64,000 bases of DNA from Crocinitomicaceae bacterium (GTDB taxonomy: Bacteria; Bacteroidota; Bacteroidia; Flavobacteriales_D; Crocinitomicaceae): positions 124,001 through 188,000 of the forward strand of contig JAJTCM010000002.1 of assembly GCA_021325675.1 (NCBI GenBank), in the 5' to 3' direction. The notes beneath the pieces were generated by a model. The model worked only from the letters and a program-made list of their open reading frames with translations. It was not told the origin of the DNA and ran no database searches. Within the stretch, counting starts at the first letter, position 1. Every line of letters starts with the position of its first letter. This document shows positions 1 through 64,000 of the stretch, piece by piece. Both the position numbers and the translations under genes were made by a program.

Positions 1-1394
1 GGATAACACTTTTTGACGAGCTTCATGTTGGGGTAGGCTTGCTTATAAATTGCAATCCGTTTTTGCAGATCCGTATCGCTGAAAAAATAAATGTAATCGA
101 AAGGATCGGTTTTGACGTTTGGGACGGCTTCCGTTCGGGGAACGAGCATTGTTTTCCAGCTTTGGGCGTAAAAAAGCGGCAGGAGTGAAAAATCGTTATT
201 GCCTGTTCCTTCCAGTAAAACAAACGCAGGTTTTGCCTTTTGTTCGTATAAATAATACATGGATTCCACGCGCGATTTTTTGGTATACATTGTCGTCGCG
301 AAAAGCAAAAGCGGGATATTCAGCACCCAAAACGCAATGATGGAAACGCGCCAGAGCTTTCTCTTAAAACCCGATTCCTTAAACAGCTCATATCCCATGA
401 CGCCCAGCATGATAAACAGTGGCAGGACTGTCAGGATAAAACGTTCCTGGCGGTTAGGATAAATCGTATGAAATAAAATGAATGCCATTGTCGGGACAAA
501 AAGCACGGCATATTTTTTAAACGAGCGGAAAAAACCGGCGCCAAGCAGCAAGCCCATCGGAACGAGCGTACTTCCCATGAGCACAAAAAAGTACATCAGG
601 TAGTTGGAATTGGGCAAATACGCTGCACCTTCTTTCATGTTGTAAGTCACATAAGAAATCAGCTCTGCAAACGGATAGCCCCAGATACAATAATCGACAA
701 TTCCCTGTGTGAGGCAAAAAATCAGGATGATCCCGAGGGAAAAGGAGAAAAAGAATTTGAACTGCCACCTGAAAAAATAATACGCCGCGACTGCCATGGC
801 AAAAATTCCAATCTGGTAACGAAACGATACTGACATACCAATCAACAGGCCGGCAATGAAAACAGATTTAACGGTAGGATTTTTAATCATCTGCCAGAGC
901 CCCAGCATCAAAAACGGGATTGCCGCCACTTCCACCAGGTTTCGTACCGAAAGAAAAGGAAAAATCCATAATAAAGCGAGGATCCAACCCACTTTAACCG
1001 CGTTTTCCCGGCTGGAGAGCTTTTCCGTGATTTTTATACCGAGCCATACAACAAGCATTGAAGCCAGCGCGTGCAGCAGGCGGTTCACGATCATCAATAT
1101 TTTAGGGTCCATGACGCCCAGGAATTTCATAACAGAGAAATAGATGAAATTCAGTCCGACATAAGTAAAACTGTGTCCTTCCGGCACTCCCGTATTTTTC
1201 GCTGACCAGGGCAGCCAGCCGTTATAATCAAAACCATTCGCCCAGGAAGCAGAAGATTCGATCACCAGGAAATGATCGTCGTGCATTCCGTAACCCTGGG
1301 AAAAAAGCACGGCAATTAAACGAAAAATAAGTGCAAACAGCAGGATTGTTTTGAAAGACCGCAGATTTTCAGCCTGAAATACATTTAATTTCAT
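1..1394 (-). CDS. GT-C membrane glycosyltransferase (3' end outside window)
   Basis: Reading the minus strand from the ATG at 1394 gives an open frame of 464 codons with no stop before the window edge, so the C-terminus is missing. The product is a polytopic membrane protein. A first hydrophobic helix (about residues 15-35) is followed by the loop GYGMHDDHFLVIE, whose paired acidic residues match the first-loop catalytic motif of GT-C enzymes (ArnT/PMT/ALG9 type). Many further hydrophobic segments follow, then a soluble C-terminal part. Such enzymes transfer a sugar or arabinose-like unit from a polyprenyl-phosphate donor to an acceptor outside the inner membrane. Donor and acceptor cannot be read from the sequence. 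It is divergent from dnaK and has no visible operon partner in the window. Confidence 0.8.
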   Translation of the reverse strand, partial: MKLNVFQAENLRSFKTILLFALIFRLIAVLFSQGYGMHDDHFLVIESSASWANGFDYNGWLPWSAKNTGVPEGHSFTYVGLNFIYFSVMKFLGVMDPKILMIVNRLLHALASMLVVWLGIKITEKLSSRENAVKVGWILALLWIFPFLSVRNLVEVAAIPFLMLGLWQMIKNPTVKSVFIAGLLIGMSVSFRYQIGIFAMAVAAYYFFRWQFKFFFSFSLGIILIFCLTQGIVDYCIWGYPFAELISYVTYNMKEGAAYLPNSNYLMYFFVLMGSTLVPMGLLLGAGFFRSFKKYAVLFVPTMAFILFHTIYPNRQERFILTVLPLFIMLGVMGYELFKESGFKRKLWRVSIIAFWVLNIPLLLFATTMYTKKSRVESMYYLYEQKAKPAFVLLEGTGNNDFSLLPLFYAQSWKTMLVPRTEAVPNVKTDPFDYIYFFSDTDLQKRIAIYKQAYPNMKLVKKCY

Positions 1395-1572
1395 GTAAGA
1401 TCGTTTGATAGCCCAAATGTATTGCTTTATTTTGAATCTTATCCCGCAGCATTGAAAGTTCACAAACCGGTTCTTGTTTACGGTGTCATAAATTCTGCCA
1501 AAAAGTCATTTATTTTTGACGAAAACGAGCTTTATAAGTCCAAAATGTCATTTTTTGCCCCAAAATCCCGGC

Positions 1573-1587
1573 TGGCATACAAATTGA
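1573..1587 (+). promoter_or_regulatory. Possible sigma-54-type promoter of dnaK
   Basis: TGGCATACAAATTGA has the -24 TGGCA and a -12 TTG at exactly the sigma-54 spacing, but the base after TTG is A instead of the consensus C. It would start transcription near 1599, leaving a leader of about 27 nt before the dnaK ATG. Upstream are GTCA-N8-TGAC at 1505-1520 and TGTCA at 1484 and 1546, possible activator sites. No TAnnTTTG box is obvious here. The assignment is inference. Confidence 0.45.
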
Positions 1588-1625
1588 CTTAGAGAAAGAA
1601 ATTCAAATTCGAAAATTAAATTAAA

Positions 1626-3539
1626 ATGGGAAAAATAATAGGTATCGACTTAGGAACTACAAACTCCTGCGTTTCCGTGATGGAGGGGAATGAGCCGGTT
1701 GTAATTTCTAACTCAGAAGGAAAAAGAACGACACCTTCCATCGTGGCTTTTGTTGAAGGAGGTGAGCGTAAAGTGGGGGATCCTGCCAAAAGACAAGCGA
1801 TCACGAACCCAACTAAGACAATCAACTCCATCAAGCGTTTCATGGGATCTTCCTTTGAAGAAGTGAAAGCTGAAGCAGGTCGCGTACCTTACGAAGTTGT
1901 AAAAGGTGATAACAATACGCCGCGTGTAAAAATTGACGACAGAACGTACACGCCGCAGGAAATTTCTGCTATGATCCTTCAGAAAATGAAGAAAACGGCA
2001 GAGGATTACCTTGGACATGAAGTAACGGAAGCGGTAGTAACTGTTCCGGCCTATTTCAATGATTCCCAGCGCCAGGCGACAAAAGAAGCAGGTGAAATCG
2101 CAGGTTTGACGATCAAAAGAATTATCAACGAGCCGACAGCTGCAGCTTTAGCTTACGGTTTGGACAAAAAAGGAATCGACCAGAAAATCGTAGTATTTGA
2201 CTTCGGTGGTGGTACGCATGACGTTTCCGTGCTCGAATTGGGTGACGGTGTATTTGAAGTATTGGCAACTGACGGTGACACGCACTTAGGTGGTGACGAC
2301 GTTGACCAGGCGATCATCGACTGGCTGGCTGACGAATTCAAAAACGACGAAGGAATTGACCTGCGTATGGACCCAATGGCATTGCAGCGTTTGAAAGAAG
2401 CGGCAGAAAAAGCAAAAATTGAGCTTTCATCCACTACTTCAACTGAGATCAACCTGCCATACATCATGCCGGTGAACGGTATTCCAAAACACCTGGTAAG
2501 AACTTTACAGCGTTCCAAATTCGAGCAGCTGATCTCTTCCATCGTGGAAAGAACAATCGCTCCTTGCCGTTCCGCTTTGAAAAATGCAGGCTTGTCAACC
2601 AGCGACATCAACGAAATTATCCTTGTGGGTGGTTCAACCCGGATCCCGGTAATCCAGGATGCTGTTGAGCGTTTCTTCGGAAAATCGCCTTCCAAAGGGG
2701 TTAACCCGGATGAAGTAGTAGCTGTTGGAGCTGCAATCCAGGGTGGTGTATTGACCGGTGAAGTGAAAGATGTACTCTTGCTTGACGTTATTCCGCTTTC
2801 TTTGGGTATCGAAACAATGGGTGGCGTTTTCACGAAACTGATCGAAGCAAACACAACCATTCCGACCAAAAAATCAGAGACTTTCTCTACAGCTTCAGAC
2901 AACCAGCCTTCCGTGGACATCCACGTACTGCAAGGTGAGCGTCCGATGGCAACAGACAATAAAACATTGGGCCGCTTCCAGTTGAGCGATATTCCACCTG
3001 CACCGCGCGGTGTTCCGCAAATCGAAGTAACTTTCGATATCGATGCGAACGGAATTATGCACATCGCTGCGAAAGACAAAGGAACAGGAAAAGTACAATC
3101 CATCAAGATTGAAGCTTCTTCCGGCCTGAGCGACGAAGAAATCCAGCGCATGAAAGCAGAAGCTGAAGCCAACGCTGATTCGGACAAAAAGAAAATGGAA
3201 GAAATCGAAAAAATCAACAAAGCTGATTCACTGATCTTCCAGACAGAACGCCAGCTGAAAGAATACGGCGACAAAATTCCTGCGGATAAAAAACAACCGA
3301 TTGAGGACGCTTTGGCAGAGCTCAAGAAAGTGTTTGAAGCCAAAGACATGGAGAACATGGACGCGGCAACAGAACGTCTCAACAATGCGTTCCAGGCAGC
3401 TTCCCAGGAAATGTACAACGCAGCTAACGCCCAGGGCGGAGGTGATGCAGGTGCGGGAGCACAAGGCGCATCAGGTTCTTCCAATCCGGGTGATGAAGTA
3501 ACTGACGTTGACTTTGAAGAAGTAAACGAAAAAAAATAA
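1626..3539 (+). CDS. dnaK: Chaperone DnaK (Hsp70)
   Basis: ATP-dependent Hsp70 chaperone that binds hydrophobic stretches of unfolded proteins together with DnaJ and GrpE. The 637-residue length is normal. The N-terminal ATPase domain starts with [13 protein letters not shown], and residues up to about 385 carry the phosphate and adenosine loops ([30 protein letters not shown]). The substrate-binding domain and helical lid follow, then a Gly/Ala/Ser linker and the conserved acidic end VTDVDFEEV. Histidine replaces the usual phenylalanine in GGGTHD; from memory this is common in flavobacterial DnaK and not a defect. It is a single gene without dnaJ or grpE beside it, with its own terminator. 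Bacteroidota lack RpoH, so heat control must be by other means; see the promoter entry. Confidence 0.98.
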
Positions 3540-3564
3540 AATCAACCTCTTGCAATTAAACCCG

Positions 3565-3596
3565 AAAATCCCCGCATTGCTGCGGGGATTTTTTTA
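3565..3596 (+). terminator. Rho-independent terminator of dnaK
   Basis: Perfect 10-bp stem AATCCCCGCA / TGCGGGGATT (3567-3576 with 3581-3590), loop TTGC, then a run of T. It starts about 26 bases after the dnaK stop. Confidence 0.95.
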
Positions 3597-3600
3597 TTGC

Positions 3601-3662
3601 CAATAATTCCCGCTACGCGGATTTGGAAATTCCTTCGCTAACGCGAAATCGAAGATTTGAAA
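3601..3662. repeat. Palindrome-rich intergenic repeat between dnaK and lnt
   Basis: Two short palindromic units lie back to back, one containing CCGCTACGCGG and one containing TTCGCTAACGCGAA. Each is flanked by similar GGATTTGGAAATTCC / AATCGAAGATTTG text. It has the look of a degenerate REP-like intergenic repeat. No coding potential is evident. Confidence 0.45.
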
Positions 3663-3664
3663 AT

Positions 3665-5269
3665 TCAACGTTTAAACTTGCGCTTCATCATTTTCCAAAC
3701 CGTCATCAGGAAGAGGAAAACGGCCGTTGCGCCGAAAGCAAGCCCGATGTAATCACCGAGACGGGTGTAGATCGTTTTGTCGTTGTTGCGCAATAAGGTT
3801 TCGCTGATCGAAGCTTCTGTCCACCAATCGGTTTTTTGCAGGATATCCCCACGCTGGTTGATGAAGCAGGAAGTTCCTGTATTTGCTGAACGCGCAATGG
3901 AACGGCGGTTTTCGATGGCCCGCAGGCTGCCCAAAGCCATGTGCTGCTTGTAGCCCGGTGTATCGCCCCACCAGCCGTCGTTTGTAATAATGAAAATCAG
4001 CTCCGCGCCTTTGTTGCACTGGTCTGCGATAAATTCACCATAAATGGATTCGTAGCAAACCACCGGGGCAAATTTGATATTTTTGCTGGTAAACACCTGC
4101 GATTCATCTTCAATCCCGAGTGTGCCGCTTGTGCCGCCGTTGTTAATTGACAATTCTTCCAGGTAAGGAAAAATATTCGAGAACGGCACTTTTTCAACGC
4201 CCAGGACGAGCTTGGATTTGTGTACGAATGACGGGTTGTCATACTCGTTGATGAGCATGGACGAATTGTAAAATTCTTCGTAGCCCGGCCCACCGTATAT
4301 TTTGCGGGAAGCACGGGAGTTTTTGGTTTTGAAGTATTTTTTTGTCGAAGCGCCGATAAATAGTGACGGACCGTCCCATTCTGCTTTGCGCTCCAGTAAA
4401 TGCTGGAAATAAATCGAGCGCTGCACTTCGTCTTCATAGAATTCAAAAGGCAGGGCAGTTTCAGGCGCCAGTACAAAATCCGTTTCCGGCGAAACTTTGA
4501 TATCCGCCAGGTTGCAGATTTTATCCAGCTGATCGGCTACGCTCCCGACAAATTTTTCAAGGTACGGGTCAACATTAGGCTGGGTCACCACAATTTCTGA
4601 TTTTTTCCCTTTTTCAACATACGTAAAATACTGCACGAGGGAAATGGCTGCCGGGATAAAAATCACGCCTGCCAGGATATAAACCAGTTTTCTTTGCTTT
4701 TTCCACGTTTCCTTTTTAGCATAAACGTTTTTCAGCACCTGGAAAATAAGCAGGTTGCTCACGAGGATCCAAAGCGTACCACCTAAAATCCCGGTCACGT
4801 TGTACCACTGTACGAGGTAATTGTGGGCCGCGAACATGTTTCCGAAATTGAGCCAGGGCCAGGACAGCTCCCAATGGTAATGCAGGTATTCGAAGCCGAT
4901 CCAGTAAATCACGAAAGCAATCATGCCTTCGCGTTTGTTGATGTATTTTTTTGTCAGGTGATAGGCCTGGAAAACTAAAGTCATAATGAGCGCGTTCAGC
5001 GTAAAGGCAAAAATCGCCCCCCCGGCGCTCGCATTCCAGATCCACCAGGTTGTACCGACATTGTAGATCAAAAAGGTCAGGTAACTATGGATAAGGAGTT
5101 TGGAGGAACGGTATTTATTCTGAAAGATCGTGTTTTCAACAAAAAGCAATGGCACAAGCGCAAAAAACGCGAGAAATGGCATACTTCCCGTAAAAGGAAA
5201 GGAAAGTACCAGTAAAAGCCCGCTCAGGATCGAACATAGATAACGTTTACCGCGCTTTAATTGAAACAT
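3665..5269 (-). CDS. lnt: Apolipoprotein N-acyltransferase Lnt
   Basis: Adds the third acyl chain to the N-terminal cysteine of lipoproteins in the inner membrane, the last step of lipoprotein maturation. The product has 534 residues. Membrane helices fill about residues 10-215, a periplasmic nitrilase-fold domain about 225-500, and a last helix lies near 507-525. The catalytic triad is readable: Glu270 in LAPETALPF, Lys353 in HKSKLVLGVEK, and Cys405 in VVCYESIYGEF. Length and motifs fit the family. It converges on dnaK and is divergent from pnuC. Many lipoproteins in this window (for example at 20441, 21191, 28592, 50915 and 59389) would be its substrates. Confidence 0.93.
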   Translation of the reverse strand: MFQLKRGKRYLCSILSGLLLVLSFPFTGSMPFLAFFALVPLLFVENTIFQNKYRSSKLLIHSYLTFLIYNVGTTWWIWNASAGGAIFAFTLNALIMTLVFQAYHLTKKYINKREGMIAFVIYWIGFEYLHYHWELSWPWLNFGNMFAAHNYLVQWYNVTGILGGTLWILVSNLLIFQVLKNVYAKKETWKKQRKLVYILAGVIFIPAAISLVQYFTYVEKGKKSEIVVTQPNVDPYLEKFVGSVADQLDKICNLADIKVSPETDFVLAPETALPFEFYEDEVQRSIYFQHLLERKAEWDGPSLFIGASTKKYFKTKNSRASRKIYGGPGYEEFYNSSMLINEYDNPSFVHKSKLVLGVEKVPFSNIFPYLEELSINNGGTSGTLGIEDESQVFTSKNIKFAPVVCYESIYGEFIADQCNKGAELIFIITNDGWWGDTPGYKQHMALGSLRAIENRRSIARSANTGTSCFINQRGDILQKTDWWTEASISETLLRNNDKTIYTRLGDYIGLAFGATAVFLFLMTVWKMMKRKFKR

Positions 5270-5428
5270 GTTGTAAAATTAGCAGGAATATTTAAAAATC
5301 GGCAATTCTACCCTGAAAATTTGATTGTGCAGTAGATATTCGAAGATTCTCCGCAAAACAACGAAGTTATTCTACACGCTCCATTTTCCATTCTCGTTTG
5401 AAACTTCGTAGCTTTAGCCAAGAAGTTT

Positions 5429-5436
5429 TATCTTTG
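5429..5436 (+). promoter_or_regulatory. -7 box TATCTTTG of pnuC, almost leaderless
   Basis: TATCTTTG matches the Bacteroidota -7 consensus TAnnTTTG and ends only five bases before the pnuC ATG (5442). Transcription would therefore begin at or next to the start codon. No clear -33 TTG is present at the ideal distance. Confidence 0.55.
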
Positions 5437-5441
5437 CCCGA

Positions 5442-6041
5442 ATGAAAGACGCTTTGGATCACCTGCTTATTCAGCTGTATGAAACCGGCCCGCTGGAGTA
5501 TATTGCTTTCGGATGCAGCATTCTTTACCTCGTTTTCGCAACCCGGAAAAGCAATCTCTGCTGGTATTTTGCGCTGGCGGCTTCGCTGATTTTCGTGTAC
5601 CTTTATATCGGAGCCAAGCTTTATTTCGATTCCGTTTTGCAATTGTTTTATGCTTTCATGGCAGTTGTAGGTTGGATTTCCTGGCGAAAAGGCCAGCGGG
5701 ACGAAAAACCATTCCAGTTTTACGGCTGGCAGAAACATGTGCTGCTTAACATTGGATCAGTAATTTTTGCGCTTATTCTGGGTTATTTGTCCGACCGTTT
5801 CACCGACCAGGCTTATCCATACGTCGATGCGCTGATTTTCAGCTTTAGCATCATGGCAACTTTTCTCACGACGGAGCGCGTGCCATCCACCTGGATTTAT
5901 TTCATCATCATCGACCTCGTTGCGATTCCTGTTTACTGGAACAGGGAACTGGAGCTGACAGCCGTCCTGAGCCTGATTATGGCAGTTATGGCTGTTTTTG
6001 CTTACGCTTCGTGGCGCAAACTCATGCACGCACATGCATAG
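5442..6041 (+). CDS. pnuC: PnuC-family vitamin transporter
   Basis: Inner-membrane facilitator of 199 residues, mostly hydrophobic, with about seven to eight helices and the aromatic signatures of the PnuC family (VVGWISW near residue 75; a TWIYFIIIDLVAIPVYW-type segment near 150-170). PnuC proteins carry nicotinamide riboside, and relatives carry thiamine (PnuT) or riboflavin. The substrate is trapped by phosphorylation in the cytoplasm. The stop codon overlaps the start of the next gene, a NadR-like kinase, so the two are made together. Nicotinamide riboside is the default reading. Thiamine is a real alternative because a TPP-riboswitch-controlled receptor lies nearby (14-16.5 kb). Confidence 0.85.
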   Translation: MKDALDHLLIQLYETGPLEYIAFGCSILYLVFATRKSNLCWYFALAASLIFVYLYIGAKLYFDSVLQLFYAFMAVVGWISWRKGQRDEKPFQFYGWQKHVLLNIGSVIFALILGYLSDRFTDQAYPYVDALIFSFSIMATFLTTERVPSTWIYFIIIDLVAIPVYWNRELELTAVLSLIMAVMAVFAYASWRKLMHAHA

Positions 6042-6546
6042 GATCGGGATTATAGGGCCGGAATCAAGCGGCAAATCGGAGCTGTCACAACGGCTCGCAA
6101 AACGTTACTCTTGTCCCTGGGTCCCGGAGTATGCGCGTGAGTACCTTGAAAACCTGGGCCGTCCGTATAATTACGAAGATCTCGAGATCATAGCCCGGAA
6201 AGAGCTGAATTTGATTGAAAATTGCGATAAATCCAACGAGTTTTGCTTTATTGATACCGAACTTGTTATCCTGAAAGTGTGGTCGGAGTTTAAATACCGC
6301 AAGTGCTGCGATTTTATCCTCGAAAACCTGGACAAGCAAGGAATCGGTTTCTATTTGCTCTGTTACCCGGATATCCCATGGGAAGACGACCCGCTGCGCG
6401 AAAATCCCAACGACCGCCTGGAGCTGTTTGAGATTTATGAGCAGGAATTGATCCGGTTGAACAAGAAATATGTCATTATAAAAGGTGATTTTGAAGAACG
6501 GATGGCGATTTGTGAGGCGTTTTTGGATGAGCTAGTCTCCCGCTGA
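6034..6546 (+). CDS. NadR-like P-loop kinase (AAA_28)
   Basis: A 170-residue ATPase starting MHRIGIIGPESSGKS, with a clear Walker A at residues 8-15. It resembles the ribosylnicotinamide kinase domain of NadR but lacks the NMN adenylyltransferase and DNA-binding domains. The start at 6034 is chosen because ATGCATAG overlaps the pnuC stop by eight bases and places the P-loop right at the N-terminus. An upstream ATG (5998) would add 12 residues overlapping pnuC. Likely role: phosphorylating the vitamin delivered by the PnuC partner, nicotinamide riboside to NMN by default, otherwise a thiamine-type substrate. No stand-alone terminator was seen. Confidence 0.82.
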   Translation: MHRIGIIGPESSGKSELSQRLAKRYSCPWVPEYAREYLENLGRPYNYEDLEIIARKELNLIENCDKSNEFCFIDTELVILKVWSEFKYRKCCDFILENLDKQGIGFYLLCYPDIPWEDDPLRENPNDRLELFEIYEQELIRLNKKYVIIKGDFEERMAICEAFLDELVSR

Positions 6547-6559
6547 TACACAGTACTCG

Positions 6560-6680
6560 CGAAGTTAATGGCAATGATTCAGGGCTCTTAGTAAAACTTC
6601 CTTGCAAGTTCTGCGAGGACTTAGCGTATCTTTGCGGTCCACCCAAAAAAGTCTGCAAACTCTCTGGTACCTGCTGGACA
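6560..6680. repeat. Degenerate intergenic repeat (TTGC / CTTTGCGG type)
   Basis: The non-coding stretch contains CTTGCAAGTTCTGCGAGGAC and TTAGCGTATCTTTGCGGTCC. It resembles the segments at 10520-10680 and 60845-60935 (words such as CTTTGCG, CTTAGCG, CTTCGTG). No gene is evident. Confidence 0.4.
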
Positions 6681-6682
6681 CA

Positions 6683-8884
6683 CTAATCCACCACCCCGTA
6701 ATGCTGGATGATATTCCGGTCGAGTGTGCTTGTGATAACGATTTCTCCCTGTTCTTCGGATAATTTAACACTTCCTTTGCCTTCAAAGCTTTGTTCGCTG
6801 AGCTTTTGTCCTGAAGCGCCGAAGAGATAAATATTATTTTCGATGCCCTCGAGCACGGCCACATAAACCGTTCCGCTGCGGCTTGTGATGACGTCAAAAT
6901 CTTCTACGTCGCCCATATTTACAGGTGTCCGCTGAACGGTATTGCCCATTTTATCGAGCAAAACAACGCTGATCCCGTCGCAGTATGCCAGCAATTGTTC
7001 TTTGCCGCGGTAAAGCTTTTTGACCTTGAGCTTTTTGCCCGAAGCAACAGCCGTTTTCTGGCCTTGCAGCGTGTATTTGTTGAGCGTATTGCCTTCCAGG
7101 GAAAAGTACAGGTAACCGTTGTCGTTTTTCAGCTGGAAATGGTTTTGCGGAAGAAAAGACAGGTTTTTCCCGTTCCGGTTCCGGTCGAGATCAACGCTTT
7201 GCACTTTGTTTTTGCCCGTAACGACAGCTGTCAGGGTTTTTCCGTTTTTGTACACATCTACCTCATCGCTTACCTGGCTGGCGCTGAGCTTCAGGCGGCG
7301 GAGCACGCGCCCGTTTTCATCGATCTGCACCAGCTCGTTATTGGTATTGACGGCCAGGAAATTGCTTTTCCCGTTCCAGCGGTAAGTAGAAACCGGGTTC
7401 TGACAATTCAGCGCAAGCGGGAATTCGTTCACATTACCTCCTGTTTGCGTGTTGATCACATAAATTTTGCGGTCAGTGGAAACCAGGAGCTGTTGCTTGC
7501 CATTTTCATTGATATCAACCAGTTTCGCCCGCCCGATAATCGTTCCGTCGAGGGTCACTTTCCACAGCTGCTTTTTATTCGAAAGGGCAACAATTTCGTT
7601 TTGCTTTCCAATGGCGAAAATAATATTTCCGTTCCCCAGGATATAAGCCGTTTCCTGCCCGGTACTAAAAGAAGAATTTTCATGTTCCGGCTTGTCTTCC
7701 GGTTCTTCATTCCTAATGTCTGCCAGGTCTGTATCCTTTTCAAACGAATATAAACCCGTTCGGATCAGCAGGTTTTTGTAAGAGCTGAGTGTGTAAAAGT
7801 CTTTATCCAGGGCAAGGCGCTCGGATACTTTTTTTGGCATTTTTCCGTAGACTTCCGTCGCTTTTTCGCCATCTAATGCCAGGGTATTTCCCAGCTGGTA
7901 ATCGGCCATAATCCGCTCAAGCGCTTCTTTTTTATCGGAAACGAGCACCTTATCGCCTACTTTTCCAATGTAGAAACCTTCGCTCAACTTTCGGGGAAAA
8001 TCTTTCGTCAATTGAATATTCCGGAAACGGTTGCCCATCATATCCGTGCTTTCGTCGCTGTCAGAAAGCAGCATTTGCATCGGGTCGATGGATTTATTGT
8101 AATCGCTCAGGATACAGGAAGCGCCTTCGTATTGAAACAGCACCATGCCGTCTTCCATCCATTGGTAGATCGGGCTGCTTTGGGAGATCACCTTCGATTT
8201 TTGAGCAAATTCTTTTTCATAAAAATGGTAGCTTTCCAGCTTCGACGGCAGGAATTGTGCAAAATAATCGTAATCGTCTATTTTGCGGCAATGCAGCAGC
8301 GGCCCGTATTTGGTCTGGTAAGAAACCGTTCCGTCATCCTTGAAATAAATATTGGTGGATTTGAGCGGTTTTTTGAGGTGAATGATGCTTGCGCTGGCTT
8401 TCCCGTCCCAAAGCGGCCAGGTTTCGGCTTCATGCGCTTCGATCTTTAGTCCCGTTGAAATCAGCAAATGGTTTTTCTTAAAACGCACCTGGAAATTTTT
8501 CATGACAACGATTTCACCGTCTTTGGAAAAATGATGCTCCAGCTGTTTGGTCATCAGGTAATCCGAAACAAGGTCGGCGTTCCAGATCCGGGCGAGCTCC
8601 ACGATAATCAGCGGCCGTTTTTCAGAAACATAAATGCGCTCATTCTGGAAAACGCGTTTCATCAGGTTATCAAAAACAGGCTTGATCTGTTCGTTTACAC
8701 TGAAATCCAGGTCTTCCGCCTGCACTTCGTCGGAGCGGTTAATGATGAGGATTTCCCCGTCTTTTACCGTAAAAACGTGGTTGGGACTGATGCGGTCGCG
8801 CCGGTCAAGCAGATCATAACCGACAAACACAATCCAGCCCAAACTGACAAGGCTCAGCAACATTAAAAAATACCTTCCGAACAT
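6683..8884 (-). CDS. Membrane-anchored propeller-like protein, unknown function
   Basis: I do not recognise a named family. The 733-residue product begins MFGRYFLMLLSLVSLGWIVF, one N-terminal membrane helix or uncleaved signal anchor. About 350 residues of mixed domain follow, then a C-terminal half (about 400-730) made of repeating beta strands of the PQQ/WD propeller kind, with phrases such as LVSTDRKIYVINTQTGGNV and YVAVLEGIENNIYLFGASGQ. It probably faces the periplasm. The ATG at 8884 is preferred over a TTG nine bases upstream. It lies 83 bases downstream of rnhB on the same strand and may be cotranscribed. A surface or envelope structural role is a guess. Confidence 0.7.
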   Translation of the reverse strand: MFGRYFLMLLSLVSLGWIVFVGYDLLDRRDRISPNHVFTVKDGEILIINRSDEVQAEDLDFSVNEQIKPVFDNLMKRVFQNERIYVSEKRPLIIVELARIWNADLVSDYLMTKQLEHHFSKDGEIVVMKNFQVRFKKNHLLISTGLKIEAHEAETWPLWDGKASASIIHLKKPLKSTNIYFKDDGTVSYQTKYGPLLHCRKIDDYDYFAQFLPSKLESYHFYEKEFAQKSKVISQSSPIYQWMEDGMVLFQYEGASCILSDYNKSIDPMQMLLSDSDESTDMMGNRFRNIQLTKDFPRKLSEGFYIGKVGDKVLVSDKKEALERIMADYQLGNTLALDGEKATEVYGKMPKKVSERLALDKDFYTLSSYKNLLIRTGLYSFEKDTDLADIRNEEPEDKPEHENSSFSTGQETAYILGNGNIIFAIGKQNEIVALSNKKQLWKVTLDGTIIGRAKLVDINENGKQQLLVSTDRKIYVINTQTGGNVNEFPLALNCQNPVSTYRWNGKSNFLAVNTNNELVQIDENGRVLRRLKLSASQVSDEVDVYKNGKTLTAVVTGKNKVQSVDLDRNRNGKNLSFLPQNHFQLKNDNGYLYFSLEGNTLNKYTLQGQKTAVASGKKLKVKKLYRGKEQLLAYCDGISVVLLDKMGNTVQRTPVNMGDVEDFDVITSRSGTVYVAVLEGIENNIYLFGASGQKLSEQSFEGKGSVKLSEEQGEIVITSTLDRNIIQHYGVVD

Positions 8885-8967
8885 AGCTAACAAAGTTAAA
8901 CAAAAGCCTGCCCGGATGAATTAAGTATTTATGGAAATAGTTAACAAAGGAATGTTTACTGATGCGG

Positions 8968-9579
8968 TTACAACTCAAAACTCAGCTCGAGCTGGTTGAC
9001 GTTTTTGAGCTGAAAGGTTTTGCGGTGGTATTTCGAAAGGCCGTGACGGATAATCGCTTTGCGGTGATCGAGTGTCGGGTAGCCTTTGTTCTGCTTCCAG
9101 TTGTACTCCGGGAATTCGTGGTGCAGCTTTTCCATCAGCTCGTCCCTGTGAGTTTTCGCCAGTACCGAAGCCGCGGCAATCGAACGGTATTTGCCATCAC
9201 CCTGCACAAAACACTTATGCGGGATCTCAAAAGAGTGGAAACGGTTACCGTCGATAATCACGAACTCGGGGCGTGTGCTCAGCTTCAGCGCGGCTTGCTG
9301 CATACCCAGGATACTTGCATTGAGAATATTGATCTCGTCGATTTTTTCCGGGGAAATAAACTGTACGTCCCAGCTGAGGGCTTCCTTTTCAATGATTTCG
9401 CGCAGGATATTACGGCTTTTCTCGGTCATTTTTTTGGAATCGTCAAGCAATTCGTGACTAAAACCGGGCGGCAGCAAAACGGAAGCTGCAACAACCGGTC
9501 CGGCCATGCATCCCCTGCCCGCTTCATCGCAGCCTGCCTCTCTTAATTTTTCGTTAAAATACGGAAGTAAACCAGACAT
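8968..9579 (-). CDS. rnhB: Ribonuclease HII
   Basis: Cuts RNA in RNA-DNA hybrids and starts removal of single ribonucleotides from DNA. The product has 203 residues, normal for RNase HII. The first metal ligands Asp18-Glu19 sit in AGCDEAGRGCMAGP. A further ligand is Asp110 in FVIIDGNRF, and the GDGKYRSIAAASVLAK block precedes the last one (about Asp146). The start at 9579 leaves 38 bases to the divergent secreted protein at 9618. The downstream propeller-like gene may share its transcript. Confidence 0.95.
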   Translation of the reverse strand: MSGLLPYFNEKLREAGCDEAGRGCMAGPVVAASVLLPPGFSHELLDDSKKMTEKSRNILREIIEKEALSWDVQFISPEKIDEINILNASILGMQQAALKLSTRPEFVIIDGNRFHSFEIPHKCFVQGDGKYRSIAAASVLAKTHRDELMEKLHHEFPEYNWKQNKGYPTLDHRKAIIRHGLSKYHRKTFQLKNVNQLELSFEL

Positions 9580-9617
9580 TACAATTTTTTTTCCTACCTT
9601 CGTAAAAAAGAAATACT

Positions 9618-9983
9618 ATGAAATTTTTAATCGTGCTCTTCGTCCTCGTTTCCAGCTTTAGCTTTTCACAGGACAAAATTTTCGAAGCAAAGGTAGCAAA
9701 TTCAGCTGATTTTGCAGCGAATAAATCCAAAGGCGAATTTTATTTTACATTTCCTTCTGCCACAAAAAAAGAAACTGTCGCTAAAAATGCTGCGTATTAC
9801 ACAAAATTTTTCAGCGTACAATATGACGAGCAATCGCACCTGGTAACCATCAAAATGGTTGACAACGACCAGTCATCCCGTCAAATCATCAACCGTTTCC
9901 TGATCAGCAGCAATATCACGCAAATTGAAATGGACGGTACCCTGTACAAAGTTGGTGAGTTTTACGATAAAAAAATCAGATAA
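9618..9983 (+). CDS. Small secreted protein, unknown function
   Basis: A 121-residue product with a clear signal peptide (MKFLIVLFVLVSSFSFSQ, cleavage after about residue 18). The rest is a compact mixed alpha/beta sequence with no cysteines. I do not recognise it. A TACCTTCG box, one mismatch from TAnnTTTG, lies about 15 bases upstream of the ATG. The next gene (DUF4920) begins two bases after its stop, so the two form an operon and may act together in the periplasm or outer membrane. Confidence 0.75.
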   Translation: MKFLIVLFVLVSSFSFSQDKIFEAKVANSADFAANKSKGEFYFTFPSATKKETVAKNAAYYTKFFSVQYDEQSHLVTIKMVDNDQSSRQIINRFLISSNITQIEMDGTLYKVGEFYDKKIR

Positions 9984-9984
9984 C

Positions 9985-10455
9985 ATGAAGAAATATATTT
10001 CAGCATTCCTGCTTGCTGCGGGAGTTGTTTTCTCGTCCCAGGCACAAAAAATGGTCGCTTACGGCCCTGAAAAAGTAGAGCCTAAAAAGGCGATCTCCGT
10101 GGAAAAGCTGTGGAACGACATGCAGAAAACCAAGGAACAAAACGACGTAACCTTTGAAGGCGAAATCGCACAGGTCTGCACCAAAGCCGGCTGCTGGATC
10201 AGCGTCAAAAAACCGGACGGAACAACTTTCCGCGTTCGTTTCAAGGATCACTTTACCATTCCGGTTGAAACGGCTGCAGGAACAAAAGCTTACCTCCACG
10301 GAAAAGCGTATTATGAAACGATCTCCGTTGAAATGTTAAAGCATTTTGCAGAAGACGCAGGAAAATCCGAAGAAGAAATTGCCAAAATTACAGAACCGCA
10401 ATACGAATTTGCGTTCCAGGCTGACGGGATTACATTCGAGAAACCGAAGAAATAA
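9985..10455 (+). CDS. DUF4920 secreted protein
   Basis: A 156-residue product with a signal peptide ending near SSQAQ (residue 21). The core carries GEIAQVCTKAGCWISV and RVRFKDHFTIPVE, the pattern I associate with DUF4920, a Bacteroidota family with a CxxxGCW pair of cysteines that could bind a metal or form a disulfide. The function is not established. It begins right after the stop of the preceding small secreted gene. The longer reading from an upstream ATG (9925) would only overlap that gene without adding a signal peptide, so 9985 is used. A terminator follows. Confidence 0.78.
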   Translation: MKKYISAFLLAAGVVFSSQAQKMVAYGPEKVEPKKAISVEKLWNDMQKTKEQNDVTFEGEIAQVCTKAGCWISVKKPDGTTFRVRFKDHFTIPVETAAGTKAYLHGKAYYETISVEMLKHFAEDAGKSEEEIAKITEPQYEFAFQADGITFEKPKK

Positions 10456-10480
10456 GCCAAAAAATATTTTTAGAAAGAAG

Positions 10481-10509
10481 AAGCTTTCCGGAAACGGGAG
10501 GCTTTTTTT
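10481..10509 (+). terminator. Terminator after the DUF4920 gene
   Basis: Stem AAGCTTTCCG / CGGGAGGCTT (two G-U pairs) closed by a GAAA tetraloop, followed by seven T in total. It starts 25 bases after the stop codon. Confidence 0.88.
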
Positions 10510-10514
10510 GTGAG

Positions 10515-10680
10515 TATATTTTGCCACAAAGGCTCTAAGGCAGAAAGTTACACGAAGGTTTTTTTGATTTTAGGACGCAAAGTAAAACAAAGTACGCGCT
10601 AAGAACGCGAAGTAAAACAAAGACTTTGCAAGCTTAGCGAACCTTTTCAGCCTTTGCGATACGCTACGCAGCCTTTGATA
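10515..10680. repeat. Dispersed intergenic repeat tract
   Basis: Non-coding text with GCCACAAAGGCTCTAAGGC, TTACACGAAGG, near-duplicate CGCAAAGTAAAACAAAG and CGCGAAGTAAAACAAAG units, and GCCTTTGCG. This is the 'TGCCACxAAGGC...CTTCGTG' kind of degenerate sequence found between genes in many Bacteroidota. Similar text is at 60845-60935. Confidence 0.5.
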
Positions 10681-10682
10681 AT

Positions 10683-11351
10683 CTACACAAAAACAAACTC
10701 GACCGGTTTCTTCTTTTTGATCAACTTGCCAAGCACGTTTTTCGCATTTTCTTTGGCTTTGTCCTGGAGCCGGAGCATTTCTGCGTTGCGGCGCATCTTC
10801 TGGCGGGCCTTGTTTTTCAACTGGCGGATTTCGTAGTCTTTCCAGCGGCCGTTTTCCTGGAAAACTTTGGTGGAAGTGGCTGTTGAGATCACATCAATGA
10901 TTTCCGGTTCGGGCAGGAAAATCTGTATAAGTGAATCCGTTTCTTTGATGTTGAATTTTTCGTCTTTGAGGTTGAACCCGATCCACACTTCGCCTTTGAC
11001 GATCAGTGTCAGCCGGCGCTTTACATTGCTTGCTTTCAGCCCGTGCCGGAAGTTGTCGGGATCGCCTAGTTTTTCAAACGTTCCTGCAAACATCTCATTT
11101 TCGCTTTTGTAATACTCAATTGAATCGGCCACTACTTCGTCTTTGTAACTGATATTTGCCAGCTGTGCGATGTTGCGGATCATTTCCACGCGGATCGGCG
11201 AATTTTCGATCTCGAAACGTGATTTCGCACTGCTCCCGGAACACCATTTTACGAAAAATAAAACGATGCCCACCAGGAGGGCCAGCATAAAAAGCCGTTT
11301 AATGAGCGCCCATTTCCTGTTGTACCGCTTGTCTAAATTCAATGTCGACAT
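10683..11351 (-). CDS. DUF4230 protein, membrane-anchored
   Basis: A 222-residue product with one N-terminal helix (about residues 17-36), then a domain homologous to the protein encoded just upstream. Shared features are the MIRNIAQLANISYKDEVV start of the domain, a GEVWIGFNLKDEKFNIKET strand set like the KAGIDLSQI segment of the neighbour, and a long helical C-terminus with KNKARQKMRRNAE. I assign DUF4230, a family of unknown function. The gene starts 53 bases inside the 3' end of its upstream paralogue, so translation is probably coupled. A lysine-rich end (LIKKKKPVEFVFV) closes it. Confidence 0.75.
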   Translation of the reverse strand: MSTLNLDKRYNRKWALIKRLFMLALLVGIVLFFVKWCSGSSAKSRFEIENSPIRVEMIRNIAQLANISYKDEVVADSIEYYKSENEMFAGTFEKLGDPDNFRHGLKASNVKRRLTLIVKGEVWIGFNLKDEKFNIKETDSLIQIFLPEPEIIDVISTATSTKVFQENGRWKDYEIRQLKNKARQKMRRNAEMLRLQDKAKENAKNVLGKLIKKKKPVEFVFV

Positions 11352-11871
11352 CTTTGTATCCGAGCTCTTTGTAAAAATTTTCTATAAATACCTCCGCGTT
11401 GTTTTTCGCGTGGCTGATGATTGATGTTTCTCCCAGGTTCCTGCGGATGCTTTTTTCGCCCTGCGCCAGGATTTCGTTTTTTTCTTCCTGCGTAAACTGG
11501 CTCCGCAAGCCGTTGATATCCTGCACTTCGGTTTTCACCTGGTTCGGGTCCATATCAAAAGACAGGATCGTTGGATAAGGCAAAACGATTTTAATGCTGT
11601 TGCGCCTGACCGTGATATCCTGGTCGCGGATTTGAGAAAGATCGATTCCCGCTTTGACTTTGGCTTTGCAGCTGATTAAAATATTGCGGTCGCCAAACTT
11701 ATACCATTCGCCCTCGTCTTTCAATTCAATGATTTTGCCAATCGTGAATTCAGACGTTGCAAGCAGGCCGATATTGCGGATTTCAAACACATCCACCTTT
11801 TCGGAGCCGGCCGCTTCATCGCTGCAGGAAACGAGAAAAAAGAAGGTCAGTATGTAAAAAATGTATCTCAC
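11299..11871 (-). CDS. DUF4230 lipoprotein
   Basis: A 190-residue protein with a lipobox (YILTFFFLVSCSDEA, lipidated Cys near residue 16). A DUF4230-type domain follows: FEIRNIGLLATSEFTIGKII, then CKAKVKAGIDLSQIRDQDI and a C-terminal helical part. The start codon is GTG at 11871, and no in-frame ATG gives a signal peptide. The 3' end overlaps the second DUF4230 gene by 53 bases. The acyl-CoA dehydrogenase ends 48 bases upstream on the same strand and may share the transcript. The function is unknown; the two paralogues may form an envelope complex. Confidence 0.75.
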   Translation of the reverse strand: MRYIFYILTFFFLVSCSDEAAGSEKVDVFEIRNIGLLATSEFTIGKIIELKDEGEWYKFGDRNILISCKAKVKAGIDLSQIRDQDITVRRNSIKIVLPYPTILSFDMDPNQVKTEVQDINGLRSQFTQEEKNEILAQGEKSIRRNLGETSIISHAKNNAEVFIENFYKELGYKDVDIEFRQAVQQEMGAH

Positions 11872-11919
11872 AGCTATAAAGGTATGAAAAAAATGTGCCG
11901 AAAAATTGAAGATGTCAGC

Positions 11920-13710
11920 TTACAGGAAATACTTTCCGCTGTCAATCAGCTTTTGCGCGATTTGCTGGCGCATTTCCTTCGGGTTGATCGCTTCGGTTTT
12001 GGTGAAACGCTTCAGTCCCATCAGCATCATGCGCGCTTCGTCACCCTCAGCAAAGGACTGGATGGCATCTTTCGCTGCTTTTGCAATCCGGTCGGCGGCG
12101 TCGTAGAAATAAATCCGGCAAATGGCAAGCTGCACATCGTCTTCTTTGATCCTTCCGGCAGCGAGATTTTTCTCCACGCGGAGCAAAACGGATTCCGCCT
12201 GGTAAAGCGCGATCGCGATGTCAGCAATGTTCATGAGGATTTCCTGCTCTTTCGAGAGCGTTTGCATCAGCTTTTGCACGGCAGAACCAGCCACCATGAG
12301 GATCACTTTTTTGAAGTTCTCCAGCGCAATGTGCTCGTTTGCCAGGATTGAACCGTCGTTTTCGGGTGTTTCCGGGATACTCATCAGCTCTCCCGCCACC
12401 TTCATTGCCGGCCCCATCAGGTCGATTTCACCTTTCATGGCGCGTTTCAACAGCATATCTACGGTCAAAAGGCGGTTGATTTCGTTCGTTCCTTCAAAAA
12501 TCCGGTTGATGCGCGAGTCCCGGTAAGAACGTTCAACAGGAGATTCAGCCGAGTAGCCCATCCCACCGTAAATCTGAACAGCTTCATCTGCTACATAATC
12601 CAGGCATTCGGAGCCGGCCACTTTGAGCATTGCACATTCGGCGGCGTATTCCTCAATTCCTTTTAGCGTGGCTTTTCCTTTATCCATGCCTTCCTCCACG
12701 AGGTGGGCGATTTTATCATCAATATTTTGCCCGGCACGGTACATAGCGGATTCCAGCGCAAATGTACGGATCACCTGCTCAGCCAGCTTGAAACGGATAG
12801 CGCCGTATTTGGAAATGGAACGGCCGAACTGTTCGCGGTCGAGCGCATATTTTACGGAGTCATTGATCGTTTGCTTTGAGCCGCCCAAAACACCCGCAGC
12901 CAGCTTGATCCGGCCAATATTCAGAATGTTCAGCGCTATTTTGAAGCCGTTTTTCCGCTCGGAAAGCAGGTTTTCTACCGGCACTTTGACATCATTGAAG
13001 AAAATCTGGCGGGTAGAAGAACCTTTGATCCCCATCTTATGTTCCTCGGGATTCATGGAAACTCCTTCGGAAGCAGCCTCAACGAGAAAAGCGCTCAGCA
13101 CATCGTCATCGTCAATTTTCGCAAAAACGGTATATAAATCGGCAAAACCGCCGTTGGTGATCCACATTTTTTGCCCGTTGAGCAGGTAATGTTTTCCGTC
13201 CTCAGACAGCACAGCCTTTGTTTTCCCGGAATTCGCATCCGACCCGGAGTCCGGCTCTGTCAGGCAGTAAGCGGCCTTCCACTCGCCTGTTGCCAGTTTG
13301 GGAATATATTTTTGTTTTTGCTCTTCCGTACCGTAATACAAAAGCGGAAGTGTACCGATCCCTGTGTGGGCGCCAAAACCAACTGAGAAAGAGTGGCCCT
13401 GACCGAGATGTTCCGTAGCTAAAAGCGAAGTTTTGAAATCAGTTCCCATTCCGCCCAGTGACTCCGGCACGGAAAGTCCCAGCAAACCAAGAGCGCCGGC
13501 TTTATCCAATAAAGATACCATCAAGCCTTCTTCCTGGGCATCAAGCCTGTCAAGCACCGGGATCACTTCCTGGTTAATGAAATCCTCGCACACCTGCATA
13601 ATCATGCGCTGTTCTTCGTTCCATTCTTCCGGAACAAAAATTTCATTGGCCTGGGTTTTGCGAATGAGAAATTCACCGCCTTTAATCGCTTTTTTTGCTG
13701 AGTCTGACAT
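11920..13710 (-). CDS. Acyl-CoA dehydrogenase (long form)
   Basis: FAD enzyme that oxidises acyl-CoA to trans-2-enoyl-CoA in fatty-acid degradation, passing electrons to ETF. At 596 residues it is the long type with an extra C-terminal helical domain (about 430-596), as in VLCAD/ACAD9-like proteins. Visible blocks are the FAD/substrate motif AYCLTEPDSGSDANSGKT, GQKMWITNGGFADLY, DREQFGRSISKYGAIR, and YGGMGYSAESPVERSYRDSR followed by RIFEGTNEINRLL, which holds the catalytic-base glutamate. It stands alone apart from the following DUF4230 genes. A TATATTCG box (one mismatch to TAnnTTTG) lies upstream. The exact chain length cannot be told. Confidence 0.92.
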   Translation of the reverse strand: MSDSAKKAIKGGEFLIRKTQANEIFVPEEWNEEQRMIMQVCEDFINQEVIPVLDRLDAQEEGLMVSLLDKAGALGLLGLSVPESLGGMGTDFKTSLLATEHLGQGHSFSVGFGAHTGIGTLPLLYYGTEEQKQKYIPKLATGEWKAAYCLTEPDSGSDANSGKTKAVLSEDGKHYLLNGQKMWITNGGFADLYTVFAKIDDDDVLSAFLVEAASEGVSMNPEEHKMGIKGSSTRQIFFNDVKVPVENLLSERKNGFKIALNILNIGRIKLAAGVLGGSKQTINDSVKYALDREQFGRSISKYGAIRFKLAEQVIRTFALESAMYRAGQNIDDKIAHLVEEGMDKGKATLKGIEEYAAECAMLKVAGSECLDYVADEAVQIYGGMGYSAESPVERSYRDSRINRIFEGTNEINRLLTVDMLLKRAMKGEIDLMGPAMKVAGELMSIPETPENDGSILANEHIALENFKKVILMVAGSAVQKLMQTLSKEQEILMNIADIAIALYQAESVLLRVEKNLAAGRIKEDDVQLAICRIYFYDAADRIAKAAKDAIQSFAEGDEARMMLMGLKRFTKTEAINPKEMRQQIAQKLIDSGKYFL

Positions 13711-13799
13711 ACACTTTTATTTGATTAAACGAATATAAACAAAAAAAGTTATATTATGCAAGCATAGAATATTAAATTTATTTAAAAAATTTTATGAAC

Positions 13800-13910
13800 A
13801 GAAATAAAATGTGGATTTTAGCCACAAATTGCACGAATGTTCGCGATTAAATCACATAATCTATATAAGAAAATATCCGTGAAATTCGTGGCTAACCTTC
13901 TTACAAAAGT
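13800..13910. repeat. Inverted 'GCCAC...GTGGC' intergenic repeat
   Basis: GCCACAAATTGCACGAATG at the left and CCGTGAAATTCGTGGC at the right form an imperfect inverted repeat around an AT-rich middle. Related units occur at 20340-20375, 22470-22482 and 30250-30285. It lies between two minus-strand genes and has no coding potential. Confidence 0.55.
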
Positions 13911-13921
13911 AGATCACCTCA

Positions 13922-13963
13922 GCCCGCCGCGGCATATATGGATAAAACTAAAATGCGGCGGGC
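13922..13963 (-). other. GC-rich hairpin 3' of the TPP-regulated receptor
   Basis: Perfect 9-bp inverted repeat GCCCGCCGC / GCGGCGGGC with a 24-base AT-rich loop, ending 13 bases beyond the receptor stop. It is not followed by a T run, so it may be a 3' stabilising hairpin or an inefficient terminator. Confidence 0.6.
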
Positions 13964-13976
13964 CTTGGCAACCGGT

Positions 13977-16499
13977 TTAGAAGCTCATAACAACCCTTCC
14001 AAGACAATTGATCCCTGCCTGCGGGAAATAAAAATTTTCAACGGTACGCTGTCCGCCATAGATATAGCCCCAGGTGTACCCGTTATTTTCGTACATGTGA
14101 TTGAATACATTATTGACTAAAATCCCGAAAATCACTTCTTTTCCGAAGAGCTTCGCTGTCGCATAATTCAGGGAGAAATTTGTGATGTAATACGCGTCCA
14201 GGCTGCGGGAATCCGTTGACGTATTATCCATAAACTGTTTGCCAACGTATTTCGACAGGATATTGAATTTCAGGCCTTTTACCGGTTCATAAGCAAGACT
14301 TACGCTTCCGATAAAATTCGGTGAAAATGCCAGGTCTGTATTTTGGTGCACAACTGCCACCTGTCCGCCATTGTCGTAATCGTCAATGTACTCGATAAAT
14401 TCCCTGATCTTATTCTGGCTGAAAGCTGCATTTCCTGACAAGTGGACCTTCCTGTTCGCCAGGAAAACACCTGCAACCAGCTCAATCCCGCTGCGGTAGC
14501 TTTGAGCTGCATTCGTACGCGTATAACCACCCACATCGTTGATTTCACCTGTCAGGATAAGCTGGTTTTTGTAGCTCATCAGGTAATAATTGGCCGTTAC
14601 GTAATATTTATCTTTCGCCAGGCGGTAGCCGAATTCCAGGTTGTTAAGCGTTTCGTGCTTCGGACGGGAAGATGCGAGGTTTTCCCGGAAATCGTCGCGC
14701 ACCGGTTCGCGGTTAGCTACGGCAAAAGACGTGTACACCTGGTTTTGGTTGTTAAAATCGTAGGTTAATCCTGCTTTGGGGTTAAAGAAAGTGTAATCTA
14801 CCTGCTGCTTAGCTTCGAGCAATTCGCCGTCAACTTCTTCCACTCCGAGGTAGGAATAGTTGATGTTACGCACCTGCAAATCGGCGTAAACCGTAAGCTT
14901 TTTAAAGCGCTTGTTGGCTTTCAGGTAAGCATTCGCATCGTTTTTGAGGGCTTCGTTGTCGTAATAATGATCGCGGATCTCACTTTGGGAAGCATAACGC
15001 GCCCAGATGATCTCGCCGAAGTGTTTTCCTTTGTACTGGTTCGCCGCACCGCCAAAAGTGATGTTCAGGCCCTTCTCAGAAAAATAATCCAGGGAAAAAA
15101 CACCGCCGTAAAAATCGTTATCCAGCCAGCGGCGACGGATCAGGTCTGTTGTTGTTACCGTATCTGTTCCAAAAATCACCGGCTCCAGACCATAATCCGA
15201 AAAATCATCGTTCTGGCGGTATTGTTCGTAAAAACCTTCCCCGTGTGTGTAATGTCCGGCCAGGTTCAGGCGCAAACGTGTGTTAAAGCTGTAATTGTAC
15301 AACAACTGATAATGTGTTTGCTGGTAATTATCGACTTCATTATCGTAGCGGTAAATGTTGTACTTTCTTGGATCAGAAGAAAATAAGTTGGCCGAATCTT
15401 CAGCGTTTTGGTAGATCCCGCCCGGGTAATAATTCGTGTAGAAATGGTTAAGAAGCGAATCTTCGTTGCCTTTCAGCTTAGCTTCCGGAACACCGTACCA
15501 AGCCTGGTAAGTAATTTCCTTCCCACTGAATACGTTGGCTTTGAGCAGGGATTTTTTACCGACATAAGACCCCGAGAAAAAATACGATTTCAGGTTCGCC
15601 GAAGCACGGTCAATATAGCCGTCGGAAGCGATGCGCGATAAGCGCATATCGAATGAAAAATGATTGTTGAGCAGGCCTGTACCGGCTTTCACGGAATTTT
15701 TGGAAGTATTGAAAGAACCGTAGGAATTGTCAATTGTCGCGTAAGGCTGCAAGTTGACCTTATCGGTCAGCACGTTGATACTTGCCCCGAAAGCTGCCGC
15801 TCCGTTGGTAGATGTTCCTACCCCGCGCTGCACCTGGATGTTTTCTACAGAGCTTGCAAAATCCGGCATGTTTACCCAAAAAACGCCGTGTGATTCGGAG
15901 TCATTGAGCGGGATCCCATTTACAGTAACGTTCGTTCTTGTCGGGTCGACCCCGCGAATGCGCACACCCGTGTATCCCACGCCTGCGCCGCCATCGGAAG
16001 TCACTACGGTTGAAACGGTTGATTCCAGCAAATACGGCAAATCCTGGCCGAAATTCTGGCTTTTGATCTGATCTTTGCTAATCTCGGTAAAAGTTGTCGG
16101 CGACGTTTTTCCCGCCCGCGTTGAATACACAAAAACCTCATCCGTTTCGCGGATGGGTTCCTTTTCGTGGTCAGGTACATCGGGGATCGACTGCAGGCCC
16201 TTCAGCCGGATATCGACCTGCAGGTTTTTGCTTTCCACCCTGATTTCCTGCTGAAAAACGGCGTAGCCCGGATAATCACATTTCAGGACGTAAGTACCGG
16301 CAGGCACATTTTTGAGCTCGTAATTCCCTTCAATATCCGAAAGACTACCGATCTGCTGGTTTTCAAGGTACACTTTGACAAAGGGCATCAATTCCTTTGT
16401 TTCTGTTTCGGTAATTTTTCCTTTGATGGAGACTTGCGCCCGGAATTGGGCAGTTGCTGCGACAAACAGCATTGTTACATAAATAATTCTTGTTTTCAT
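13977..16499 (-). CDS. TonB-dependent receptor under TPP riboswitch control (thiamine uptake)
   Basis: Outer-membrane receptor of 840 residues. It has a signal peptide (to about residue 21), then a carboxypeptidase-regulatory-like beta domain (about 23-105: SIKGKITETETKELMPFVKV). The plug runs about 125-245, with SDGGAGVGYTGVRIRGVDPTR and NGIPLNDSESHGVFWVN, and a 22-strand barrel extends to the end, which finishes on a C-terminal phenylalanine (GRVVMSF). A TPP riboswitch stands between its promoter and start codon. That identifies it as a candidate for the thiamine-regulated receptor class (called OMR1 in comparative work) taking up thiamine, TPP or precursors. No transporter follows it in the operon; the PnuC/kinase pair at 5.4 kb could be the inner-membrane step. 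Confidence 0.9.
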   Translation of the reverse strand: MKTRIIYVTMLFVAATAQFRAQVSIKGKITETETKELMPFVKVYLENQQIGSLSDIEGNYELKNVPAGTYVLKCDYPGYAVFQQEIRVESKNLQVDIRLKGLQSIPDVPDHEKEPIRETDEVFVYSTRAGKTSPTTFTEISKDQIKSQNFGQDLPYLLESTVSTVVTSDGGAGVGYTGVRIRGVDPTRTNVTVNGIPLNDSESHGVFWVNMPDFASSVENIQVQRGVGTSTNGAAAFGASINVLTDKVNLQPYATIDNSYGSFNTSKNSVKAGTGLLNNHFSFDMRLSRIASDGYIDRASANLKSYFFSGSYVGKKSLLKANVFSGKEITYQAWYGVPEAKLKGNEDSLLNHFYTNYYPGGIYQNAEDSANLFSSDPRKYNIYRYDNEVDNYQQTHYQLLYNYSFNTRLRLNLAGHYTHGEGFYEQYRQNDDFSDYGLEPVIFGTDTVTTTDLIRRRWLDNDFYGGVFSLDYFSEKGLNITFGGAANQYKGKHFGEIIWARYASQSEIRDHYYDNEALKNDANAYLKANKRFKKLTVYADLQVRNINYSYLGVEEVDGELLEAKQQVDYTFFNPKAGLTYDFNNQNQVYTSFAVANREPVRDDFRENLASSRPKHETLNNLEFGYRLAKDKYYVTANYYLMSYKNQLILTGEINDVGGYTRTNAAQSYRSGIELVAGVFLANRKVHLSGNAAFSQNKIREFIEYIDDYDNGGQVAVVHQNTDLAFSPNFIGSVSLAYEPVKGLKFNILSKYVGKQFMDNTSTDSRSLDAYYITNFSLNYATAKLFGKEVIFGILVNNVFNHMYENNGYTWGYIYGGQRTVENFYFPQAGINCLGRVVMSF

Positions 16500-16522
16500 T
16501 TTATAAAAAATTATACAAGAAT

Positions 16523-16553
16523 AAGGGGCTAATTCTTCTGGTTAATCATTAGC
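16523..16553 (-). promoter_or_regulatory. Expression platform of the TPP riboswitch
   Basis: Two exclusive pairings are visible. GCTAAT/ATTAGC forms a local hairpin (16528-16533 with 16548-16553). AGCCCCTT of the transcript (plus 16523-16530) is exactly complementary to AAGGGGCT inside the aptamer (plus 16629-16636). Ligand binding would free the local hairpin, 28 bases before the ATG. Confidence 0.55.
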
Positions 16554-16569
16554 TTTTTGCGGCTTTCGC

Positions 16570-16656
16570 CATTCTATCTTCATTTCCTACGCAGGCATTA
16601 TCCTGATCAGGTCAATGGGTATAATCTCAGCCCCTTGCGGGACACCCCTTTGAGAT
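16570..16656 (-). promoter_or_regulatory. TPP riboswitch (THI element)
   Basis: On the minus strand the conserved blocks appear in order: GGGGTG, then GGGGCTGAGATTATACCC, then ACCTGATCAGGATAATGCC, then GCGTAGGAA. These are the pyrimidine- and diphosphate-sensing cores of the thiamine pyrophosphate aptamer, and flanking ATCT/AGAT can close P1. It controls the TonB receptor starting at 16499. Confidence 0.96.
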
Positions 16657-16660
16657 GGCG

Positions 16661-16668
16661 CAAATGTA
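16661..16668 (-). promoter_or_regulatory. -7 box TACATTTG in front of the TPP riboswitch
   Basis: TACATTTG matches TAnnTTTG and ends about five bases before the first base of the aptamer, so the transcript begins essentially with the riboswitch. Confidence 0.7.
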
Positions 16669-16717
16669 ATACTTTTTTATTAATATGCTGATTAATTAAT
16701 GAGCGAATGGGCTGTAA

Positions 16718-17866
16718 TTAATTAGCAAACTGAACAACCGGCACGTTAACCTTCTTTTTCTTCCGTCTCCCTTTCCACACTAAAAAACCTGTAATTGGAA
16801 GGCTTGCGATCAATAAGCTAATGCAAAAAGCCAGGATTTTACCAGGCAAGCCCCAGATACTGCCGACGTGAATGTCGTAGTTCATCCGGAATAATTTATC
16901 CGCGTTGGAAAGATCATGGGAACGTCCCCACATGTGTTTCACGGAAACCTCTTCAAGTGTGTACTGGTCAAAATACCGGTAATCGGTTTTCCAGTAGGTC
17001 ATTGCATCCGGGTTGGCATTTGCAGCGATCACCGATTTTTTTGTTTCAGGCGGATGGACTTCAATCCAGTCGGCTTTCGGGTATTCACGGTTCATTTTTT
17101 CCCAAACTAAATCTAAAGCAGGTTTCGCGTGCAATTCTCTATTCTCAATTTTCCATTTTCCACTTGAAACAGGCTCAACATACTCCACCTGCGATTTTCC
17201 CCCGGAAATCAAAGCGTAATAGCCTTTGCTGAACCATTGAAAGCCCCAAACAAGGCCGGTAACCACAAAAACCAGCGCCAATACACAGATATAAAAACCT
17301 AAAACGCTGTGCAAATCGTAATTCCGGCGTTTCCAGCTGGCATTCCATTTTACTTTAAAGCGCTGTTTGCGGGCATTTTTGTTGCGCGGCCACCACAGGA
17401 TAATCCCCGAAATTATCATCACGAAAAACACCAAAGTAGCTGAAGCTACTATAGGCTGGCCGATTTTCTCAGGAAGCCACAGGTAAAAATGGCCGTCGAG
17501 AATAAAGCGGAAAAAGCCTGCATTTTCATCGCTGACCTGTAAAATCTTCCCGGAATACGGATTGAGGTAAATAATGTCGTAATAGCCTTCGCCGTAAAAA
17601 ATGGCTTTGGTTGCTTCGTCTTTTCTGGCATACAGCAAAGCATGCAAATGTTTTCCGGGAAGTTTCTTTTCGGCTATCGGGCGCAAAACGGAAGGTGGCA
17701 AAAAAGCTTTATTTTGGGCCTGCACAAAGCGATAAGGCTGCGTAACATCCTGGATTTCTTCCTGGAAAGTATAAATACAGCCCGTGATTGCAATGATAAA
17801 AACCAAAAGCCCGGACGTAAGTCCGAGCCAAAGGTGCAATTTATTGATTGTTTTCTTGAATGTCAT
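16718..17866 (-). CDS. PepSY-associated membrane protein (siderophore/iron utilisation)
   Basis: Inner-membrane protein of 382 residues with four main helices (about 15-35, 140-160, 190-215 and 345-368) and two periplasmic PepSY-type regions. Motifs seen: LWLGLTSGLLVFIIAITGC, HGRS-like WGRSHDLSNADKLFRMNYD, and DIHVGSIWGLPGKILAF. Such proteins act with siderophore receptors, probably reducing or releasing iron in the periplasm. Its ATG overlaps the stop of the upstream receptor (TGATG), so they are translationally coupled. A block around residues 228-240 (GKWKIENRE) is encoded by DNA that looks like a dispersed intergenic repeat; see findings. Confidence 0.85.
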   Translation of the reverse strand: MTFKKTINKLHLWLGLTSGLLVFIIAITGCIYTFQEEIQDVTQPYRFVQAQNKAFLPPSVLRPIAEKKLPGKHLHALLYARKDEATKAIFYGEGYYDIIYLNPYSGKILQVSDENAGFFRFILDGHFYLWLPEKIGQPIVASATLVFFVMIISGIILWWPRNKNARKQRFKVKWNASWKRRNYDLHSVLGFYICVLALVFVVTGLVWGFQWFSKGYYALISGGKSQVEYVEPVSSGKWKIENRELHAKPALDLVWEKMNREYPKADWIEVHPPETKKSVIAANANPDAMTYWKTDYRYFDQYTLEEVSVKHMWGRSHDLSNADKLFRMNYDIHVGSIWGLPGKILAFCISLLIASLPITGFLVWKGRRKKKKVNVPVVQFAN

Positions 17867-20238
17867 CAGAAATTGTAATTAATAGAAATACGGTAGTTTC
17901 TTGGCGCTTCTGTCTGCCAGTAATAAGCGCTCGTCCAGGAGTAGTAAGAACCGCTGTAGAGGTACTCATCCATGACATTGAATATATTTGCCGTAATTTT
18001 GAATTTATCCTTTTTCCAGAACAAGCCGGCATCCATTTTAAAGTAATCTTTCAGCACTTGTGGATTGTCTACGGCCATTTCCCAGTAAGTGGCACGGTCG
18101 ATTAAAGCTGTATAGCCCAGGTTTACCCCGAAACCGCTCAAAGCCCCTTTCTGGATTTCGTACCCGACCCAGGCATTTGCCGTGTGTTTGCAGAATCCCG
18201 GAACAACATCATCTACCCTGTAAGCTGTTACGCCATCAGCAACTTTGGTCACCCTGGAATCCGTATAAGCGTAGTTGGCAACAAGCGTTAAACCTTTTGT
18301 AATTGTACCCCTGAGGTCAAACTCAAGCCCCTGTGCTGTTTTTTGCCCCATCTCGATGCTCAGGCCCAAAGCAGGCGCACTGTTCGGATCTGCCGTCAGC
18401 TCATTGTTTTTTACGATATGGTAAAGTGAAAGCCCGCTCACCCATTTTCCGCCAAACCACTGTTTCTTAAAGCCGATTTCCATATTATTTCCCGTCAGCG
18501 GCTGCACTTTTTGTCCGTTGGCAAGTCTCCCGGTTTGCGGCAGGAAAGACTGGTCATATAAAGCGTAAACAGCGAATGTCTTGTGCAAATTGGCGCTCAA
18601 ACCGAAGCGCGGTGTAAAGTGGCTTGCACTGTCTGCTCCATAGTAAGCTTGTGAAAATACGGTATAACGTCCTGCAAGGGTCAAACGGAGCTTGTTATCA
18701 AAAAACCCGAGCTCATCCTGTGCATAAAGCGAAGAATAAGTCTGGTCCTGGTAAGAACCGGCAGCGTATGCCCGCTCTTCCAATGGTTTGGAACGATCGA
18801 AATCAGGAAAACCGTTTGCGCTTGCAAGGTTCGGGTTTTTCGGATCAAATTTGGCACCTGCGCTATCCAGGTCAAAGCTTTGGCCCCAGTCAGCGATATA
18901 ATTTTTGCGGGATACGTCAATTCCACCCAGGAAACGATGACGAACAGGACCGGTAACAAAATCCCCGTTGATGAACATTTGTGCCATGGTCATTTTGCTG
19001 CGTGCATCCCACAAACCGATGTTACGGATCATTTTACCTGTAGAATCAATGCTGTGAGGCCACATGGAGCTTCCAACCTGGTCATAAAGAAACTGCCCGA
19101 GCTGTGCCGTGAAATTCCATTTTTTACTGAGCTCGTGGTTCAGGTTCAGGTAGACGCTGTGATCATTGATCTTCGTACCCGGTGTTCCGGCCGGAAGGCT
19201 TGTGAAGCCGACAGGAAGCGTTGCGTAACCATCCGGTGAAAAGACATAAAATGAACCGACATTGCTCATATCGGCACGCTGATACGTATATTCCATCGTC
19301 AGTTTCGTTTTGTCGTCCACCTGCCAGGAAATTACCGGGGCAATCACGTAACGGTCATTGTATTCGTTTTGACGGTGTGCTTTTTTGTTTTGTGCAGCAA
19401 GGTTTAAACGGTAAAGAAGCGTTCCTTTTTTGTTCAGCTTTCCATCCAGGTCAAGCGTTGAGCGATAAAGATCAAAGCTTCCGAGCGTAAAGGACGCCTC
19501 GCCTTTGTTACGGCCTGTCGGCTTTTTGGTAACCACATTGTACAAACCGCTCGGATCGCCGCTTGAGAGCATGAAACCGGCCGGGCCTTTTACAAATTCA
19601 ATGTTTTCCACGAAGCTCATATCTTCCGTGAGCGGCCCCCAATAAGAGTTCACCACATTGAAACCGTTGCGAAAAGCCTGTACCTGGGACCCTCTGGCGC
19701 TGATATTGGCATACAGGTCGCCCCAATGCTCGGAGCGGACAGCGCCGCTGACATTGCGCACAACACCATCGCTCATGCTGATCACCTGCTGGTCGCGCAG
19801 CACATCACCTGTAATCACCTGGATGTTTTGCGGAATTTCCAGCAAAGGCATGCTCAGGCGAAGACTGGATGAAGGATCATCTTCCGTATATTTTGTTGAA
19901 CTGGCCGAAATTACCACTTCGTGCAGCTCCAGGGCGTTTTCCCGGAGAACGAAATCCAGGGTCAGGCTCGCTCCTTCTTTCACATCAAGTACCTGTTCTT
20001 TCGTTTCCAGGCCGATGAATGAAGCAACAATTACATGCATTCCCGGCTGTACATTTTTGATCAGGTACTCCCCGTTTTTATCTGTGATGGAACCTTTATT
20101 GCTCCCTTTGATGAATATTTTGATAAATTCTGCGGGCTGGCCGTCAGATGTTTTTACCAAACCTTTAATAGTTGCCTGGGCCATTGCTGTTCCGGTAAAG
20201 AACATGAGTAAAAGCAACAATTTGATTTTCTGGTTCAT
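17866..20238 (-). CDS. TonB-dependent siderophore receptor
   Basis: Outer-membrane receptor of 790 residues for a ferric siderophore. The start at 20238 (MNQKIKLLLLLMFFTGTAMAQ) is chosen because it gives a clean signal peptide; the frame is open 14 codons further up. After it come a carboxypeptidase-like beta domain (about 23-105), a plug with LEIPQNIQVITGDVLRDQQ, NVSGAVRSEHWGD, ISARGSQVQAFRNGF and VKGPAGFMLSSGDPSGLYN (the pattern of the FhuE/FpvA-type class), then the barrel ending in YRISINYNF. It is coupled to the PepSY gene by a TGATG overlap. A 17-bp palindrome 52 bases upstream suggests metal-dependent repression. Confidence 0.92.
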   Translation of the reverse strand: MNQKIKLLLLLMFFTGTAMAQATIKGLVKTSDGQPAEFIKIFIKGSNKGSITDKNGEYLIKNVQPGMHVIVASFIGLETKEQVLDVKEGASLTLDFVLRENALELHEVVISASSTKYTEDDPSSSLRLSMPLLEIPQNIQVITGDVLRDQQVISMSDGVVRNVSGAVRSEHWGDLYANISARGSQVQAFRNGFNVVNSYWGPLTEDMSFVENIEFVKGPAGFMLSSGDPSGLYNVVTKKPTGRNKGEASFTLGSFDLYRSTLDLDGKLNKKGTLLYRLNLAAQNKKAHRQNEYNDRYVIAPVISWQVDDKTKLTMEYTYQRADMSNVGSFYVFSPDGYATLPVGFTSLPAGTPGTKINDHSVYLNLNHELSKKWNFTAQLGQFLYDQVGSSMWPHSIDSTGKMIRNIGLWDARSKMTMAQMFINGDFVTGPVRHRFLGGIDVSRKNYIADWGQSFDLDSAGAKFDPKNPNLASANGFPDFDRSKPLEERAYAAGSYQDQTYSSLYAQDELGFFDNKLRLTLAGRYTVFSQAYYGADSASHFTPRFGLSANLHKTFAVYALYDQSFLPQTGRLANGQKVQPLTGNNMEIGFKKQWFGGKWVSGLSLYHIVKNNELTADPNSAPALGLSIEMGQKTAQGLEFDLRGTITKGLTLVANYAYTDSRVTKVADGVTAYRVDDVVPGFCKHTANAWVGYEIQKGALSGFGVNLGYTALIDRATYWEMAVDNPQVLKDYFKMDAGLFWKKDKFKITANIFNVMDEYLYSGSYYSWTSAYYWQTEAPRNYRISINYNF

Positions 20239-20289
20239 AATGCTTGTTTTATATTTAAAATGAAATTTTTCAGGGCACAAAACTACTTA

Positions 20290-20306
20290 TTTAGAATTAT
20301 TCTAAA
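20290..20306 (-). promoter_or_regulatory. Palindromic operator, Fur/DtxR-like
   Basis: TTTAGAATTATTCTAAA is a perfect 8-1-8 inverted repeat, 52 bases upstream of the receptor ATG. Its size and AT-rich form fit iron-type repressor sites. Which regulator binds is not known from the sequence. Confidence 0.6.
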
Positions 20307-20397
20307 CAATACCCTAAAACAGGTATTTCGACAAATGGCCACGATTAGCTTTCCAATTATACCACGGATTTAACAAGGAAGAAGGCGCATTTTTTCG

Positions 20398-20405
20398 TAA
20401 CTTTG
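20398..20405 (+). promoter_or_regulatory. -7 box TAACTTTG of the mbnP/mbnH-like pair
   Basis: TAACTTTG fits TAnnTTTG and lies 35 bases upstream of the ATG at 20441. No good -33 TTG was found. Confidence 0.5.
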
Positions 20406-20440
20406 CAGTACTTTTTTGACACTTGAAACGTTATAAGTAC

Positions 20441-21187
20441 ATGAAATACAAATTATTGATTTTATCTGCGCTGCCATTGCTCCTCTTTTTTTCCTGTAAG
20501 AAGGACAAACCTGAAGATCCGGTAGAAGAGCCAAAAGAAATTCAGATGGACCTTGTTCCCTACTTTGGTTCACAGCAGCTTTACCTGGATTCAGTGTATA
20601 CGACAGATGAAAATTACCTCATCCAGTTCCAGGAAGTGCGTTTGTATATGAGCAATTTTGCCCACGAAGGAAGGATTCTGCCTGATGTTGCCCTGTTTAA
20701 TTTAAGGCAAACGCAGCATGCTTTCCTGAAAACACAGGCTGATGCAGGCGACTTTACATCCATAAATGCTTATTTAGGAATTGATTCGCTGCGCAACCAC
20801 GCCGATCCGTCTTCTTTTCCGACAACAAGCCCGCTTAATGTCATGAATGCCAACGACATGCATTGGGGATGGAACCCGGGCTATATTTTCATGTACATTG
20901 ATGCGAAAATCGACACTATCCCGGATGCAACGGTAAACCTTGACCATTTTCTAAGCTTCCACATCGGGAAAGACCAGTTTAAGCAGAATTTATTTTTCAG
21001 CAACGTTCCGTGGACCGCTGTTTCAGGAACACTTTCCAAAGCGACACTTAAGCTCGATTTGAAGCAATTTTTATATGCTCCCTATATCCTTGACCTGAAG
21101 GGGGAAAATATTTCTCATACCGGCCCCGGGCAGGATGACCTGAGCCTGCGCCTGATCCGGAATTTTGCTAACGCCCTGCATTTTTAA
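20441..21187 (+). CDS. MbnP-like lipoprotein
   Basis: A 248-residue lipoprotein (lipobox LLLLFFSC, lipidated Cys19). It contains QEVRLYMSNF, VALFNLRQTQHAFLK and MHWGWNPGYIFM. The last is the tryptophan-bearing signature of MbnP-type proteins, which bind copper through an oxidatively modified tryptophan (kynurenine) made by a partner dihaem enzyme. That partner type is encoded three bases downstream. The start at 20441 is preferred over an ATG 18 bases upstream because it puts the signal peptide at the N-terminus. No methanobactin precursor was seen, so this is probably the widespread stand-alone pair with a role in copper or metal handling. Confidence 0.8.
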   Translation: MKYKLLILSALPLLLFFSCKKDKPEDPVEEPKEIQMDLVPYFGSQQLYLDSVYTTDENYLIQFQEVRLYMSNFAHEGRILPDVALFNLRQTQHAFLKTQADAGDFTSINAYLGIDSLRNHADPSSFPTTSPLNVMNANDMHWGWNPGYIFMYIDAKIDTIPDATVNLDHFLSFHIGKDQFKQNLFFSNVPWTAVSGTLSKATLKLDLKQFLYAPYILDLKGENISHTGPGQDDLSLRLIRNFANALHF

Positions 21188-21190
21188 ACA

Positions 21191-22267
21191 ATGAAATACA
21201 TCCTGCTTTTCGCAGCCATCATCATTGGGCTTTGGGCTTGTAAAAAAGACAAAGCTGTTTTCGAGCCGACGCCTTATGAGCTGGAAATCCCCAACCATTT
21301 CCCGCAAATGATTATCCCCGCGGATAACCCGATGACGCTTGAAGGCGTTGAGCTGGGGAGAAAATTGTTTTATGACACGCGCCTGAGCCTTGACAATTCG
21401 ATTTCCTGCGCTTCGTGCCACGATCAGCAGTATGCATTCACTGACCCGAAGCAATTTTCGCTTGGGGTTGGCGATTCCGTTGGCACACGCAATTCAATGG
21501 CTCTGGTGAACCTTGGCTGGCAGCAGTTTTTCTTTTGGGATGGCCGCGCCAAAACACTCGAAGAGCAAATCCTCGGACCTGTTCCCAACCCGGTTGAAAT
21601 GCACCTGAACTGGGACAAAGCTGTCATCAAAGTAGGAGAATCACAATTTTACCGCAATGAATTCTTCCGTGTTTTCGGGACACGTGAAATCACGAAAGAA
21701 GATGTTGCCAAAGCCATCGCCCAGTTCCTGCGTACCCTGATTTCCGGAACGTCCAAATACGACGTCATTTACAAGCAGGAAAACGGCTTTACCTTAACCA
21801 GCAAGGAACAAGCCATCTGGAACGAGGTAACCAACGAGGAAAAAGCAGGCTACGACTTGTTCAAAAGCCTCAATGGGGCCGATTGTTTCCATTGCCACAA
21901 CGGGGCGCTCATGCAGGTGCAGAAATACAGCAACAATGGACTGGATGCCGTTGCAACAGACCTCGGACGAGAAGCCGTTTCCGGCTCTAGCGCCGACCGC
22001 GGGAAGTTTAAGGTGCCTACCCTGCGAAACATTGCCCTCACTGCGCCTTACATGCATGACGGCCGTTTTGCTACGCTGGATGAAGTGATCGAGCATTATT
22101 CGAGCGGCGTCCACCAATCCCCAACGATCGACCCGCTTATCGAGTATGCTTTCCAGGGCGGTGTACAACTGGATGCCGAACAAAAACAACTGCTGAAAGC
22201 TTTCCTAAATACGCTCACAGATTATGAGTTTATTTCTAACCCGAAATTCTCAAAGCCCCAGGAATAG
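21191..22267 (+). CDS. Dihaem cytochrome c peroxidase / MbnH-like enzyme
   Basis: MauG/CcpA superfamily protein of 358 residues with two c-type haem sites: CASCH at residues 73-77 and CFHCH at 232-236. LGRKLFYDTRLS and NIALTAPYMHDGRFATLDEVIEHY are typical of the family. The N-terminus is a lipobox (LWAC, Cys17), so it is periplasmic and lipid-anchored. It follows the MbnP-like gene by three bases. From that pairing it probably modifies the neighbour's tryptophan rather than simply detoxifying peroxide. Classical peroxidase activity remains possible. Confidence 0.88.
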   Translation: MKYILLFAAIIIGLWACKKDKAVFEPTPYELEIPNHFPQMIIPADNPMTLEGVELGRKLFYDTRLSLDNSISCASCHDQQYAFTDPKQFSLGVGDSVGTRNSMALVNLGWQQFFFWDGRAKTLEEQILGPVPNPVEMHLNWDKAVIKVGESQFYRNEFFRVFGTREITKEDVAKAIAQFLRTLISGTSKYDVIYKQENGFTLTSKEQAIWNEVTNEEKAGYDLFKSLNGADCFHCHNGALMQVQKYSNNGLDAVATDLGREAVSGSSADRGKFKVPTLRNIALTAPYMHDGRFATLDEVIEHYSSGVHQSPTIDPLIEYAFQGGVQLDAEQKQLLKAFLNTLTDYEFISNPKFSKPQE

Positions 22268-22503
22268 AGTGGTTTTATTTTTGAACCCATCTGAGATTTA
22301 TTTACTGAAAGGGTATAAGGTAATTTACCAGAACTTCATGTTCTTTTCCCGGCACGTCTAAGGGCTTCTTCTATGCCTAATATGGTTCATAAAAACGATG
22401 TGCTCTTTGTTGGTTAAATCCCCCACCATATTACTATTCTTACACAGAAAAACTATTTTTTGAATAAAAATCACCGTGGATTTATGGAAATACATTTTTT
22501 TCC

Positions 22504-22511
22504 TATCTTTG
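22504..22511 (+). promoter_or_regulatory. -7 box TATCTTTG before the 32-residue peptide gene
   Basis: TATCTTTG matches TAnnTTTG, with 17 bases between the box and the ATG at 22529. It supports real transcription of the small gene. Confidence 0.5.
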
Positions 22512-22528
22512 ACAAAAAAATTAGTATT

Positions 22529-22627
22529 ATGTCTGATAACTATTTCGATGAATCAACAGCAGCTGCAGGTTTTATCTACACGATTGTCGCTATTGCAATT
22601 ATTGCATCTGTTTTGATCTGGGGATAA
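22529..22627 (+). CDS. 32-residue single-helix membrane peptide
   Basis: An open frame of 33 codons. The product has a polar acidic N-terminus (MSDNYFDEST) and one hydrophobic helix (AAAGFIYTIVAIAIIASVLI) ending in WG. A consensus-like promoter box stands 17 bases upstream. The 415-base gap between the MbnH-like gene and the GH3 gene has no other gene. The peptide could be a small subunit or regulator of a membrane complex. I do not recognise a family. The GH3 gene begins 55 bases later and may share the transcript. Confidence 0.5.
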   Translation: MSDNYFDESTAAAGFIYTIVAIAIIASVLIWG

Positions 22628-22682
22628 TTCTCCGGATTTGGGTTAAAACCCTTTATTTTTAAGGATTTTACTACTACCATAT

Positions 22683-24191
22683 ATGCCTTTCAACTCGATC
22701 TTTGCCTGGATGATGAAAAAACGGATACATCAGATTGATTTATTCCGGAAATATCCCCTTGAGGTACAGCACGAAATTTTCCTGGGCCTGATTGCGCAGG
22801 CTGAAAATACCGAGTTTGGCAAAAAACATCATTTTAACGAAATTACCAATTACGCTGAATTTAAACAGCGCATTCCCCTCCATACTTATGAAAGCCTGAA
22901 ACCGCTGATCGACCGCGTTATTGCCGGTGAAGAACAGGTTTTGTGGCCGACGGAAACCAAATGGTTCGCTAAATCTTCCGGCACAACTTCTGAGCGGAGC
23001 AAGTTTATCCCGGTGAGCAAAGAATCCCTGTTCGACTGCCATTACAAAGGCGGAAAAGACCTGCTGGCGCTTTATTACGAGAATTTCCCGGACCGGAAAC
23101 TGTACAACGGCAAACATTTGATCGTGGGCGGAAGTGCGCAGGTCAACCCGATTGATATCGATTCCTATTTCGGCGATTTATCAGCTATCATTGTGAAAAA
23201 CCTGCCATGGTGGGCAGAAATCCGGCGCACGCCTTCGATGGAAATTGCGCTGATGTCGGAATGGGAAGAAAAACTTGAAAAAATGGCCCGCGAAACCATG
23301 CAGGAAGATGTGTATATCCTTGCAGGTGTTCCGAGCTGGTCTTATGTTTTACTGCAAAAAGTCCTTGAGCTCAGCGGTAAATCCAATATTAAAGAAGTTT
23401 GGCCCAACCTGGAGCTTTTTCTCCATGGCGGTGTCAATTTCGAGCCTTACCGCCAGTCCTTTGAAAAACTGATCCCTTCCGATGAAATGCATTACGTAGA
23501 AACCTACAACGCCTCGGAGGGCTTCTTTGGGATCCAGGATGTGCCCAACTCTAAGGAATTGCTGCTGATGCTGGATTACGGCATTTTTTATGAATTCATC
23601 CCGATGTCCCAATACAAAGGCGTGGACTCACAAACGGTGATCGACCTGGGCGAAGTGAAAACCGGCGTAAATTACGCAATTGTAATCAGTACAAACGGGG
23701 GCTTGTGGCGCTATATTCTCGGCGATACGATACAGTTTACCTCCACGCTGCCATTCCGTTTTAAAATTACCGGCCGCACCCGCTCTTTCATCAATGTTTT
23801 CGGGGAAGAAGTAATTGTTGAAAACGCCGAGCGGGCCTTATCCAGCGCCTGCCTGCAAACCGGTGCAGCGGTCCACGATTTTACGGCCGGCCCCGTGTAT
23901 CTCGCTGAAGGACAAAAAGGCCGTCACGAATGGATTATTGAATTTCTGCAGCAACCGCTTGATCACACGGAATTCGAGCGGATCCTGGACTCGGAGCTGC
24001 GCATCATCAACTCGGATTACGACGCAAAACGCCAGAAAGACCTCTTATTGGAGAACCTCGAAGTGAAAATAGCGAAAAACGGCACGTTTGATGCATGGTT
24101 AAAGTCCAAGGGGAAACTGGGAGGCCAGCATAAAATTCCCCGCCTGTCAAACGACCGGGCAATTTTAGAAGAAATATACCGTTTTTGTTAA
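22683..24191 (+). CDS. GH3 auxin-responsive-promoter family protein
   Basis: A 502-residue adenylate-forming enzyme of the GH3 fold. Seen in it are WFAKSSGTTSERSKFIPVS near residues 98-116 (the ATP phosphate loop), YNASEGFFGIQD near 275 and GLWRYILGDTIQFT near 340, and a C-terminal lid domain with ITGRTRSFINVFGEEVI. GH3 enzymes link carboxylic acids to amines through acyl-adenylates. The bacterial members have no firmly known substrate. The next gene starts on the base after its stop, so the two are one operon. There is no signal peptide and it is cytoplasmic. Confidence 0.9.
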   Translation: MPFNSIFAWMMKKRIHQIDLFRKYPLEVQHEIFLGLIAQAENTEFGKKHHFNEITNYAEFKQRIPLHTYESLKPLIDRVIAGEEQVLWPTETKWFAKSSGTTSERSKFIPVSKESLFDCHYKGGKDLLALYYENFPDRKLYNGKHLIVGGSAQVNPIDIDSYFGDLSAIIVKNLPWWAEIRRTPSMEIALMSEWEEKLEKMARETMQEDVYILAGVPSWSYVLLQKVLELSGKSNIKEVWPNLELFLHGGVNFEPYRQSFEKLIPSDEMHYVETYNASEGFFGIQDVPNSKELLLMLDYGIFYEFIPMSQYKGVDSQTVIDLGEVKTGVNYAIVISTNGGLWRYILGDTIQFTSTLPFRFKITGRTRSFINVFGEEVIVENAERALSSACLQTGAAVHDFTAGPVYLAEGQKGRHEWIIEFLQQPLDHTEFERILDSELRIINSDYDAKRQKDLLLENLEVKIAKNGTFDAWLKSKGKLGGQHKIPRLSNDRAILEEIYRFC

Positions 24192-25001
24192 ATGCGAATT
24201 GTGCTTTATACTGTCTTTTTTCTCGCGGCTTTCCGGGCTGCAGGACAAGATAGCATCGCCTGGACAAAAGACTTTGAATTGCCGGTTTCATCCAATGCGG
24301 GCTGGGCGATCGACAATTTTAACCAGGTGTATATCGCGGAAAAAGACCATCTGACGAAAATCGACCCGAAAGGCAAGCAGCTTTTTGAGCAGAGCCTTAA
24401 GAAATACGGACAAATCAAAACAATCGACGCACGCAACCCGCTGAAAATACTGATCTTTTCCGAACAGCAGCAAAGCATTTTCTACCTTGACAATACCCTG
24501 AGCAAGCAGGAAAATGACATCGACCTGAGCGAATTCGACCTGAGCTATGTTACCATGGTTTCTGGATCAAGCCAAATGGATAAAATCTGGACTTTTGACC
24601 AGGATAATTCCAAAATCAAGCTGTTAAGCCAAAACAAAGCGCAGATTATCCAGCTCGAAAACACAGCGGGCATATTGGAAATGAAGCACATTCGCCAGTT
24701 TTTTGAGCAAAGCGACCGCCTTTTTGTTATTGATTCGCTGAAAGGCGTTTACCAGTTTGACATTTACGGGACACTCATCCAGTTTTTACCGGAGGAAAAT
24801 ATCATCTGGGCGGCTGTAAGCGGGGAATATCTTTACTTATTAAAGAACAATAAGATCGAGATCCTCAACCTGGCGACACTCAATAAAAAAACAATTTCTT
24901 TGCCTTTGGAAGAAAAAATAAGCGAATTTGCGGTCAACCAAAACACGATTTTTTTCCGCACGCCGGACAAATTGCACAAGTTCAGCATCAGCCCGTTTTA
25001 G
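24192..25001 (+). CDS. Secreted propeller-like protein, unknown function
   Basis: A 269-residue product with a signal peptide (MRIVLYTVFFLAAFRAAGQ). It is made of repeating strands like NFNQVYIAEKDHLTKIDPKG and LKNNKIEILNLATLNKKTI, the look of a beta-propeller. There is no cysteine or metal motif. It starts immediately after the GH3 stop (TAA-ATG). In Bacteroidota such small propeller proteins often sit in envelope operons, but no function can be read. I do not recognise a specific family. Confidence 0.75.
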   Translation: MRIVLYTVFFLAAFRAAGQDSIAWTKDFELPVSSNAGWAIDNFNQVYIAEKDHLTKIDPKGKQLFEQSLKKYGQIKTIDARNPLKILIFSEQQQSIFYLDNTLSKQENDIDLSEFDLSYVTMVSGSSQMDKIWTFDQDNSKIKLLSQNKAQIIQLENTAGILEMKHIRQFFEQSDRLFVIDSLKGVYQFDIYGTLIQFLPEENIIWAAVSGEYLYLLKNNKIEILNLATLNKKTISLPLEEKISEFAVNQNTIFFRTPDKLHKFSISPF

Positions 25002-25114
25002 GCGGATTTTCTGTGATCTGCCCAGGATTTCAAAAAGCCCATATTTTTTTAAACAATTTGACCTCAGAACTGGGATTATTTGTAATTTAGTGACTTCAAT
25101 TTAACTAGAAGACT

Positions 25115-25729
25115 ATGCACATTGCGGTAGCCGGAAATATCGGAGCGGGGAAAACGACTTTAACCCAATTGTTAGCGAAACACTACGGTTGGGAAACTCA
25201 TTTTGAAGACGTTGAGCTCAACCCATACCTGAATGATTTTTACGAAGACATGCAGCGCTGGTCGTTTAACCTTCAAATTTATTACCTGAACAGCCGCTTT
25301 ACGCAAATCCAGGAAATCAAGGAAGCTAATAAAAATGTGATCCAGGACCGTACGATCTATGAAGACGCCTTCATTTTCGCGCCAAACCTGCACTCCATGG
25401 GCTTAATGACAACCCGTGATTTTGAAAACTATTTTTCGCTCTTCAACTTAATTGAATCTTTTGTGTCCGCACCGGATTTGTTGATTTACCTCCGCGCAAG
25501 CGTTCCGACCCTCGTAAACCACATTCAGAAGCGCGGCCGCGAATACGAGGAAAGTATCCGCCTGGATTACCTCAAGCGTCTCAACGAGCGTTACGAAGCC
25601 TGGGTTTCGACTTACGACAAAGGCAAGCTTATCATTATCGACATCGACAACAATAATTTCACAACGAACAAAGAGGATTTAGGTACGATCATCAGCATGA
25701 TTGACGCCGAGATCAACGGGTTGTTCTGA
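25115..25729 (+). CDS. Deoxynucleoside kinase
   Basis: Phosphorylates deoxynucleosides (deoxyadenosine/deoxyguanosine or broader) for dNTP salvage. The 204-residue product has the P-loop GNIGAGKTT at residues 7-15, the substrate segment QDRTIYEDAFIFA in the position of the family's DRS-type motif, and the arginine-rich lid IQKRGREYEESIRLDYLKRL. The length is normal for the dCK/dGK family. It has its own gap upstream (113 bases) and is convergent with eno. The nucleoside preference cannot be decided. Confidence 0.9.
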   Translation: MHIAVAGNIGAGKTTLTQLLAKHYGWETHFEDVELNPYLNDFYEDMQRWSFNLQIYYLNSRFTQIQEIKEANKNVIQDRTIYEDAFIFAPNLHSMGLMTTRDFENYFSLFNLIESFVSAPDLLIYLRASVPTLVNHIQKRGREYEESIRLDYLKRLNERYEAWVSTYDKGKLIIIDIDNNNFTTNKEDLGTIISMIDAEINGLF

Positions 25730-25734
25730 TTGAT

Positions 25735-25804
25735 TTTCCCGCGAATTAGCGCAGATTATACGCAAATTACGCCGATTCTTCGTGTTTCCTCGATTCTTCG
25801 CCGC
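25735..25804. repeat. Degenerate intergenic repeat
   Basis: CGCGAATTAGCGCAGATTATACGCAAATTACGCCGATTCTTCGTG resembles the GCCAC/CGCGAATTNCGC intergenic repeats seen elsewhere in the window. Non-coding. Confidence 0.4.
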
Positions 25805-25805
25805 A

Positions 25806-25836
25806 CAAAAAAACCACTCTCCTTACGAAGAATGGC
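25806..25836 (-). terminator. Terminator of eno
   Basis: On the minus strand a 10-bp stem GCCATTCTTC / GGAGAGTGGT (G-U pairs included) with a GTAA loop is followed by seven T. It lies about 30 bases past the enolase stop. Confidence 0.85.
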
Positions 25837-25866
25837 TCTTTTAATAAACTTTTCAATTATTGTATT

Positions 25867-27153
<1,287 letters not shown>

Positions 27154-27159
27154 TTAGTT

Positions 27160-27250
27160 TTATTTTTATAGACTCCGGATCGCTGCGCTTTCAGACTTAA
27201 GGCTAGTTCTGTCTTGCGTCTTTGATCTTATGTCTTTCATTTTTTGTATT
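27160..27250. repeat. Intergenic repeat copy (GATCGCTGCGCT...AGAC)
   Basis: The text TAGACTCCGGATCGCTGCGCTTTCAGAC...GTCTTGCGTC between carA and eno is closely similar to TAGATTAGAGAATCGCTGCGCTATTAGAC...GATAAGAC at 61391-61433, suggesting a second dispersed repeat family. Confidence 0.4.
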
Positions 27251-27268
27251 ACATAACGCGCAAGGCGC

Positions 27269-28375
27269 TTACTTATTTTTATGCTTTCTCATATTTTCGA
27301 TAAACTGATCGAAGAGGTAGCGTGAATCATGCGGACCGGCGGAAGATTCCGGGTGGTACTGCACAGAAAACACCGGCTTATCCTTCAATTCGATTCCCGC
27401 GAGGGTGTTATCGTTGAGGTGAATATGTGTCACGTTGATATTCGGGTTTTGGGAAACACTTTCTTTGGAGATCACAAAACCGTGGTTCTGCGAAGTAATT
27501 TCACCCTTGCCTGTCAGGAGGTTTTTGATCGGGTGATTGATCCCGCGGTGGCCGTTGAACATTTTTTCGGTTTTCAAGCCCTGGCTCAGGCCTAAAATCT
27601 GGTGACCGAGACAAATTCCGAACACCGGCTTGCTTTCTTCAACGATTTCCTTCACTACCGCAACTGCATCATGCATTACACCCGGATCGCCCGGACCATT
27701 GGAAAGCATGTAACCATCCGGCTCAAAAGCATTAATCTCAGCCAATGTGGCGTCCATCGGGAATACTTTTACATGACAGCCGCGGTCAGCGAGACAGCGA
27801 ACGATATTGCGCTTCACACCGTAGTCCAGCAAGGCCACCCTGAATTCCGGGTTTTCACCTTTTACTTCGTAAGCTTCTTTGGTCGACACTTTGGAAGATA
27901 ACTCCTGGCCTTCCATCGACGGAACTTTTGCCAGGATAGCTTTCAACTCATCCACGTTCAGGCTGTCGGAAGAGATCACCGCATTCATCGCTCCCTTGTG
28001 GCGGATATGACGTACCAAAGCGCGCGTATCTACGTCGGTAATTCCAACGCAGGAATCGCGTTTCATGAGGTCTTCCAAAGAACCGCTGGCGGAAGGGCGT
28101 GAAAATATTTCTGAAAACTTCTTGGTGACCAAACCGGACAATTTAATGGTTTCCGACTCGCGTTCATCGCTGTGAACACCATAATTCCCGATGTGGGGCG
28201 TGTTCATGATCAGGATCTGGCCAAAATAAGAGGGATCGGTGAAAACTTCCTGGTAACCGGTCATACCGGTGTTAAATGCAATTTCTCCTGTTGTAATTCC
28301 TTTTTTGCCGGTAGCTTTTCCGTGAAAAACCGTACCGTCTTCAAGCAATAGAATTGCCGGAAATCTTTCCTCCAT
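27269..28375 (-). CDS. carA: Carbamoyl-phosphate synthase small (glutaminase) chain
   Basis: Hydrolyses glutamine to feed ammonia to CarB for carbamoyl phosphate (arginine and pyrimidine synthesis). The 368-residue product has an N-terminal CPSase domain (LEDGTVFHGKATGKKGITTG; FNTGMTGYQEVFTDPSY) and a class I glutaminase. In the glutaminase Cys255 in FGICLGHQILGL, His341 and Glu343 in VQYHPESSAGPHD form the triad. carB is not in this window, so the two chains are encoded apart. A -7 box lies just upstream. The gene is followed by eno. Confidence 0.97.
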   Translation of the reverse strand: MEERFPAILLLEDGTVFHGKATGKKGITTGEIAFNTGMTGYQEVFTDPSYFGQILIMNTPHIGNYGVHSDERESETIKLSGLVTKKFSEIFSRPSASGSLEDLMKRDSCVGITDVDTRALVRHIRHKGAMNAVISSDSLNVDELKAILAKVPSMEGQELSSKVSTKEAYEVKGENPEFRVALLDYGVKRNIVRCLADRGCHVKVFPMDATLAEINAFEPDGYMLSNGPGDPGVMHDAVAVVKEIVEESKPVFGICLGHQILGLSQGLKTEKMFNGHRGINHPIKNLLTGKGEITSQNHGFVISKESVSQNPNINVTHIHLNDNTLAGIELKDKPVFSVQYHPESSAGPHDSRYLFDQFIENMRKHKNK

Positions 28376-28388
28376 AAAAAATTTTTTG

Positions 28389-28396
28389 CAAAATTA
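28389..28396 (-). promoter_or_regulatory. -7 box TAATTTTG of carA
   Basis: TAATTTTG on the minus strand fits TAnnTTTG, 13 bases upstream of the carA ATG, giving a very short leader. A -33 TTG at the ideal distance was not found. Confidence 0.45.
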
Positions 28397-28591
28397 AGAA
28401 AAATGCAATGGATTATAAAATCGATTTTGTGAAGTTGTTAACAATATGAGCAAAAAGCTGTTTTCCGCGTGATTTTTTTGTGTTCTTATATGACTTATAT
28501 GCTTCAATAAAGCTATCCTCAACCTTAAGTACTTTCACGGCCTTTGCACTTTGGAAAAAATTGTGTTCTTTTGTTCATAAATCTATTCTTC

Positions 28592-29440
28592 ATGAAATAC
28601 TTTCTTTTTTTTCCTTTAATCGCCTTGCTGGCTTTGACAGCTTGCAATTCTGCCGGAAAACAGGCTTCCGAAAAAACAGTCCAGGATTTTTATGCCGCTT
28701 TGCGCAAGGAAGACAGTACGAAAATCAAACAGTTTTACCCGGATTTCGAAAAGCTCGGCGGTTATTATAAATCGGAGAAAATCGAAATTTTAAGCACGGA
28801 AGAAAACGAAGGTTTTATAGAAGTTAAGGTCAGCAACAGCTTCACCAACCTGAACGGGGAAAAATTCGACCAGGAAATCACCTATTTATGTAAGGAAAAC
28901 AAAAAGAAGCCGGGCAGCTACATCATTGCAGACAGCAAAGGGATTTACGCCTTTGACGAAACGCGGGAATACCAGTTTGCAGTTCAAACGGGCTTTATCC
29001 CAAAGAAAAATGACCTGACCGACCAGCAAAAAGCGGCTAAAATATTAAAATCCCAGGATTTACTCGAAATTTTGTTCAAGGAAAAAATGGAATCGCTCCG
29101 GAAAGAAGTCGTGATTGAAAACTGGGGCTGGGAATACGGCTATACGGAAACCTACGCCAACGGTCATGGAACTGTGGTGAACCGCTCAAATGAAGATTTC
29201 GGCACCTTAAAATTCCAGCTGACATTTGTGGCCCAGGACGGAAGCGTTACGAAAACGGATGACGGTTACCTCGGCTACGATACCCTCCGCAGCGGCGCAT
29301 CACGCGATTTTACGACGATCAGCTCCGATATCGGAAATGCAGTGAAAGCCTACATTCAAATCGAATATGATTCTTTTGAGCTTCTGGAAAAAATCTATGC
29401 AGCAAGATATAAAGGCAATGAGTTTCGTTTGCTGAAATAA
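28592..29440 (+). CDS. Lipoprotein, unknown function
   Basis: A 282-residue lipoprotein. The start at 28592 (MKYFLFFPLIALLALTAC) is chosen over an ATG 48 bases upstream because it gives a standard lipobox with Cys18. The following 85 residues (KTVQDFYAALRKEDSTKIKQ) resemble an NTF2-like or DUF4878-type fold. The C-terminal half has FGTLKFQLTFVAQDGSV and a YDTLRSGASRDFTTI strand pattern like a FxLYD-type beta domain. No enzyme motif is seen. It is the first gene of the accessory block between carA and rplQ and stands alone. Confidence 0.7.
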   Translation: MKYFLFFPLIALLALTACNSAGKQASEKTVQDFYAALRKEDSTKIKQFYPDFEKLGGYYKSEKIEILSTEENEGFIEVKVSNSFTNLNGEKFDQEITYLCKENKKKPGSYIIADSKGIYAFDETREYQFAVQTGFIPKKNDLTDQQKAAKILKSQDLLEILFKEKMESLRKEVVIENWGWEYGYTETYANGHGTVVNRSNEDFGTLKFQLTFVAQDGSVTKTDDGYLGYDTLRSGASRDFTTISSDIGNAVKAYIQIEYDSFELLEKIYAARYKGNEFRLLK

Positions 29441-29500
29441 GCTCAGATTGAGATTTATTCGGGAAGAACAGAAAAACGGCAGCTGTTACCGAATAACTAT

Positions 29501-29508
29501 TATATTTG
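29501..29508 (+). promoter_or_regulatory. -7 box TATATTTG of the DUF4328 gene
   Basis: TATATTTG fits TAnnTTTG and lies 18 bases before the ATG at 29527. Confidence 0.5.
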
Positions 29509-29526
29509 ACAAAAAAATCACTGTTT

Positions 29527-30231
29527 ATGAAAAAGTTCAGAGAAAATTCTCAGCGGGCCAAAATGGCCGAAATCCTCATTTGGGTCAGCGGCGGCCTGTC
29601 TTTAGTTGGATTGATCACAAATTTTATGGAATACCGGATCTATGCGAATGCAAACCAAGGTGTTTTTATTAGTATGGACGAAGCACAATCCTTTCAAATC
29701 ACCGAAGTTATTGTTGCTATTTTAACTGTCGGGGTTTTTATTTTTTCGGCCATTACCTTTATTCAATGGTTCCGCAGGGCGTATTTCAACCAGGAAATGA
29801 AATTCAGCATGACAACAACAAATGGCTGGACAGCAGGAGCCTGGTTTATCCCGATTTATAATTTATACAGGCCTTATCAGCTGATGAAGGAGCTCTATGA
29901 AAATGTAGAAAGCTTCCTGATCAAGAACCAGCTGGATGAAACGAAAAAGTCGAATTTCGCCGTCCTTGGCTGGTGGTGGGGCTTGTGGATCACATTGAAC
30001 ATTGCCCAAAACATTGTTACCCGCGTAAGCCTGAGATCAGAATCCCTGGACGTTTTACAGTCCCTGGCGGTTGCATCGATGGCCATTGAGTTGTTGTATA
30101 TTCCCCTGGCATATATTACGGTTAAAGTTATCCGCAATTACAATGAAATGGAGCTTGTTTTCCTGAGCAATGCCGGTGAAACAGGTTCAGGAACTAAAGA
30201 AAACAGTGAATTGCTGGACACAGGGATCTAA
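29527..30231 (+). CDS. DUF4328 membrane protein
   Basis: A 234-residue membrane protein with four to five helices. Two aromatic-rich blocks, TAGAWFIPIYNLYRPYQLMK and LGWWWGLWITLNIAQNI, are the hallmark of DUF4328, a family of unknown function sometimes fused to kinases or other domains. The start at 29527 (MKKFRENSQRAKMAE) is preferred over an in-frame ATG 21 bases upstream because of the promoter position. It converges on the next gene, with a hairpin repeat between them. Confidence 0.78.
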   Translation: MKKFRENSQRAKMAEILIWVSGGLSLVGLITNFMEYRIYANANQGVFISMDEAQSFQITEVIVAILTVGVFIFSAITFIQWFRRAYFNQEMKFSMTTTNGWTAGAWFIPIYNLYRPYQLMKELYENVESFLIKNQLDETKKSNFAVLGWWWGLWITLNIAQNIVTRVSLRSESLDVLQSLAVASMAIELLYIPLAYITVKVIRNYNEMELVFLSNAGETGSGTKENSELLDTGI

Positions 30232-30248
30232 ACCAATTTAAAAAGAAA

Positions 30249-30286
30249 AGCCACGGATTACGCCAATTATAACATAATCCGTGGCT
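30249..30286. terminator. Convergent hairpin made from the GCCACGGATTA repeat
   Basis: Perfect 11-bp inverted repeat GCCACGGATTA / TAATCCGTGGC (30250-30260 with 30275-30285), midway between two converging genes. It can fold in transcripts of either strand. T runs are weak, so its terminator role is inferred. Confidence 0.6.
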
Positions 30287-30297
30287 CAGTAAGCTTC

Positions 30298-30786
30298 TTA
30301 TTTTTTACCTTTTCCGTTACCGTTGGATTTGCCGTTACCGGTTGATTTTCCGCCGGAGGTCGTTTTTTTGCCCGGTTTTCCTTTCGCGCTTTTGCCTTTG
30401 GCAGAGTCTTTCAGGCGGTGGAATTCAGCAGAACCCGGTTTAATCCCAAGCTCTTTGGCAATTACGCCCCAGCCTTTGCCTTTGTGCGCTTTATATGTTC
30501 TCACAACTGTTTCTACCGGCTTACCGATGATCACAGCGATCTGGAGACTGTAATAAATTTCGGCAGGCTGCATAATCCTGCTGTATTCTGCAATTTTACC
30601 GCTGCTGATACTGAATTCTGCCGTAAGGTTCTTATTGAAGAGCGTTAAGTCGGCCTTCGCCTGCACGTTGATGTCATTCAGGTAAACATCCACGCTTTTA
30701 TCGCCGGTGTTAAATGCAATCGTTTGTGCTTTCAGTCCTAAAGCGAGAAACAGGAATGCTGCGGCTAAGAAATAGGGAATTTTCAT
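30298..30786 (-). CDS. Secreted basic-tailed protein, unknown function
   Basis: A 162-residue product with a signal peptide (MKIPYFLAAAFLFLALGLKAQ). The middle has a helical motif VVRTYKAHKGKGWGVIAKEL followed by GIKPGSAEFHRLK, which I have seen in secreted proteins of several phyla but cannot name. The last 40 residues are almost only Lys, Gly, Ser, Thr and Asn, a flexible basic tail that could bind polyanions such as DNA, RNA or teichuronic-type polymers. There are no cysteines. It stands alone, and the 338 bases upstream hold only a terminator for the next gene. Confidence 0.7.
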   Translation of the reverse strand: MKIPYFLAAAFLFLALGLKAQTIAFNTGDKSVDVYLNDINVQAKADLTLFNKNLTAEFSISSGKIAEYSRIMQPAEIYYSLQIAVIIGKPVETVVRTYKAHKGKGWGVIAKELGIKPGSAEFHRLKDSAKGKSAKGKPGKKTTSGGKSTGNGKSNGNGKGKK

Positions 30787-31124
30787 GTTATGGAGATTTA
30801 ATTGGTTACAAAATAGTTAGTGTGAAGTTACGCATTTAAAACAGTTGAATGCAAGTTTTGTTCCAGAAAATTGAAGTTAGAGCCTTTGTTCAGGAACCAC
30901 TGGAACACTCCTGGAAACTATGTTTTCTTTTCCGGTCTCTTAAACCTTATCATCAAAAAAACTATGTGTCTATGTAAAATTACTTGCTGTTTTGTGTATT
31001 AAACAATAAAAAGGCGATCCCGGGAGACCGCCTAGCGTTTAGTGTAATGTGTAGTTGTCTGACTCTAAGATTTAGTTCTATAAGGGCGGTTAACTCTATC
31101 TATGGCTCTACTTGTTGCTTGTTG
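30787..31124. other. 338-base gap, one terminator seen
   Basis: AT-rich non-coding sequence between two minus-strand genes. Apart from the hairpin at 31003-31033 I see no open frame with a plausible start, no RNA gene and no clear -7 box. Confidence 0.5.
31003..31033 (-). terminator. Terminator of the outer-membrane protein gene
   Basis: Minus-strand hairpin AGGCGGTCTCCCGGGATCGCCT (stem interrupted by a mismatch) followed by TTTTATTGTTT. It lies about 90 bases after the stop. Confidence 0.7.
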
Positions 31125-31622
31125 TTAAAATTTGTATGTTATCCCCAATTTTCCGCCGGAAAAAGCATTTCCCGAACCACCTTCCAGGTTAATCGCGAAT
31201 TTTGAGTTGAAATAGTAGCGGAAACCTATTTGTCCGCCGTAACCGAGGCCGCTCGTATGGCTGCCGTAATAATTGCTTGGTGAATTCCAAATGTAAAAGC
31301 CTACGTTCAGGCCGGCATACAAATCGAATTCCTGCGGCATTTTGAGCAAAGTATTAAAATGGTAGTTCACATTGCCGGAAAATCCCATCACGGAATGGTT
31401 GTAATAAATTCCTCCCCAGCGGTCCCTGTATGACCTGAAAGAAGCTTCCACTCCGAGGGATACGTCTTCATGTACGCCAAAATCCACCCCGACATATATC
31501 GGAAGCCCCCACGATGACATGCCAAAGCCTGCATTCAGCTGTTTTCCTCCTTTGCCAAGCATACTTTGGGAGTATGTAAGCCCGGAAACCAGCAGCATGG
31601 TAAATAAAATAATTTTCTTCAT
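31125..31622 (-). CDS. Small outer-membrane beta-barrel protein
   Basis: A 165-residue product with a signal peptide (MKKIILFTMLLVSGLTYSQ). Alternating hydrophobic strands with many aromatics and glycines follow (YVGVDFGVHEDVSLGVEASF; YDLYAGLNVGFYIWN; GYGGQIGFRYYFNSKF), ending in FSGGKLGITYKF with a C-terminal phenylalanine. This is the form of an OmpW/OmpA-like eight-stranded barrel. The FecI/FecR pair is encoded just upstream on the same strand, so it may belong to that regulon. The function is unknown. Confidence 0.75.
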   Translation of the reverse strand: MKKIILFTMLLVSGLTYSQSMLGKGGKQLNAGFGMSSWGLPIYVGVDFGVHEDVSLGVEASFRSYRDRWGGIYYNHSVMGFSGNVNYHFNTLLKMPQEFDLYAGLNVGFYIWNSPSNYYGSHTSGLGYGGQIGFRYYFNSKFAINLEGGSGNAFSGGKLGITYKF

Positions 31623-31683
31623 GGTGTTTAAATCTTGTGTCTGTTATTAATACACAGATCAGGACCCTATCCCCCAAAGAAAT

Positions 31684-32571
31684 TTATTTTTTTTCGAAGA
31701 AATCTTTGAATTTTGTTTTTAAGCCGCTAAACTTCAGCTTTATACGATTCGTGTTTTTTTGATGAAATTTGTCCTGTTTCACATTGTAAACATAACATTC
31801 ACCGGCTGAAATGATTTGCTTGTTCGTTTTATCCTTTTTGGAAAATACTTCGATCTGGCCTTCCTCAACGAAAATATCGATCTTTTTCTTGCCGGAAGAT
31901 TCCTTGATTTCGAAAATCGTTCCTACAACACGCACTTCCAGCTTATCGGTTGCAAGTAGAAAATCCTTGTTGTCAATATGGCTCACATTAAATACGGCGC
32001 TTCCGGCCAGGAAAGCTTTGCGTGCATTTTTCTGGTTTTTGAAGCTGAAGCTGCTGTTCGGGTCCAGGATCAATTTGGAATTGTCCGTCAACGCCAGCTC
32101 GCGGGAATCGGCCAGTGTCGTGTATTCTTCACGCTGAAGCTTCGCGGGCTTAGCTTTCGTTGTGTCGGCAGCAGGGATATTCGTTTGTGTGTTCGTGTCC
32201 TTCTCCTGCTGTTTACTGACAGCGAACTGTTTATCCTCCGGCTTCACCTGCCTGGAGTTGTACATAAAAAGGAAGGAAGTTCCCAGGATGACAACAAAGA
32301 TCGCTGCTACCCGCAGGAAAACAAGGTTTTTACGTTTTTGCTTTACGTGAATGCTTGTCTTGAGGCGTTCCCATTCGCTGTCAATATCGGGAACTTCGAA
32401 TTGATCGTCCTTTTCGTTTTTGAGGGTTTCGAGCACCTGCAGGATATGTCCGTGATATTTCCTGTTCGTTTCCGACAGCTCGAGCCAGGTTTCCAGGTAG
32501 GAGCTTTCTTCCGGGGAAGCTTGTCCTGAAAAGCTTTTGACGATTATGTTATCAATTTTCAACGTATCCAC
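31684..32571 (-). CDS. FecR-family anti-sigma factor
   Basis: A 295-residue product with a cytoplasmic N-terminal part that would bind the sigma factor, one membrane helix (about residues 82-102: LVFLRVAAIFVVILGTSFLF), and a periplasmic FecR domain (YTTLADSRELALTDNSKLIL; RKAFLAGSAVFNVSH; LEVRVVGTIFEIKE). The C-terminus is basic (LKTKFKDFFEKK) rather than the usual STN-interaction domain. The start codon is GTG at 32571, five bases after the stop of the sigma factor gene. No SusC/FecA-type receptor follows. Confidence 0.88.
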   Translation of the reverse strand: MDTLKIDNIIVKSFSGQASPEESSYLETWLELSETNRKYHGHILQVLETLKNEKDDQFEVPDIDSEWERLKTSIHVKQKRKNLVFLRVAAIFVVILGTSFLFMYNSRQVKPEDKQFAVSKQQEKDTNTQTNIPAADTTKAKPAKLQREEYTTLADSRELALTDNSKLILDPNSSFSFKNQKNARKAFLAGSAVFNVSHIDNKDFLLATDKLEVRVVGTIFEIKESSGKKKIDIFVEEGQIEVFSKKDKTNKQIISAGECYVYNVKQDKFHQKNTNRIKLKFSGLKTKFKDFFEKK

Positions 32572-32576
32572 AGCCT

Positions 32577-33140
32577 TTATTTTATTAAAACCACTATTAC
32601 GAGTGACGTTACGCCGTCGAACAACACTTTTATTTCCGGGGAAATCGAGCTGTTTATTTTGCGCAGCGCAATACTGATTTGATTTTCTACCGTTTTGGTC
32701 GAGACATCGAGGATCTCGGCAATTTCCTTATGCTGCTTCCCGTCAATCCGGCTCATAATAAAGATTACCCGGCATTTGGGAGGCAAATTTTCAATGGATT
32801 GAAAAATACTTGTTTCAAGCAATTCGTAATCCGCTTCCGATAAATTGTCTTTTGTGTAGATGTCGCTTGCTTCAGCCAGGTCAAAATTGGTGTCATGCTT
32901 AGCTGAATCCCGGAGAAAATTCAATGACCTGTTGTATATGGACTTGAACAGGTAGTTTTCAAAAGTGAGCTTATCGGTCTTAAATTTTTTACTTTCCCAT
33001 AAATATAAAAACAATTCCTGAATAATATCTTCACTGGCGTTTTTATTTTTCGTGATCCGGTAAGACACCACAAATAATTTCTTGTAATTGCTTTTGAAAA
33101 GCAGCTCAAAGTCTTTGATGTCTAAGTTCCGGATAAGCAT
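32577..33140 (-). CDS. ECF RNA polymerase sigma factor (FecI-like)
   Basis: A 187-residue sigma-70 family factor. Region 2 has the ELLFKSNYKKLFVVSYRITK to IIQELFLYLWE part, and region 4 has LPPKCRVIFIMSRIDGKQHK and EIAEILDVSTKTVENQISIA, the helix-turn-helix that reads -35 sequences. The start at 33140 (MLIRNLDIKDF) is preferred over an ATG 42 bases upstream, which lies before the likely -7 box. It pairs with the FecR gene downstream and probably responds to a periplasmic or surface signal. Confidence 0.92.
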   Translation of the reverse strand: MLIRNLDIKDFELLFKSNYKKLFVVSYRITKNKNASEDIIQELFLYLWESKKFKTDKLTFENYLFKSIYNRSLNFLRDSAKHDTNFDLAEASDIYTKDNLSEADYELLETSIFQSIENLPPKCRVIFIMSRIDGKQHKEIAEILDVSTKTVENQISIALRKINSSISPEIKVLFDGVTSLVIVVLIK

Positions 33141-33160
33141 GTTTTTGGGGCCTTGCCTGA

Positions 33161-33168
33161 CAAATGTA
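33161..33168 (-). promoter_or_regulatory. -7 box TACATTTG of the sigma/anti-sigma operon
   Basis: TACATTTG on the minus strand fits TAnnTTTG, 20 bases upstream of the ATG at 33140. Confidence 0.5.
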
Positions 33169-33210
33169 AAGAAAAAAGACAATCGCCCTGCCGGATTTGC
33201 AAATTACAGC

Positions 33211-33243
33211 AACAAAAAAAGGCGGATCTTTCGAACCGCCTTT
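33211..33243 (-). terminator. Terminator of the ribosomal protein cluster
   Basis: On the minus strand AAAGGCGG / CCGCCTTT (33218-33225 with 33236-33243) forms a strong stem followed by seven T. It closes the long transcript 20 bases after the rplQ stop. Confidence 0.93.
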
Positions 33244-33263
33244 CATATTTTGAGTTGAAAATC

Positions 33264-33884
33264 TTATTTTTCTTCCTCTGTGCTTTCTTCAGCATTGTCT
33301 TCAGCCGGAGCATCAGTTGACGCTTCAGGAGCAGCTTCTTCAGTTGCAGGAGCTTCTTCAGCAGCAGTTTCTTCAACTACTACAGCGTCCTCAACTTCGT
33401 CAGCAGCCGGAGCTTCAGCAACCGCTGTGTCTGTAGTTTCAGTTGCAGCAGCTTTTGGAGCAGTGCTTCCTCCACGACGGGACCTTCTGGTTGTTTTCTT
33501 AGCTTCGTTGTTGTTCAGCATCAGTTCGTTGAAGTCAACGAGCTCGATCATACACATTTCCGCGTTGTCACCCAAACGGTAACCTGTACGGATGATGCGT
33601 GTGTATCCTCCAGGTCTTCCGGCAACTTTCGGTGCTACATCCCTGAATAATTCTGCAACAACTTCTTTGCTTTTCAAGTAACTGAATACCGTTCTTCTTG
33701 AATGCGTAGAATCAGTTTTTGATTTTGTGATCAATGGCTCAACGTATACTCTCAGAGCTTTTGCTTTGGCAACCGTAGTTGAAATGCGCTTGTGCTCGAT
33801 GAGGGAACAGGCCATGTTAGACAGCATCGCTTTTCTGTGCGCTGATTTTCTGCCTAAATGATTAACTTTTTTTCCGTGTCTCAT
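33264..33884 (-). CDS. rplQ: 50S ribosomal protein L17 with acidic tail
   Basis: Binds 23S rRNA near the exit tunnel. The first 120 residues are a normal L17 ([56 protein letters not shown]). The remaining 85 residues are a basic linker (TTRRSRRGG) and then a low-complexity Ala/Glu/Thr tail ending EESTEEEK. Extended tails of this kind occur in Bacteroidota L17, but the length and strongly acidic character are notable. It is the last gene of the cluster, 95 bases after rpoA. Confidence 0.97.
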
Positions 33885-33979
33885 AACATTAAATTTCGTA
33901 AGTAACGGTTAGCTGAGCCTTTTTTCGTATCGCGCTGACTCAACCACCTATTACGATATTATTAAAATTAACTGCGATA

Positions 33980-34972
33980 CTAATCTTTATCTAATTTGTA
34001 TTTGGCAACGTTCATACCAAAGTTCAAGCCTTTGTTATCAACCAAATCTTCCAGCTCCGTCAGTGACTTCTTACCGAAGTTACGGAATTTCAACAGGTCA
34101 TTTTTGTTGTAGGAAACGAGGTCGCCCAAAGTTTCCACGTCAGCAGCTTTCAAACAGTTCAGCGCACGAACGGATAAATCCATGTCCACTAATTTAGTTT
34201 TAAGCAATTGACGCATGTGCAATGACGTTTCGTCGAATTCTTCCGTTTCTGATTTCACTTCGCTATCCAGGGTGATTTTCTCATCTGAGAACAGCATGAA
34301 GTGGTGGATCAGGATCTTAGCCGCTTCTTTCAACGCATCTTTCGGATGGATAGAACCGTCGGAAGTAATTTCCATGATCAGTTTTTCGTAATCCGTTTTT
34401 TGCTCTACACGGAAGTTTTCTACCTTGTAGTTTACGTTTTTGATCGGCGTAAAGATGGAGTCGATGAAAATCGTCCCGAAAGGAACACCGTTGAATTTAT
34501 TTTCTTCAGCCGGAACATAACCACGTCCTTTGATGATGGTCATTTCCATTTCGAATTTTACGGAAGGCTCCATGTTACAAATTACGAGATCCGGGTTCAA
34601 TACCTGGAACGCTGACGTAAATTTGCCTAAATCACCTGCTTTGAGCTGATCCTGGCCGGTAACTGAAATTACAACGGTTTCGTTGTCGCTTCCTTCGATT
34701 TGCTGCTTAAAGCGAACTTGTTTCAGGTTCAGTACGATCTCTGTAACGTCTTCTACAACACCTTTCAGGGTAGTAAACTCGTGATCTGCACCTTCGATAC
34801 GGATCGAGGAGATTGCATATCCTTCCAGGGAAGACAGGAGGATACGGCGTAATGCGTTTCCTACAGTAATACCATAGCCAGGCTCAAGAGGACGGAATTC
34901 AAACAATCCTTTCTTGTCGTCTGACTGAACCATGATAACTTTATCCGGTTTTTGAAAATCTAAAATTGCCAT
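33980..34972 (-). CDS. rpoA: RNA polymerase alpha subunit
   Basis: A 330-residue subunit that nucleates polymerase assembly and contacts promoters and activators. The N-terminal dimerisation domain ([38 protein letters not shown]) covers about 1-235. The C-terminal domain ([39 protein letters not shown]) covers about 255-325. It follows rpsD after a 150-base gap, the longest inside the cluster, in which no promoter box or clear hairpin was recognised. Confidence 0.98.
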
Positions 34973-35122
34973 TTTGTTTTTCTTCTTTTAATTGTTTTGC
35001 AGTTGCGCGGTCCAGCAAATTGAAGAAGTCTGTTAGACCCTTTAGCTGCAATTCAATGTGATTAATTATTCTTAATAAGCCCCTGACAGGCCCCAAAAAA
35101 ATCCTGATGCTAATGCACCGGC

Positions 35123-35731
35123 TTATTTTGAATACAATTCGACGATCAGTTGTTCCTTGATGTTTTCAGGAATCATATCCCTTGCAGGAATATTCAATAC
35201 TTTTCCTGTCATATCGGAATTATTCCAATCCAACCAGTCGTATTTCTTATTGTTTGAAGTCAATGAAGCGGTAATTGCCTCTAAAGATTTGGATTTTTCG
35301 CGAACACCAACAACATCACCGATTTTCAGTGTGTATGAAGGGATGTTTACTACTTCACCGTTCACAGTAACGTGTTTGTGGGAAACCAGCTGTCTTGCAC
35401 CGCGGCGTGTAGGGGAAATACCCATACGGTAAACGGTGTTGTCAAGGCGTGATTCGCACAATTGCAGCAATACTTCACCTGTAATACCTTTCATGCGGGA
35501 AGCTTTCACAAACAAGTTGGAAAATTGCTTCTCAAGGATACCGTAAGTATACTTTGCTTTTTGCTTTTCAGCTAACTGAACTGCGTACTCTGATTGCTTG
35601 CCGCCTCTTCTTTTAGAGGGACCGTGCTGACCTGGACCGTATGGACGTTTCTCCATAGCTTTGTCTGGTCCGAAAATTGGGTCTTTGAAACGTCTTGCGA
35701 TTTTCGTTTTTGGACCTGTGTATCTTGCCAT
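35123..35731 (-). CDS. rpsD: 30S ribosomal protein S4
   Basis: Primary 16S rRNA-binding protein, 202 residues. The S4 RNA-binding domain is seen in [20 protein letters not shown] and [20 protein letters not shown]. The N-terminus ([20 protein letters not shown]) lacks the four zinc-binding cysteines of the C+ form. S4 in many bacteria represses its own operon. Here it is followed by the 150-base gap before rpoA, where such control could act. Confidence 0.98.
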
Positions 35732-35812
35732 TTTTCTATTTTTTAAGGAAGGGGAACATGAATTAAGGCTTTTCCTTCGATGATCTGATTCCCTTCGCGG
35801 TTATAAACGTGA

Positions 35813-36199
35813 TTAAACTCTTCTTCTTTTCGGTGGACGGCATCCGTTGTGCGGCAGCGGAGTGATATCGATGATTTCCATCACTTCGATTCCTGAGTTG
35901 TGGATTGCGCGGATCGCTGATTCACGTCCTCCACCCGGACCTTTAACGTACACTTTTACTCTACGTAATCCGAAGTCATGTGCTTCCTTAGAGCAATCCT
36001 CAGCAGCCATTTGTGCAGCATAAGGAGTGTTCTTTTTAGAACCTCTGAAGCCCATTTTTCCAGCCGAAGACCAGGAGATAACCTGACCTGCGTTGTTTGT
36101 CAAAGAAATAATGATATTGTTGAAGGTAGCCTGAACGTGCGCTTCACCAGATGCATCTACTTTGACATTTTTCTTCTTCTTTTGATTTGACTTTGCCAT
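35813..36199 (-). CDS. rpsK: 30S ribosomal protein S11
   Basis: Platform protein near the mRNA exit, 128 residues. Conserved blocks seen: [38 protein letters not shown] and the C-terminal [13 protein letters not shown]. The basic N-terminus ([12 protein letters not shown]) is Bacteroidota-like. It is 42 bases from rpsM and 81 from rpsD. Confidence 0.98.
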
Positions 36200-36241
36200 T
36201 GTTATTTTTTTAAATCGCGTAAACTGCGCTTACGCTAACTC

Positions 36242-36616
36242 TTACTTAGTCGCTTTTTTCTTGTTCGCAACTGTTTTTCTTCTACCTTTTCTAGTACGGG
36301 AGTTGTTTTTGGTTCTCTGACCTCTCAACGGTAAACCAGCTCTGTGACGGATTCCACGGTTGCAACCGATATCCATCAAGCGCTTGATGTTCAGCTGGAT
36401 CTCAGAACGCAACTGGCCTTCTGTTTTGATCTCGCCGATCGATTCGCGGATCAGGTTGATCTGCTCATCGCTCCAATCCTGAACTTTGATGTTTTCGTCG
36501 ATTCCGTTTTTAGTCAAAATCTGGTGAGCCGTGCTACGGCCAATCCCGAAGATGTATGTTAAACCAATAACACCTCTCTTTTTCTTTGGTAAATCAATTC
36601 CTGCTATACGTGCCAT
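36242..36616 (-). CDS. rpsM: 30S ribosomal protein S13
   Basis: Head protein contacting tRNAs and the 50S subunit, 124 residues. [20 protein letters not shown] opens the chain, [20 protein letters not shown] is the conserved rRNA-contact loop, and the tail is lysine-rich. It begins 12 bases after rpmJ. Confidence 0.98.
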
Positions 36617-36628
36617 AATCTCTTAAAA

Positions 36629-36745
36629 TTACCCTTGTCTTTGTTTTAATTTCGGGTTCTTTTTGTTTATCACGTAAACCCTACCTTTTCTTTTAACGAT
36701 CTTGCAGTCTGCAGAACGTTTTTTTACTGAAGCTCTTACTTTCAT
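36629..36745 (-). CDS. rpmJ: 50S ribosomal protein L36, zinc-free form
   Basis: A short gene of 38 codons plus stop. The product starts [20 protein letters not shown] and ends NPKLKQRQG, typical L36. Of the C-C-C-H zinc ligands only the cysteine at position 14 remains (position 11 is Ser, 27 Asn, 33 Leu), so this is a C- form that cannot bind zinc. It lies 29 bases after infA and 12 before rpsM, the standard place. Confidence 0.97.
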
Positions 36746-36774
36746 TTTTATTTCTTGTTAGAGGATTCCCATCC

Positions 36775-36993
36775 TTATTTGTATCTAAATGAGATCCTGC
36801 CTTTGGTCAAATCATAAGGCGACATCTCAACCTTTACTCTGTCACCCGGAAGTATTTTGATGTAAAACATCCGCATTTTTCCGGAGATGTGTGCTGTGAT
36901 TACGTGCCCGTTTTCCAATTCCACGCGGAACATGGCGTTGGAAAGTGCTTCGATGATCACACCGTCTTGTTCAATAGATGATTGTTTTGCCAT
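36775..36993 (-). CDS. infA: Translation initiation factor IF-1
   Basis: A 72-residue OB-fold factor that blocks the A site during initiation. [40 protein letters not shown] and [15 protein letters not shown] are the family blocks. One base separates it from secY, so they are coupled. map and adk, which many bacteria keep here, are absent. Confidence 0.98.
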
Positions 36994-36994
36994 T

Positions 36995-38335
36995 TTATAT
37001 TACCGGTAATTCATTAGGTGACCTTCTGCCTCTCACGCGGGAACCTTCCATCAAACCATCCATGTGACGGTTCAGCAGGTAGGTCTCGATTTGCTGCAAA
37101 GTATCCAGTACTACACCTACCATGATTAACAGGGAAGTACCTCCAAAGAACATCTCGAAACCGGAAGTGATGCCAGCAGCGTGAGCAATGGAAGGAAGAA
37201 TAGCAATCAATGCCAGAAACAATGATCCCGGGAAAGTAATCCTGGAAACCAGCGTATCGATATAATCAGCTGTTTCTTCACCCGGACGGATGCCTGGGAT
37301 GAAACCGCCGTTACGTTTCATGTCATCTGCCATTTTACGCGGATTGATCATGATCGCCGTGTAAAAGAACGTGAAGACGATGATGAGAACTGCGAGCAGG
37401 ACATTGTACGAAACACCGTAGATGTCGCCCAAAGTACGCTGGATGAAGCCACCGCCATCTGCCGCCGAGCTGGCGAAGATCATTACCGGGATGGTCATGA
37501 TCGCCTGGGCGAAGATAATCGGCATTACACCGCTTGCGTTTACTTTGATCGGCAGGTAGCTTCTTGCACCCTGCGCATCGGCCCCGCGGGCACCGGCGAT
37601 CCTTTTCGCGGTGTTCATCGGGATTTTGCGCACGCCCTGCACAATCAGGATCGTACCGAGGATGATGAGCATTAATGCTACCAGCTCGAGGATAATCTTG
37701 ATCAGGTTATCACCACTAAAACCTAATTCAGCGAAGAATGCCTGTGGAAGGCGGGACAAGATACCTACAGTAATCAATAAGGAAATACCGTTACCGATAC
37801 CTTTATCCGTGATTCTTTCACCCAACCATACGGCGAACATCGAACCTGCGACCATTACTACAGTTGACTGTACCCACCAGAGGGTGTCCACATCAACCGG
37901 CAGGGCATTTTTGTTACCCACCCAGAGGGTCAGGTAAGAAGGCGCCTGCAGTGCACAGATGATAATCGTTAAGATACGGGTGTAATTGTTGATCCTTTTT
38001 CTTCCGGACTCGCCTTCGTTCTGCATTTTCTGAACGGCAGGAACTGCCATTCCGAGGAGCTGCATAATGATGGACGCGGAAATGTAAGGCATGATACCTA
38101 AGGCCATGATCGAAGCGTTGGAAAAACCACCGCCTGAGAACAGGGACAATAAAGTTTCAAGGGCGTTGGAATCTCCTTTTGCATTAGCAGCAGCCAATGC
38201 ATCGTAGTTTACGCCCGGAAGGATCACGAATGAACCGATACGGTAAACAAGGATCAGAGAAAGCGTCAAAATGATGCGCTTTCTCAGTTCCTCAACTTTC
38301 CAAATGTTCTTAATATTCTGTATAAACTTGTTCAT
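36995..38335 (-). CDS. secY: Preprotein translocase subunit SecY
   Basis: Central channel of the Sec translocon in the inner membrane, 446 residues, ten helices. [20 protein letters not shown] is the first helix, [15 protein letters not shown] the second, and the cytoplasmic loops carry [20 protein letters not shown] and [20 protein letters not shown]. It is essential for secreting the many signal-peptide proteins in the window, including type IX substrates that first cross by Sec. Confidence 0.98.
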
Positions 38336-38362
38336 TTCTTAGAAAAAAGTGTGCAAAGTTAA

Positions 38363-38809
38363 TTAAATTTCTGAACAAACACCACCTTGTGCTTCAATTC
38401 CTGCTTTTGCAGTATCTGAAAACTTGTGGGCTGTCACATTAATTTTCCCTTTTAACTCTCCACGACCAAGGATTTTCACCAGGTCATTTCTTGAAATTAT
38501 TCCGTTATCGCGTAAAATGTCCGGAGTGATTTCCGTCAGGTTTTTACGCTCGATCAACGACTGGATGATATCCAGGTTAATTGCTTTATATTCAACCCGG
38601 TTGATATTCTTGAAACCAAATTTAGGAACACGACGCTGTAATGGCATCTGACCTCCTTCGAATCCGATTTTCTTGCTATATCCCGATCTTGATTTTTGCC
38701 CCTTGTGTCCACGGGTTGAAGTACCACCATGACCGGAACCTTGTCCGCGGGCGATTCTTTTCTCCTTTTTAACAGACCCTTGTGCCGGGGTTAAATTATT
38801 TAAATTCAT
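38363..38809 (-). CDS. rplO: 50S ribosomal protein L15
   Basis: Late-assembly 23S rRNA-binding protein, 148 residues. The glycine-rich extension GQGSGHGGTSTRGHKGQKSR inserts into rRNA, and the globular part ends with GIEAQGGVCSEI. It sits between rpmD and secY as usual. Confidence 0.97.
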   Translation of the reverse strand: MNLNNLTPAQGSVKKEKRIARGQGSGHGGTSTRGHKGQKSRSGYSKKIGFEGGQMPLQRRVPKFGFKNINRVEYKAINLDIIQSLIERKNLTEITPDILRDNGIISRNDLVKILGRGELKGKINVTAHKFSDTAKAGIEAQGGVCSEI

Positions 38810-38829
38810 TTTTCTTCGGTTTAAAGATT

Positions 38830-39006
38830 CTACTCAACAACTTCGATTAAGTGTTGTACTTTCTTAATCATTCCCAGGATCTGCGGAGTTCCCTCCTTTT
38901 CGATCACTTGATTTAACTTTCTAAATCCCAAGGCTTTAATCGTAGCTTTTTGATCAGCTGGACGTTTAATAGCACTTCTTACTTGCTTTATTTTAATTGT
39001 AGCCAT
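38830..39006 (-). CDS. rpmD: 50S ribosomal protein L30
   Basis: A 58-residue protein, MATIKIKQVRSAIKRPADQK to VQHLIEVVE, of normal size. The start at 39006 is chosen because a longer frame adds 23 residues that overlap the rpsE 3' end and have no L30 similarity. It lies ten bases after rpsE. Confidence 0.97.
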   Translation of the reverse strand: MATIKIKQVRSAIKRPADQKATIKALGFRKLNQVIEKEGTPQILGMIKKVQHLIEVVE

Positions 39007-39016
39007 GTTCGAAATA

Positions 39017-39535
39017 TTAACCGTTAAACACTTTATCCAAGCTAATCCCACGCTGCTTGGCCACAGTAACTGCATCTCTCATTTGAGACAATGCGTCCAT
39101 CGTAGCCTTGATTACGTTGTGTGGGTTGGAAGACCCTTGAGATTTAGCCAATACGTTATGTACACCAACGCTTTCCAAAACGGCACGCATCGCACCACCG
39201 GCGATTACACCCGTACCATTGGTAGCTGGCTTAAGCAGAACCTGTGCACCTCCGAATTTTCCTTTTTGTGCATGAGGAACCGTTCCTTTTAAGATCGGAA
39301 CGCGGATCAAATTCTTTTTCGCATCGTCGATCCCTTTGGTAATAGCTTCCGTTACTTCTTTCGCTTTACCGAGGCCATGACCTACGATACCGTTTTCGTC
39401 ACCGACTACAACGATTGCAGAGAAACTGAATGTACGTCCACCTTTTGTAACTTTGGTTACACGGTTTACCGCAACCAGCTTGTCTTTCAATTCGATGTCA
39501 GCTGACTTTACCCTATTTGTTGTTTGTGTTGCCAT
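39017..39535 (-). CDS. rpsE: 30S ribosomal protein S5
   Basis: Decoding-accuracy protein of 172 residues. [20 protein letters not shown] and [20 protein letters not shown] form the double-stranded-RNA-binding-like N domain. [20 protein letters not shown] is the C domain. Confidence 0.98.
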
Positions 39536-39541
39536 CGTTTA

Positions 39542-39895
39542 TTAAAATTTAAGACCGCCTTCTCTTGCCGAGTCAGCTAATGATTTAACTCTACCGTGGT
39601 ACAGGTATCCGTTTCTGTCGAAAACTACGGATGTGATCCCGGCTTTAACTGCTTTTTCAGCGATTTCTTTACCAACTACAGCTGCCTGTTCGATTTTCGC
39701 GAGCTTATCGGCTGCTTTGTTGTTGTAGGAAGACGCTGACACAAGTGTAACACCTTTGGTGTCGTCAATCAATTGTGCATAAATTTGTTTATTACTGCGG
39801 AACACAGTTAAACGAGGCGATTGAGCAGTACCGGAAACTTTTTTCCGGATTCTTCTTTTGATTTTTGCTCTTCTGTTTAATTTACTAAATGCCAT
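39542..39895 (-). CDS. rplR: 50S ribosomal protein L18
   Basis: 5S rRNA-binding protein of 117 residues. [20 protein letters not shown] and [18 protein letters not shown] are the RNA-contact part, and [19 protein letters not shown] the conserved end. It is six bases from rpsE. Confidence 0.98.
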
Positions 39896-39907
39896 AACTA
39901 CTTAAAA

Positions 39908-40462
39908 TTATTTTTTACCTGCAGACTTACCAGCTTTTCTTCTGATTACCTCACCCATGAAGCGGATACCTTTACCTTTGTATGGTTCAGGCTTACGGAA
40001 GGAGCGAATTTTGGCAGCAACTTGTCCGATCAATTGTTTATCAAATGATTCTAAAGTTACAACTGGAGCTTTACCTTTTTCGGTTACTGCAGATACCTTA
40101 ATTTCTTGCGGGATCTCGAATGCGATCGGGTGGGAGTAGCCTAATGCGAGCTCCAACAGTTGTCCTGTTGCAGTTGCACGGTAACCTACACCGATAACTT
40201 CAAGTTCCTTTTTAAACCCTTCCGAAGCCCCAATGATCATGTTATTGATCAATGCACGGTAAAGACCGTGTTTCGCTCTGTGAGCTGGTGCTTCTGATTC
40301 GCGGCTAAAAGTGATTGTGCTGCCTTCAATGTTCACTTCTACACAAGAGTCGATATCTTGTGTCAAAGTACCTTTTGGACCTTTAACGGTAACAATGCTC
40401 CCGTCCATTTTTACTTCTACTCCACTCGGGATCGTAATTGGATTTTTACCTATCCTTGACAT
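39908..40462 (-). CDS. rplF: 50S ribosomal protein L6
   Basis: Factor-binding-centre protein of 184 residues starting MSRIGKNPITIPSGVEV. GVGYRATATGQLLELALGYS and the C-terminal FRKPEPYKGKGIRF are diagnostic. A longer frame would add 18 residues that read into rpsH sequence, so the ATG at 40462 is taken. Confidence 0.97.
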   Translation of the reverse strand: MSRIGKNPITIPSGVEVKMDGSIVTVKGPKGTLTQDIDSCVEVNIEGSTITFSRESEAPAHRAKHGLYRALINNMIIGASEGFKKELEVIGVGYRATATGQLLELALGYSHPIAFEIPQEIKVSAVTEKGKAPVVTLESFDKQLIGQVAAKIRSFRKPEPYKGKGIRFMGEVIRRKAGKSAGKK

Positions 40463-40481
40463 TTTTACGAAAGTTAATTGA

Positions 40482-40880
40482 TTAATATACGTAGCAGAGA
40501 ACTTCCCCGCCAACATTTTTGCTTCTAGCTTCTTTGTCTGTAATTACTCCGTGGGAAGTTGAAACGATGGCAATACCCAAACCGTTCAACACACGTGGCA
40601 ATTCGTCAGAGCTGCTGTATTTTCTTAAACCAGGACGGGAAGCTCTTTGCAATTTTGTGATTGCAGGAACTTTAGTCGACTGATTGTATTTTAACGCGAT
40701 TTTGATCACGCCTTGCTTTCCGTCATCTTCGAATTTGAAATTCGCAATATAACCTTGATCGAAAAGGATCTGGGTCATCGCTTTTTTCACGTTTGAAGAT
40801 GGAATTTCTACCATTTTCAATTGTGCGCTGCTTGCGTTTCTGATTCGGGTCAGGAAATCTGCTATAGGATCTGTATTCAT
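40482..40880 (-). CDS. rpsH: 30S ribosomal protein S8
   Basis: 16S rRNA central-domain binder of 132 residues, starting [20 protein letters not shown]. The C-terminal [20 protein letters not shown] and GGEVLCYVY are conserved. In other bacteria S8 represses the spc operon by binding near rplE; the matching RNA was not searched by folding here. Confidence 0.98.
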
Positions 40881-40899
40881 TTCTTTTTCCTATTAAATT

Positions 40900-41214
40900 T
40901 TACCAACTTGATTTTTTAACTCCGGGGATTTTACCAGCTAAAGCCATTTCACGGAATGTTACCCTTGAAAGGCCAAATTGGCGCATATACCCTCTTGGAC
41001 GACCGGTTAACCCACAACGGTTATGCAGACGAATTTTAGCGCCGTTTGCAGGTAATTTCTGCAGGGCCATCATTGCATCCCATTTTGCAGCAACGATTTC
41101 TTCGTCAGTGCTTGTGGATTTTAAAACCGCAACTAAATCCGCTCTTTTTTTAGCGTCTTTTGCTACCATTTTTTCTCTTTTGCGCTCACGCGCTTTCATT
41201 GATTCCTTAGCCAT
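40900..41214 (-). CDS. rpsN: 30S ribosomal protein S14, zinc-free long form
   Basis: Head protein of 104 residues, the long C- type: [20 protein letters not shown] has a single cysteine instead of the CxxC-x-CxxC set, and the end is [20 protein letters not shown] plus KSSW. The middle ([20 protein letters not shown]) makes it longer than the roughly 89-residue form common in Bacteroidota. Confidence 0.96.
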
Positions 41215-41220
41215 CTCTTC

Positions 41221-41772
41221 TTATTTTTTTGTAAATGGAAATCCAAATGCATCCAATAACGCTTTTCCTTCTTCATCACTTTCAGCGGATGTTACAAAGG
41301 TAATATCCATACCTACGATGCGGTTCACTTTGTCGATATCGATCTCCGGGAAGATGATATGTTCTTTGATCCCCAGGTTGAAGTTTCCTCTACCGTCAAA
41401 TCCTTTCGGGCTGATCCCGCGGAAGTCACGTGTTCTTGGAAGCGCTACGGCGATCAAACGGTCTAAAAATTCATACATCTTATCTCCGCGCAGCGTAACT
41501 TTGGTACCGATCGGCATCCCTTTACGCAGCTTGAAGTTGGAAATATCTTTTTTAGAATTGGTTGAAACAGCTTTCTGACCGGCGATACGGGACAAATCTG
41601 CCACAGCATATTCGATCAGTTTTTTGTCGGCAACAGCGTCACCGATACCCTGGCTCAACACAATTTTTTCCAATTTAGGTACACGCATTACGGTTTTGTA
41701 CCCAAATTTTTCAGTAAGTTCAGGAATGATATCCTGTGCATACTTTTCCTTAAGTCTTGGTGTATATTTCAT
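41221..41772 (-). CDS. rplE: 50S ribosomal protein L5
   Basis: 5S rRNA-binding protein at the central protuberance, 183 residues, starting [40 protein letters not shown] and [20 protein letters not shown] are conserved. Its ATG shares a base with the rplX stop. Confidence 0.98.
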
Positions 41773-42089
41773 TACTTAATCTCCTCCCCTGACTTTTTTG
41801 AATAACGTACTAATTTACCTTCTTTGTTGGCTTTGCGGCCAGTGCGGGAAGCAACTCCTTTATTGACAACCATCAGGTTCGAAATGTGTACAGTACCTTC
41901 TTTTTCGATGATACCACCTTCCGGGTTAGATGCGCTTGGCTTAGCATGTTTTTTCAACATAGCTACGCCTTCAACCGTTGCACGGTCTTTCTTTTTGTCG
42001 ATCACCAGAATTTTGCCTTCCTGCCCGCGAGACTCACCACTTAATATCTTAACGGTGTCTCCTACTTTAATGTGTAATTTCTTTTGCAT
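41772..42089 (-). CDS. rplX: 50S ribosomal protein L24
   Basis: Assembly-initiator protein of 105 residues with the KOW motif ([20 protein letters not shown]). The ATG at 42089 ([11 protein letters not shown]) is used. The frame also has an upstream TTG at 42131, but that would overlap rplN and add 14 residues unlike L24. Confidence 0.97.
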
Positions 42090-42102
42090 AACTCCAGATT
42101 TA

Positions 42103-42471
42103 TTAAAGTACTTCAGGGGCAAGAGAAACAATCTTCATGTAATTGTTCTCACGCAGCTCACGAGCTACTGGTCCGAAAATACGGGTTCCTCTCATTTCAC
42201 CTGCCTGGTTCAAGATAACCACAGCATTGTCGTCGAAACGGATGTAGGAACCGTCGGCCCTACGTACTTCTTTTCTTGTTCTTACTACCACAGCCTTGGC
42301 AACCGATCCTTTTTTGACCGCTCCAGAGGGCATTGCGCTCTTAACAGCAACAACGATTTTATCGCCAACGGAAGCATAACGACGTTTTGTACCGCCTAAT
42401 ACGCGGATACATAACACCTCTTTTGCTCCTGAGTTGTCTGCTACTGTAAGTCTTGACTCTTGTTGTATCAT
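42103..42471 (-). CDS. rplN: 50S ribosomal protein L14
   Basis: Subunit-bridge protein of 122 residues. [40 protein letters not shown] and [20 protein letters not shown] are near-invariant blocks of L14. Confidence 0.98.
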
Positions 42472-42480
42472 TACTTAATG

Positions 42481-42741
42481 TTATTTAGCTCTTTCAACAA
42501 TTTCTACTAATCTCCAATTTTTATTCTTGGATAAAGGCCTTGTTTCCATGATGCGAACGGTATCACCGATATTACAGTCGTTTGTTTCATCGTGGGCCAC
42601 AAATTTAGTGGTTTTTTTGACGAATTTACCATACTTCGGGTGTTTTACTTTTCTTTCAACGGAAACTACGATAGATTTTTCCATCTTATCGCTTGTTACT
42701 ACGCCTATTTTCTCTTTTCTTAAATTACGCTTTTCTTCCAT
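42481..42741 (-). CDS. rpsQ: 30S ribosomal protein S17
   Basis: OB-fold 16S rRNA binder of 86 residues. [39 protein letters not shown] and [20 protein letters not shown] identify it. Confidence 0.98.
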
Positions 42742-42764
42742 ATGAAGCTAATTTTAATACAAGC

Positions 42765-42959
42765 TTAGGCTTGTGCGTTTCTTTTAGTCAATTCGGTATG
42801 CAAACGGGCAACTGTTTTTCTCAGGGAGCGGATCTGCAATGGGTTTTCCATTGGAGTCACTGTGTGAGAAACTTTCATTTTGCCTAACTGCTCTTCGAAA
42901 AGGCTGATTTTGCCTTTCAAATCTGCGTCCGATAATTGAGTGATTTCTTTTTGTTTCAT
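42765..42959 (-). CDS. rpmC: 50S ribosomal protein L29
   Basis: Exit-tunnel helical-hairpin protein of 64 residues (MKQKEITQLSDADLKGKISL ... RSLRKTVARLHTELTKR). The size is normal. It lies nine bases from rplP. Confidence 0.96.
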   Translation of the reverse strand: MKQKEITQLSDADLKGKISLFEEQLGKMKVSHTVTPMENPLQIRSLRKTVARLHTELTKRNAQA

Positions 42960-42968
42960 CTTTATCTC

Positions 42969-43397
42969 TTATTTACCAGGTACAACATAATCATTGCGGA
43001 CAATGAATTTACATTTAACAGGAAGTTTCTGAGCGGCCAAACGTAATGCTTCCTTAGCTGTTTCGTAAGGAACCCCGTCTGCTTCGAACATAATACGACC
43101 TGGTTTAACAACTGCAACCCAGTGGCTTGGAGCACCTTTACCCTTACCCATCCTTACCTCTGCAGGCTTGGAAGTTACGGGCTTGTCCGGGAAGATACGG
43201 ATCCACACCTGTCCTTCACGCTTCATGTAACGCGTAACTGCGATACGGGAAGCTTCGATCTGGCGGGAAGTAATCCACCCTGGCTCCAAAGTTTTCAATC
43301 CAAAAGATCCGAAAGCGATAGTGCTGCCTCTTTCTGCCTCACCGCGGTTTCTTCCTTTTTGAACTCTTCTAAATTTGGTTCTTTTTGGTTGTAACAT
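42969..43397 (-). CDS. rplP: 50S ribosomal protein L16
   Basis: tRNA-site protein of 142 residues. [20 protein letters not shown] and [20 protein letters not shown] are conserved. The arginine at position 82 that is hydroxylated in some bacteria would lie in the [18 protein letters not shown] loop. Confidence 0.98.
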
Positions 43398-43422
43398 CTC
43401 TTGAAATTTTTAATGTATCAAA

Positions 43423-44178
43423 CTACTTTTTTGGTTTTCTTTTACCGCCTGGACCACCGCCCGGTTTTCTGTCACGGTTACCACCTTGTGGTGCGTGTCC
43501 TCCTCCTTTGGCTGAGGCCGCTGCCATTCCGATGTTCGGAGACAAGTCTCTTCTACCGTATACTTCACCTTTGCAGATCCATACTTTGATACCGATTAAA
43601 CCATAAGTTGTAAGGGCTTCACCTACAGCATAGTCAATATCTGCGCGGAACGTATGTAACGGAGTACGTCCCTCTTTGTACATCTCTGAACGTGCCATTT
43701 CAGCACCATTGAGACGACCTGAGATTTTAACTTTGATACCTTCGGCACCCATACGCATCGTAGAACCAATAGCCATCTTGATTGCACGACGGAAAGAAAT
43801 ACGAGCTTCCAATTGACGTGCGATACCGTCAGCCACGAGGCGGGCATCCAGTTCCGGACGTTTAACTTCGAAAATGTTGATCTGGATCTCCTTTTTCGTC
43901 AGTTTTTTCAACTCTTCTTTCAACTTATCTACTTCCTGACCACCTTTACCGATAATCACACCCGGACGAGCCGTGTTGATTGTAACAGTAACAAGCTTAA
44001 GCGTTCTCTCGATGATAATCTTCGCGATACTAGCTCTGGATAAACGGGCGTTGAGGTACTTACGGATTTTATCGTCTTCAACGATTTTCTCCTTGTAATT
44101 AGTGCCACCATACCAGTTAGATTCCCATCCATGGATGAAACCTAATCTATTTCCTATTGGATTTGTCTTTTGTCCCAT
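43423..44178 (-). CDS. rpsC: 30S ribosomal protein S3
   Basis: mRNA-entry protein of 251 residues. The KH domain carries [20 protein letters not shown], and the C domain [20 protein letters not shown]. The end is a Gly/Pro/Lys/Arg-rich tail of about 30 residues ([20 protein letters not shown]), longer than the E. coli form and flexible. Confidence 0.98.
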
Positions 44179-44186
44179 TATCCTAC

Positions 44187-44582
44187 TTATTTAGCTCCAT
44201 CAACTATGATGGTAACGTGGTTCGATCTTTTTCTGATTCTGTGTGCTCTACCTTGCGGTGCAGTTTGAATACGTTTCATCATTGCAGCACTGTCCACCTG
44301 GATGGATTTAACTACAAGATTCTCCTCTTCAATGCTTTTGCCTTCGTTCTTCTGCTCCCAGTTCGCAATAGCGGAACGTAACAGTTTCTCGAGGCTTTTA
44401 GAAGCAAACTTCGAATTATGCTGCAATATATTGAGAGCCTTATTAACATCTACTCCCCTTACAAGATCTGCAACTAATCTCATCTTTCTCGGAGCGATCG
44501 GGGAACCTTTCAGGCTAGCGATAGCCGTCGTGCTCTTTTCCGATTTCAATTGTTCTGCTCTTACTCTTTTTCTAGCACCCAT
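44187..44582 (-). CDS. rplV: 50S ribosomal protein L22
   Basis: Exit-tunnel protein of 131 residues. [20 protein letters not shown] and [20 protein letters not shown] (the loop reaching into the tunnel, where macrolide resistance changes occur) look wild type. Confidence 0.98.
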
Positions 44583-44594
44583 TTTACTAAAAAA

Positions 44595-44873
44595 TTATCG
44601 TTTTTTATTTTTCTTATCTGCACCGTGACCGCGGAAGTTACGAGTCGGTGAAAATTCACCCAACTTGTGTCCTACCATGTTTTCAGTTACGAATACAGGA
44701 ATAAACTTATTCCCATTGTGTACAGCAATTGTCAATCCTACCATGTCAGGAGTGATTGTTGAAGCTCTTGACCAGGTCTTGATCACGGCTTTGCTGCTTG
44801 AAGCTTGAGCTTCGTCAACCCGTTTCATTAATTTGTAATGAACAAACGGCGGTTTTTTTAACGATCTACTCAT
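44595..44873 (-). CDS. rpsS: 30S ribosomal protein S19
   Basis: Head protein of 92 residues: [40 protein letters not shown] and a basic end. It is three bases downstream of rplB. Confidence 0.98.
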
Positions 44874-44876
44874 ATC

Positions 44877-45701
44877 TTATTTTTTTCTTTTCTCAATAAT
44901 AAACTTGTCTGAATACTTAGTCTTCGAACGTGTTTTGTAGCCTTTAGCCGGCATACCGTTACGGGATCTCGGGTGACCTCCGGCATTTCTACCTTCACCA
45001 CCACCCATCGGGTGATCCACCGGGTTCATTACTACACCACGTACTCTTGGTCTTCTTCCTAACCAGCGGGAGCGGCCGGCTTTACCGGAAACCACCAAGC
45101 TGTGCTCGGAATTGGAAACAGAACCGATAGTTGCCAAGCACGTTGTTAAAATCATACGGGTTTCACCGGATGGCATTTTAACGATTGCATAGCGTCCGTC
45201 TCTTGCGTTTAATTGAGCGTAAGTACCTGCACCTCTTGCGATAGCGCCGCCTTTACCTGGCTTCAATTCGATATTGTGGATCACTGTACCGAGCGGAACA
45301 TCGCTCAGGAACATCGCGTTTCCAACGTTCGGAGTAGCCGTTTTACCGGAAACTACCGTGTCGCCTACTTTCAACCCGTCCGGAGCGATGATATAACGCT
45401 TCTCTCCGTCTGCGTAGAACAATAAAGCGATACGAGCTGTACGGTTCGGATCATACTCGATCGTTTTGACAGTTGCAGGAACATCCTGCTTGTCTCTTTT
45501 AAAGTCAATGATACGGTATTTTTGTTTGTGACCACCTCCAATGTATCTCATGGTCATTCTACCGTCATTGTTTCGACCCCCAGACTTTCCGCCTCCGACA
45601 GTTAAGCTCTTTTCAGGAACATTTGTCGTCACTTCGGAATACGTGCTGTTGATCTTGTGTCTTTGCCCTGGAGTTGTAGGCTTGAATTTTTTAAGACCCA
45701 T
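44877..45701 (-). CDS. rplB: 50S ribosomal protein L2
   Basis: Core 23S rRNA protein needed for subunit joining and peptidyl transferase assembly, 274 residues. [20 protein letters not shown], with the conserved histidine, and [17 protein letters not shown] are diagnostic. Confidence 0.98.
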
Positions 45702-45710
45702 TTCGTTTTC

Positions 45711-46007
45711 TTAAATGTTATTAAACAAATCAATCGTTTCTCCATCTGCAACCGTAACAATCGCCTTTTTCCAAGGGTTGTTCGGTTGAGTAACGATACC
45801 TTTATTGGTGTATTTCACCGAGGATTTACCGCCGCCATATGTCATTGTACGCACTTCAGTTACATGAACTCCGTACATCTTCTCGACAGCTTTTTTTATT
45901 TCAATTTTGTTAGCGCTTTTTTCTACAGCGAAAGTGAAACGGTTACGAGTCTCGCTCGCAGCTGTTGCTTTCTCTGTAATCAATGGCTTCTTGATAATTG
46001 TATTCAT
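45711..46007 (-). CDS. rplW: 50S ribosomal protein L23
   Basis: Exit-site protein that docks trigger factor and SRP, 98 residues. IIKKPLITEKATAASETRNR and ANKIEIKKAVEKMYGVHVTE are the family core. Confidence 0.97.
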   Translation of the reverse strand: MNTIIKKPLITEKATAASETRNRFTFAVEKSANKIEIKKAVEKMYGVHVTEVRTMTYGGGKSSVKYTNKGIVTQPNNPWKKAIVTVADGETIDLFNNI

Positions 46008-46014
46008 TACTAAA

Positions 46015-46641
46015 TTAGTTTAGAATCTTTTCGATTACTTCGATTGAACTTTCAGCCAACACTACTTTTTTCGCGTTTAAAACATCAAATGTGTTTACAG
46101 AATCAGCTGTTACCACTTTCACTTTTTTCAGGTTGCGTGAAGACAAGTATACGTTGTCGTTCTTAGAGCCTAAGATCATCAACACTTTGTCATTCTGCAA
46201 TTCAAGCTTCCCGATCAGGTTGATAAACTCCTGCGTTTTGATCGCTCCGAAGTTCGGATCTTCCAAAATCATAAGTGAATCGTTTTTCGCTTTGTAGGCG
46301 AAAGCTGATTTACGGGCAAGCTGCTTGAGCTTCACGTTCAGTTTGAAGTGGTAGTTTCTCGGTCTTGGCCCGAAAATACGTCCACCTCCGACGCGTGTTC
46401 CTGATTTGATGCTACCTGCACGTGCACCACCGGTACCTTTTTGCTTTTTCAGTTTGCGGGTTGAGTATGATACTTCCGCTCTTTCTTTCGCTTTGTGGGT
46501 ACCCTGGCGACGGTTAGCCAAATGCTGCTTAACGTCTAAGTAGATTGCGTGATCATTTGGTTCGATACCAAAGATTGCATCCGAAAGAGTTACTTTCTTA
46601 GAAGTAGCTTTTCCTGTTTGGTCAAATACTTTTACTTCCAT
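46015..46641 (-). CDS. rplD: 50S ribosomal protein L4
   Basis: Exit-tunnel protein of 208 residues. The tunnel loop is visible as RKLKKQKGTGGARAGSIKSG. In E. coli L4 also represses the S10 operon; whether it does so here is unknown. One base separates it from rplC. Confidence 0.98.
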   Translation of the reverse strand: MEVKVFDQTGKATSKKVTLSDAIFGIEPNDHAIYLDVKQHLANRRQGTHKAKERAEVSYSTRKLKKQKGTGGARAGSIKSGTRVGGGRIFGPRPRNYHFKLNVKLKQLARKSAFAYKAKNDSLMILEDPNFGAIKTQEFINLIGKLELQNDKVLMILGSKNDNVYLSSRNLKKVKVVTADSVNTFDVLNAKKVVLAESSIEVIEKILN

Positions 46642-46642
46642 C

Positions 46643-47257
46643 TTATTTCTCTATTAATACGGTTGAACCTTTAGCTCCGGGAACCGATCCTTTAACTACT
46701 ACTATGTTTTTATCTGTCAAAACCTTCAAGATTAAGAGGTTTTCCATCATTACGCGCTTGTTTCCTGTTTGACCCGCCATGCGCATTCCTTTGAATACAC
46801 GTGCAGGATAAGAACAAGCTCCGATTGAACCGGGAGCGCGAAGACGGTTGTGCTGACCGTGAGTCGACTGACCTACACCACCAAAACCATGTCTTTTTAC
46901 AACCCCCTGGAAACCTTTTCCTTTTGAAGTTCCTACTACGCCAACGAATTCACCTTCTTCAAAGATGGATGCGTCAACTACATCTCCGAGATTCAGACCT
47001 TCAAAGCCTTTGAACTCCACCACTTTCGCTTTCGGAGTTGTGTTTGCTTTTTTGAAGTGGCCTTTCAGTGCGTTTGGAGTGCGGTTTTCTTTGCGCTCCC
47101 CGAAACCTAACTGAACTGCCTCGTATCCGTCTCTGTCTTGTGTCTTTAACTGTGTTACGACACAAGGACCAACTTCTAACACTGTGCATGGTGTTGCCTT
47201 ACCCTCGGCACTGTAGATGCTAGTCATTCCGATTTTTCTACCAATTAATCCAGGCAT
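46643..47257 (-). CDS. rplC: 50S ribosomal protein L3
   Basis: Assembly-initiator protein at the peptidyl transferase centre, 204 residues. [20 protein letters not shown] and [20 protein letters not shown] form the internal loop. The 63-base gap before it is the longest in this part of the cluster and holds a palindromic hairpin. Confidence 0.98.
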
Positions 47258-47290
47258 ACTTTATTATTATTTATTACTTACTATTAATTG

Positions 47291-47310
47291 AGCCCCGACA
47301 GCTATCGGGA
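47291..47310 (-). repeat. CCCGA...TCGGG palindrome between rpsJ and rplC
   Basis: Imperfect palindrome CCCGACAGCTATCGGG; stem 47294-47298 with 47305-47309. This word is a familiar Bacteroidota intergenic palindrome. Without a T run it is not a typical terminator. It may modulate S10-operon expression. Confidence 0.5.
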
Positions 47311-47320
47311 CTACATTCAA

Positions 47321-47626
47321 TTACACTTTAATCTCTACGTCAACTCCGCTAGGCAGCTCAAGGCGCATCAGGGCGTCAACTGTTTTGGAAGAAGAAGAAT
47401 AGATATCTAACAAACGTTTGTAAGAACACAATTCAAATTGCTCACGCGCTTTTTTGTTAACGTGCGGCGACTTCAATACCGTGTAGATTCTTTTATGTGT
47501 TGGCAAAGGAATCGGCCCGCTTACTACAGCTCCGGTCGCTTTCACCGTTTTTACGATCTTCTCAGCTGATTTATCAACTAAATTGTGATCGTATGATTTT
47601 AATTTAATTCTAATTTTCTGGCTCAT
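47321..47626 (-). CDS. rpsJ: 30S ribosomal protein S10
   Basis: Head protein and NusE transcription antitermination factor, 101 residues. [40 protein letters not shown] and the C-terminal [11 protein letters not shown] are typical. It follows fusA directly because tuf is absent. Confidence 0.98.
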
Positions 47627-47638
47627 TTTCGAAACTTA

Positions 47639-49744
47639 TTAAGCGTTTACTTTACCGTTAATTTTATCAATCACGTCTTTTGCTACGTTAGCCGGAGCTT
47701 CTGCGTAGTGGGAGAATTCCATGGAAGACGTTGCACGACCTGAAGACATTGTACGCAACTGGGTTACGTAACCGAACATTTCAGATAAAGGAACATCAGC
47801 TTTCACTACTTTTCCTCCTGCTCTGTCGTCCATACCTTTCATCATACCACGACGACGGTTGAGGTCACCTACGATATCACCCATGTTTTCTTCAGGAGTA
47901 ACAACTTCCAGTTTCATGATCGGCTCGAGCAATACCGGCTTACATTTCTTAACCGCTTCACGGTAGGCCATTTTAGCACAGATTTCGAAGGATAATGAAT
48001 CTGAATCGACGTTGTGGTAAGAACCATCGATCAATTCTACTTTCATAGAGTCCATCGGGAAGCCTGCCAATACACCATTTTTCATGGATTCTTTGAAACC
48101 TTTCTCAACAGATGGAATAAATTCACGCGGAATGTTACCACCTTTGATCGAGTTTGTAAATGCAAGTCCTGCTTTCTCGATATCCTCCTGCGGAGTAATT
48201 TTAACGAGAATGTCGGCAAATTTACCACGACCACCGGATTGTTTTTTGTAGACTTCGCGGTGCTCGATAGAACCTGTGATGGCTTCGCGGTAAGATACCT
48301 GCGGCGCACCCTGGTTTACTTCAACCTTGAACTCTCTTTTCAAACGGTCAATGATGATTTCGAGGTGAAGCTCACCCATACCGCTGATGATAGTTTGTCC
48401 TGTTTCTTCGTCTGTGTTTACACGGAAAGTCGGATCTTCTTCAGCCAGTTTGTTCAAACCAACACCTAATTTATCCTGGTCAGCCTGCGTTTTAGGCTCA
48501 ATTGCCAAACCGATAACCGGATCAGGGAAATTCATGGATTCGAGAATGATAGGAGCGTTTTCAGCACATAAAGTATCACCCGTACGGATGTCTTTAAATC
48601 CTACTACCGCACCGATGTCACCTGCCCCAAGCTCGTCAATTGAGTTCTGCTTGTTCGCGTGCATCTGGAAGATACGGGAGATACGCTCTTTATTTTCTGT
48701 ACGTGTGTTGTATACATAAGAACCTGCAGGCAATTTACCGGAGTAAGCGCGGATAAAGCACAAACGGCCTACGAAAGGATCCGTTGCAATTTTAAACGCT
48801 AATGCTGCGAAAGGCTCATCGTAAGAAGGCTTACGTGTTACTTCTTCGTCTGTTTTCGGGTTGATTCCGGTAATACCTTCCGTATCCATCGGAGAAGGAA
48901 GAATTTCCATTACCATGTCAAGCATTGCCTGAACACCTTTGTTTTTGAAAGAAGAACCACACATCATCGGAACAACTTTTCCGGAGATAGTAGCCTGGCG
49001 CAAAGCGTCAAGGATTTCTCTTTCTGTCAGTGAATTCTCATCTTCGAAGAATTTCTCCATCAAAGACTCATCAAATTCAGCAACTGCTTCCAATAATTCG
49101 CTTCTCAGTCTTCTTGCTTCGTCAATGATGTCAGCAGGGATTTCAACTTCCTGGAAAGTCATACCCATATCGTGGTCATTCCAAACAATTCCTTTGAAGT
49201 TGATCAAATCGACAACACCTTTGAAATTATCTTCGTCACCGATGTTAATTTGTAAAGGTAAAGCGTGGCTTCCCAACATTTCTTTCACCTGCTTGCACAC
49301 GTTTAAGAAATCTGCACCCTGACGGTCCATTTTGTTAACAAAACCAATTCTTGGAACGTTGTAGTTGTTTGCCAGTCTCCAGTTTGTTTCAGATTGCGGC
49401 TCAACACCGTCAACTGCGGAAAAAAGGAATACCAAACCATCCAATACACGTAACGAACGGTTCACCTCAACTGTAAAGTCAACGTGTCCCGGAGTGTCAA
49501 TAATATTGATGTGGTAGTCTTGTCCCCTGTATTTCCAGCCAACTGTTGTTGCAGCTGAAGTAATGGTAATACCTCTTTCCTGCTCCTGCTCCATCCAGTC
49601 CATCGTAGCTCCACCATCGTGAACCTCACCGATTTTGTGGTTTACACCGGAGTAAAAAAGAATACGCTCGGTAGTTGTTGTCTTACCCGCATCAATGTGG
49701 GCAGCAATACCGATATTTCTTGTAAATTTAAGATCTCTTGCCAT
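47639..49744 (-). CDS. fusA: Elongation factor G
   Basis: GTPase that moves tRNAs and mRNA through the ribosome, 701 residues. G1 is AHIDAGKT at residues 15-22. Seen further are the switch region [16 protein letters not shown]3 [12 protein letters not shown], and G4 NKMDR. Domains II-V follow with [20 protein letters not shown] and the domain IV loop SDRL-like region [20 protein letters not shown]. Nothing unusual was seen at fusidic-acid positions by eye. It is five bases from rpsG. Confidence 0.98.
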
Positions 49745-49749
49745 TTCAA

Positions 49750-50220
49750 TTAAAATCTAAAATGTGAAAATGCTTTGTTAGCTTCAGCCATACGTAAAGT
49801 ATCTTCTTTCTTTTTGTAAGCAGCACCTTCTTCTTTGGAAGCGGCTAAGATTTCGGAAGCTAATTTACCTGCCATGGATTTTTCGTTACGCTTACGTGCG
49901 TATCCGATCAACCATTTCATTGCAAGTGACTGTTTTCTTTCCTCACGAACCGGTGTTGGGATCTGGAAAGTAGCTCCACCTACACGGCGGCTTCTTACCT
50001 CAACTGTCGGAGAAACATTTTCCAATGCTTTTTTAAAGGTATCTAAACCTGTTGTATCTTCGATTTTACCTTCAACGATTGTGATCGCATCGTAAAAAAT
50101 CTTGTACGCTAAGTTCTTTTTCCCGTCGTACATTAAATTGTTAACGAATTTCGTTACCTGAACATCGTTAAACTTCGGATCCGGGAGGATCGGGTTCTTT
50201 TTGGCTTTTCTTCTTCTCAT
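49750..50220 (-). CDS. rpsG: 30S ribosomal protein S7
   Basis: Primary head assembly protein of 156 residues. [40 protein letters not shown] and [20 protein letters not shown] are conserved. The Bacteroidota-type end AFSHFRF is present. In E. coli S7 represses the str operon. Confidence 0.98.
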
Positions 50221-50239
50221 TTCTTAGAAAGCTTTAAAA

Positions 50240-50620
50240 TTATTTTTTCGCTTTAGGTCTTTTGGTTCCATACTTGGAACGACGCTGTGTCCGGCCTTCA
50301 ACACCAGCAGTGTCTTCTGCGCCTCGTACGATGTGGTATCTAACACCCGGAAGGTCTTTAACCCTTCCACCACGTACAAGCACCAAAGAGTGCTCCTGTA
50401 AGTTATGACCTTCACCGCCGATATAAGCATTCACCTCTTTACCGTTAGTGAGACGAACCCTCGCTACTTTACGCATTGCGGAGTTCGGCTTTTTAGGAGT
50501 AGTGGTGTAAACCCTTACACATACCCCTTTGCGCTGCGGACAAGAGTCAAGAGCAGCTGATTTGCTTTTCTTTACTACTGCCGTGCGTCCTTTGCGAACT
50601 AATTGTTGGATAGTTGGCAT
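50240..50620 (-). CDS. rpsL: 30S ribosomal protein S12
   Basis: Decoding-centre protein of 126 residues. The streptomycin loops look wild type: Lys43-Lys44 in [12 protein letters not shown], and Lys88 and Pro91 in [15 protein letters not shown]. It is the first gene of the long cluster. The leader of about 50 bases contains a hairpin and the best-matching promoter of the window. Confidence 0.98.
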
Positions 50621-50654
50621 AAATTACTTTACCTTTTTATATTAATAAATAATT

Positions 50655-50679
50655 GCCCCAAACATACTTTGAGGGGTGC
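50655..50679 (-). other. Leader hairpin of the ribosomal cluster
   Basis: In the transcript GCACCCCTCAAAGTATGTTTGGGGC can fold (CCCC/GGGG with extra A-T pairs), between the predicted start near 50673 and the rpsL ATG at 50620. It is a candidate site for feedback by S7 or S12. Confidence 0.4.
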
Positions 50680-50708
50680 AAAGATAGAAAGAAAATCTTA
50701 GATTGCAA
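50679..50708 (-). promoter_or_regulatory. Main promoter of the str-S10-spc-alpha cluster
   Basis: On the minus strand TTG (50708-50706), 19 bases, then TATCTTTG (50686-50679) is an almost perfect Bacteroidota promoter. The predicted start is about 50 bases before rpsL. Confidence 0.85.
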
Positions 50709-50857
50709 GCGTTTACTTAAAAAAAGTCTGTTTTTTTCACAAAGTAATGTTTATTACTTTTCGATCGCTTAAAAACATATTTCCGCCAGCAGGAGTTTAA
50801 GGCACCCTTAAAATAGAAAGGCGCTGCAAAATAAATGAAAAATAATTACGAAGCAGT

Positions 50858-50886
50858 TTGTTTAATCCGAAATAATAATAATTTTG
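50858..50886 (+). promoter_or_regulatory. Promoter of the 50.9-kb lipoprotein gene
   Basis: TTG (50858-50860), 18 bases, then TAATTTTG (50879-50886), close to consensus; 28 bases remain to the ATG at 50915. Confidence 0.75.
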
Positions 50887-50914
50887 AAGCCATAATCATT
50901 AAACACTGAATAAG

Positions 50915-51544
50915 ATGAAAAAAAATCTATTTGCATTGGCGCTGCTTTTCGGCGCAACAGCTGTTATCAGCACCTCCTGTAAAAAAGAAAAAGAAGAAGA
51001 TCCGGTTACCCCTACGCCTGCGGTAAACACCTTATGTGACGGAAACGGAACGAGCGCTTTTTACCCGCTTACTGCAAGCAATTCCTGGACCTATACCTAT
51101 CTCATGGCAGGACAATCACAAAACGTCTCCCCCCACCTCGTAGTAAATGGTACGGAAGTTCACAACTCCAAAACGTATACAAAAATTGAGGATGAAACCA
51201 GTGTGATGTACATCAACCCGATCAGGCTACGTGTAGAAAGCTCAAATAATGATATTTATTATTACAACGAGAGCATGGACAATGAATACGTTTATGTACC
51301 TGCAGCTCCTACATTGAACCAAAGCTGGAGCTATGGATCTTACACCCGTAAGGTAACCAACCTGAGCGCTTCGGTATCTACATCAGGCTGTTCCTATACC
51401 GGCTTGCTTGAAATTTCCAATTTAGACGGTTCTACAGTCGTAAGAAGGGAATATTTCAAAAAAGGCCTTGGATTGGTTTATGTTAACAGTACAGGCGGTT
51501 TCTTCACAAGCGAATACAAGCTCAATGCTGTAACTTTAAATTAA
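50915..51544 (+). CDS. Lipoprotein, unknown function
   Basis: A 209-residue lipoprotein with a lipobox (LLFGATAVISTSC, Cys22) and an acidic-basic linker (KKEKEEDPVTPTPA). A beta-rich domain follows, opening with FYPLTASNSWTYTYLMAG, the 'YFPLxxGNxWxY' pattern I associate with many surface proteins that start with a tryptophan-rich strand. Two further cysteines (residues 41 and about 169) are near strand ends. It has a good promoter and a terminator of its own, so it is a single-gene unit. The function is unknown. Confidence 0.75.
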   Translation: MKKNLFALALLFGATAVISTSCKKEKEEDPVTPTPAVNTLCDGNGTSAFYPLTASNSWTYTYLMAGQSQNVSPHLVVNGTEVHNSKTYTKIEDETSVMYINPIRLRVESSNNDIYYYNESMDNEYVYVPAAPTLNQSWSYGSYTRKVTNLSASVSTSGCSYTGLLEISNLDGSTVVRREYFKKGLGLVYVNSTGGFFTSEYKLNAVTLN

Positions 51545-51570
51545 AAGAAAGCTTAACAATTCTTAAATTC

Positions 51571-51603
51571 AAAGAGCGTGTTTTAGGATACGCTCTTTTT
51601 TTT
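51571..51603 (+). terminator. Terminator of the 50.9-kb lipoprotein gene
   Basis: Stem AAAGAGCGT / ACGCTCTTT (51571-51579 with 51590-51598) followed by T to 51603. Confidence 0.93.
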
Positions 51604-51626
51604 ATGACCGAATGTCTCAGCCGGTA

Positions 51627-51664
51627 TAAAAAACAATGAGGGACAAGCAGAAGCCCTCCCTCAC
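51627..51664 (-). terminator. Terminator of the type IX substrate gene
   Basis: On the minus strand TGAGGGA / TCCCTCA (51663-51657 with 51643-51637) closes a loop and is followed by TTGTTTTTTAT. Confidence 0.75.
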
Positions 51665-51707
51665 TGATTTACCTAACTTGACTTTATAACATACAAACTA
51701 TGCTCTT

Positions 51708-54700
51708 CTAATTTTTCTGAACTAGGATTTTCTGTTCGCAAAATTTAATCTTGTCATTCCGGCTGGAAATAAAATACATTCCTGCACTGATCGTCCCCGG
51801 TAAGCTCACGGGCACTTTTCCGGCAGCCTGTCCGAGGGTTTCACTCAGCACCAGGTGACCGTACATATCATGCAGTTCGACAGTAAGTTCCGAAGCGCCG
51901 GGTTCCGTCTCAATAAAAAACTGGTTGCTGCTGATTGGGTTGGGATAAATGCCCACACACTTGTTATCCCGTCCGCAAGGCGCCAGGAATTCCGTGTATA
52001 ACAGCTGCGAAGTACCGTTGAAGTCTGTTTGCCGGAGACGGTAATAAGTTTCCTCCCGAAAATTCGTTTCATCTATATAGGTATACATTCTGGGCTGGGA
52101 TGTTGTTCCTTCCCCTTCGATCCGGGTTACCGCTTCAAAGTTGATCCCATCGTGGCTGCGCTCCAGCGTATAGTAATCGTTATTGGATTGTGAAAGCACC
52201 TCCCAGCTGATGAGCACACCGCTTTCTTCCCGGCACTTCAGATCAAACGAAGCCAGCTCTACCGGAAGCGTGCAGCCCACGAGGACATTGACGGAAGCCT
52301 GGCCGGTACAGCCAAGTGATGTGGTAGCGGTGACCGTATATGTTCTCGGGGTAGTAGTGTTGGTGACCGTATAAGCTGTTGTAGTGCTGCTCAGGTTCGT
52401 TGCCGGCGACCAGGAAAAAGAAGCAATATCGTCGGGCGCATTGAAGGTGATCGACCAGCTCGTGACCGTTCCCGTTGAGCTTGTAATCGCGGTGGGCTTG
52501 CATTTATCAATTACCCGGAGCGTCCACACGCCGTTCACATTTCCGGTTGTGGGAAAAGGATTGTCCGGGCCAAAAGTTCCCGAAATTCCACCGGCTGTTG
52601 GTAAGGCCGCACCGCCTGTAACGATGGTAGCCGCCATGGCAGTTCCCGTTCCGCCGCGGCGATTGACAATCAGGCTGGAAGTCCCGTTCGGGGCAATGAG
52701 GTAAATTTCGTAATCGTTGGTACGGGCGCAGGTCATATTGATTGTAACCGACTGAACCGGGTTGGCCGCTAAAGTTATTGGCGAAGCCCCTCCTACCGTA
52801 ATTGTATTGTTGGCCGTTCCGGCTCCGGTGCAGGACGTATTTCCATCCGGAACAGCAGTGCCAGCTGAAGAGCTGTATGTTTTGGGTGCGCCGGAGCTCG
52901 AAGCCGTGGAAGCAAAGGCATTCAATACTTCGCTCGTTTCTCCCTGGGATGCACAAATTTCTACCGGCGACGGGTTGATCGAAACAGTTGGCAAAGGCGA
53001 CATGGCAACACTGACACTCGAAGTCGCAGCGCAACCTGCCGGTGAGCCGGCCTGGTTGACAGAAACCGTATAAGTAGTCGCTACATTCGGGCTGGCTGAC
53101 GGGGTCCGGGAAGCTGACGTAAATCCAGCCGGGTTGGAAGTCCAGTTGTAGGTAAGCGGTGCAGGGTTTGGTTTGCAGAACCCAAAGATCACGTTCGGAC
53201 GGCGATTGAGAACGGAAACGAAATCCGAAGTACCGCAGCTGCCCGGTGAAAAATTCGTTCCTGAATACCGGTAGCAATTGTAGCCGGGTGAGTTGTAGCG
53301 GCAGAAAGCATAGAAATTCGCTGTTCCGTTTGGCGGGTTATCCTGGGCAGAAGCGCCATTCGGGAAAAACCAGCACACCTGTACCACAATATTTGAAACG
53401 CCGTCCCAGTTATAGGATTGGCTGAAAAAGAAAGGCGTCATTCCTGTCGTTACCTGGACGTTTGTACCGGAATACACCTGGTTCAACCCGGCAACATACG
53501 TTGAAGTTAAGGCCGTAAGAGCAGTGCAGCCCATCGAAATCCGGATATTCGGGTAAATCAGGTTGCTCATCGTTGATCCGCCGCTGGTTTCAATCCGCTG
53601 GATATCGAAAGAGATGGAGTTGATTTGTCCGGCAACGACACCTGCAGCAAGAAGATCGGAAGCCCGGAACAAAATCTGGGAAGTCTGGTAAGCATCGCCG
53701 AAATTCCCGAAAACATTTTCACCTCCCGTATTGTAAGCAATCGTCGTTGTTCCGGTTCCTACCTGCTGTTCATCCGCAACCGTGGTAAAAGGCGTACACG
53801 CAGCCGTTGCATTTACCCCGCAGGTAGTTGGCGGCGGCGCACTGATGGAGCTTTGTGCCGTCAGCTGAACGGGGGAACCCGGACAAACAGTCGTTGCAGC
53901 CGCCAGTGCCGTAGCTGTTGGTGTGATAACGGTTACATTCACTGAAGCGCTGCAGGTTTCTACTCCATTTGTATAGCTTACGGTATAAGTGCTGTTCGAA
54001 GTTGGGTTCACGTTCGCCGTGGCCGGGGAAGATGACGGACCCTGGGCATCATGCGACCAATCGAAGGTATATCCCGGCACATTCAGGTTGATGACCATGT
54101 TATCCAATCCCCAGGCATCGAAACCTGCACCGGATGACTGCGACTGGAACCAGCGGAAAGCCGTGTTGGTTCCCAAAGCCGCCATGGGGATATCGAGACA
54201 ATAACGCGTCCAGCTTGTTAAAGTCGGATCGCTACCGCCATTCGGATCGTAATATTGTAAGGTTTGCCAGGCGCCGCCATTGACCGAATACTGAATGTAA
54301 ACACCTTCTTCCGGTAAGTCAATTCCTTCGCATGGGCTGGCGTTTGCCTGGGTACCGTATTTCATATCAAAACACAAAGTTGCACTAACAGCGTTGCAGG
54401 CTGTCAAATCGTATCCGTTTGTTGTAATAGCACGCGGGGCAGCCACTGTTGTTCCCATCCATAAACTGTAAGCCCCCTCCGATGGCGGGCCTACGCAGGC
54501 ATGTGTTCCTGTTCCGTTTTGTACAGTAGCGCCGTTGGTTGATGCCCAGGGCTGTGTTCCCCCTGCATTGATTGTTCCGTCGTTGAAATTATTATTCAGG
54601 GGTTTACAGCCATCCGCAACTGCCGTTAAGCTTACGGAAGACCCGCAAAAAATAGTAGACGGGTTTGCGTAGGCCGTTACCGGGCATTGGGCGTAAAGCT

Positions 54701-54770
54701 TTTTTCCGGCAGGAAAGAGCGCCAGGAAAATCAACAGGAAGGAAGCAGGGAGTAAATTTCTTGATTTCAT
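51708..54770 (-). CDS. Type IX secretion substrate: multidomain surface protein
   Basis: A 1020-residue secreted protein. In order: signal peptide (to about residue 27); an Ig-like start with cysteines; a carbohydrate/reelin-like region (about 60-235: EEGVYIQYSVNGGAWQTLQY, WTRYCLDIPMAALGTNTAFR, GFDAWGLDNMVI); PKD/Ig-type repeats (GYTFDWSHDAQGPSSSPATA; PLTYNWTSNPAGF); and a proprotein-convertase P-like domain (near 680-770, with TNDYEIYLIAPNG and NPFPTTGNVNGVWTLRVIDK). Another Ig repeat and a fibronectin-like segment come next (VLISWEVLSQSNNDYYTLER). The C-terminal sorting domain is about 945-1020 (GIYPNPISSNQFFIE ... GMYFISSRNDKIKF ... QKILVQKN). The last domain marks export by the type IX system, to which SprA at the window end belongs. 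It is probably an adhesin. Confidence 0.88.
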   Translation of the reverse strand: MKSRNLLPASFLLIFLALFPAGKKLYAQCPVTAYANPSTIFCGSSVSLTAVADGCKPLNNNFNDGTINAGGTQPWASTNGATVQNGTGTHACVGPPSEGAYSLWMGTTVAAPRAITTNGYDLTACNAVSATLCFDMKYGTQANASPCEGIDLPEEGVYIQYSVNGGAWQTLQYYDPNGGSDPTLTSWTRYCLDIPMAALGTNTAFRWFQSQSSGAGFDAWGLDNMVINLNVPGYTFDWSHDAQGPSSSPATANVNPTSNSTYTVSYTNGVETCSASVNVTVITPTATALAAATTVCPGSPVQLTAQSSISAPPPTTCGVNATAACTPFTTVADEQQVGTGTTTIAYNTGGENVFGNFGDAYQTSQILFRASDLLAAGVVAGQINSISFDIQRIETSGGSTMSNLIYPNIRISMGCTALTALTSTYVAGLNQVYSGTNVQVTTGMTPFFFSQSYNWDGVSNIVVQVCWFFPNGASAQDNPPNGTANFYAFCRYNSPGYNCYRYSGTNFSPGSCGTSDFVSVLNRRPNVIFGFCKPNPAPLTYNWTSNPAGFTSASRTPSASPNVATTYTVSVNQAGSPAGCAATSSVSVAMSPLPTVSINPSPVEICASQGETSEVLNAFASTASSSGAPKTYSSSAGTAVPDGNTSCTGAGTANNTITVGGASPITLAANPVQSVTINMTCARTNDYEIYLIAPNGTSSLIVNRRGGTGTAMAATIVTGGAALPTAGGISGTFGPDNPFPTTGNVNGVWTLRVIDKCKPTAITSSTGTVTSWSITFNAPDDIASFSWSPATNLSSTTTAYTVTNTTTPRTYTVTATTSLGCTGQASVNVLVGCTLPVELASFDLKCREESGVLISWEVLSQSNNDYYTLERSHDGINFEAVTRIEGEGTTSQPRMYTYIDETNFREETYYRLRQTDFNGTSQLLYTEFLAPCGRDNKCVGIYPNPISSNQFFIETEPGASELTVELHDMYGHLVLSETLGQAAGKVPVSLPGTISAGMYFISSRNDKIKFCEQKILVQKN

Positions 54771-54774
54771 GGAC

Positions 54775-55263
54775 TCAGAGCGTATTGATTCTTAAATTTC
54801 TTAGGTTGAAATCAGAAAGCTTGCTGTCCGCCTCTCCATGCAGGAAGCGCGAAAAAAGCCGCAAATGGTATTTATTATCATCCCCGCAACTGCCTGAAAT
54901 ACTCTCATTTGGCGGCAGGACAAGGTTAATTTTCAGCTCATCGTTTTCGCCCGAACAATTGTAGCAGCGCTCGCCGTAAACCAGCTCAAGGTCCCAGCTG
55001 ACATGGAGCGTATCGCCTGTCAGGTTGTTCACGCGGAGATAAACTTCTTCTTTGACGATCCCGTCTTCCTTCAGATCACAGATATTGTAACGGTATTCGA
55101 TGGTATAGTTTGCTTGCTCATACAGCTCATTCCAGTCATTGCTTTTTACCTTGGAAGCGGAACCTCCCTGTGAAAAAATGAAAAAGGGCAGGAAAACAGG
55201 AATTAAAAGCAGGGTTTTGCTGTAAAAATGATGCTTATGCCGGGTATTGGTATGTGTTTTCAT
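54775..55263 (-). CDS. Small secreted protein next to the type IX substrate
   Basis: A 162-residue product with an N-terminal basic stretch and signal helix (SKTLLLIPVFLPFFIFSQGG). The rest is a single beta-rich domain with EYRYNICDLKEDGIVKEEVY, WDLELVYGERCYNCSGENDE and ESISGSCGDDNKYHLRLFSR. The four cysteines could form two disulfides. Only four bases separate it from the downstream 1020-residue protein, so they are cotranscribed and may act on the surface together. I do not recognise a family. Confidence 0.72.
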   Translation of the reverse strand: MKTHTNTRHKHHFYSKTLLLIPVFLPFFIFSQGGSASKVKSNDWNELYEQANYTIEYRYNICDLKEDGIVKEEVYLRVNNLTGDTLHVSWDLELVYGERCYNCSGENDELKINLVLPPNESISGSCGDDNKYHLRLFSRFLHGEADSKLSDFNLRNLRINTL

Positions 55264-55453
55264 TTGCTAGAAAGTAGTAATTTACCCCAAAGGTAAAATC
55301 AAACAAAACCGATTTTGTTAACTTTCCGATACCCGGTCGCTTTTGAAGGAAGATTAGCTCATTTTCAAAGATTTTCTGTCAAAATAACTACACAATGTTA
55401 TTTTTATTTCGTTTTGTTAATTAAATAACAAGCAAATGTTTCAGTTCAGGGAA

Positions 55454-55477
55454 TAAAAAAAGTCCCTTTTCGGGACT
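55454..55477 (-). terminator. Orphan terminator on the minus strand
   Basis: On the minus strand AGTCCC-GAAAA-GGGACT followed by seven T. No annotated gene precedes it on that strand, because uvrD is on the plus strand. It therefore points to a short transcript initiated between 55480 and 55930. Confidence 0.88.
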
Positions 55478-55710
55478 GATTTTAAGCGGGGCTCGCTGTA
55501 TTATTGGGAGAGTTTACAATTTAATCTGCGATAATTAAAGGTTTAAAAATCGTTGAGAGTGAAACTGGCATTTCACTCTCCATGATTTTACCTAACACTT
55601 CACTCTATCGCTAAACACTATGATCTTGAATTTCATCAGACAATTGCTTGTCTTAAAAATTTCGTATTTCATTTTGTCTTTAAAAACACCAGTTTCTATG
55701 TCCTGTTGTT
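55455..55710 (-). ncRNA. Candidate small RNA (about 255 nt)
   Basis: Minus-strand unit bounded by a TATTTTTG box (55724-55717) and the orphan terminator. Inside is a perfect 10-bp hairpin GAGAGTGAAA / TTTCACTCTC (55555-55564 with 55571-55580, six-base loop). A 26-codon frame (55592-55672) is present but may be chance. I could not match it to tmRNA, RNase P RNA, SRP RNA or a known riboswitch. A 6S-type RNA is conceivable but not shown. Confidence 0.5.
55592..55672 (-). CDS. Possible 26-residue peptide inside the candidate RNA
   Basis: ATG at 55672, TAG at 55592. The product MKYEIFKTSNCLMKFKIIVF plus SDRVKC has two cysteines and a basic character. There is no independent support beyond its place 38 bases after the predicted transcript start. 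Confidence 0.15.
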   Translation of the reverse strand: MKYEIFKTSNCLMKFKIIVFSDRVKC

Positions 55711-55716
55711 CTGAAA

Positions 55717-55724
55717 CAAAAATA
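55717..55724 (-). promoter_or_regulatory. -7 box TATTTTTG of the candidate small RNA
   Basis: Fits TAnnTTTG on the minus strand. A TTG lies 23 bases upstream, slightly long spacing. Confidence 0.45.
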
Positions 55725-55926
55725 GAATGCAAAAACAAAACATCTTTCAACTTTCCGATACTTTGCTTTTAATTCGGGGTGATTGGTCAACTTTTAAGGA
55801 TAATCTGCACACAAATACCTCAGCCGTTATAATATCAGGCGATAGTTGGTTTTTCCGGTGCAAAGGACAAGAAGGCTGAAAACAAGAAAATTATCAACAA
55901 AACCGGGCATTTTGGATTTAACTCCG

Positions 55927-55934
55927 TAAATTTG
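55927..55934 (+). promoter_or_regulatory. -7 box TAAATTTG of uvrD, almost leaderless
   Basis: TAAATTTG fits TAnnTTTG and ends five bases before the ATG at 55940, the same arrangement as at pnuC. Confidence 0.5.
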
Positions 55935-55939
55935 CAGCC

Positions 55940-58225
55940 ATGGATTATTTAGACGGATTGAACGCCAGTCAGCGTGTTGCAGTTGAGCACATTGACGGGC
56001 CGATGATGGTGATTGCAGGTGCAGGCTCCGGTAAAACGCGGGTACTCACTTTCCGGATCGCCCACATGATTAACCTGGGCGTTGATCCATTCAATATCCT
56101 GGCTTTGACTTTTACCAACAAAGCGGCGCGCGAAATGAACGAACGGATCCACCAGATTGTGGGCAGCTCAGAATCGCGCAACCTGACAATGGGTACTTTT
56201 CACTCCGTTTTTTCGCGGATCCTGCGCTACAACGCTGAGCGAATCGGTTACCCGACCAATTTTACGATCTACGATACCCAGGATTCGAAAAGCCTGATGA
56301 AAGACATCGTCAAAGAGCTCAATCTCGATGATAAAACATATAAGCCGAGCATGGTCCTCGGACGCATTTCAGCGGCCAAAAACAACCTGATCTCCGCGGA
56401 AGCCTACGCTGAAAACCCGGAGATCCAACTGGAAGATACGCAAAGCCGCCGGCCGGAAATGGCCCGGATTTACAAAGCTTACGTCAACCGCTGTCAAAAA
56501 GCGGGAGCGATGGATTTTGATGACTTACTGTTCCAGACAAACGTGCTCCTGCGTGATTTCCCGGATGTTTTGCAGTATTACCAGCATAAATTCCGCTACA
56601 TTCTTGTGGATGAGTACCAGGATACGAACTATGCGCAGTACCTGATCGTGAAAAAGCTCGCGGCCGTGTTTGAAAACATTTGCGTCGTAGGTGACGATGC
56701 CCAGAGCATCTATTCTTTCCGTGGGGCAAATATCCAGAATATCCTGAACTTCAAAAAGGATTATCCCGATTTCAAATTGTTTAAGCTGGAGCAGAATTAC
56801 CGCAGTACAAAAAGTATCGTGGAAGCTGCCAATTCCGTCATTGCACGCAACCAGGACCAGATTAAAAAAGAAGTCTGGACTGAAAATGAGCTAGGTAAAC
56901 CCATCACGATCCTGCGCACGCTAACCGACAATGAAGAGGGAAAAACAATAGCGAACCGGATTTTTGATATCAAACAGGCAGAAGGGCTGGATTACAAGGA
57001 TTTCGCCATTTTATACCGCACCAACAAGCAATCCCGTTCTTTCGAGGAAGCTCTGCGCAAACTGAACATGCCGTACAAAATTTACGGGGGAATTTCATTC
57101 TACCAGCGCAAGGAAATTAAGGATTTGCTGTCTTACTTTCGATTGGCAGCCAACCCGCGCGACGAGGAAGCCCTGAAACGCGTTATCAATTATCCAAAAC
57201 GCGGAATTGGGAAAACAAGCATTGAAAACATTGTGATCGCGGCAAACCAGTACGACGTTTCGATCTTTGACGTCATTGGGAATTTTGCCCAATATCCTGT
57301 AGCGCTCAACTCAACAACCAAGCAGAAGCTAACGGAATTCGCCACGATGATCCGCAGCTTCAATGCAGAAATCGATAAAAAACCGGCCTACGAGCTGGCC
57401 CATCATATTGCCAAATCTTCAGGCGTGCTTAAGGAGCTGCACAGCGAAAAAGACAAAGGCCCTGAAGAAGTGGAACGCTACCAGAACATCGAGGAATTGC
57501 TCAGCGGTGTGCAGGCTTTTTCTGAAAACAACCGGGAAGATGAGCTGAAAACGCTTTCGGATTTTATGATTGACGTAGCCCTGCTCACGGATGCGGATAA
57601 CGACAAGGAAGAAGACAAGAATAAGATTTCGATGATGACCATCCACTCCAGCAAAGGATTGGAGTTTCCGCACGTTTTTCTCGTTGGCCTGGAGGAAAAT
57701 TTGTTTCCGTCTCAAATGGTGCTGAACTCGCGTTCAGAGCTGGAAGAAGAACGCCGTTTGTTTTACGTGGCAATCACCCGGGCTGAAAAAACCTGCACGA
57801 TTTCCTACGCCGTTTCGCGCTTTGTCTGGGGCAACCTGAACACCTCTGAACCGAGCCGTTTCCTCAGCGAGATCAACAGTGATTTCGTTCAGCAGGAAAA
57901 TGCTTACCAGGAACGCGGCGGCGGACGATCTCTCAGCTCCAACTTCAACCGCACGCCATCGTTCAGTGGCGGCCTGAACCGTCCTTTGGGAAGCCCCCGC
58001 GGGTTAACTTCCCTGAGCCAGGTTAGCAAAAGCGCATCTTCGGGGCAAGCGGCTTCCACCCTTGATCTGAAAGTCGGCTACAACGTGATCCACGAGCGTT
58101 TCGGCAAGGGAAAAATCATTGAAATCAGCGGAACCGGCGACGACAAAAAGGCCACGATCTTTTTCCCGAAAGAAGGAAGTAAAACCTTGTTATTGCGTTT
58201 CGCGAAACTGGAGGTAGTTGAATAG
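55940..58225 (+). CDS. uvrD: UvrD/PcrA-family DNA helicase
   Basis: 3'-5' SF1A helicase for nucleotide-excision and mismatch repair and replication restart, 761 residues. Motif Ia/I is GAGSGKTRVLTFRI (P-loop 27-34). Motif II is VDEYQDTNYAQ (about 223-233), motif III GDDAQSIYSFRGA, motif IV LEQNYRSTKSIVEAAN, motif V MMTIHSSKGLEFPHVFLVGL and motif VI YVAITRAEKTC. The last 50 residues (NVIHERFGKGKIIEISGTGD ... LRFAKLEVVE) are the Tudor-like C-terminal domain that binds RNA polymerase in PcrA. It has its own promoter and is followed by repeat sequence. Confidence 0.96.
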   Translation: MDYLDGLNASQRVAVEHIDGPMMVIAGAGSGKTRVLTFRIAHMINLGVDPFNILALTFTNKAAREMNERIHQIVGSSESRNLTMGTFHSVFSRILRYNAERIGYPTNFTIYDTQDSKSLMKDIVKELNLDDKTYKPSMVLGRISAAKNNLISAEAYAENPEIQLEDTQSRRPEMARIYKAYVNRCQKAGAMDFDDLLFQTNVLLRDFPDVLQYYQHKFRYILVDEYQDTNYAQYLIVKKLAAVFENICVVGDDAQSIYSFRGANIQNILNFKKDYPDFKLFKLEQNYRSTKSIVEAANSVIARNQDQIKKEVWTENELGKPITILRTLTDNEEGKTIANRIFDIKQAEGLDYKDFAILYRTNKQSRSFEEALRKLNMPYKIYGGISFYQRKEIKDLLSYFRLAANPRDEEALKRVINYPKRGIGKTSIENIVIAANQYDVSIFDVIGNFAQYPVALNSTTKQKLTEFATMIRSFNAEIDKKPAYELAHHIAKSSGVLKELHSEKDKGPEEVERYQNIEELLSGVQAFSENNREDELKTLSDFMIDVALLTDADNDKEEDKNKISMMTIHSSKGLEFPHVFLVGLEENLFPSQMVLNSRSELEEERRLFYVAITRAEKTCTISYAVSRFVWGNLNTSEPSRFLSEINSDFVQQENAYQERGGGRSLSSNFNRTPSFSGGLNRPLGSPRGLTSLSQVSKSASSGQAASTLDLKVGYNVIHERFGKGKIIEISGTGDDKKATIFFPKEGSKTLLLRFAKLEVVE

Positions 58226-58276
58226 AATGAAGAATTGAGAATGAAGAATTAAGAATGTAGGGTTAATTTTCCATTC
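58226..58276. repeat. AT-rich GAATTGAGAATGAAGAATT repeat tract
   Basis: Tandem-like GAATGAAGAATTGAGAATGA AGAATTAAGAATG, between two converging genes. Similar words occur at 5381-5404, 17132-17170 (inside a gene), 59590-59650 and 60208-60243. Confidence 0.55.
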
Positions 58277-58277
58277 A

Positions 58278-58607
58278 TCAGCCCGTCACAACTTTAGGTT
58301 TTAGCCTAAAAAGTGAAAATCCGTATTTTAAGTAGATCGTTGTATCTTTCGTAATATGCGTTTCAAGGATGTTTTTCCTATATAACAAGTGATTTGATCC
58401 TAAGATGATGTTATCCCGGGCATCAAACTCATAAATCGCTTTTCTCTTTAGTTTAATTTCCTGGTCATTTACTCTGAGCTTCATTTTTCTAGCAGCTCCG
58501 AAATATTGTTTTTTACGAACAATTTTCACCTTATGTGTTTCCTGTGCAAAAAGCGATGGGATGAAAATCAGAAACAGGATTAAGAGACAATAAAATTTCT
58601 TTTTCAT
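58278..58607 (-). CDS. Small secreted protein, unknown function
   Basis: A 109-residue product with a signal peptide (LLILFLIFIPSLFAQ). The rest is basic (KVKIVRKKQYFGAARKMKLR ... YEFDARDNIILGSNHL) and beta-rich, with no cysteines. I do not recognise it. It lies 17 bases downstream of an AT-rich lipoprotein gene on the same strand, so the two form an operon whose base composition is lower in GC than the surroundings. Confidence 0.65.
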   Translation of the reverse strand: MKKKFYCLLILFLIFIPSLFAQETHKVKIVRKKQYFGAARKMKLRVNDQEIKLKRKAIYEFDARDNIILGSNHLLYRKNILETHITKDTTIYLKYGFSLFRLKPKVVTG

Positions 58608-58624
58608 ATTAATTTCAAATTAAA

Positions 58625-59389
58625 TTAACAGCTTATCCAACTACATTCTCCCACTATGCAACACCTGGTGTATAACGAAAACAAAGTCGCTCCTGCTATG
58701 GCTCCTCCAGGACCGGCCGGAGCACAAAGCAAACCACCGCCAACATCAGCAAGCACGGTAAAAAATATTTTCCCTCCCTTTTTGTTTAGATTATTACCAT
58801 ACATATTATAGGTTGAAATCCAAAACTTATAACTGTGTTCCGCAATGGATGTTAAGCGAAATAATTGTTGCCGTTCATCTTCAGTCGCAAAATAATCAAT
58901 TGAAATTGCCAGATTTAAATCATTTAAATGGTTTTTAAATTCTCCAAAGTTTTTACTTTCTGAAATACCACTTTCCAAATTTACAAGATATTCATATTGA
59001 AGCTCAGATATTTTGTGATTGTTTTTATATTCAATGAGCAGATCATTAAAGGTTTTTTGATTGTAATTCTCAAATTCCGCATGAGCTTGCTCAAATGTGA
59101 GGTGATTTTCATAACCACTTGATTTTAAAAAATCCTGTATAAAGGAAAAACTCTGCTCTTGATCTAAAACTAAGTCGTGATCAATGGAATATTGTTTAAT
59201 CTCTTCTAATATAGTATTATGCAATTCACCGATATCATTTTGCGGGTTAACGAAATTATTCCCATTTTTTATTTGATCAACTTTCTTATGCTCATGATTT
59301 TCGACCTTTTGAATAGTCTCTTTTTCACAGGATACGAACAGGACAGGAACCAATACTGAAATTCCCATTCCAAAAATTAACTTTTTCAT
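58625..59389 (-). CDS. Lipoprotein with Gly/Ala/Cys-rich C-terminal segment
   Basis: A 254-residue lipoprotein; the start at 59389 gives MKKLIFGMGISVLVPVLFVS with lipidated Cys21 (a longer frame adds 33 residues with no signal). About 180 residues of charged helical sequence follow. The last 50 residues switch to a small-residue hydrophobic segment, GGGLLCAPAGPGGAIAGATL, and end with cysteines (TRCCIVGECSWISC). Such glycine-zipper tails are found in bacteriocin-like and pore-forming peptides, but many Bacteroidota lipoproteins have them too. The region is strikingly AT-rich for the window, suggesting recent acquisition. The function is unknown. Confidence 0.68.
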   Translation of the reverse strand: MKKLIFGMGISVLVPVLFVSCEKETIQKVENHEHKKVDQIKNGNNFVNPQNDIGELHNTILEEIKQYSIDHDLVLDQEQSFSFIQDFLKSSGYENHLTFEQAHAEFENYNQKTFNDLLIEYKNNHKISELQYEYLVNLESGISESKNFGEFKNHLNDLNLAISIDYFATEDERQQLFRLTSIAEHSYKFWISTYNMYGNNLNKKGGKIFFTVLADVGGGLLCAPAGPGGAIAGATLFSLYTRCCIVGECSWISC

Positions 59390-59640
59390 AGTAATTAGGT
59401 TTTGAATTATAATGCAAGGTAAAGCAAAGAAATGAACTTTCAAAGTTTTGAACGAATTTTTTAATTGATAAAACAGGGCATTTATCAAATCTTAAATCGC
59501 AATGAAACACAATCGTTTTAGCTGAAAATCAATGTCATATAAAACTTTAAGCTTTGTGCTAAAAATTTGTTGAAACTAAAAAAATGACTGTTGAGATTGT
59601 AGAGTTAAAGTGTAAATTCTTCACTTTCAATTCTCCATTC

Positions 59641-60204
59641 TTATTTCCCATTCCAATTGCTCATCGTCATATCCAAACCGATAGAAACGAAGCTTTTGAC
59701 GAATTCTGCTGCTGTTTTTATGCGCTCTTCAAGGGTTTCACGTTCTTCAGAGCTCCATTCGCCGAGTACATAATCGACCTGTTTCCCCTTACTGAAATCC
59801 GCGCCGACGCCGAAGCGCAAACGGGCATATTCCTGGGTTTTCAGCACCGCTTCGATGTCTTTCAAGCCATTGTGGCCGCCCGAAGATCCTTTGCCTTTCA
59901 GGCGTAATTTCCCGAAAGGAAGCGCGAGGTCATCTGTAATGACAAAAATGTTTTCCAGCGGCACTTTTTCGGCCTGCATGTAATAATTTACGGCCTTTCC
60001 GCTCAGGTTCATGTATGTCGTTGGCTTGATCAACGTCAGGTTGCGTCCCTTGATTTTGATTTTGCACACTTCAGCCTGTTTTTGCAGTGAAAAAGCCGCT
60101 CCCGCTTCCTTGGCAAGTAGCTCCACCACCTTAAATCCGATGTTGTGGCGCGTTTCTTCGTATTTGCTCCCGGGATTGCCCAGGCCGACGATTAAGTAAT
60201 TCAT
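59641..60204 (-). CDS. pth: Peptidyl-tRNA hydrolase
   Basis: Frees tRNA from prematurely released peptidyl-tRNA, 187 residues, normal size. Asn10 and catalytic His20 lie in GLGNPGSKYEETRHNIGF, and the active-site Asp and Asn are in FVITDDLALPFGKLRLKGKG and GGHNGLKDIE. It sits alone between small genes. GAATGGAGAATTGAAAATG repeat sequence flanks both ends. Confidence 0.97.
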   Translation of the reverse strand: MNYLIVGLGNPGSKYEETRHNIGFKVVELLAKEAGAAFSLQKQAEVCKIKIKGRNLTLIKPTTYMNLSGKAVNYYMQAEKVPLENIFVITDDLALPFGKLRLKGKGSSGGHNGLKDIEAVLKTQEYARLRFGVGADFSKGKQVDYVLGEWSSEERETLEERIKTAAEFVKSFVSIGLDMTMSNWNGK

Positions 60205-60244
60205 TTTTTTGAATGGAGAATTGAAAATGTAAAATTAAGAATTG

Positions 60245-60276
60245 TTTTGCATTTTAATCCATTTTGACTATGTTTG
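60245..60276 (+). promoter_or_regulatory. Promoter of the 60.3-kb membrane protein gene
   Basis: TTTTG (60245-60249), 19 bases, then TATGTTTG (60269-60276): consensus elements at consensus spacing, 27 bases before the ATG. Confidence 0.8.
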
Positions 60277-60303
60277 ACCTAACACGAAGAAAACAAAACA
60301 CTT

Positions 60304-60702
60304 ATGAATACATACCTCGCGACACTTGGTTGGTGGAATTTCGTTGGCTGCATGCTGATGCTGGGTTTTTTCAATGAAAATTTCGGGAAAAAAATGCTCA
60401 ACGAATGGACGAAAATCTTCACGGTGGAATTTGAGCTGGATTATTGGAGCAAATTCTGGCTCGCGTGGGCAATCGGGCTCAATTTTTTCTTTGGGGCCGT
60501 GAACATCGGTGCAGCTCGCTGGGATTTGACGGAACTGAAAATGCTCTGCCTTGTTTTTGATATTATTGCATATATTCTCTTTATTGCCCTGGCTGTGTGG
60601 GGCATGAAAGCCAAACGCACCGGGCCGGGAATTTACAGTGTATTTATTATTTTTGGAATCTGGCTCGGCTGGGGAATTTACAGTTTGGCGGAACTTATTT
60701 AA
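60304..60702 (+). CDS. Small membrane protein, unknown function
   Basis: A 132-residue protein with four probable helices: WWNFVGCMLMLGFF, FWLAWAIGLNFFFGAVNIGA, MLCLVFDIIAYILFIALAVW and YSVFIIFGIWLGWGIYSLA. There are few charged residues outside short loops. I do not recognise a family. It has one of the clearest promoters in the window and no operon partner. Confidence 0.72.
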   Translation: MNTYLATLGWWNFVGCMLMLGFFNENFGKKMLNEWTKIFTVEFELDYWSKFWLAWAIGLNFFFGAVNIGAARWDLTELKMLCLVFDIIAYILFIALAVWGMKAKRTGPGIYSVFIIFGIWLGWGIYSLAELI

Positions 60703-60844
60703 TTTCCACAAGAGATAAACATGTTGTTTTGGCATGGTTTTCAAAACAAAAACACACGCCAAAACCAATTCTAAGCTTATTTATTACAAAGAATTCCATC
60801 CTCCGCAACAGATATCTGATACCTCCGGCATCATTATATTAAAA

Positions 60845-60935
60845 AACTTAGCGAAATCTTGCTTAACACTTTAGCCGCCTTTGCGTTACAATAAAACTTC
60901 GTGCAGCTTCGTGTCTTCGAGCTTTGGTGGCAACC
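60845..60935. repeat. Dispersed intergenic repeat tract
   Basis: TTAGCGAAATCTTGC, TTTAGCCGCCTTTGCGTTAC and CTTCGTGCAGCTTCGTGTCTTCGAGCTTTGGTGGC match in kind the tract at 10515-10680. Non-coding; 60703-60845 shows nothing else. Confidence 0.5.
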
Positions 60936-60940
60936 CCTAA

Positions 60941-61381
60941 CTAAAAAAACAACCTCCCGTTCACCCATTCCGGGTCGAGGATCGCTTCCTTACGGCGATA
61001 AAAATCCAAAGCTAGCTCGTTCCATTCCAGTACCTGCCAATCCATGCGTTTCACTCCTTTCTGACGGGCAATTTCAACTACTTCATCAAACAGCTTGCTG
61101 CCGATTTTCAGTGAGCGGTATTCCGGAAGTACATAAAAATCTTCGAGATACAAACATTGGCCTTTCCAGGTGGAATAAGACGTGTACCAAAGTGCAAAGC
61201 CAACTATTTGATCATGTTCGATCGCCACGAGAGCATCGCATACTTTCTCTTCAAATAAATCATTTGCTAAATTTTCAGCTGTGTTCGTTACCTGTTCCGG
61301 TGCTTTTTCATAAAGTGCGAGGGCCTGGATCAGCTTAAAAATCCCGTGCTCATCGCCTGGTATTGCCTTGCGGATTTCCAT
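60941..61381 (-). CDS. GNAT acetyltransferase, SSAT-like
   Basis: A 146-residue GNAT enzyme close to the spermidine/spermine or thialysine N-acetyltransferase group: ALWYTSYSTWKGQCLYLEDF, YVLPEYRSLKIGSKLFDEVV (the acetyl-CoA site is the R/G-x-x-G-like RSLKIGSKLF) and WQVLEWNELALDFYRRKEAI. The substrate is a polyamine or small amine by family; other amines are possible. It is a single gene. Confidence 0.85.
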   Translation of the reverse strand: MEIRKAIPGDEHGIFKLIQALALYEKAPEQVTNTAENLANDLFEEKVCDALVAIEHDQIVGFALWYTSYSTWKGQCLYLEDFYVLPEYRSLKIGSKLFDEVVEIARQKGVKRMDWQVLEWNELALDFYRRKEAILDPEWVNGRLFF

Positions 61382-61384
61382 TTA

Positions 61385-61440
61385 TTTTATAGATTAGAGA
61401 ATCGCTGCGCTATTAGACAACGGAGATAAGACAGCATTGC
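61385..61440. repeat. Second copy of the GATCGCTGCGCT repeat
   Basis: TAGATTAGAGAATCGCTGCGCTATTAGAC then GATAAGAC, similar to 27168-27230. Non-coding, between two minus-strand genes. Confidence 0.4.
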
Positions 61441-61510
61441 TGTTTAAATTGTTGATCAGTATACTTCCCATATCACAAAGTCTTCAGTCTGTTATCCAAT
61501 GTCTGAATCG

Positions 61511-64000
61511 TTAAAGTCCAGCTAAGTTCAAACGGATCCGGATCCCGGCGCTTGTATTTCCTGTTGGGTAGGAAGTGGCGATTTTCGGTGTATTGATCAC
61601 CTGGTCGTAGTACAGCTGCAGCGTTACGTTCTGACCGATGTTGTAGTCTGCTGAAGACTTGATCGAGATCACGCGCTGTCCGGCCGTTGCCTGGTTCGTG
61701 CTTTCTACGATCTTACGCACAACCGTCAGATTGTCGCGGAAAGAGAAATCAAAACGGATGTTGATATCGCTTGGCGGGTATTTGTTCAGTGCCTTGATTC
61801 TCTTGAATTTCACTTTCGAAATCTTGTAGCCCGTTCCGATCACGATTTCCTTGCCCATGATTTCCGTTACCTGGTTGTTGCTCAGCGAAAGCGAAGCATT
61901 GCGGTCTTTTTTAAGCTCAAATTTCGTGATCAGTCCCTGTCCTTTTACGTTCCAGGTTGCGTCCACCCCGATCAGCGGCGAGAAGCGCTCGGAAATTGTT
62001 ACCGTCTGGATCTGGCGGGAAGCGATGAAATTGTTATTTAAATCAAGTCCGGCCGGGTTTCCGTTGGCATCAGTCACAGCATTCAGGTTCGTTTGCAAAC
62101 CGGCAACGCTCACAGAAGACGAATAACCGTGCTTGATGACGAAATTTTTCACGTATTTCTTCGTTTTTTCAAATTTTGTCAGCCCGTTGTAATTGATCGT
62201 CCAGTTTGGCAGCGGAATGTTTTTAATCGGGTTGATGTTTCTTTCGTTGATATCCTTGCTTGTGTAAGCTGTCAGGAAAGCGCCGATCACAACCTCCTGC
62301 TGCGTTCCGTCATACCCGGAGTAGTAGCCCGAAGCCAGCTCGGTAGAATTCAGGTTGCGCTCGCCCAAAACCCTGGAAGCTTCGCGGCGGTTATCCTGCA
62401 ATCGGGTAAACACATCAGATTCATACGCATCGCCGATCTTCGCGAAAGCAGATTTGAATGAAATCGTCGAATAAGTCAGTGTACCCGTTTCCATGCGGCT
62501 CTGGCTCTCAAACTCACCGGTGAGGTCGTTCCAGCGGAAGAATTCGCCGGAATTCAGCGAGAAATTACGGTTCATGCTCAATTCAACGGTGAGGTCTTTC
62601 ATCGGTTCGAGGGTAGCCCGTCCGGAAATCGTTTGCGTATGCGTTATCGTATGCTGACGGTTCAGCGCCGGGTTTTTCACCAGCCAGCCGTTTTCTGCTG
62701 CGGTTTCCGCAATACTGAAGCCGTTATTTCTTCCGCTCAGGTCGTAGCCCTGTTTACCGAAGTTGAATCCTGCCGATGGCGAGCTAAAGCCTTCGGAGAA
62801 GCCCAGGACGCGGGTTTCGCGGTTATAGCCAGGCAATAAAGTTCCGTCGTTGATATTGTAAGTCGCAGAAACGTTGCGCACACTCATTCCCAAACGGGCA
62901 ATGTAGCCGGCAACAGGATGAACCTTGCCCTTGCGTTTTTTCTCAGCTTCCTCTTCGCGTTTTTTCTTGCGTTCCTCCCGTCTTTTCTTACGCTCTTTTT
63001 TGCGTTTTTCCTTCGGTGTCAGCTCAGAATCCGGTTTTTCTTCTTCCTCCGGTTTCGGCTTGGCGTTGTCCGGCTTTTTGGTGGAAACAGTTCCCCGCTG
63101 CTGCTTGCCGTCATCCAGCACTTTCTTCAGGAAAGGAACCTTGTTGTAGAGGTTCACAAAATTCATCTGTACCGTAGCATTTACCACGCGGGAGTTCTGG
63201 ATAATATTTCCATATTCCGCCTGGCCTAACGGACCGCGCTGCCAGTTGTATGTACCGTTGTATTTTCCGTTTGCAGAAATCCAGTTCAGCGCAGGGATTT
63301 TATCGAAAGGAACATTATAAGAAAGTGAGTAATCATGCGTATAATCGGTTGTTTTACCAAAAGTATTCATCTGGGTGCGGATGGAATCCAGGAAAATACG
63401 GTAGCCTTCCGGGTTGTCTTTGCGGTCAACCTGTCCGTTAGCCTCATCAAAAATTGCCCGGTTATTGGCGTTGAAATTGAATTTCAGGTTTTTGGTAATG
63501 TCATAGCCCAGGCTGTAAGTCCTGTTCCAGAAGAAAGATTTCACATAAACAGGCGCGAATTCATAATCAGGCGCCAGGTTATTGCGGATCTGGCGCTCGT
63601 TGTAGCTTCGCTGCGTATTGTTGGTCATTGAGATCGTCTTCGGCATCAGATAGAGGTTCATGTCCTTGATAATCGCCCACCACGGGGATTTCTGCATGAA
63701 CTTCACATTTTTGAAAGGCTCGATCGGCTTGGCGTTGAACGAATAGTTATAAGCCAGGGTTCCTGACCAGATTTTCGTACGGTCGTATTTCAGGTTGAAA
63801 TCACGGCGCAGGTTTTCGCTGTAAGAATAACCGAAAGTAAAGTTAGAGAAGTCGTAGAAATGAGGCTTGGCACCTTCCCGGCGTTCTTTGCGGACATTCG
63901 TAAAGTTGTATGATTTCCGTTCGTTGAAATCCTGGCCAAGCTTTTCCCGTTCACGGCGTTCAGCCAGGTCTTCGTAATCCCTCAGGCGGATATCCGGGTT
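61511..64000 (-). CDS. sprA: SprA, type IX secretion outer-membrane translocon (N-terminal part outside window)
   Basis: The frame is open from the window edge to the stop at 61511, giving 829 residues of the C-terminal part. Full SprA is a barrel of about 2400 residues that forms the type IX export channel and is needed for gliding. Matching segments: NPDIRLRDYEDLAERREREK and GQDFNERKSYNFTNVRKERR at the edge, DFSNFTFGYSYSENLRRDFN, SFFWNRTYSLGYDITKNLKF, and the C-terminal YNIGQNVTLQLYYDQVINTP. A roughly 50-residue very basic/acidic tract (Lys/Arg/Glu repeats, about 62925-63075) interrupts it. It exports the sorting-domain protein at 51.7 kb. Confidence 0.95.
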   Translation of the reverse strand, partial: NPDIRLRDYEDLAERREREKLGQDFNERKSYNFTNVRKERREGAKPHFYDFSNFTFGYSYSENLRRDFNLKYDRTKIWSGTLAYNYSFNAKPIEPFKNVKFMQKSPWWAIIKDMNLYLMPKTISMTNNTQRSYNERQIRNNLAPDYEFAPVYVKSFFWNRTYSLGYDITKNLKFNFNANNRAIFDEANGQVDRKDNPEGYRIFLDSIRTQMNTFGKTTDYTHDYSLSYNVPFDKIPALNWISANGKYNGTYNWQRGPLGQAEYGNIIQNSRVVNATVQMNFVNLYNKVPFLKKVLDDGKQQRGTVSTKKPDNAKPKPEEEEKPDSELTPKEKRKKERKKRREERKKKREEEAEKKRKGKVHPVAGYIARLGMSVRNVSATYNINDGTLLPGYNRETRVLGFSEGFSSPSAGFNFGKQGYDLSGRNNGFSIAETAAENGWLVKNPALNRQHTITHTQTISGRATLEPMKDLTVELSMNRNFSLNSGEFFRWNDLTGEFESQSRMETGTLTYSTISFKSAFAKIGDAYESDVFTRLQDNRREASRVLGERNLNSTELASGYYSGYDGTQQEVVIGAFLTAYTSKDINERNINPIKNIPLPNWTINYNGLTKFEKTKKYVKNFVIKHGYSSSVSVAGLQTNLNAVTDANGNPAGLDLNNNFIASRQIQTVTISERFSPLIGVDATWNVKGQGLITKFELKKDRNASLSLSNNQVTEIMGKEIVIGTGYKISKVKFKRIKALNKYPPSDINIRFDFSFRDNLTVVRKIVESTNQATAGQRVISIKSSADYNIGQNVTLQLYYDQVINTPKIATSYPTGNTSAGIRIRLNLAGL

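Follow-up and report, generated by a model that had tools for sequence, protein, structure and literature searches.

A candidate small RNA gene upstream of uvrD in a Crocinitomicaceae bacterium and its likeness to a superfamily of GUUAGGU RNAs

The intergenic region upstream of uvrD in the genome of a Crocinitomicaceae bacterium probably contains, as we conclude with modest confidence, a small RNA gene of about 255 nt on the minus strand. It would extend from a TATTTTTG promoter to an intrinsic terminator at 55461-55477, and it would represent a young, diverged, and lengthened member of a superfamily of sRNAs. The window, i.e., the whole stretch of DNA that was analyzed, comprises 64,000 nt. 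An sRNA gene had already been proposed at this site in the initial annotation. This interpretation is plausible, and it is somewhat strengthened by the likeness of a part of the RNA to a recurring module and by a retained duplicate of the promoter, while the whole RNA was found not to be conserved.

The candidate is located in a 676-nt intergenic stretch between the divergently oriented uvrD gene (55940-58225, plus strand) and a two-gene operon (54775-55263 and 51708-54770). On the uvrD side, TAAATTTG at window positions 55926-55933 (plus strand) ends 6 nt 5' of the uvrD start codon, and therefore leaderless transcription of uvrD may occur. The predicted parts of the candidate are:

55721-55714, minus strand: -7 box (TAnnTTTG) TATTTTTG, read directly from the sequence, in register with the box of the operon, TACCTTTG
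55708-55620, minus strand: 5' domain of the predicted RNA, unique sequence that contains the start of a 26-codon ORF
55619-55545, minus strand: diverged 3' module, assigned by the scores of models R1 and R2 and by a hairpin sequence that recurs only at two sRNA-like loci elsewhere in this genome
55616-55611, minus strand: GTTTAG of the module
55596-55590, minus strand: GTTAGGT of the module
55580-55555, minus strand: internal hairpin GAGAGTGAAA-TGCCAG-TTTCACTCTC
55544-55478, minus strand: 3' extension from the former to the present terminator, with the 3' arm of the predicted long rod; no relative was found
55477-55461, minus strand: intrinsic terminator AGTCCC-GAAAA-GGGACT with a perfect 6-bp stem, followed by a T tract at 55460-55455

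The sequence elements of the initial annotation were all recovered, namely, a perfect minus-strand terminator, a TAnnTTTG box about 250 bases upstream of it, and a strong internal hairpin. It had also been stated that no coding gene precedes the terminator, and indeed the minus strand does not contain an ORF of more than 52 aa between uvrD and the terminator. Under strict criteria, which demand a perfect stem of 6 or more, 4 or more GC pairs, and 6 or more T, two terminators were found in the window, one of which is that of the candidate, versus none in ten dinucleotide-shuffled windows. Under loose criteria 23 terminators were found in the neighborhood of the candidate versus 20.7 expected, and thus only the strict form is informative, because the loose counts match chance. 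The 257-nt RNA has a predicted folding energy of -66.5 kcal/mol, compared to -44.3 +/- 4.1 for shuffled sequences (z = -5.4), and none of 200 shuffles was as good. The predicted fold is a long rod with internal loops. The TAnnTTTG box alone is weak evidence, because the motif occurs 51 times in the window, and a good -33 element is absent at the usual spacing. The combination of a strict terminator, a stable fold, and a retained promoter box speaks in favor of transcription.

The candidate had been described as unlike the common housekeeping RNAs. The comparison with Rfam yielded nothing at the gathering score and, at E-values up to 10, only matches far below it. A search with covariance models including 6S-Flavo (RF01685) had also been suggested. 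The 6S-Flavo model did not match anywhere in the whole genome at E-values up to 10, but this negative result is uninformative for the Crocinitomicaceae, because none of 30 genomes that were searched gives a score as high as its cut-off. At other sites of the window, a TPP riboswitch (16567-16659, minus strand) and an S4-Flavobacteria ribosomal leader (35754-35785, minus strand) scored above the Rfam gathering score.

Conservation in relatives, which had been named as a test of the sRNA proposal, was found only in part. DNA searches were performed with first 59 and then 240 genomes, both including the genome of the window, and the whole RNA did not have a sequence relative in any of the 239 other Crocinitomicaceae genomes. 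The leftover matches were one 30-nt terminator match and one chance match within a coding gene; the latter, a weak blastn match in genome G054, was rejected, because it lies inside a gene that reads as aroA-like in translation. The RNA was also not found beside uvrD in any relative examined, and the neighborhood of uvrD differed in each of them. It should be noted that even the closest genomes are distant, with a UvrD identity of 82% at best, and the conservation test thus spans long distances. The conserved unit is the module and not the whole gene of 255 nt.

The module became apparent from a permissive search of the same genome with the candidate, which gave a short match at C1:316k. This locus (G000:C1:316258-316368; L050, L068) resembles a compact sRNA gene, with a TATATTTG box, followed by AGGTTTAGTTGTAAAAGGTAGGTTAGGTTAGGTT and by the terminator GAGAGTGAAACGCTAGTTTCACTCTTTTTT, and it belongs to a main class that comprises L050, L069-L081, and L105-L149. 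The sRNA-like gene of the main class has a length of about 70 nt, is distributed through the family, with 45 genomes in which it is present, and is characterized by the strongly conserved 5' stretch AGGTTTAGTTGTAAAAGGTAGGTTAGGT and by a promoter box at a fixed distance. The titles of the 45 contigs are mostly Crocinitomicaceae or Flavobacteriales, and apparently all 45 genomes belong to the Crocinitomicaceae. The invariance of the core is partly given by construction, because the 45 were fetched by an exact pattern; in an unselected BLAST search, the core was found to vary in some genera (G021 and G022). In 31 of the 45 distinct members, the distance from the end of the TAnnTTTG box to GTTTAG is exactly 5 or 6 nt, compared to an expectation of 0.008 per locus, and therefore the main-class RNA should start at about AGGTTTAG. 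In the terminator stem the sequence changes while the pairs are mostly kept. Viral contigs did not contain the main-class core. The Crocinitomicaceae sRNA was found in two metagenome bins with the titles Chitinophaga pinensis and Chryseobacterium gleum (L124, L135); these bins coincide with G003 and G018, which were assigned to the genus and family of the window, and the titles are probably wrong.

A covariance model of the main-class RNA retrieved weaker full-length relatives in most Crocinitomicaceae genomes. These form several classes, which differ in their 5' parts and have a common ending that consists of GUUAGGU and a terminator hairpin, often with the loop GCCC. Classes with the same 3' module are represented, with several copies per genome, by L180, L182-L187, L189-L199, and L098. 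Where a box was found, its distance to the module is fixed for each class (4, 8, 42-45, or 72-73 nt), and the TAnnTTTG box is present in 20 of 25 loci of these other classes, versus 2.6 expected in all. When 24 members were aligned, each of the 14 stem pairs showed changes on both sides, and 92.7% of the cells were paired, compared to 71.1% in shuffles; this covariation represents kept structure and not an independent discovery, because the hairpin helped to define the members. GTTAGGT was rejected as a general feature of terminators, as it occurs in only 1 of 114 other terminators of these genomes. The genome of the window contains at least five good members (C1:316k, C6:160k, C10:21k, C1:150.8k, and C7:164.9k). 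A convincing Rfam family was not found for the four members that were scanned, and the literature searched did not contain a relevant paper on sRNAs of Crocinitomicaceae or Fluviicola. The superfamily is widespread in the Crocinitomicaceae and apparently undescribed, and it is more interesting than the candidate itself. By their appearance, its members would be sRNAs that act by base-pairing, in which a conserved stretch lies exposed ahead of the terminator. Four module copies are arranged in tandem in G009 (L194 at 689, 861, 1137, and 1419), and one class adjoins response-regulator-like genes or sits between them in three different genera (L183, L189, and L195).

The candidate resembles the superfamily in its GUUAGGU motif, the spacing, the TAnnTTTG promoter, and a hairpin sequence that is found in two members. 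The hairpin pattern GAGTGARA-N6-TTTCACTC (in the candidate GAGTGAAA-N6-TTTCACTC) was found three times in the same genome when one mismatch was tolerated, and never in 19 other genomes. Besides the candidate, it was found in the terminators of the sRNA-like loci C1:316k and C6:160k, and GTTAGGT is located upstream of the hairpin in all three cases; in the candidate it is followed by the hairpin from 55580 onward. GTTTAG is 36 nt away from the hairpin in the candidate versus 35 nt in C1:316k, and the 36 nt before the hairpin, when anchored and shuffled alone, gave a P of only about 0.03. Model R1 scored the module of the candidate with 22.1 bits. Model R2, from whose construction both the candidate and the operon 3' UTR were excluded and which includes the hairpins of C1:316k and C6:160k, scored it with 25.9 bits (E = 4e-4 for the window, 0.022 for the whole genome), the second best hit in the window after the 3' UTR of the operon (28.8 bits). 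Genome-wide, the R2 score is at the noise level and unconvincing alone, with values of about 25-34 bits, probably chance hits, in genomes of other families. The case is made by the combination of model, hairpin sequence, and spacing; these lines of evidence overlap in part, because R2 holds both hairpins with the same sequence. The intergenic TAnnTTTG box is located 107 nt before the module, compared to 99 nt at L180 of the same genome.

Several features set the candidate apart from the superfamily, namely, a 5' domain of about 100 nt, a second terminator, and a hairpin without a U tract. The hairpin is followed by AACGATTTTT and not directly by T, and the RNA ends at the second terminator. 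Because of the missing U tract the candidate is regarded as a diverged relative and not as a full member. Most likely, the hairpin that had been described as internal is a former terminator that has lost its U tract. The fold differs as well: the rod of the candidate contains part of its GUUAGGU in paired form, a motif that is unpaired in the main-class consensus computed with RNAalifold. The 5' domain has a weak similarity to the locus C1:150.8k.

The promoter and the module of the candidate also have counterparts in the neighboring operon. The features concerned are:

55761-55749 and, as second copy, 55332-55320, minus strand: perfect 13-nt block GTATCGGAAAGTT in the promoters of the candidate and the operon
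55332-55287, minus strand: operon promoter GTATCGGAAAGTT ... TACCTTTG, from the promoter alignment
55263-54775, minus strand: 162-aa ORF, first gene of the operon; a search of 58 other genomes gave relatives in 18
54770-51708, minus strand: 1020-aa secreted protein with a Por secretion-system C-terminal sorting domain (Pfam PF18962, PF01483, PF21471)
51701-51628, minus strand: second module copy of the window, which serves the 1020-aa gene as 3' UTR and as terminator (R2 28.8 bits, E = 9e-5)

The two promoter regions can be aligned over about 140 nt with a score of 36, compared to 15.3 +/- 2.8 for shuffled sequences (0 of 1000 as good), and the -7 boxes are in register. The genome contains only three exact copies of GTATCGGAAAGTT, the third one inside a coding gene, and the block was therefore rejected as a genome-wide regulon motif. 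An 11-nt complementarity between AGGUAAAAUCA of the candidate and UGAUUUUACCU of the operon promoter lies upstream of the expected start site. The module copy of the operon begins directly after the stop codon of the 1020-aa gene, and its alignment with the module of the candidate has a score of 23.5 versus 9.5 +/- 1.8 (0 of 1000 shuffles). The 3' UTR of this gene might itself give rise to a 3'-UTR-derived sRNA. Neither the 5' domain nor the 3' part of the candidate gave a significant alignment with the operon. The idea that the 5' domain is a relic of the C-terminus of the secreted protein was rejected, because it could not be aligned significantly to the end of the gene for the 1020-aa protein and a Pfam match was absent. 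These comparisons lead to the view that the candidate combines a neighbor-like promoter, a 5' domain of its own, a 3'-UTR-like module with an sRNA-like hairpin, and a new terminator.

If the candidate is an sRNA gene, transcription would be driven by the TATTTTTG promoter and would start about 6 nt past the box. Because the module has lost its U tract, RNA polymerase would run on to the newer terminator 80 nt further. The most likely function of the RNA would be the regulation of mRNAs by base-pairing, and its expression would be tied to that of the secreted-protein operon via the common promoter element. The module could serve as a putative docking site for an RNA-binding protein, e.g., one of the two proteins with RRM_1 matches that are encoded in the genome. 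The presence of RRM proteins alone proves nothing, because they are also present in G005, in which a convincing member was not found. As GUUAGGU is partly paired in the predicted fold, the candidate may have lost or changed such an interaction.

The strongest rival explanation, which we nevertheless regard as unlikely, is that the locus is the ghost of a partial tandem duplication, by which the promoter and the 3' UTR module of the operon were copied without the coding part, and which is decaying, perhaps transcribed, and devoid of a role. The promoter and the module both resemble those of the operon, each at a level not reached in 1000 shuffles, and both the lost U tract and the missing conservation in relatives would be in agreement with decay. 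However, the 5' domain is unlike the coding end of the operon, the 3' part is unlike the sequence beyond the UTR, and the hairpin sequence matches C1:316k and C6:160k and not the hairpin of the UTR. In addition, a strict terminator and a fold with a z-score of -5.4 would not be expected for a decayed piece of DNA. Improbable to a higher degree is a 5' leader with an attenuator, in which the terminator would decide about read-through into the operon (54775-55263 and 51708-54770). The operon is encoded on the same strand with its start codon 191 nt past the terminator, the two promoters are alike, and the hairpins are strong, but the operon has its own TACCTTTG box past the terminator, about 24 nt before the start codon. 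Furthermore, known riboswitches or leaders did not match, and a convincing module was not found near relatives of the first operon gene (L232-L240).

It is very improbable that the transcript is a short mRNA for a 26-aa peptide or a dual-function RNA. An ATG-started open frame of 26 codons, MKYEIFKTSNCLMKFKIIVFSDRVKC, is present at 55672-55592 on the minus strand, but an ORF of this size is expected by chance, the 52-aa frame that contains it does not have a Pfam match, and homologous DNA is absent from the 239 other genomes. Hardly credible at all is an unrecognized 6S RNA that binds RNA polymerase. The long rod with internal loops would fit, and the 6S-Flavo model did not detect any 6S RNA in the Crocinitomicaceae genomes, but a housekeeping RNA should be conserved, in contrast to the absence of the candidate from all 239 other genomes.

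Beyond the candidate sRNA gene itself, a wider reading is tentatively put forward, namely, that it is part of a multicopy sRNA regulon that is undescribed so far and typical of the Crocinitomicaceae, with several classes, one of them strongly conserved across the family, with one 3' docking module, and with a common RNA-binding partner, for which the sRNA and the 3' end of the secreted-protein mRNA would compete. Crocinitomicaceae are common in fresh water and sea water. Post-transcriptional control in Bacteroidota is just beginning to be understood, with Bacteroides as the main object of study. Provided that the superfamily is real and that it is expressed, the Crocinitomicaceae would gain a set of regulators with a common 3' end and a strongly conserved seed-like stretch, and an entry to their RNA-binding protein and targets. 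This could open a layer of gene control that has so far not been studied in this family. The candidate might offer a snapshot of a new member that is just arising, with a copied promoter, a copied module, and a new terminator.

Three known systems invite comparison. The candidate and 6S-Flavo (RF01685) have a long rod-like fold in common, but the candidate differs in that its genome does not contain a match to the model and in its lack of conservation. Rfp18 of Flavobacterium psychrophilum, a species of a related family, is a structured intergenic sRNA that is linked to secreted metalloproteases and conserved across the genus (PMC9723704). The candidate is likewise intergenic, with a predicted structure and a secreted-protein operon as neighbor, but it is not conserved. 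FopS of Bacteroides thetaiotaomicron is a paralogous sRNA family with 14 members, one of them 3'-UTR derived; RbpB, an RRM protein, binds the members, and these act as repressors of SusC-type transporters (PMC11697453). The RNAs described here belong to another bacterial family, the candidate is longer (255 nt) and has a partly paired GUUAGGU, and the likeness is one of architecture. Like FopS, the superfamily is multicopy, occurs in the same phylum, and has canonical promoters as well as a conserved stretch that is single-stranded and lies on the 5' side of an intrinsic terminator (PMC11697453), and the parallel extends to the 3'-UTR-derived module copy in the window and to the RRM proteins of the same genome.
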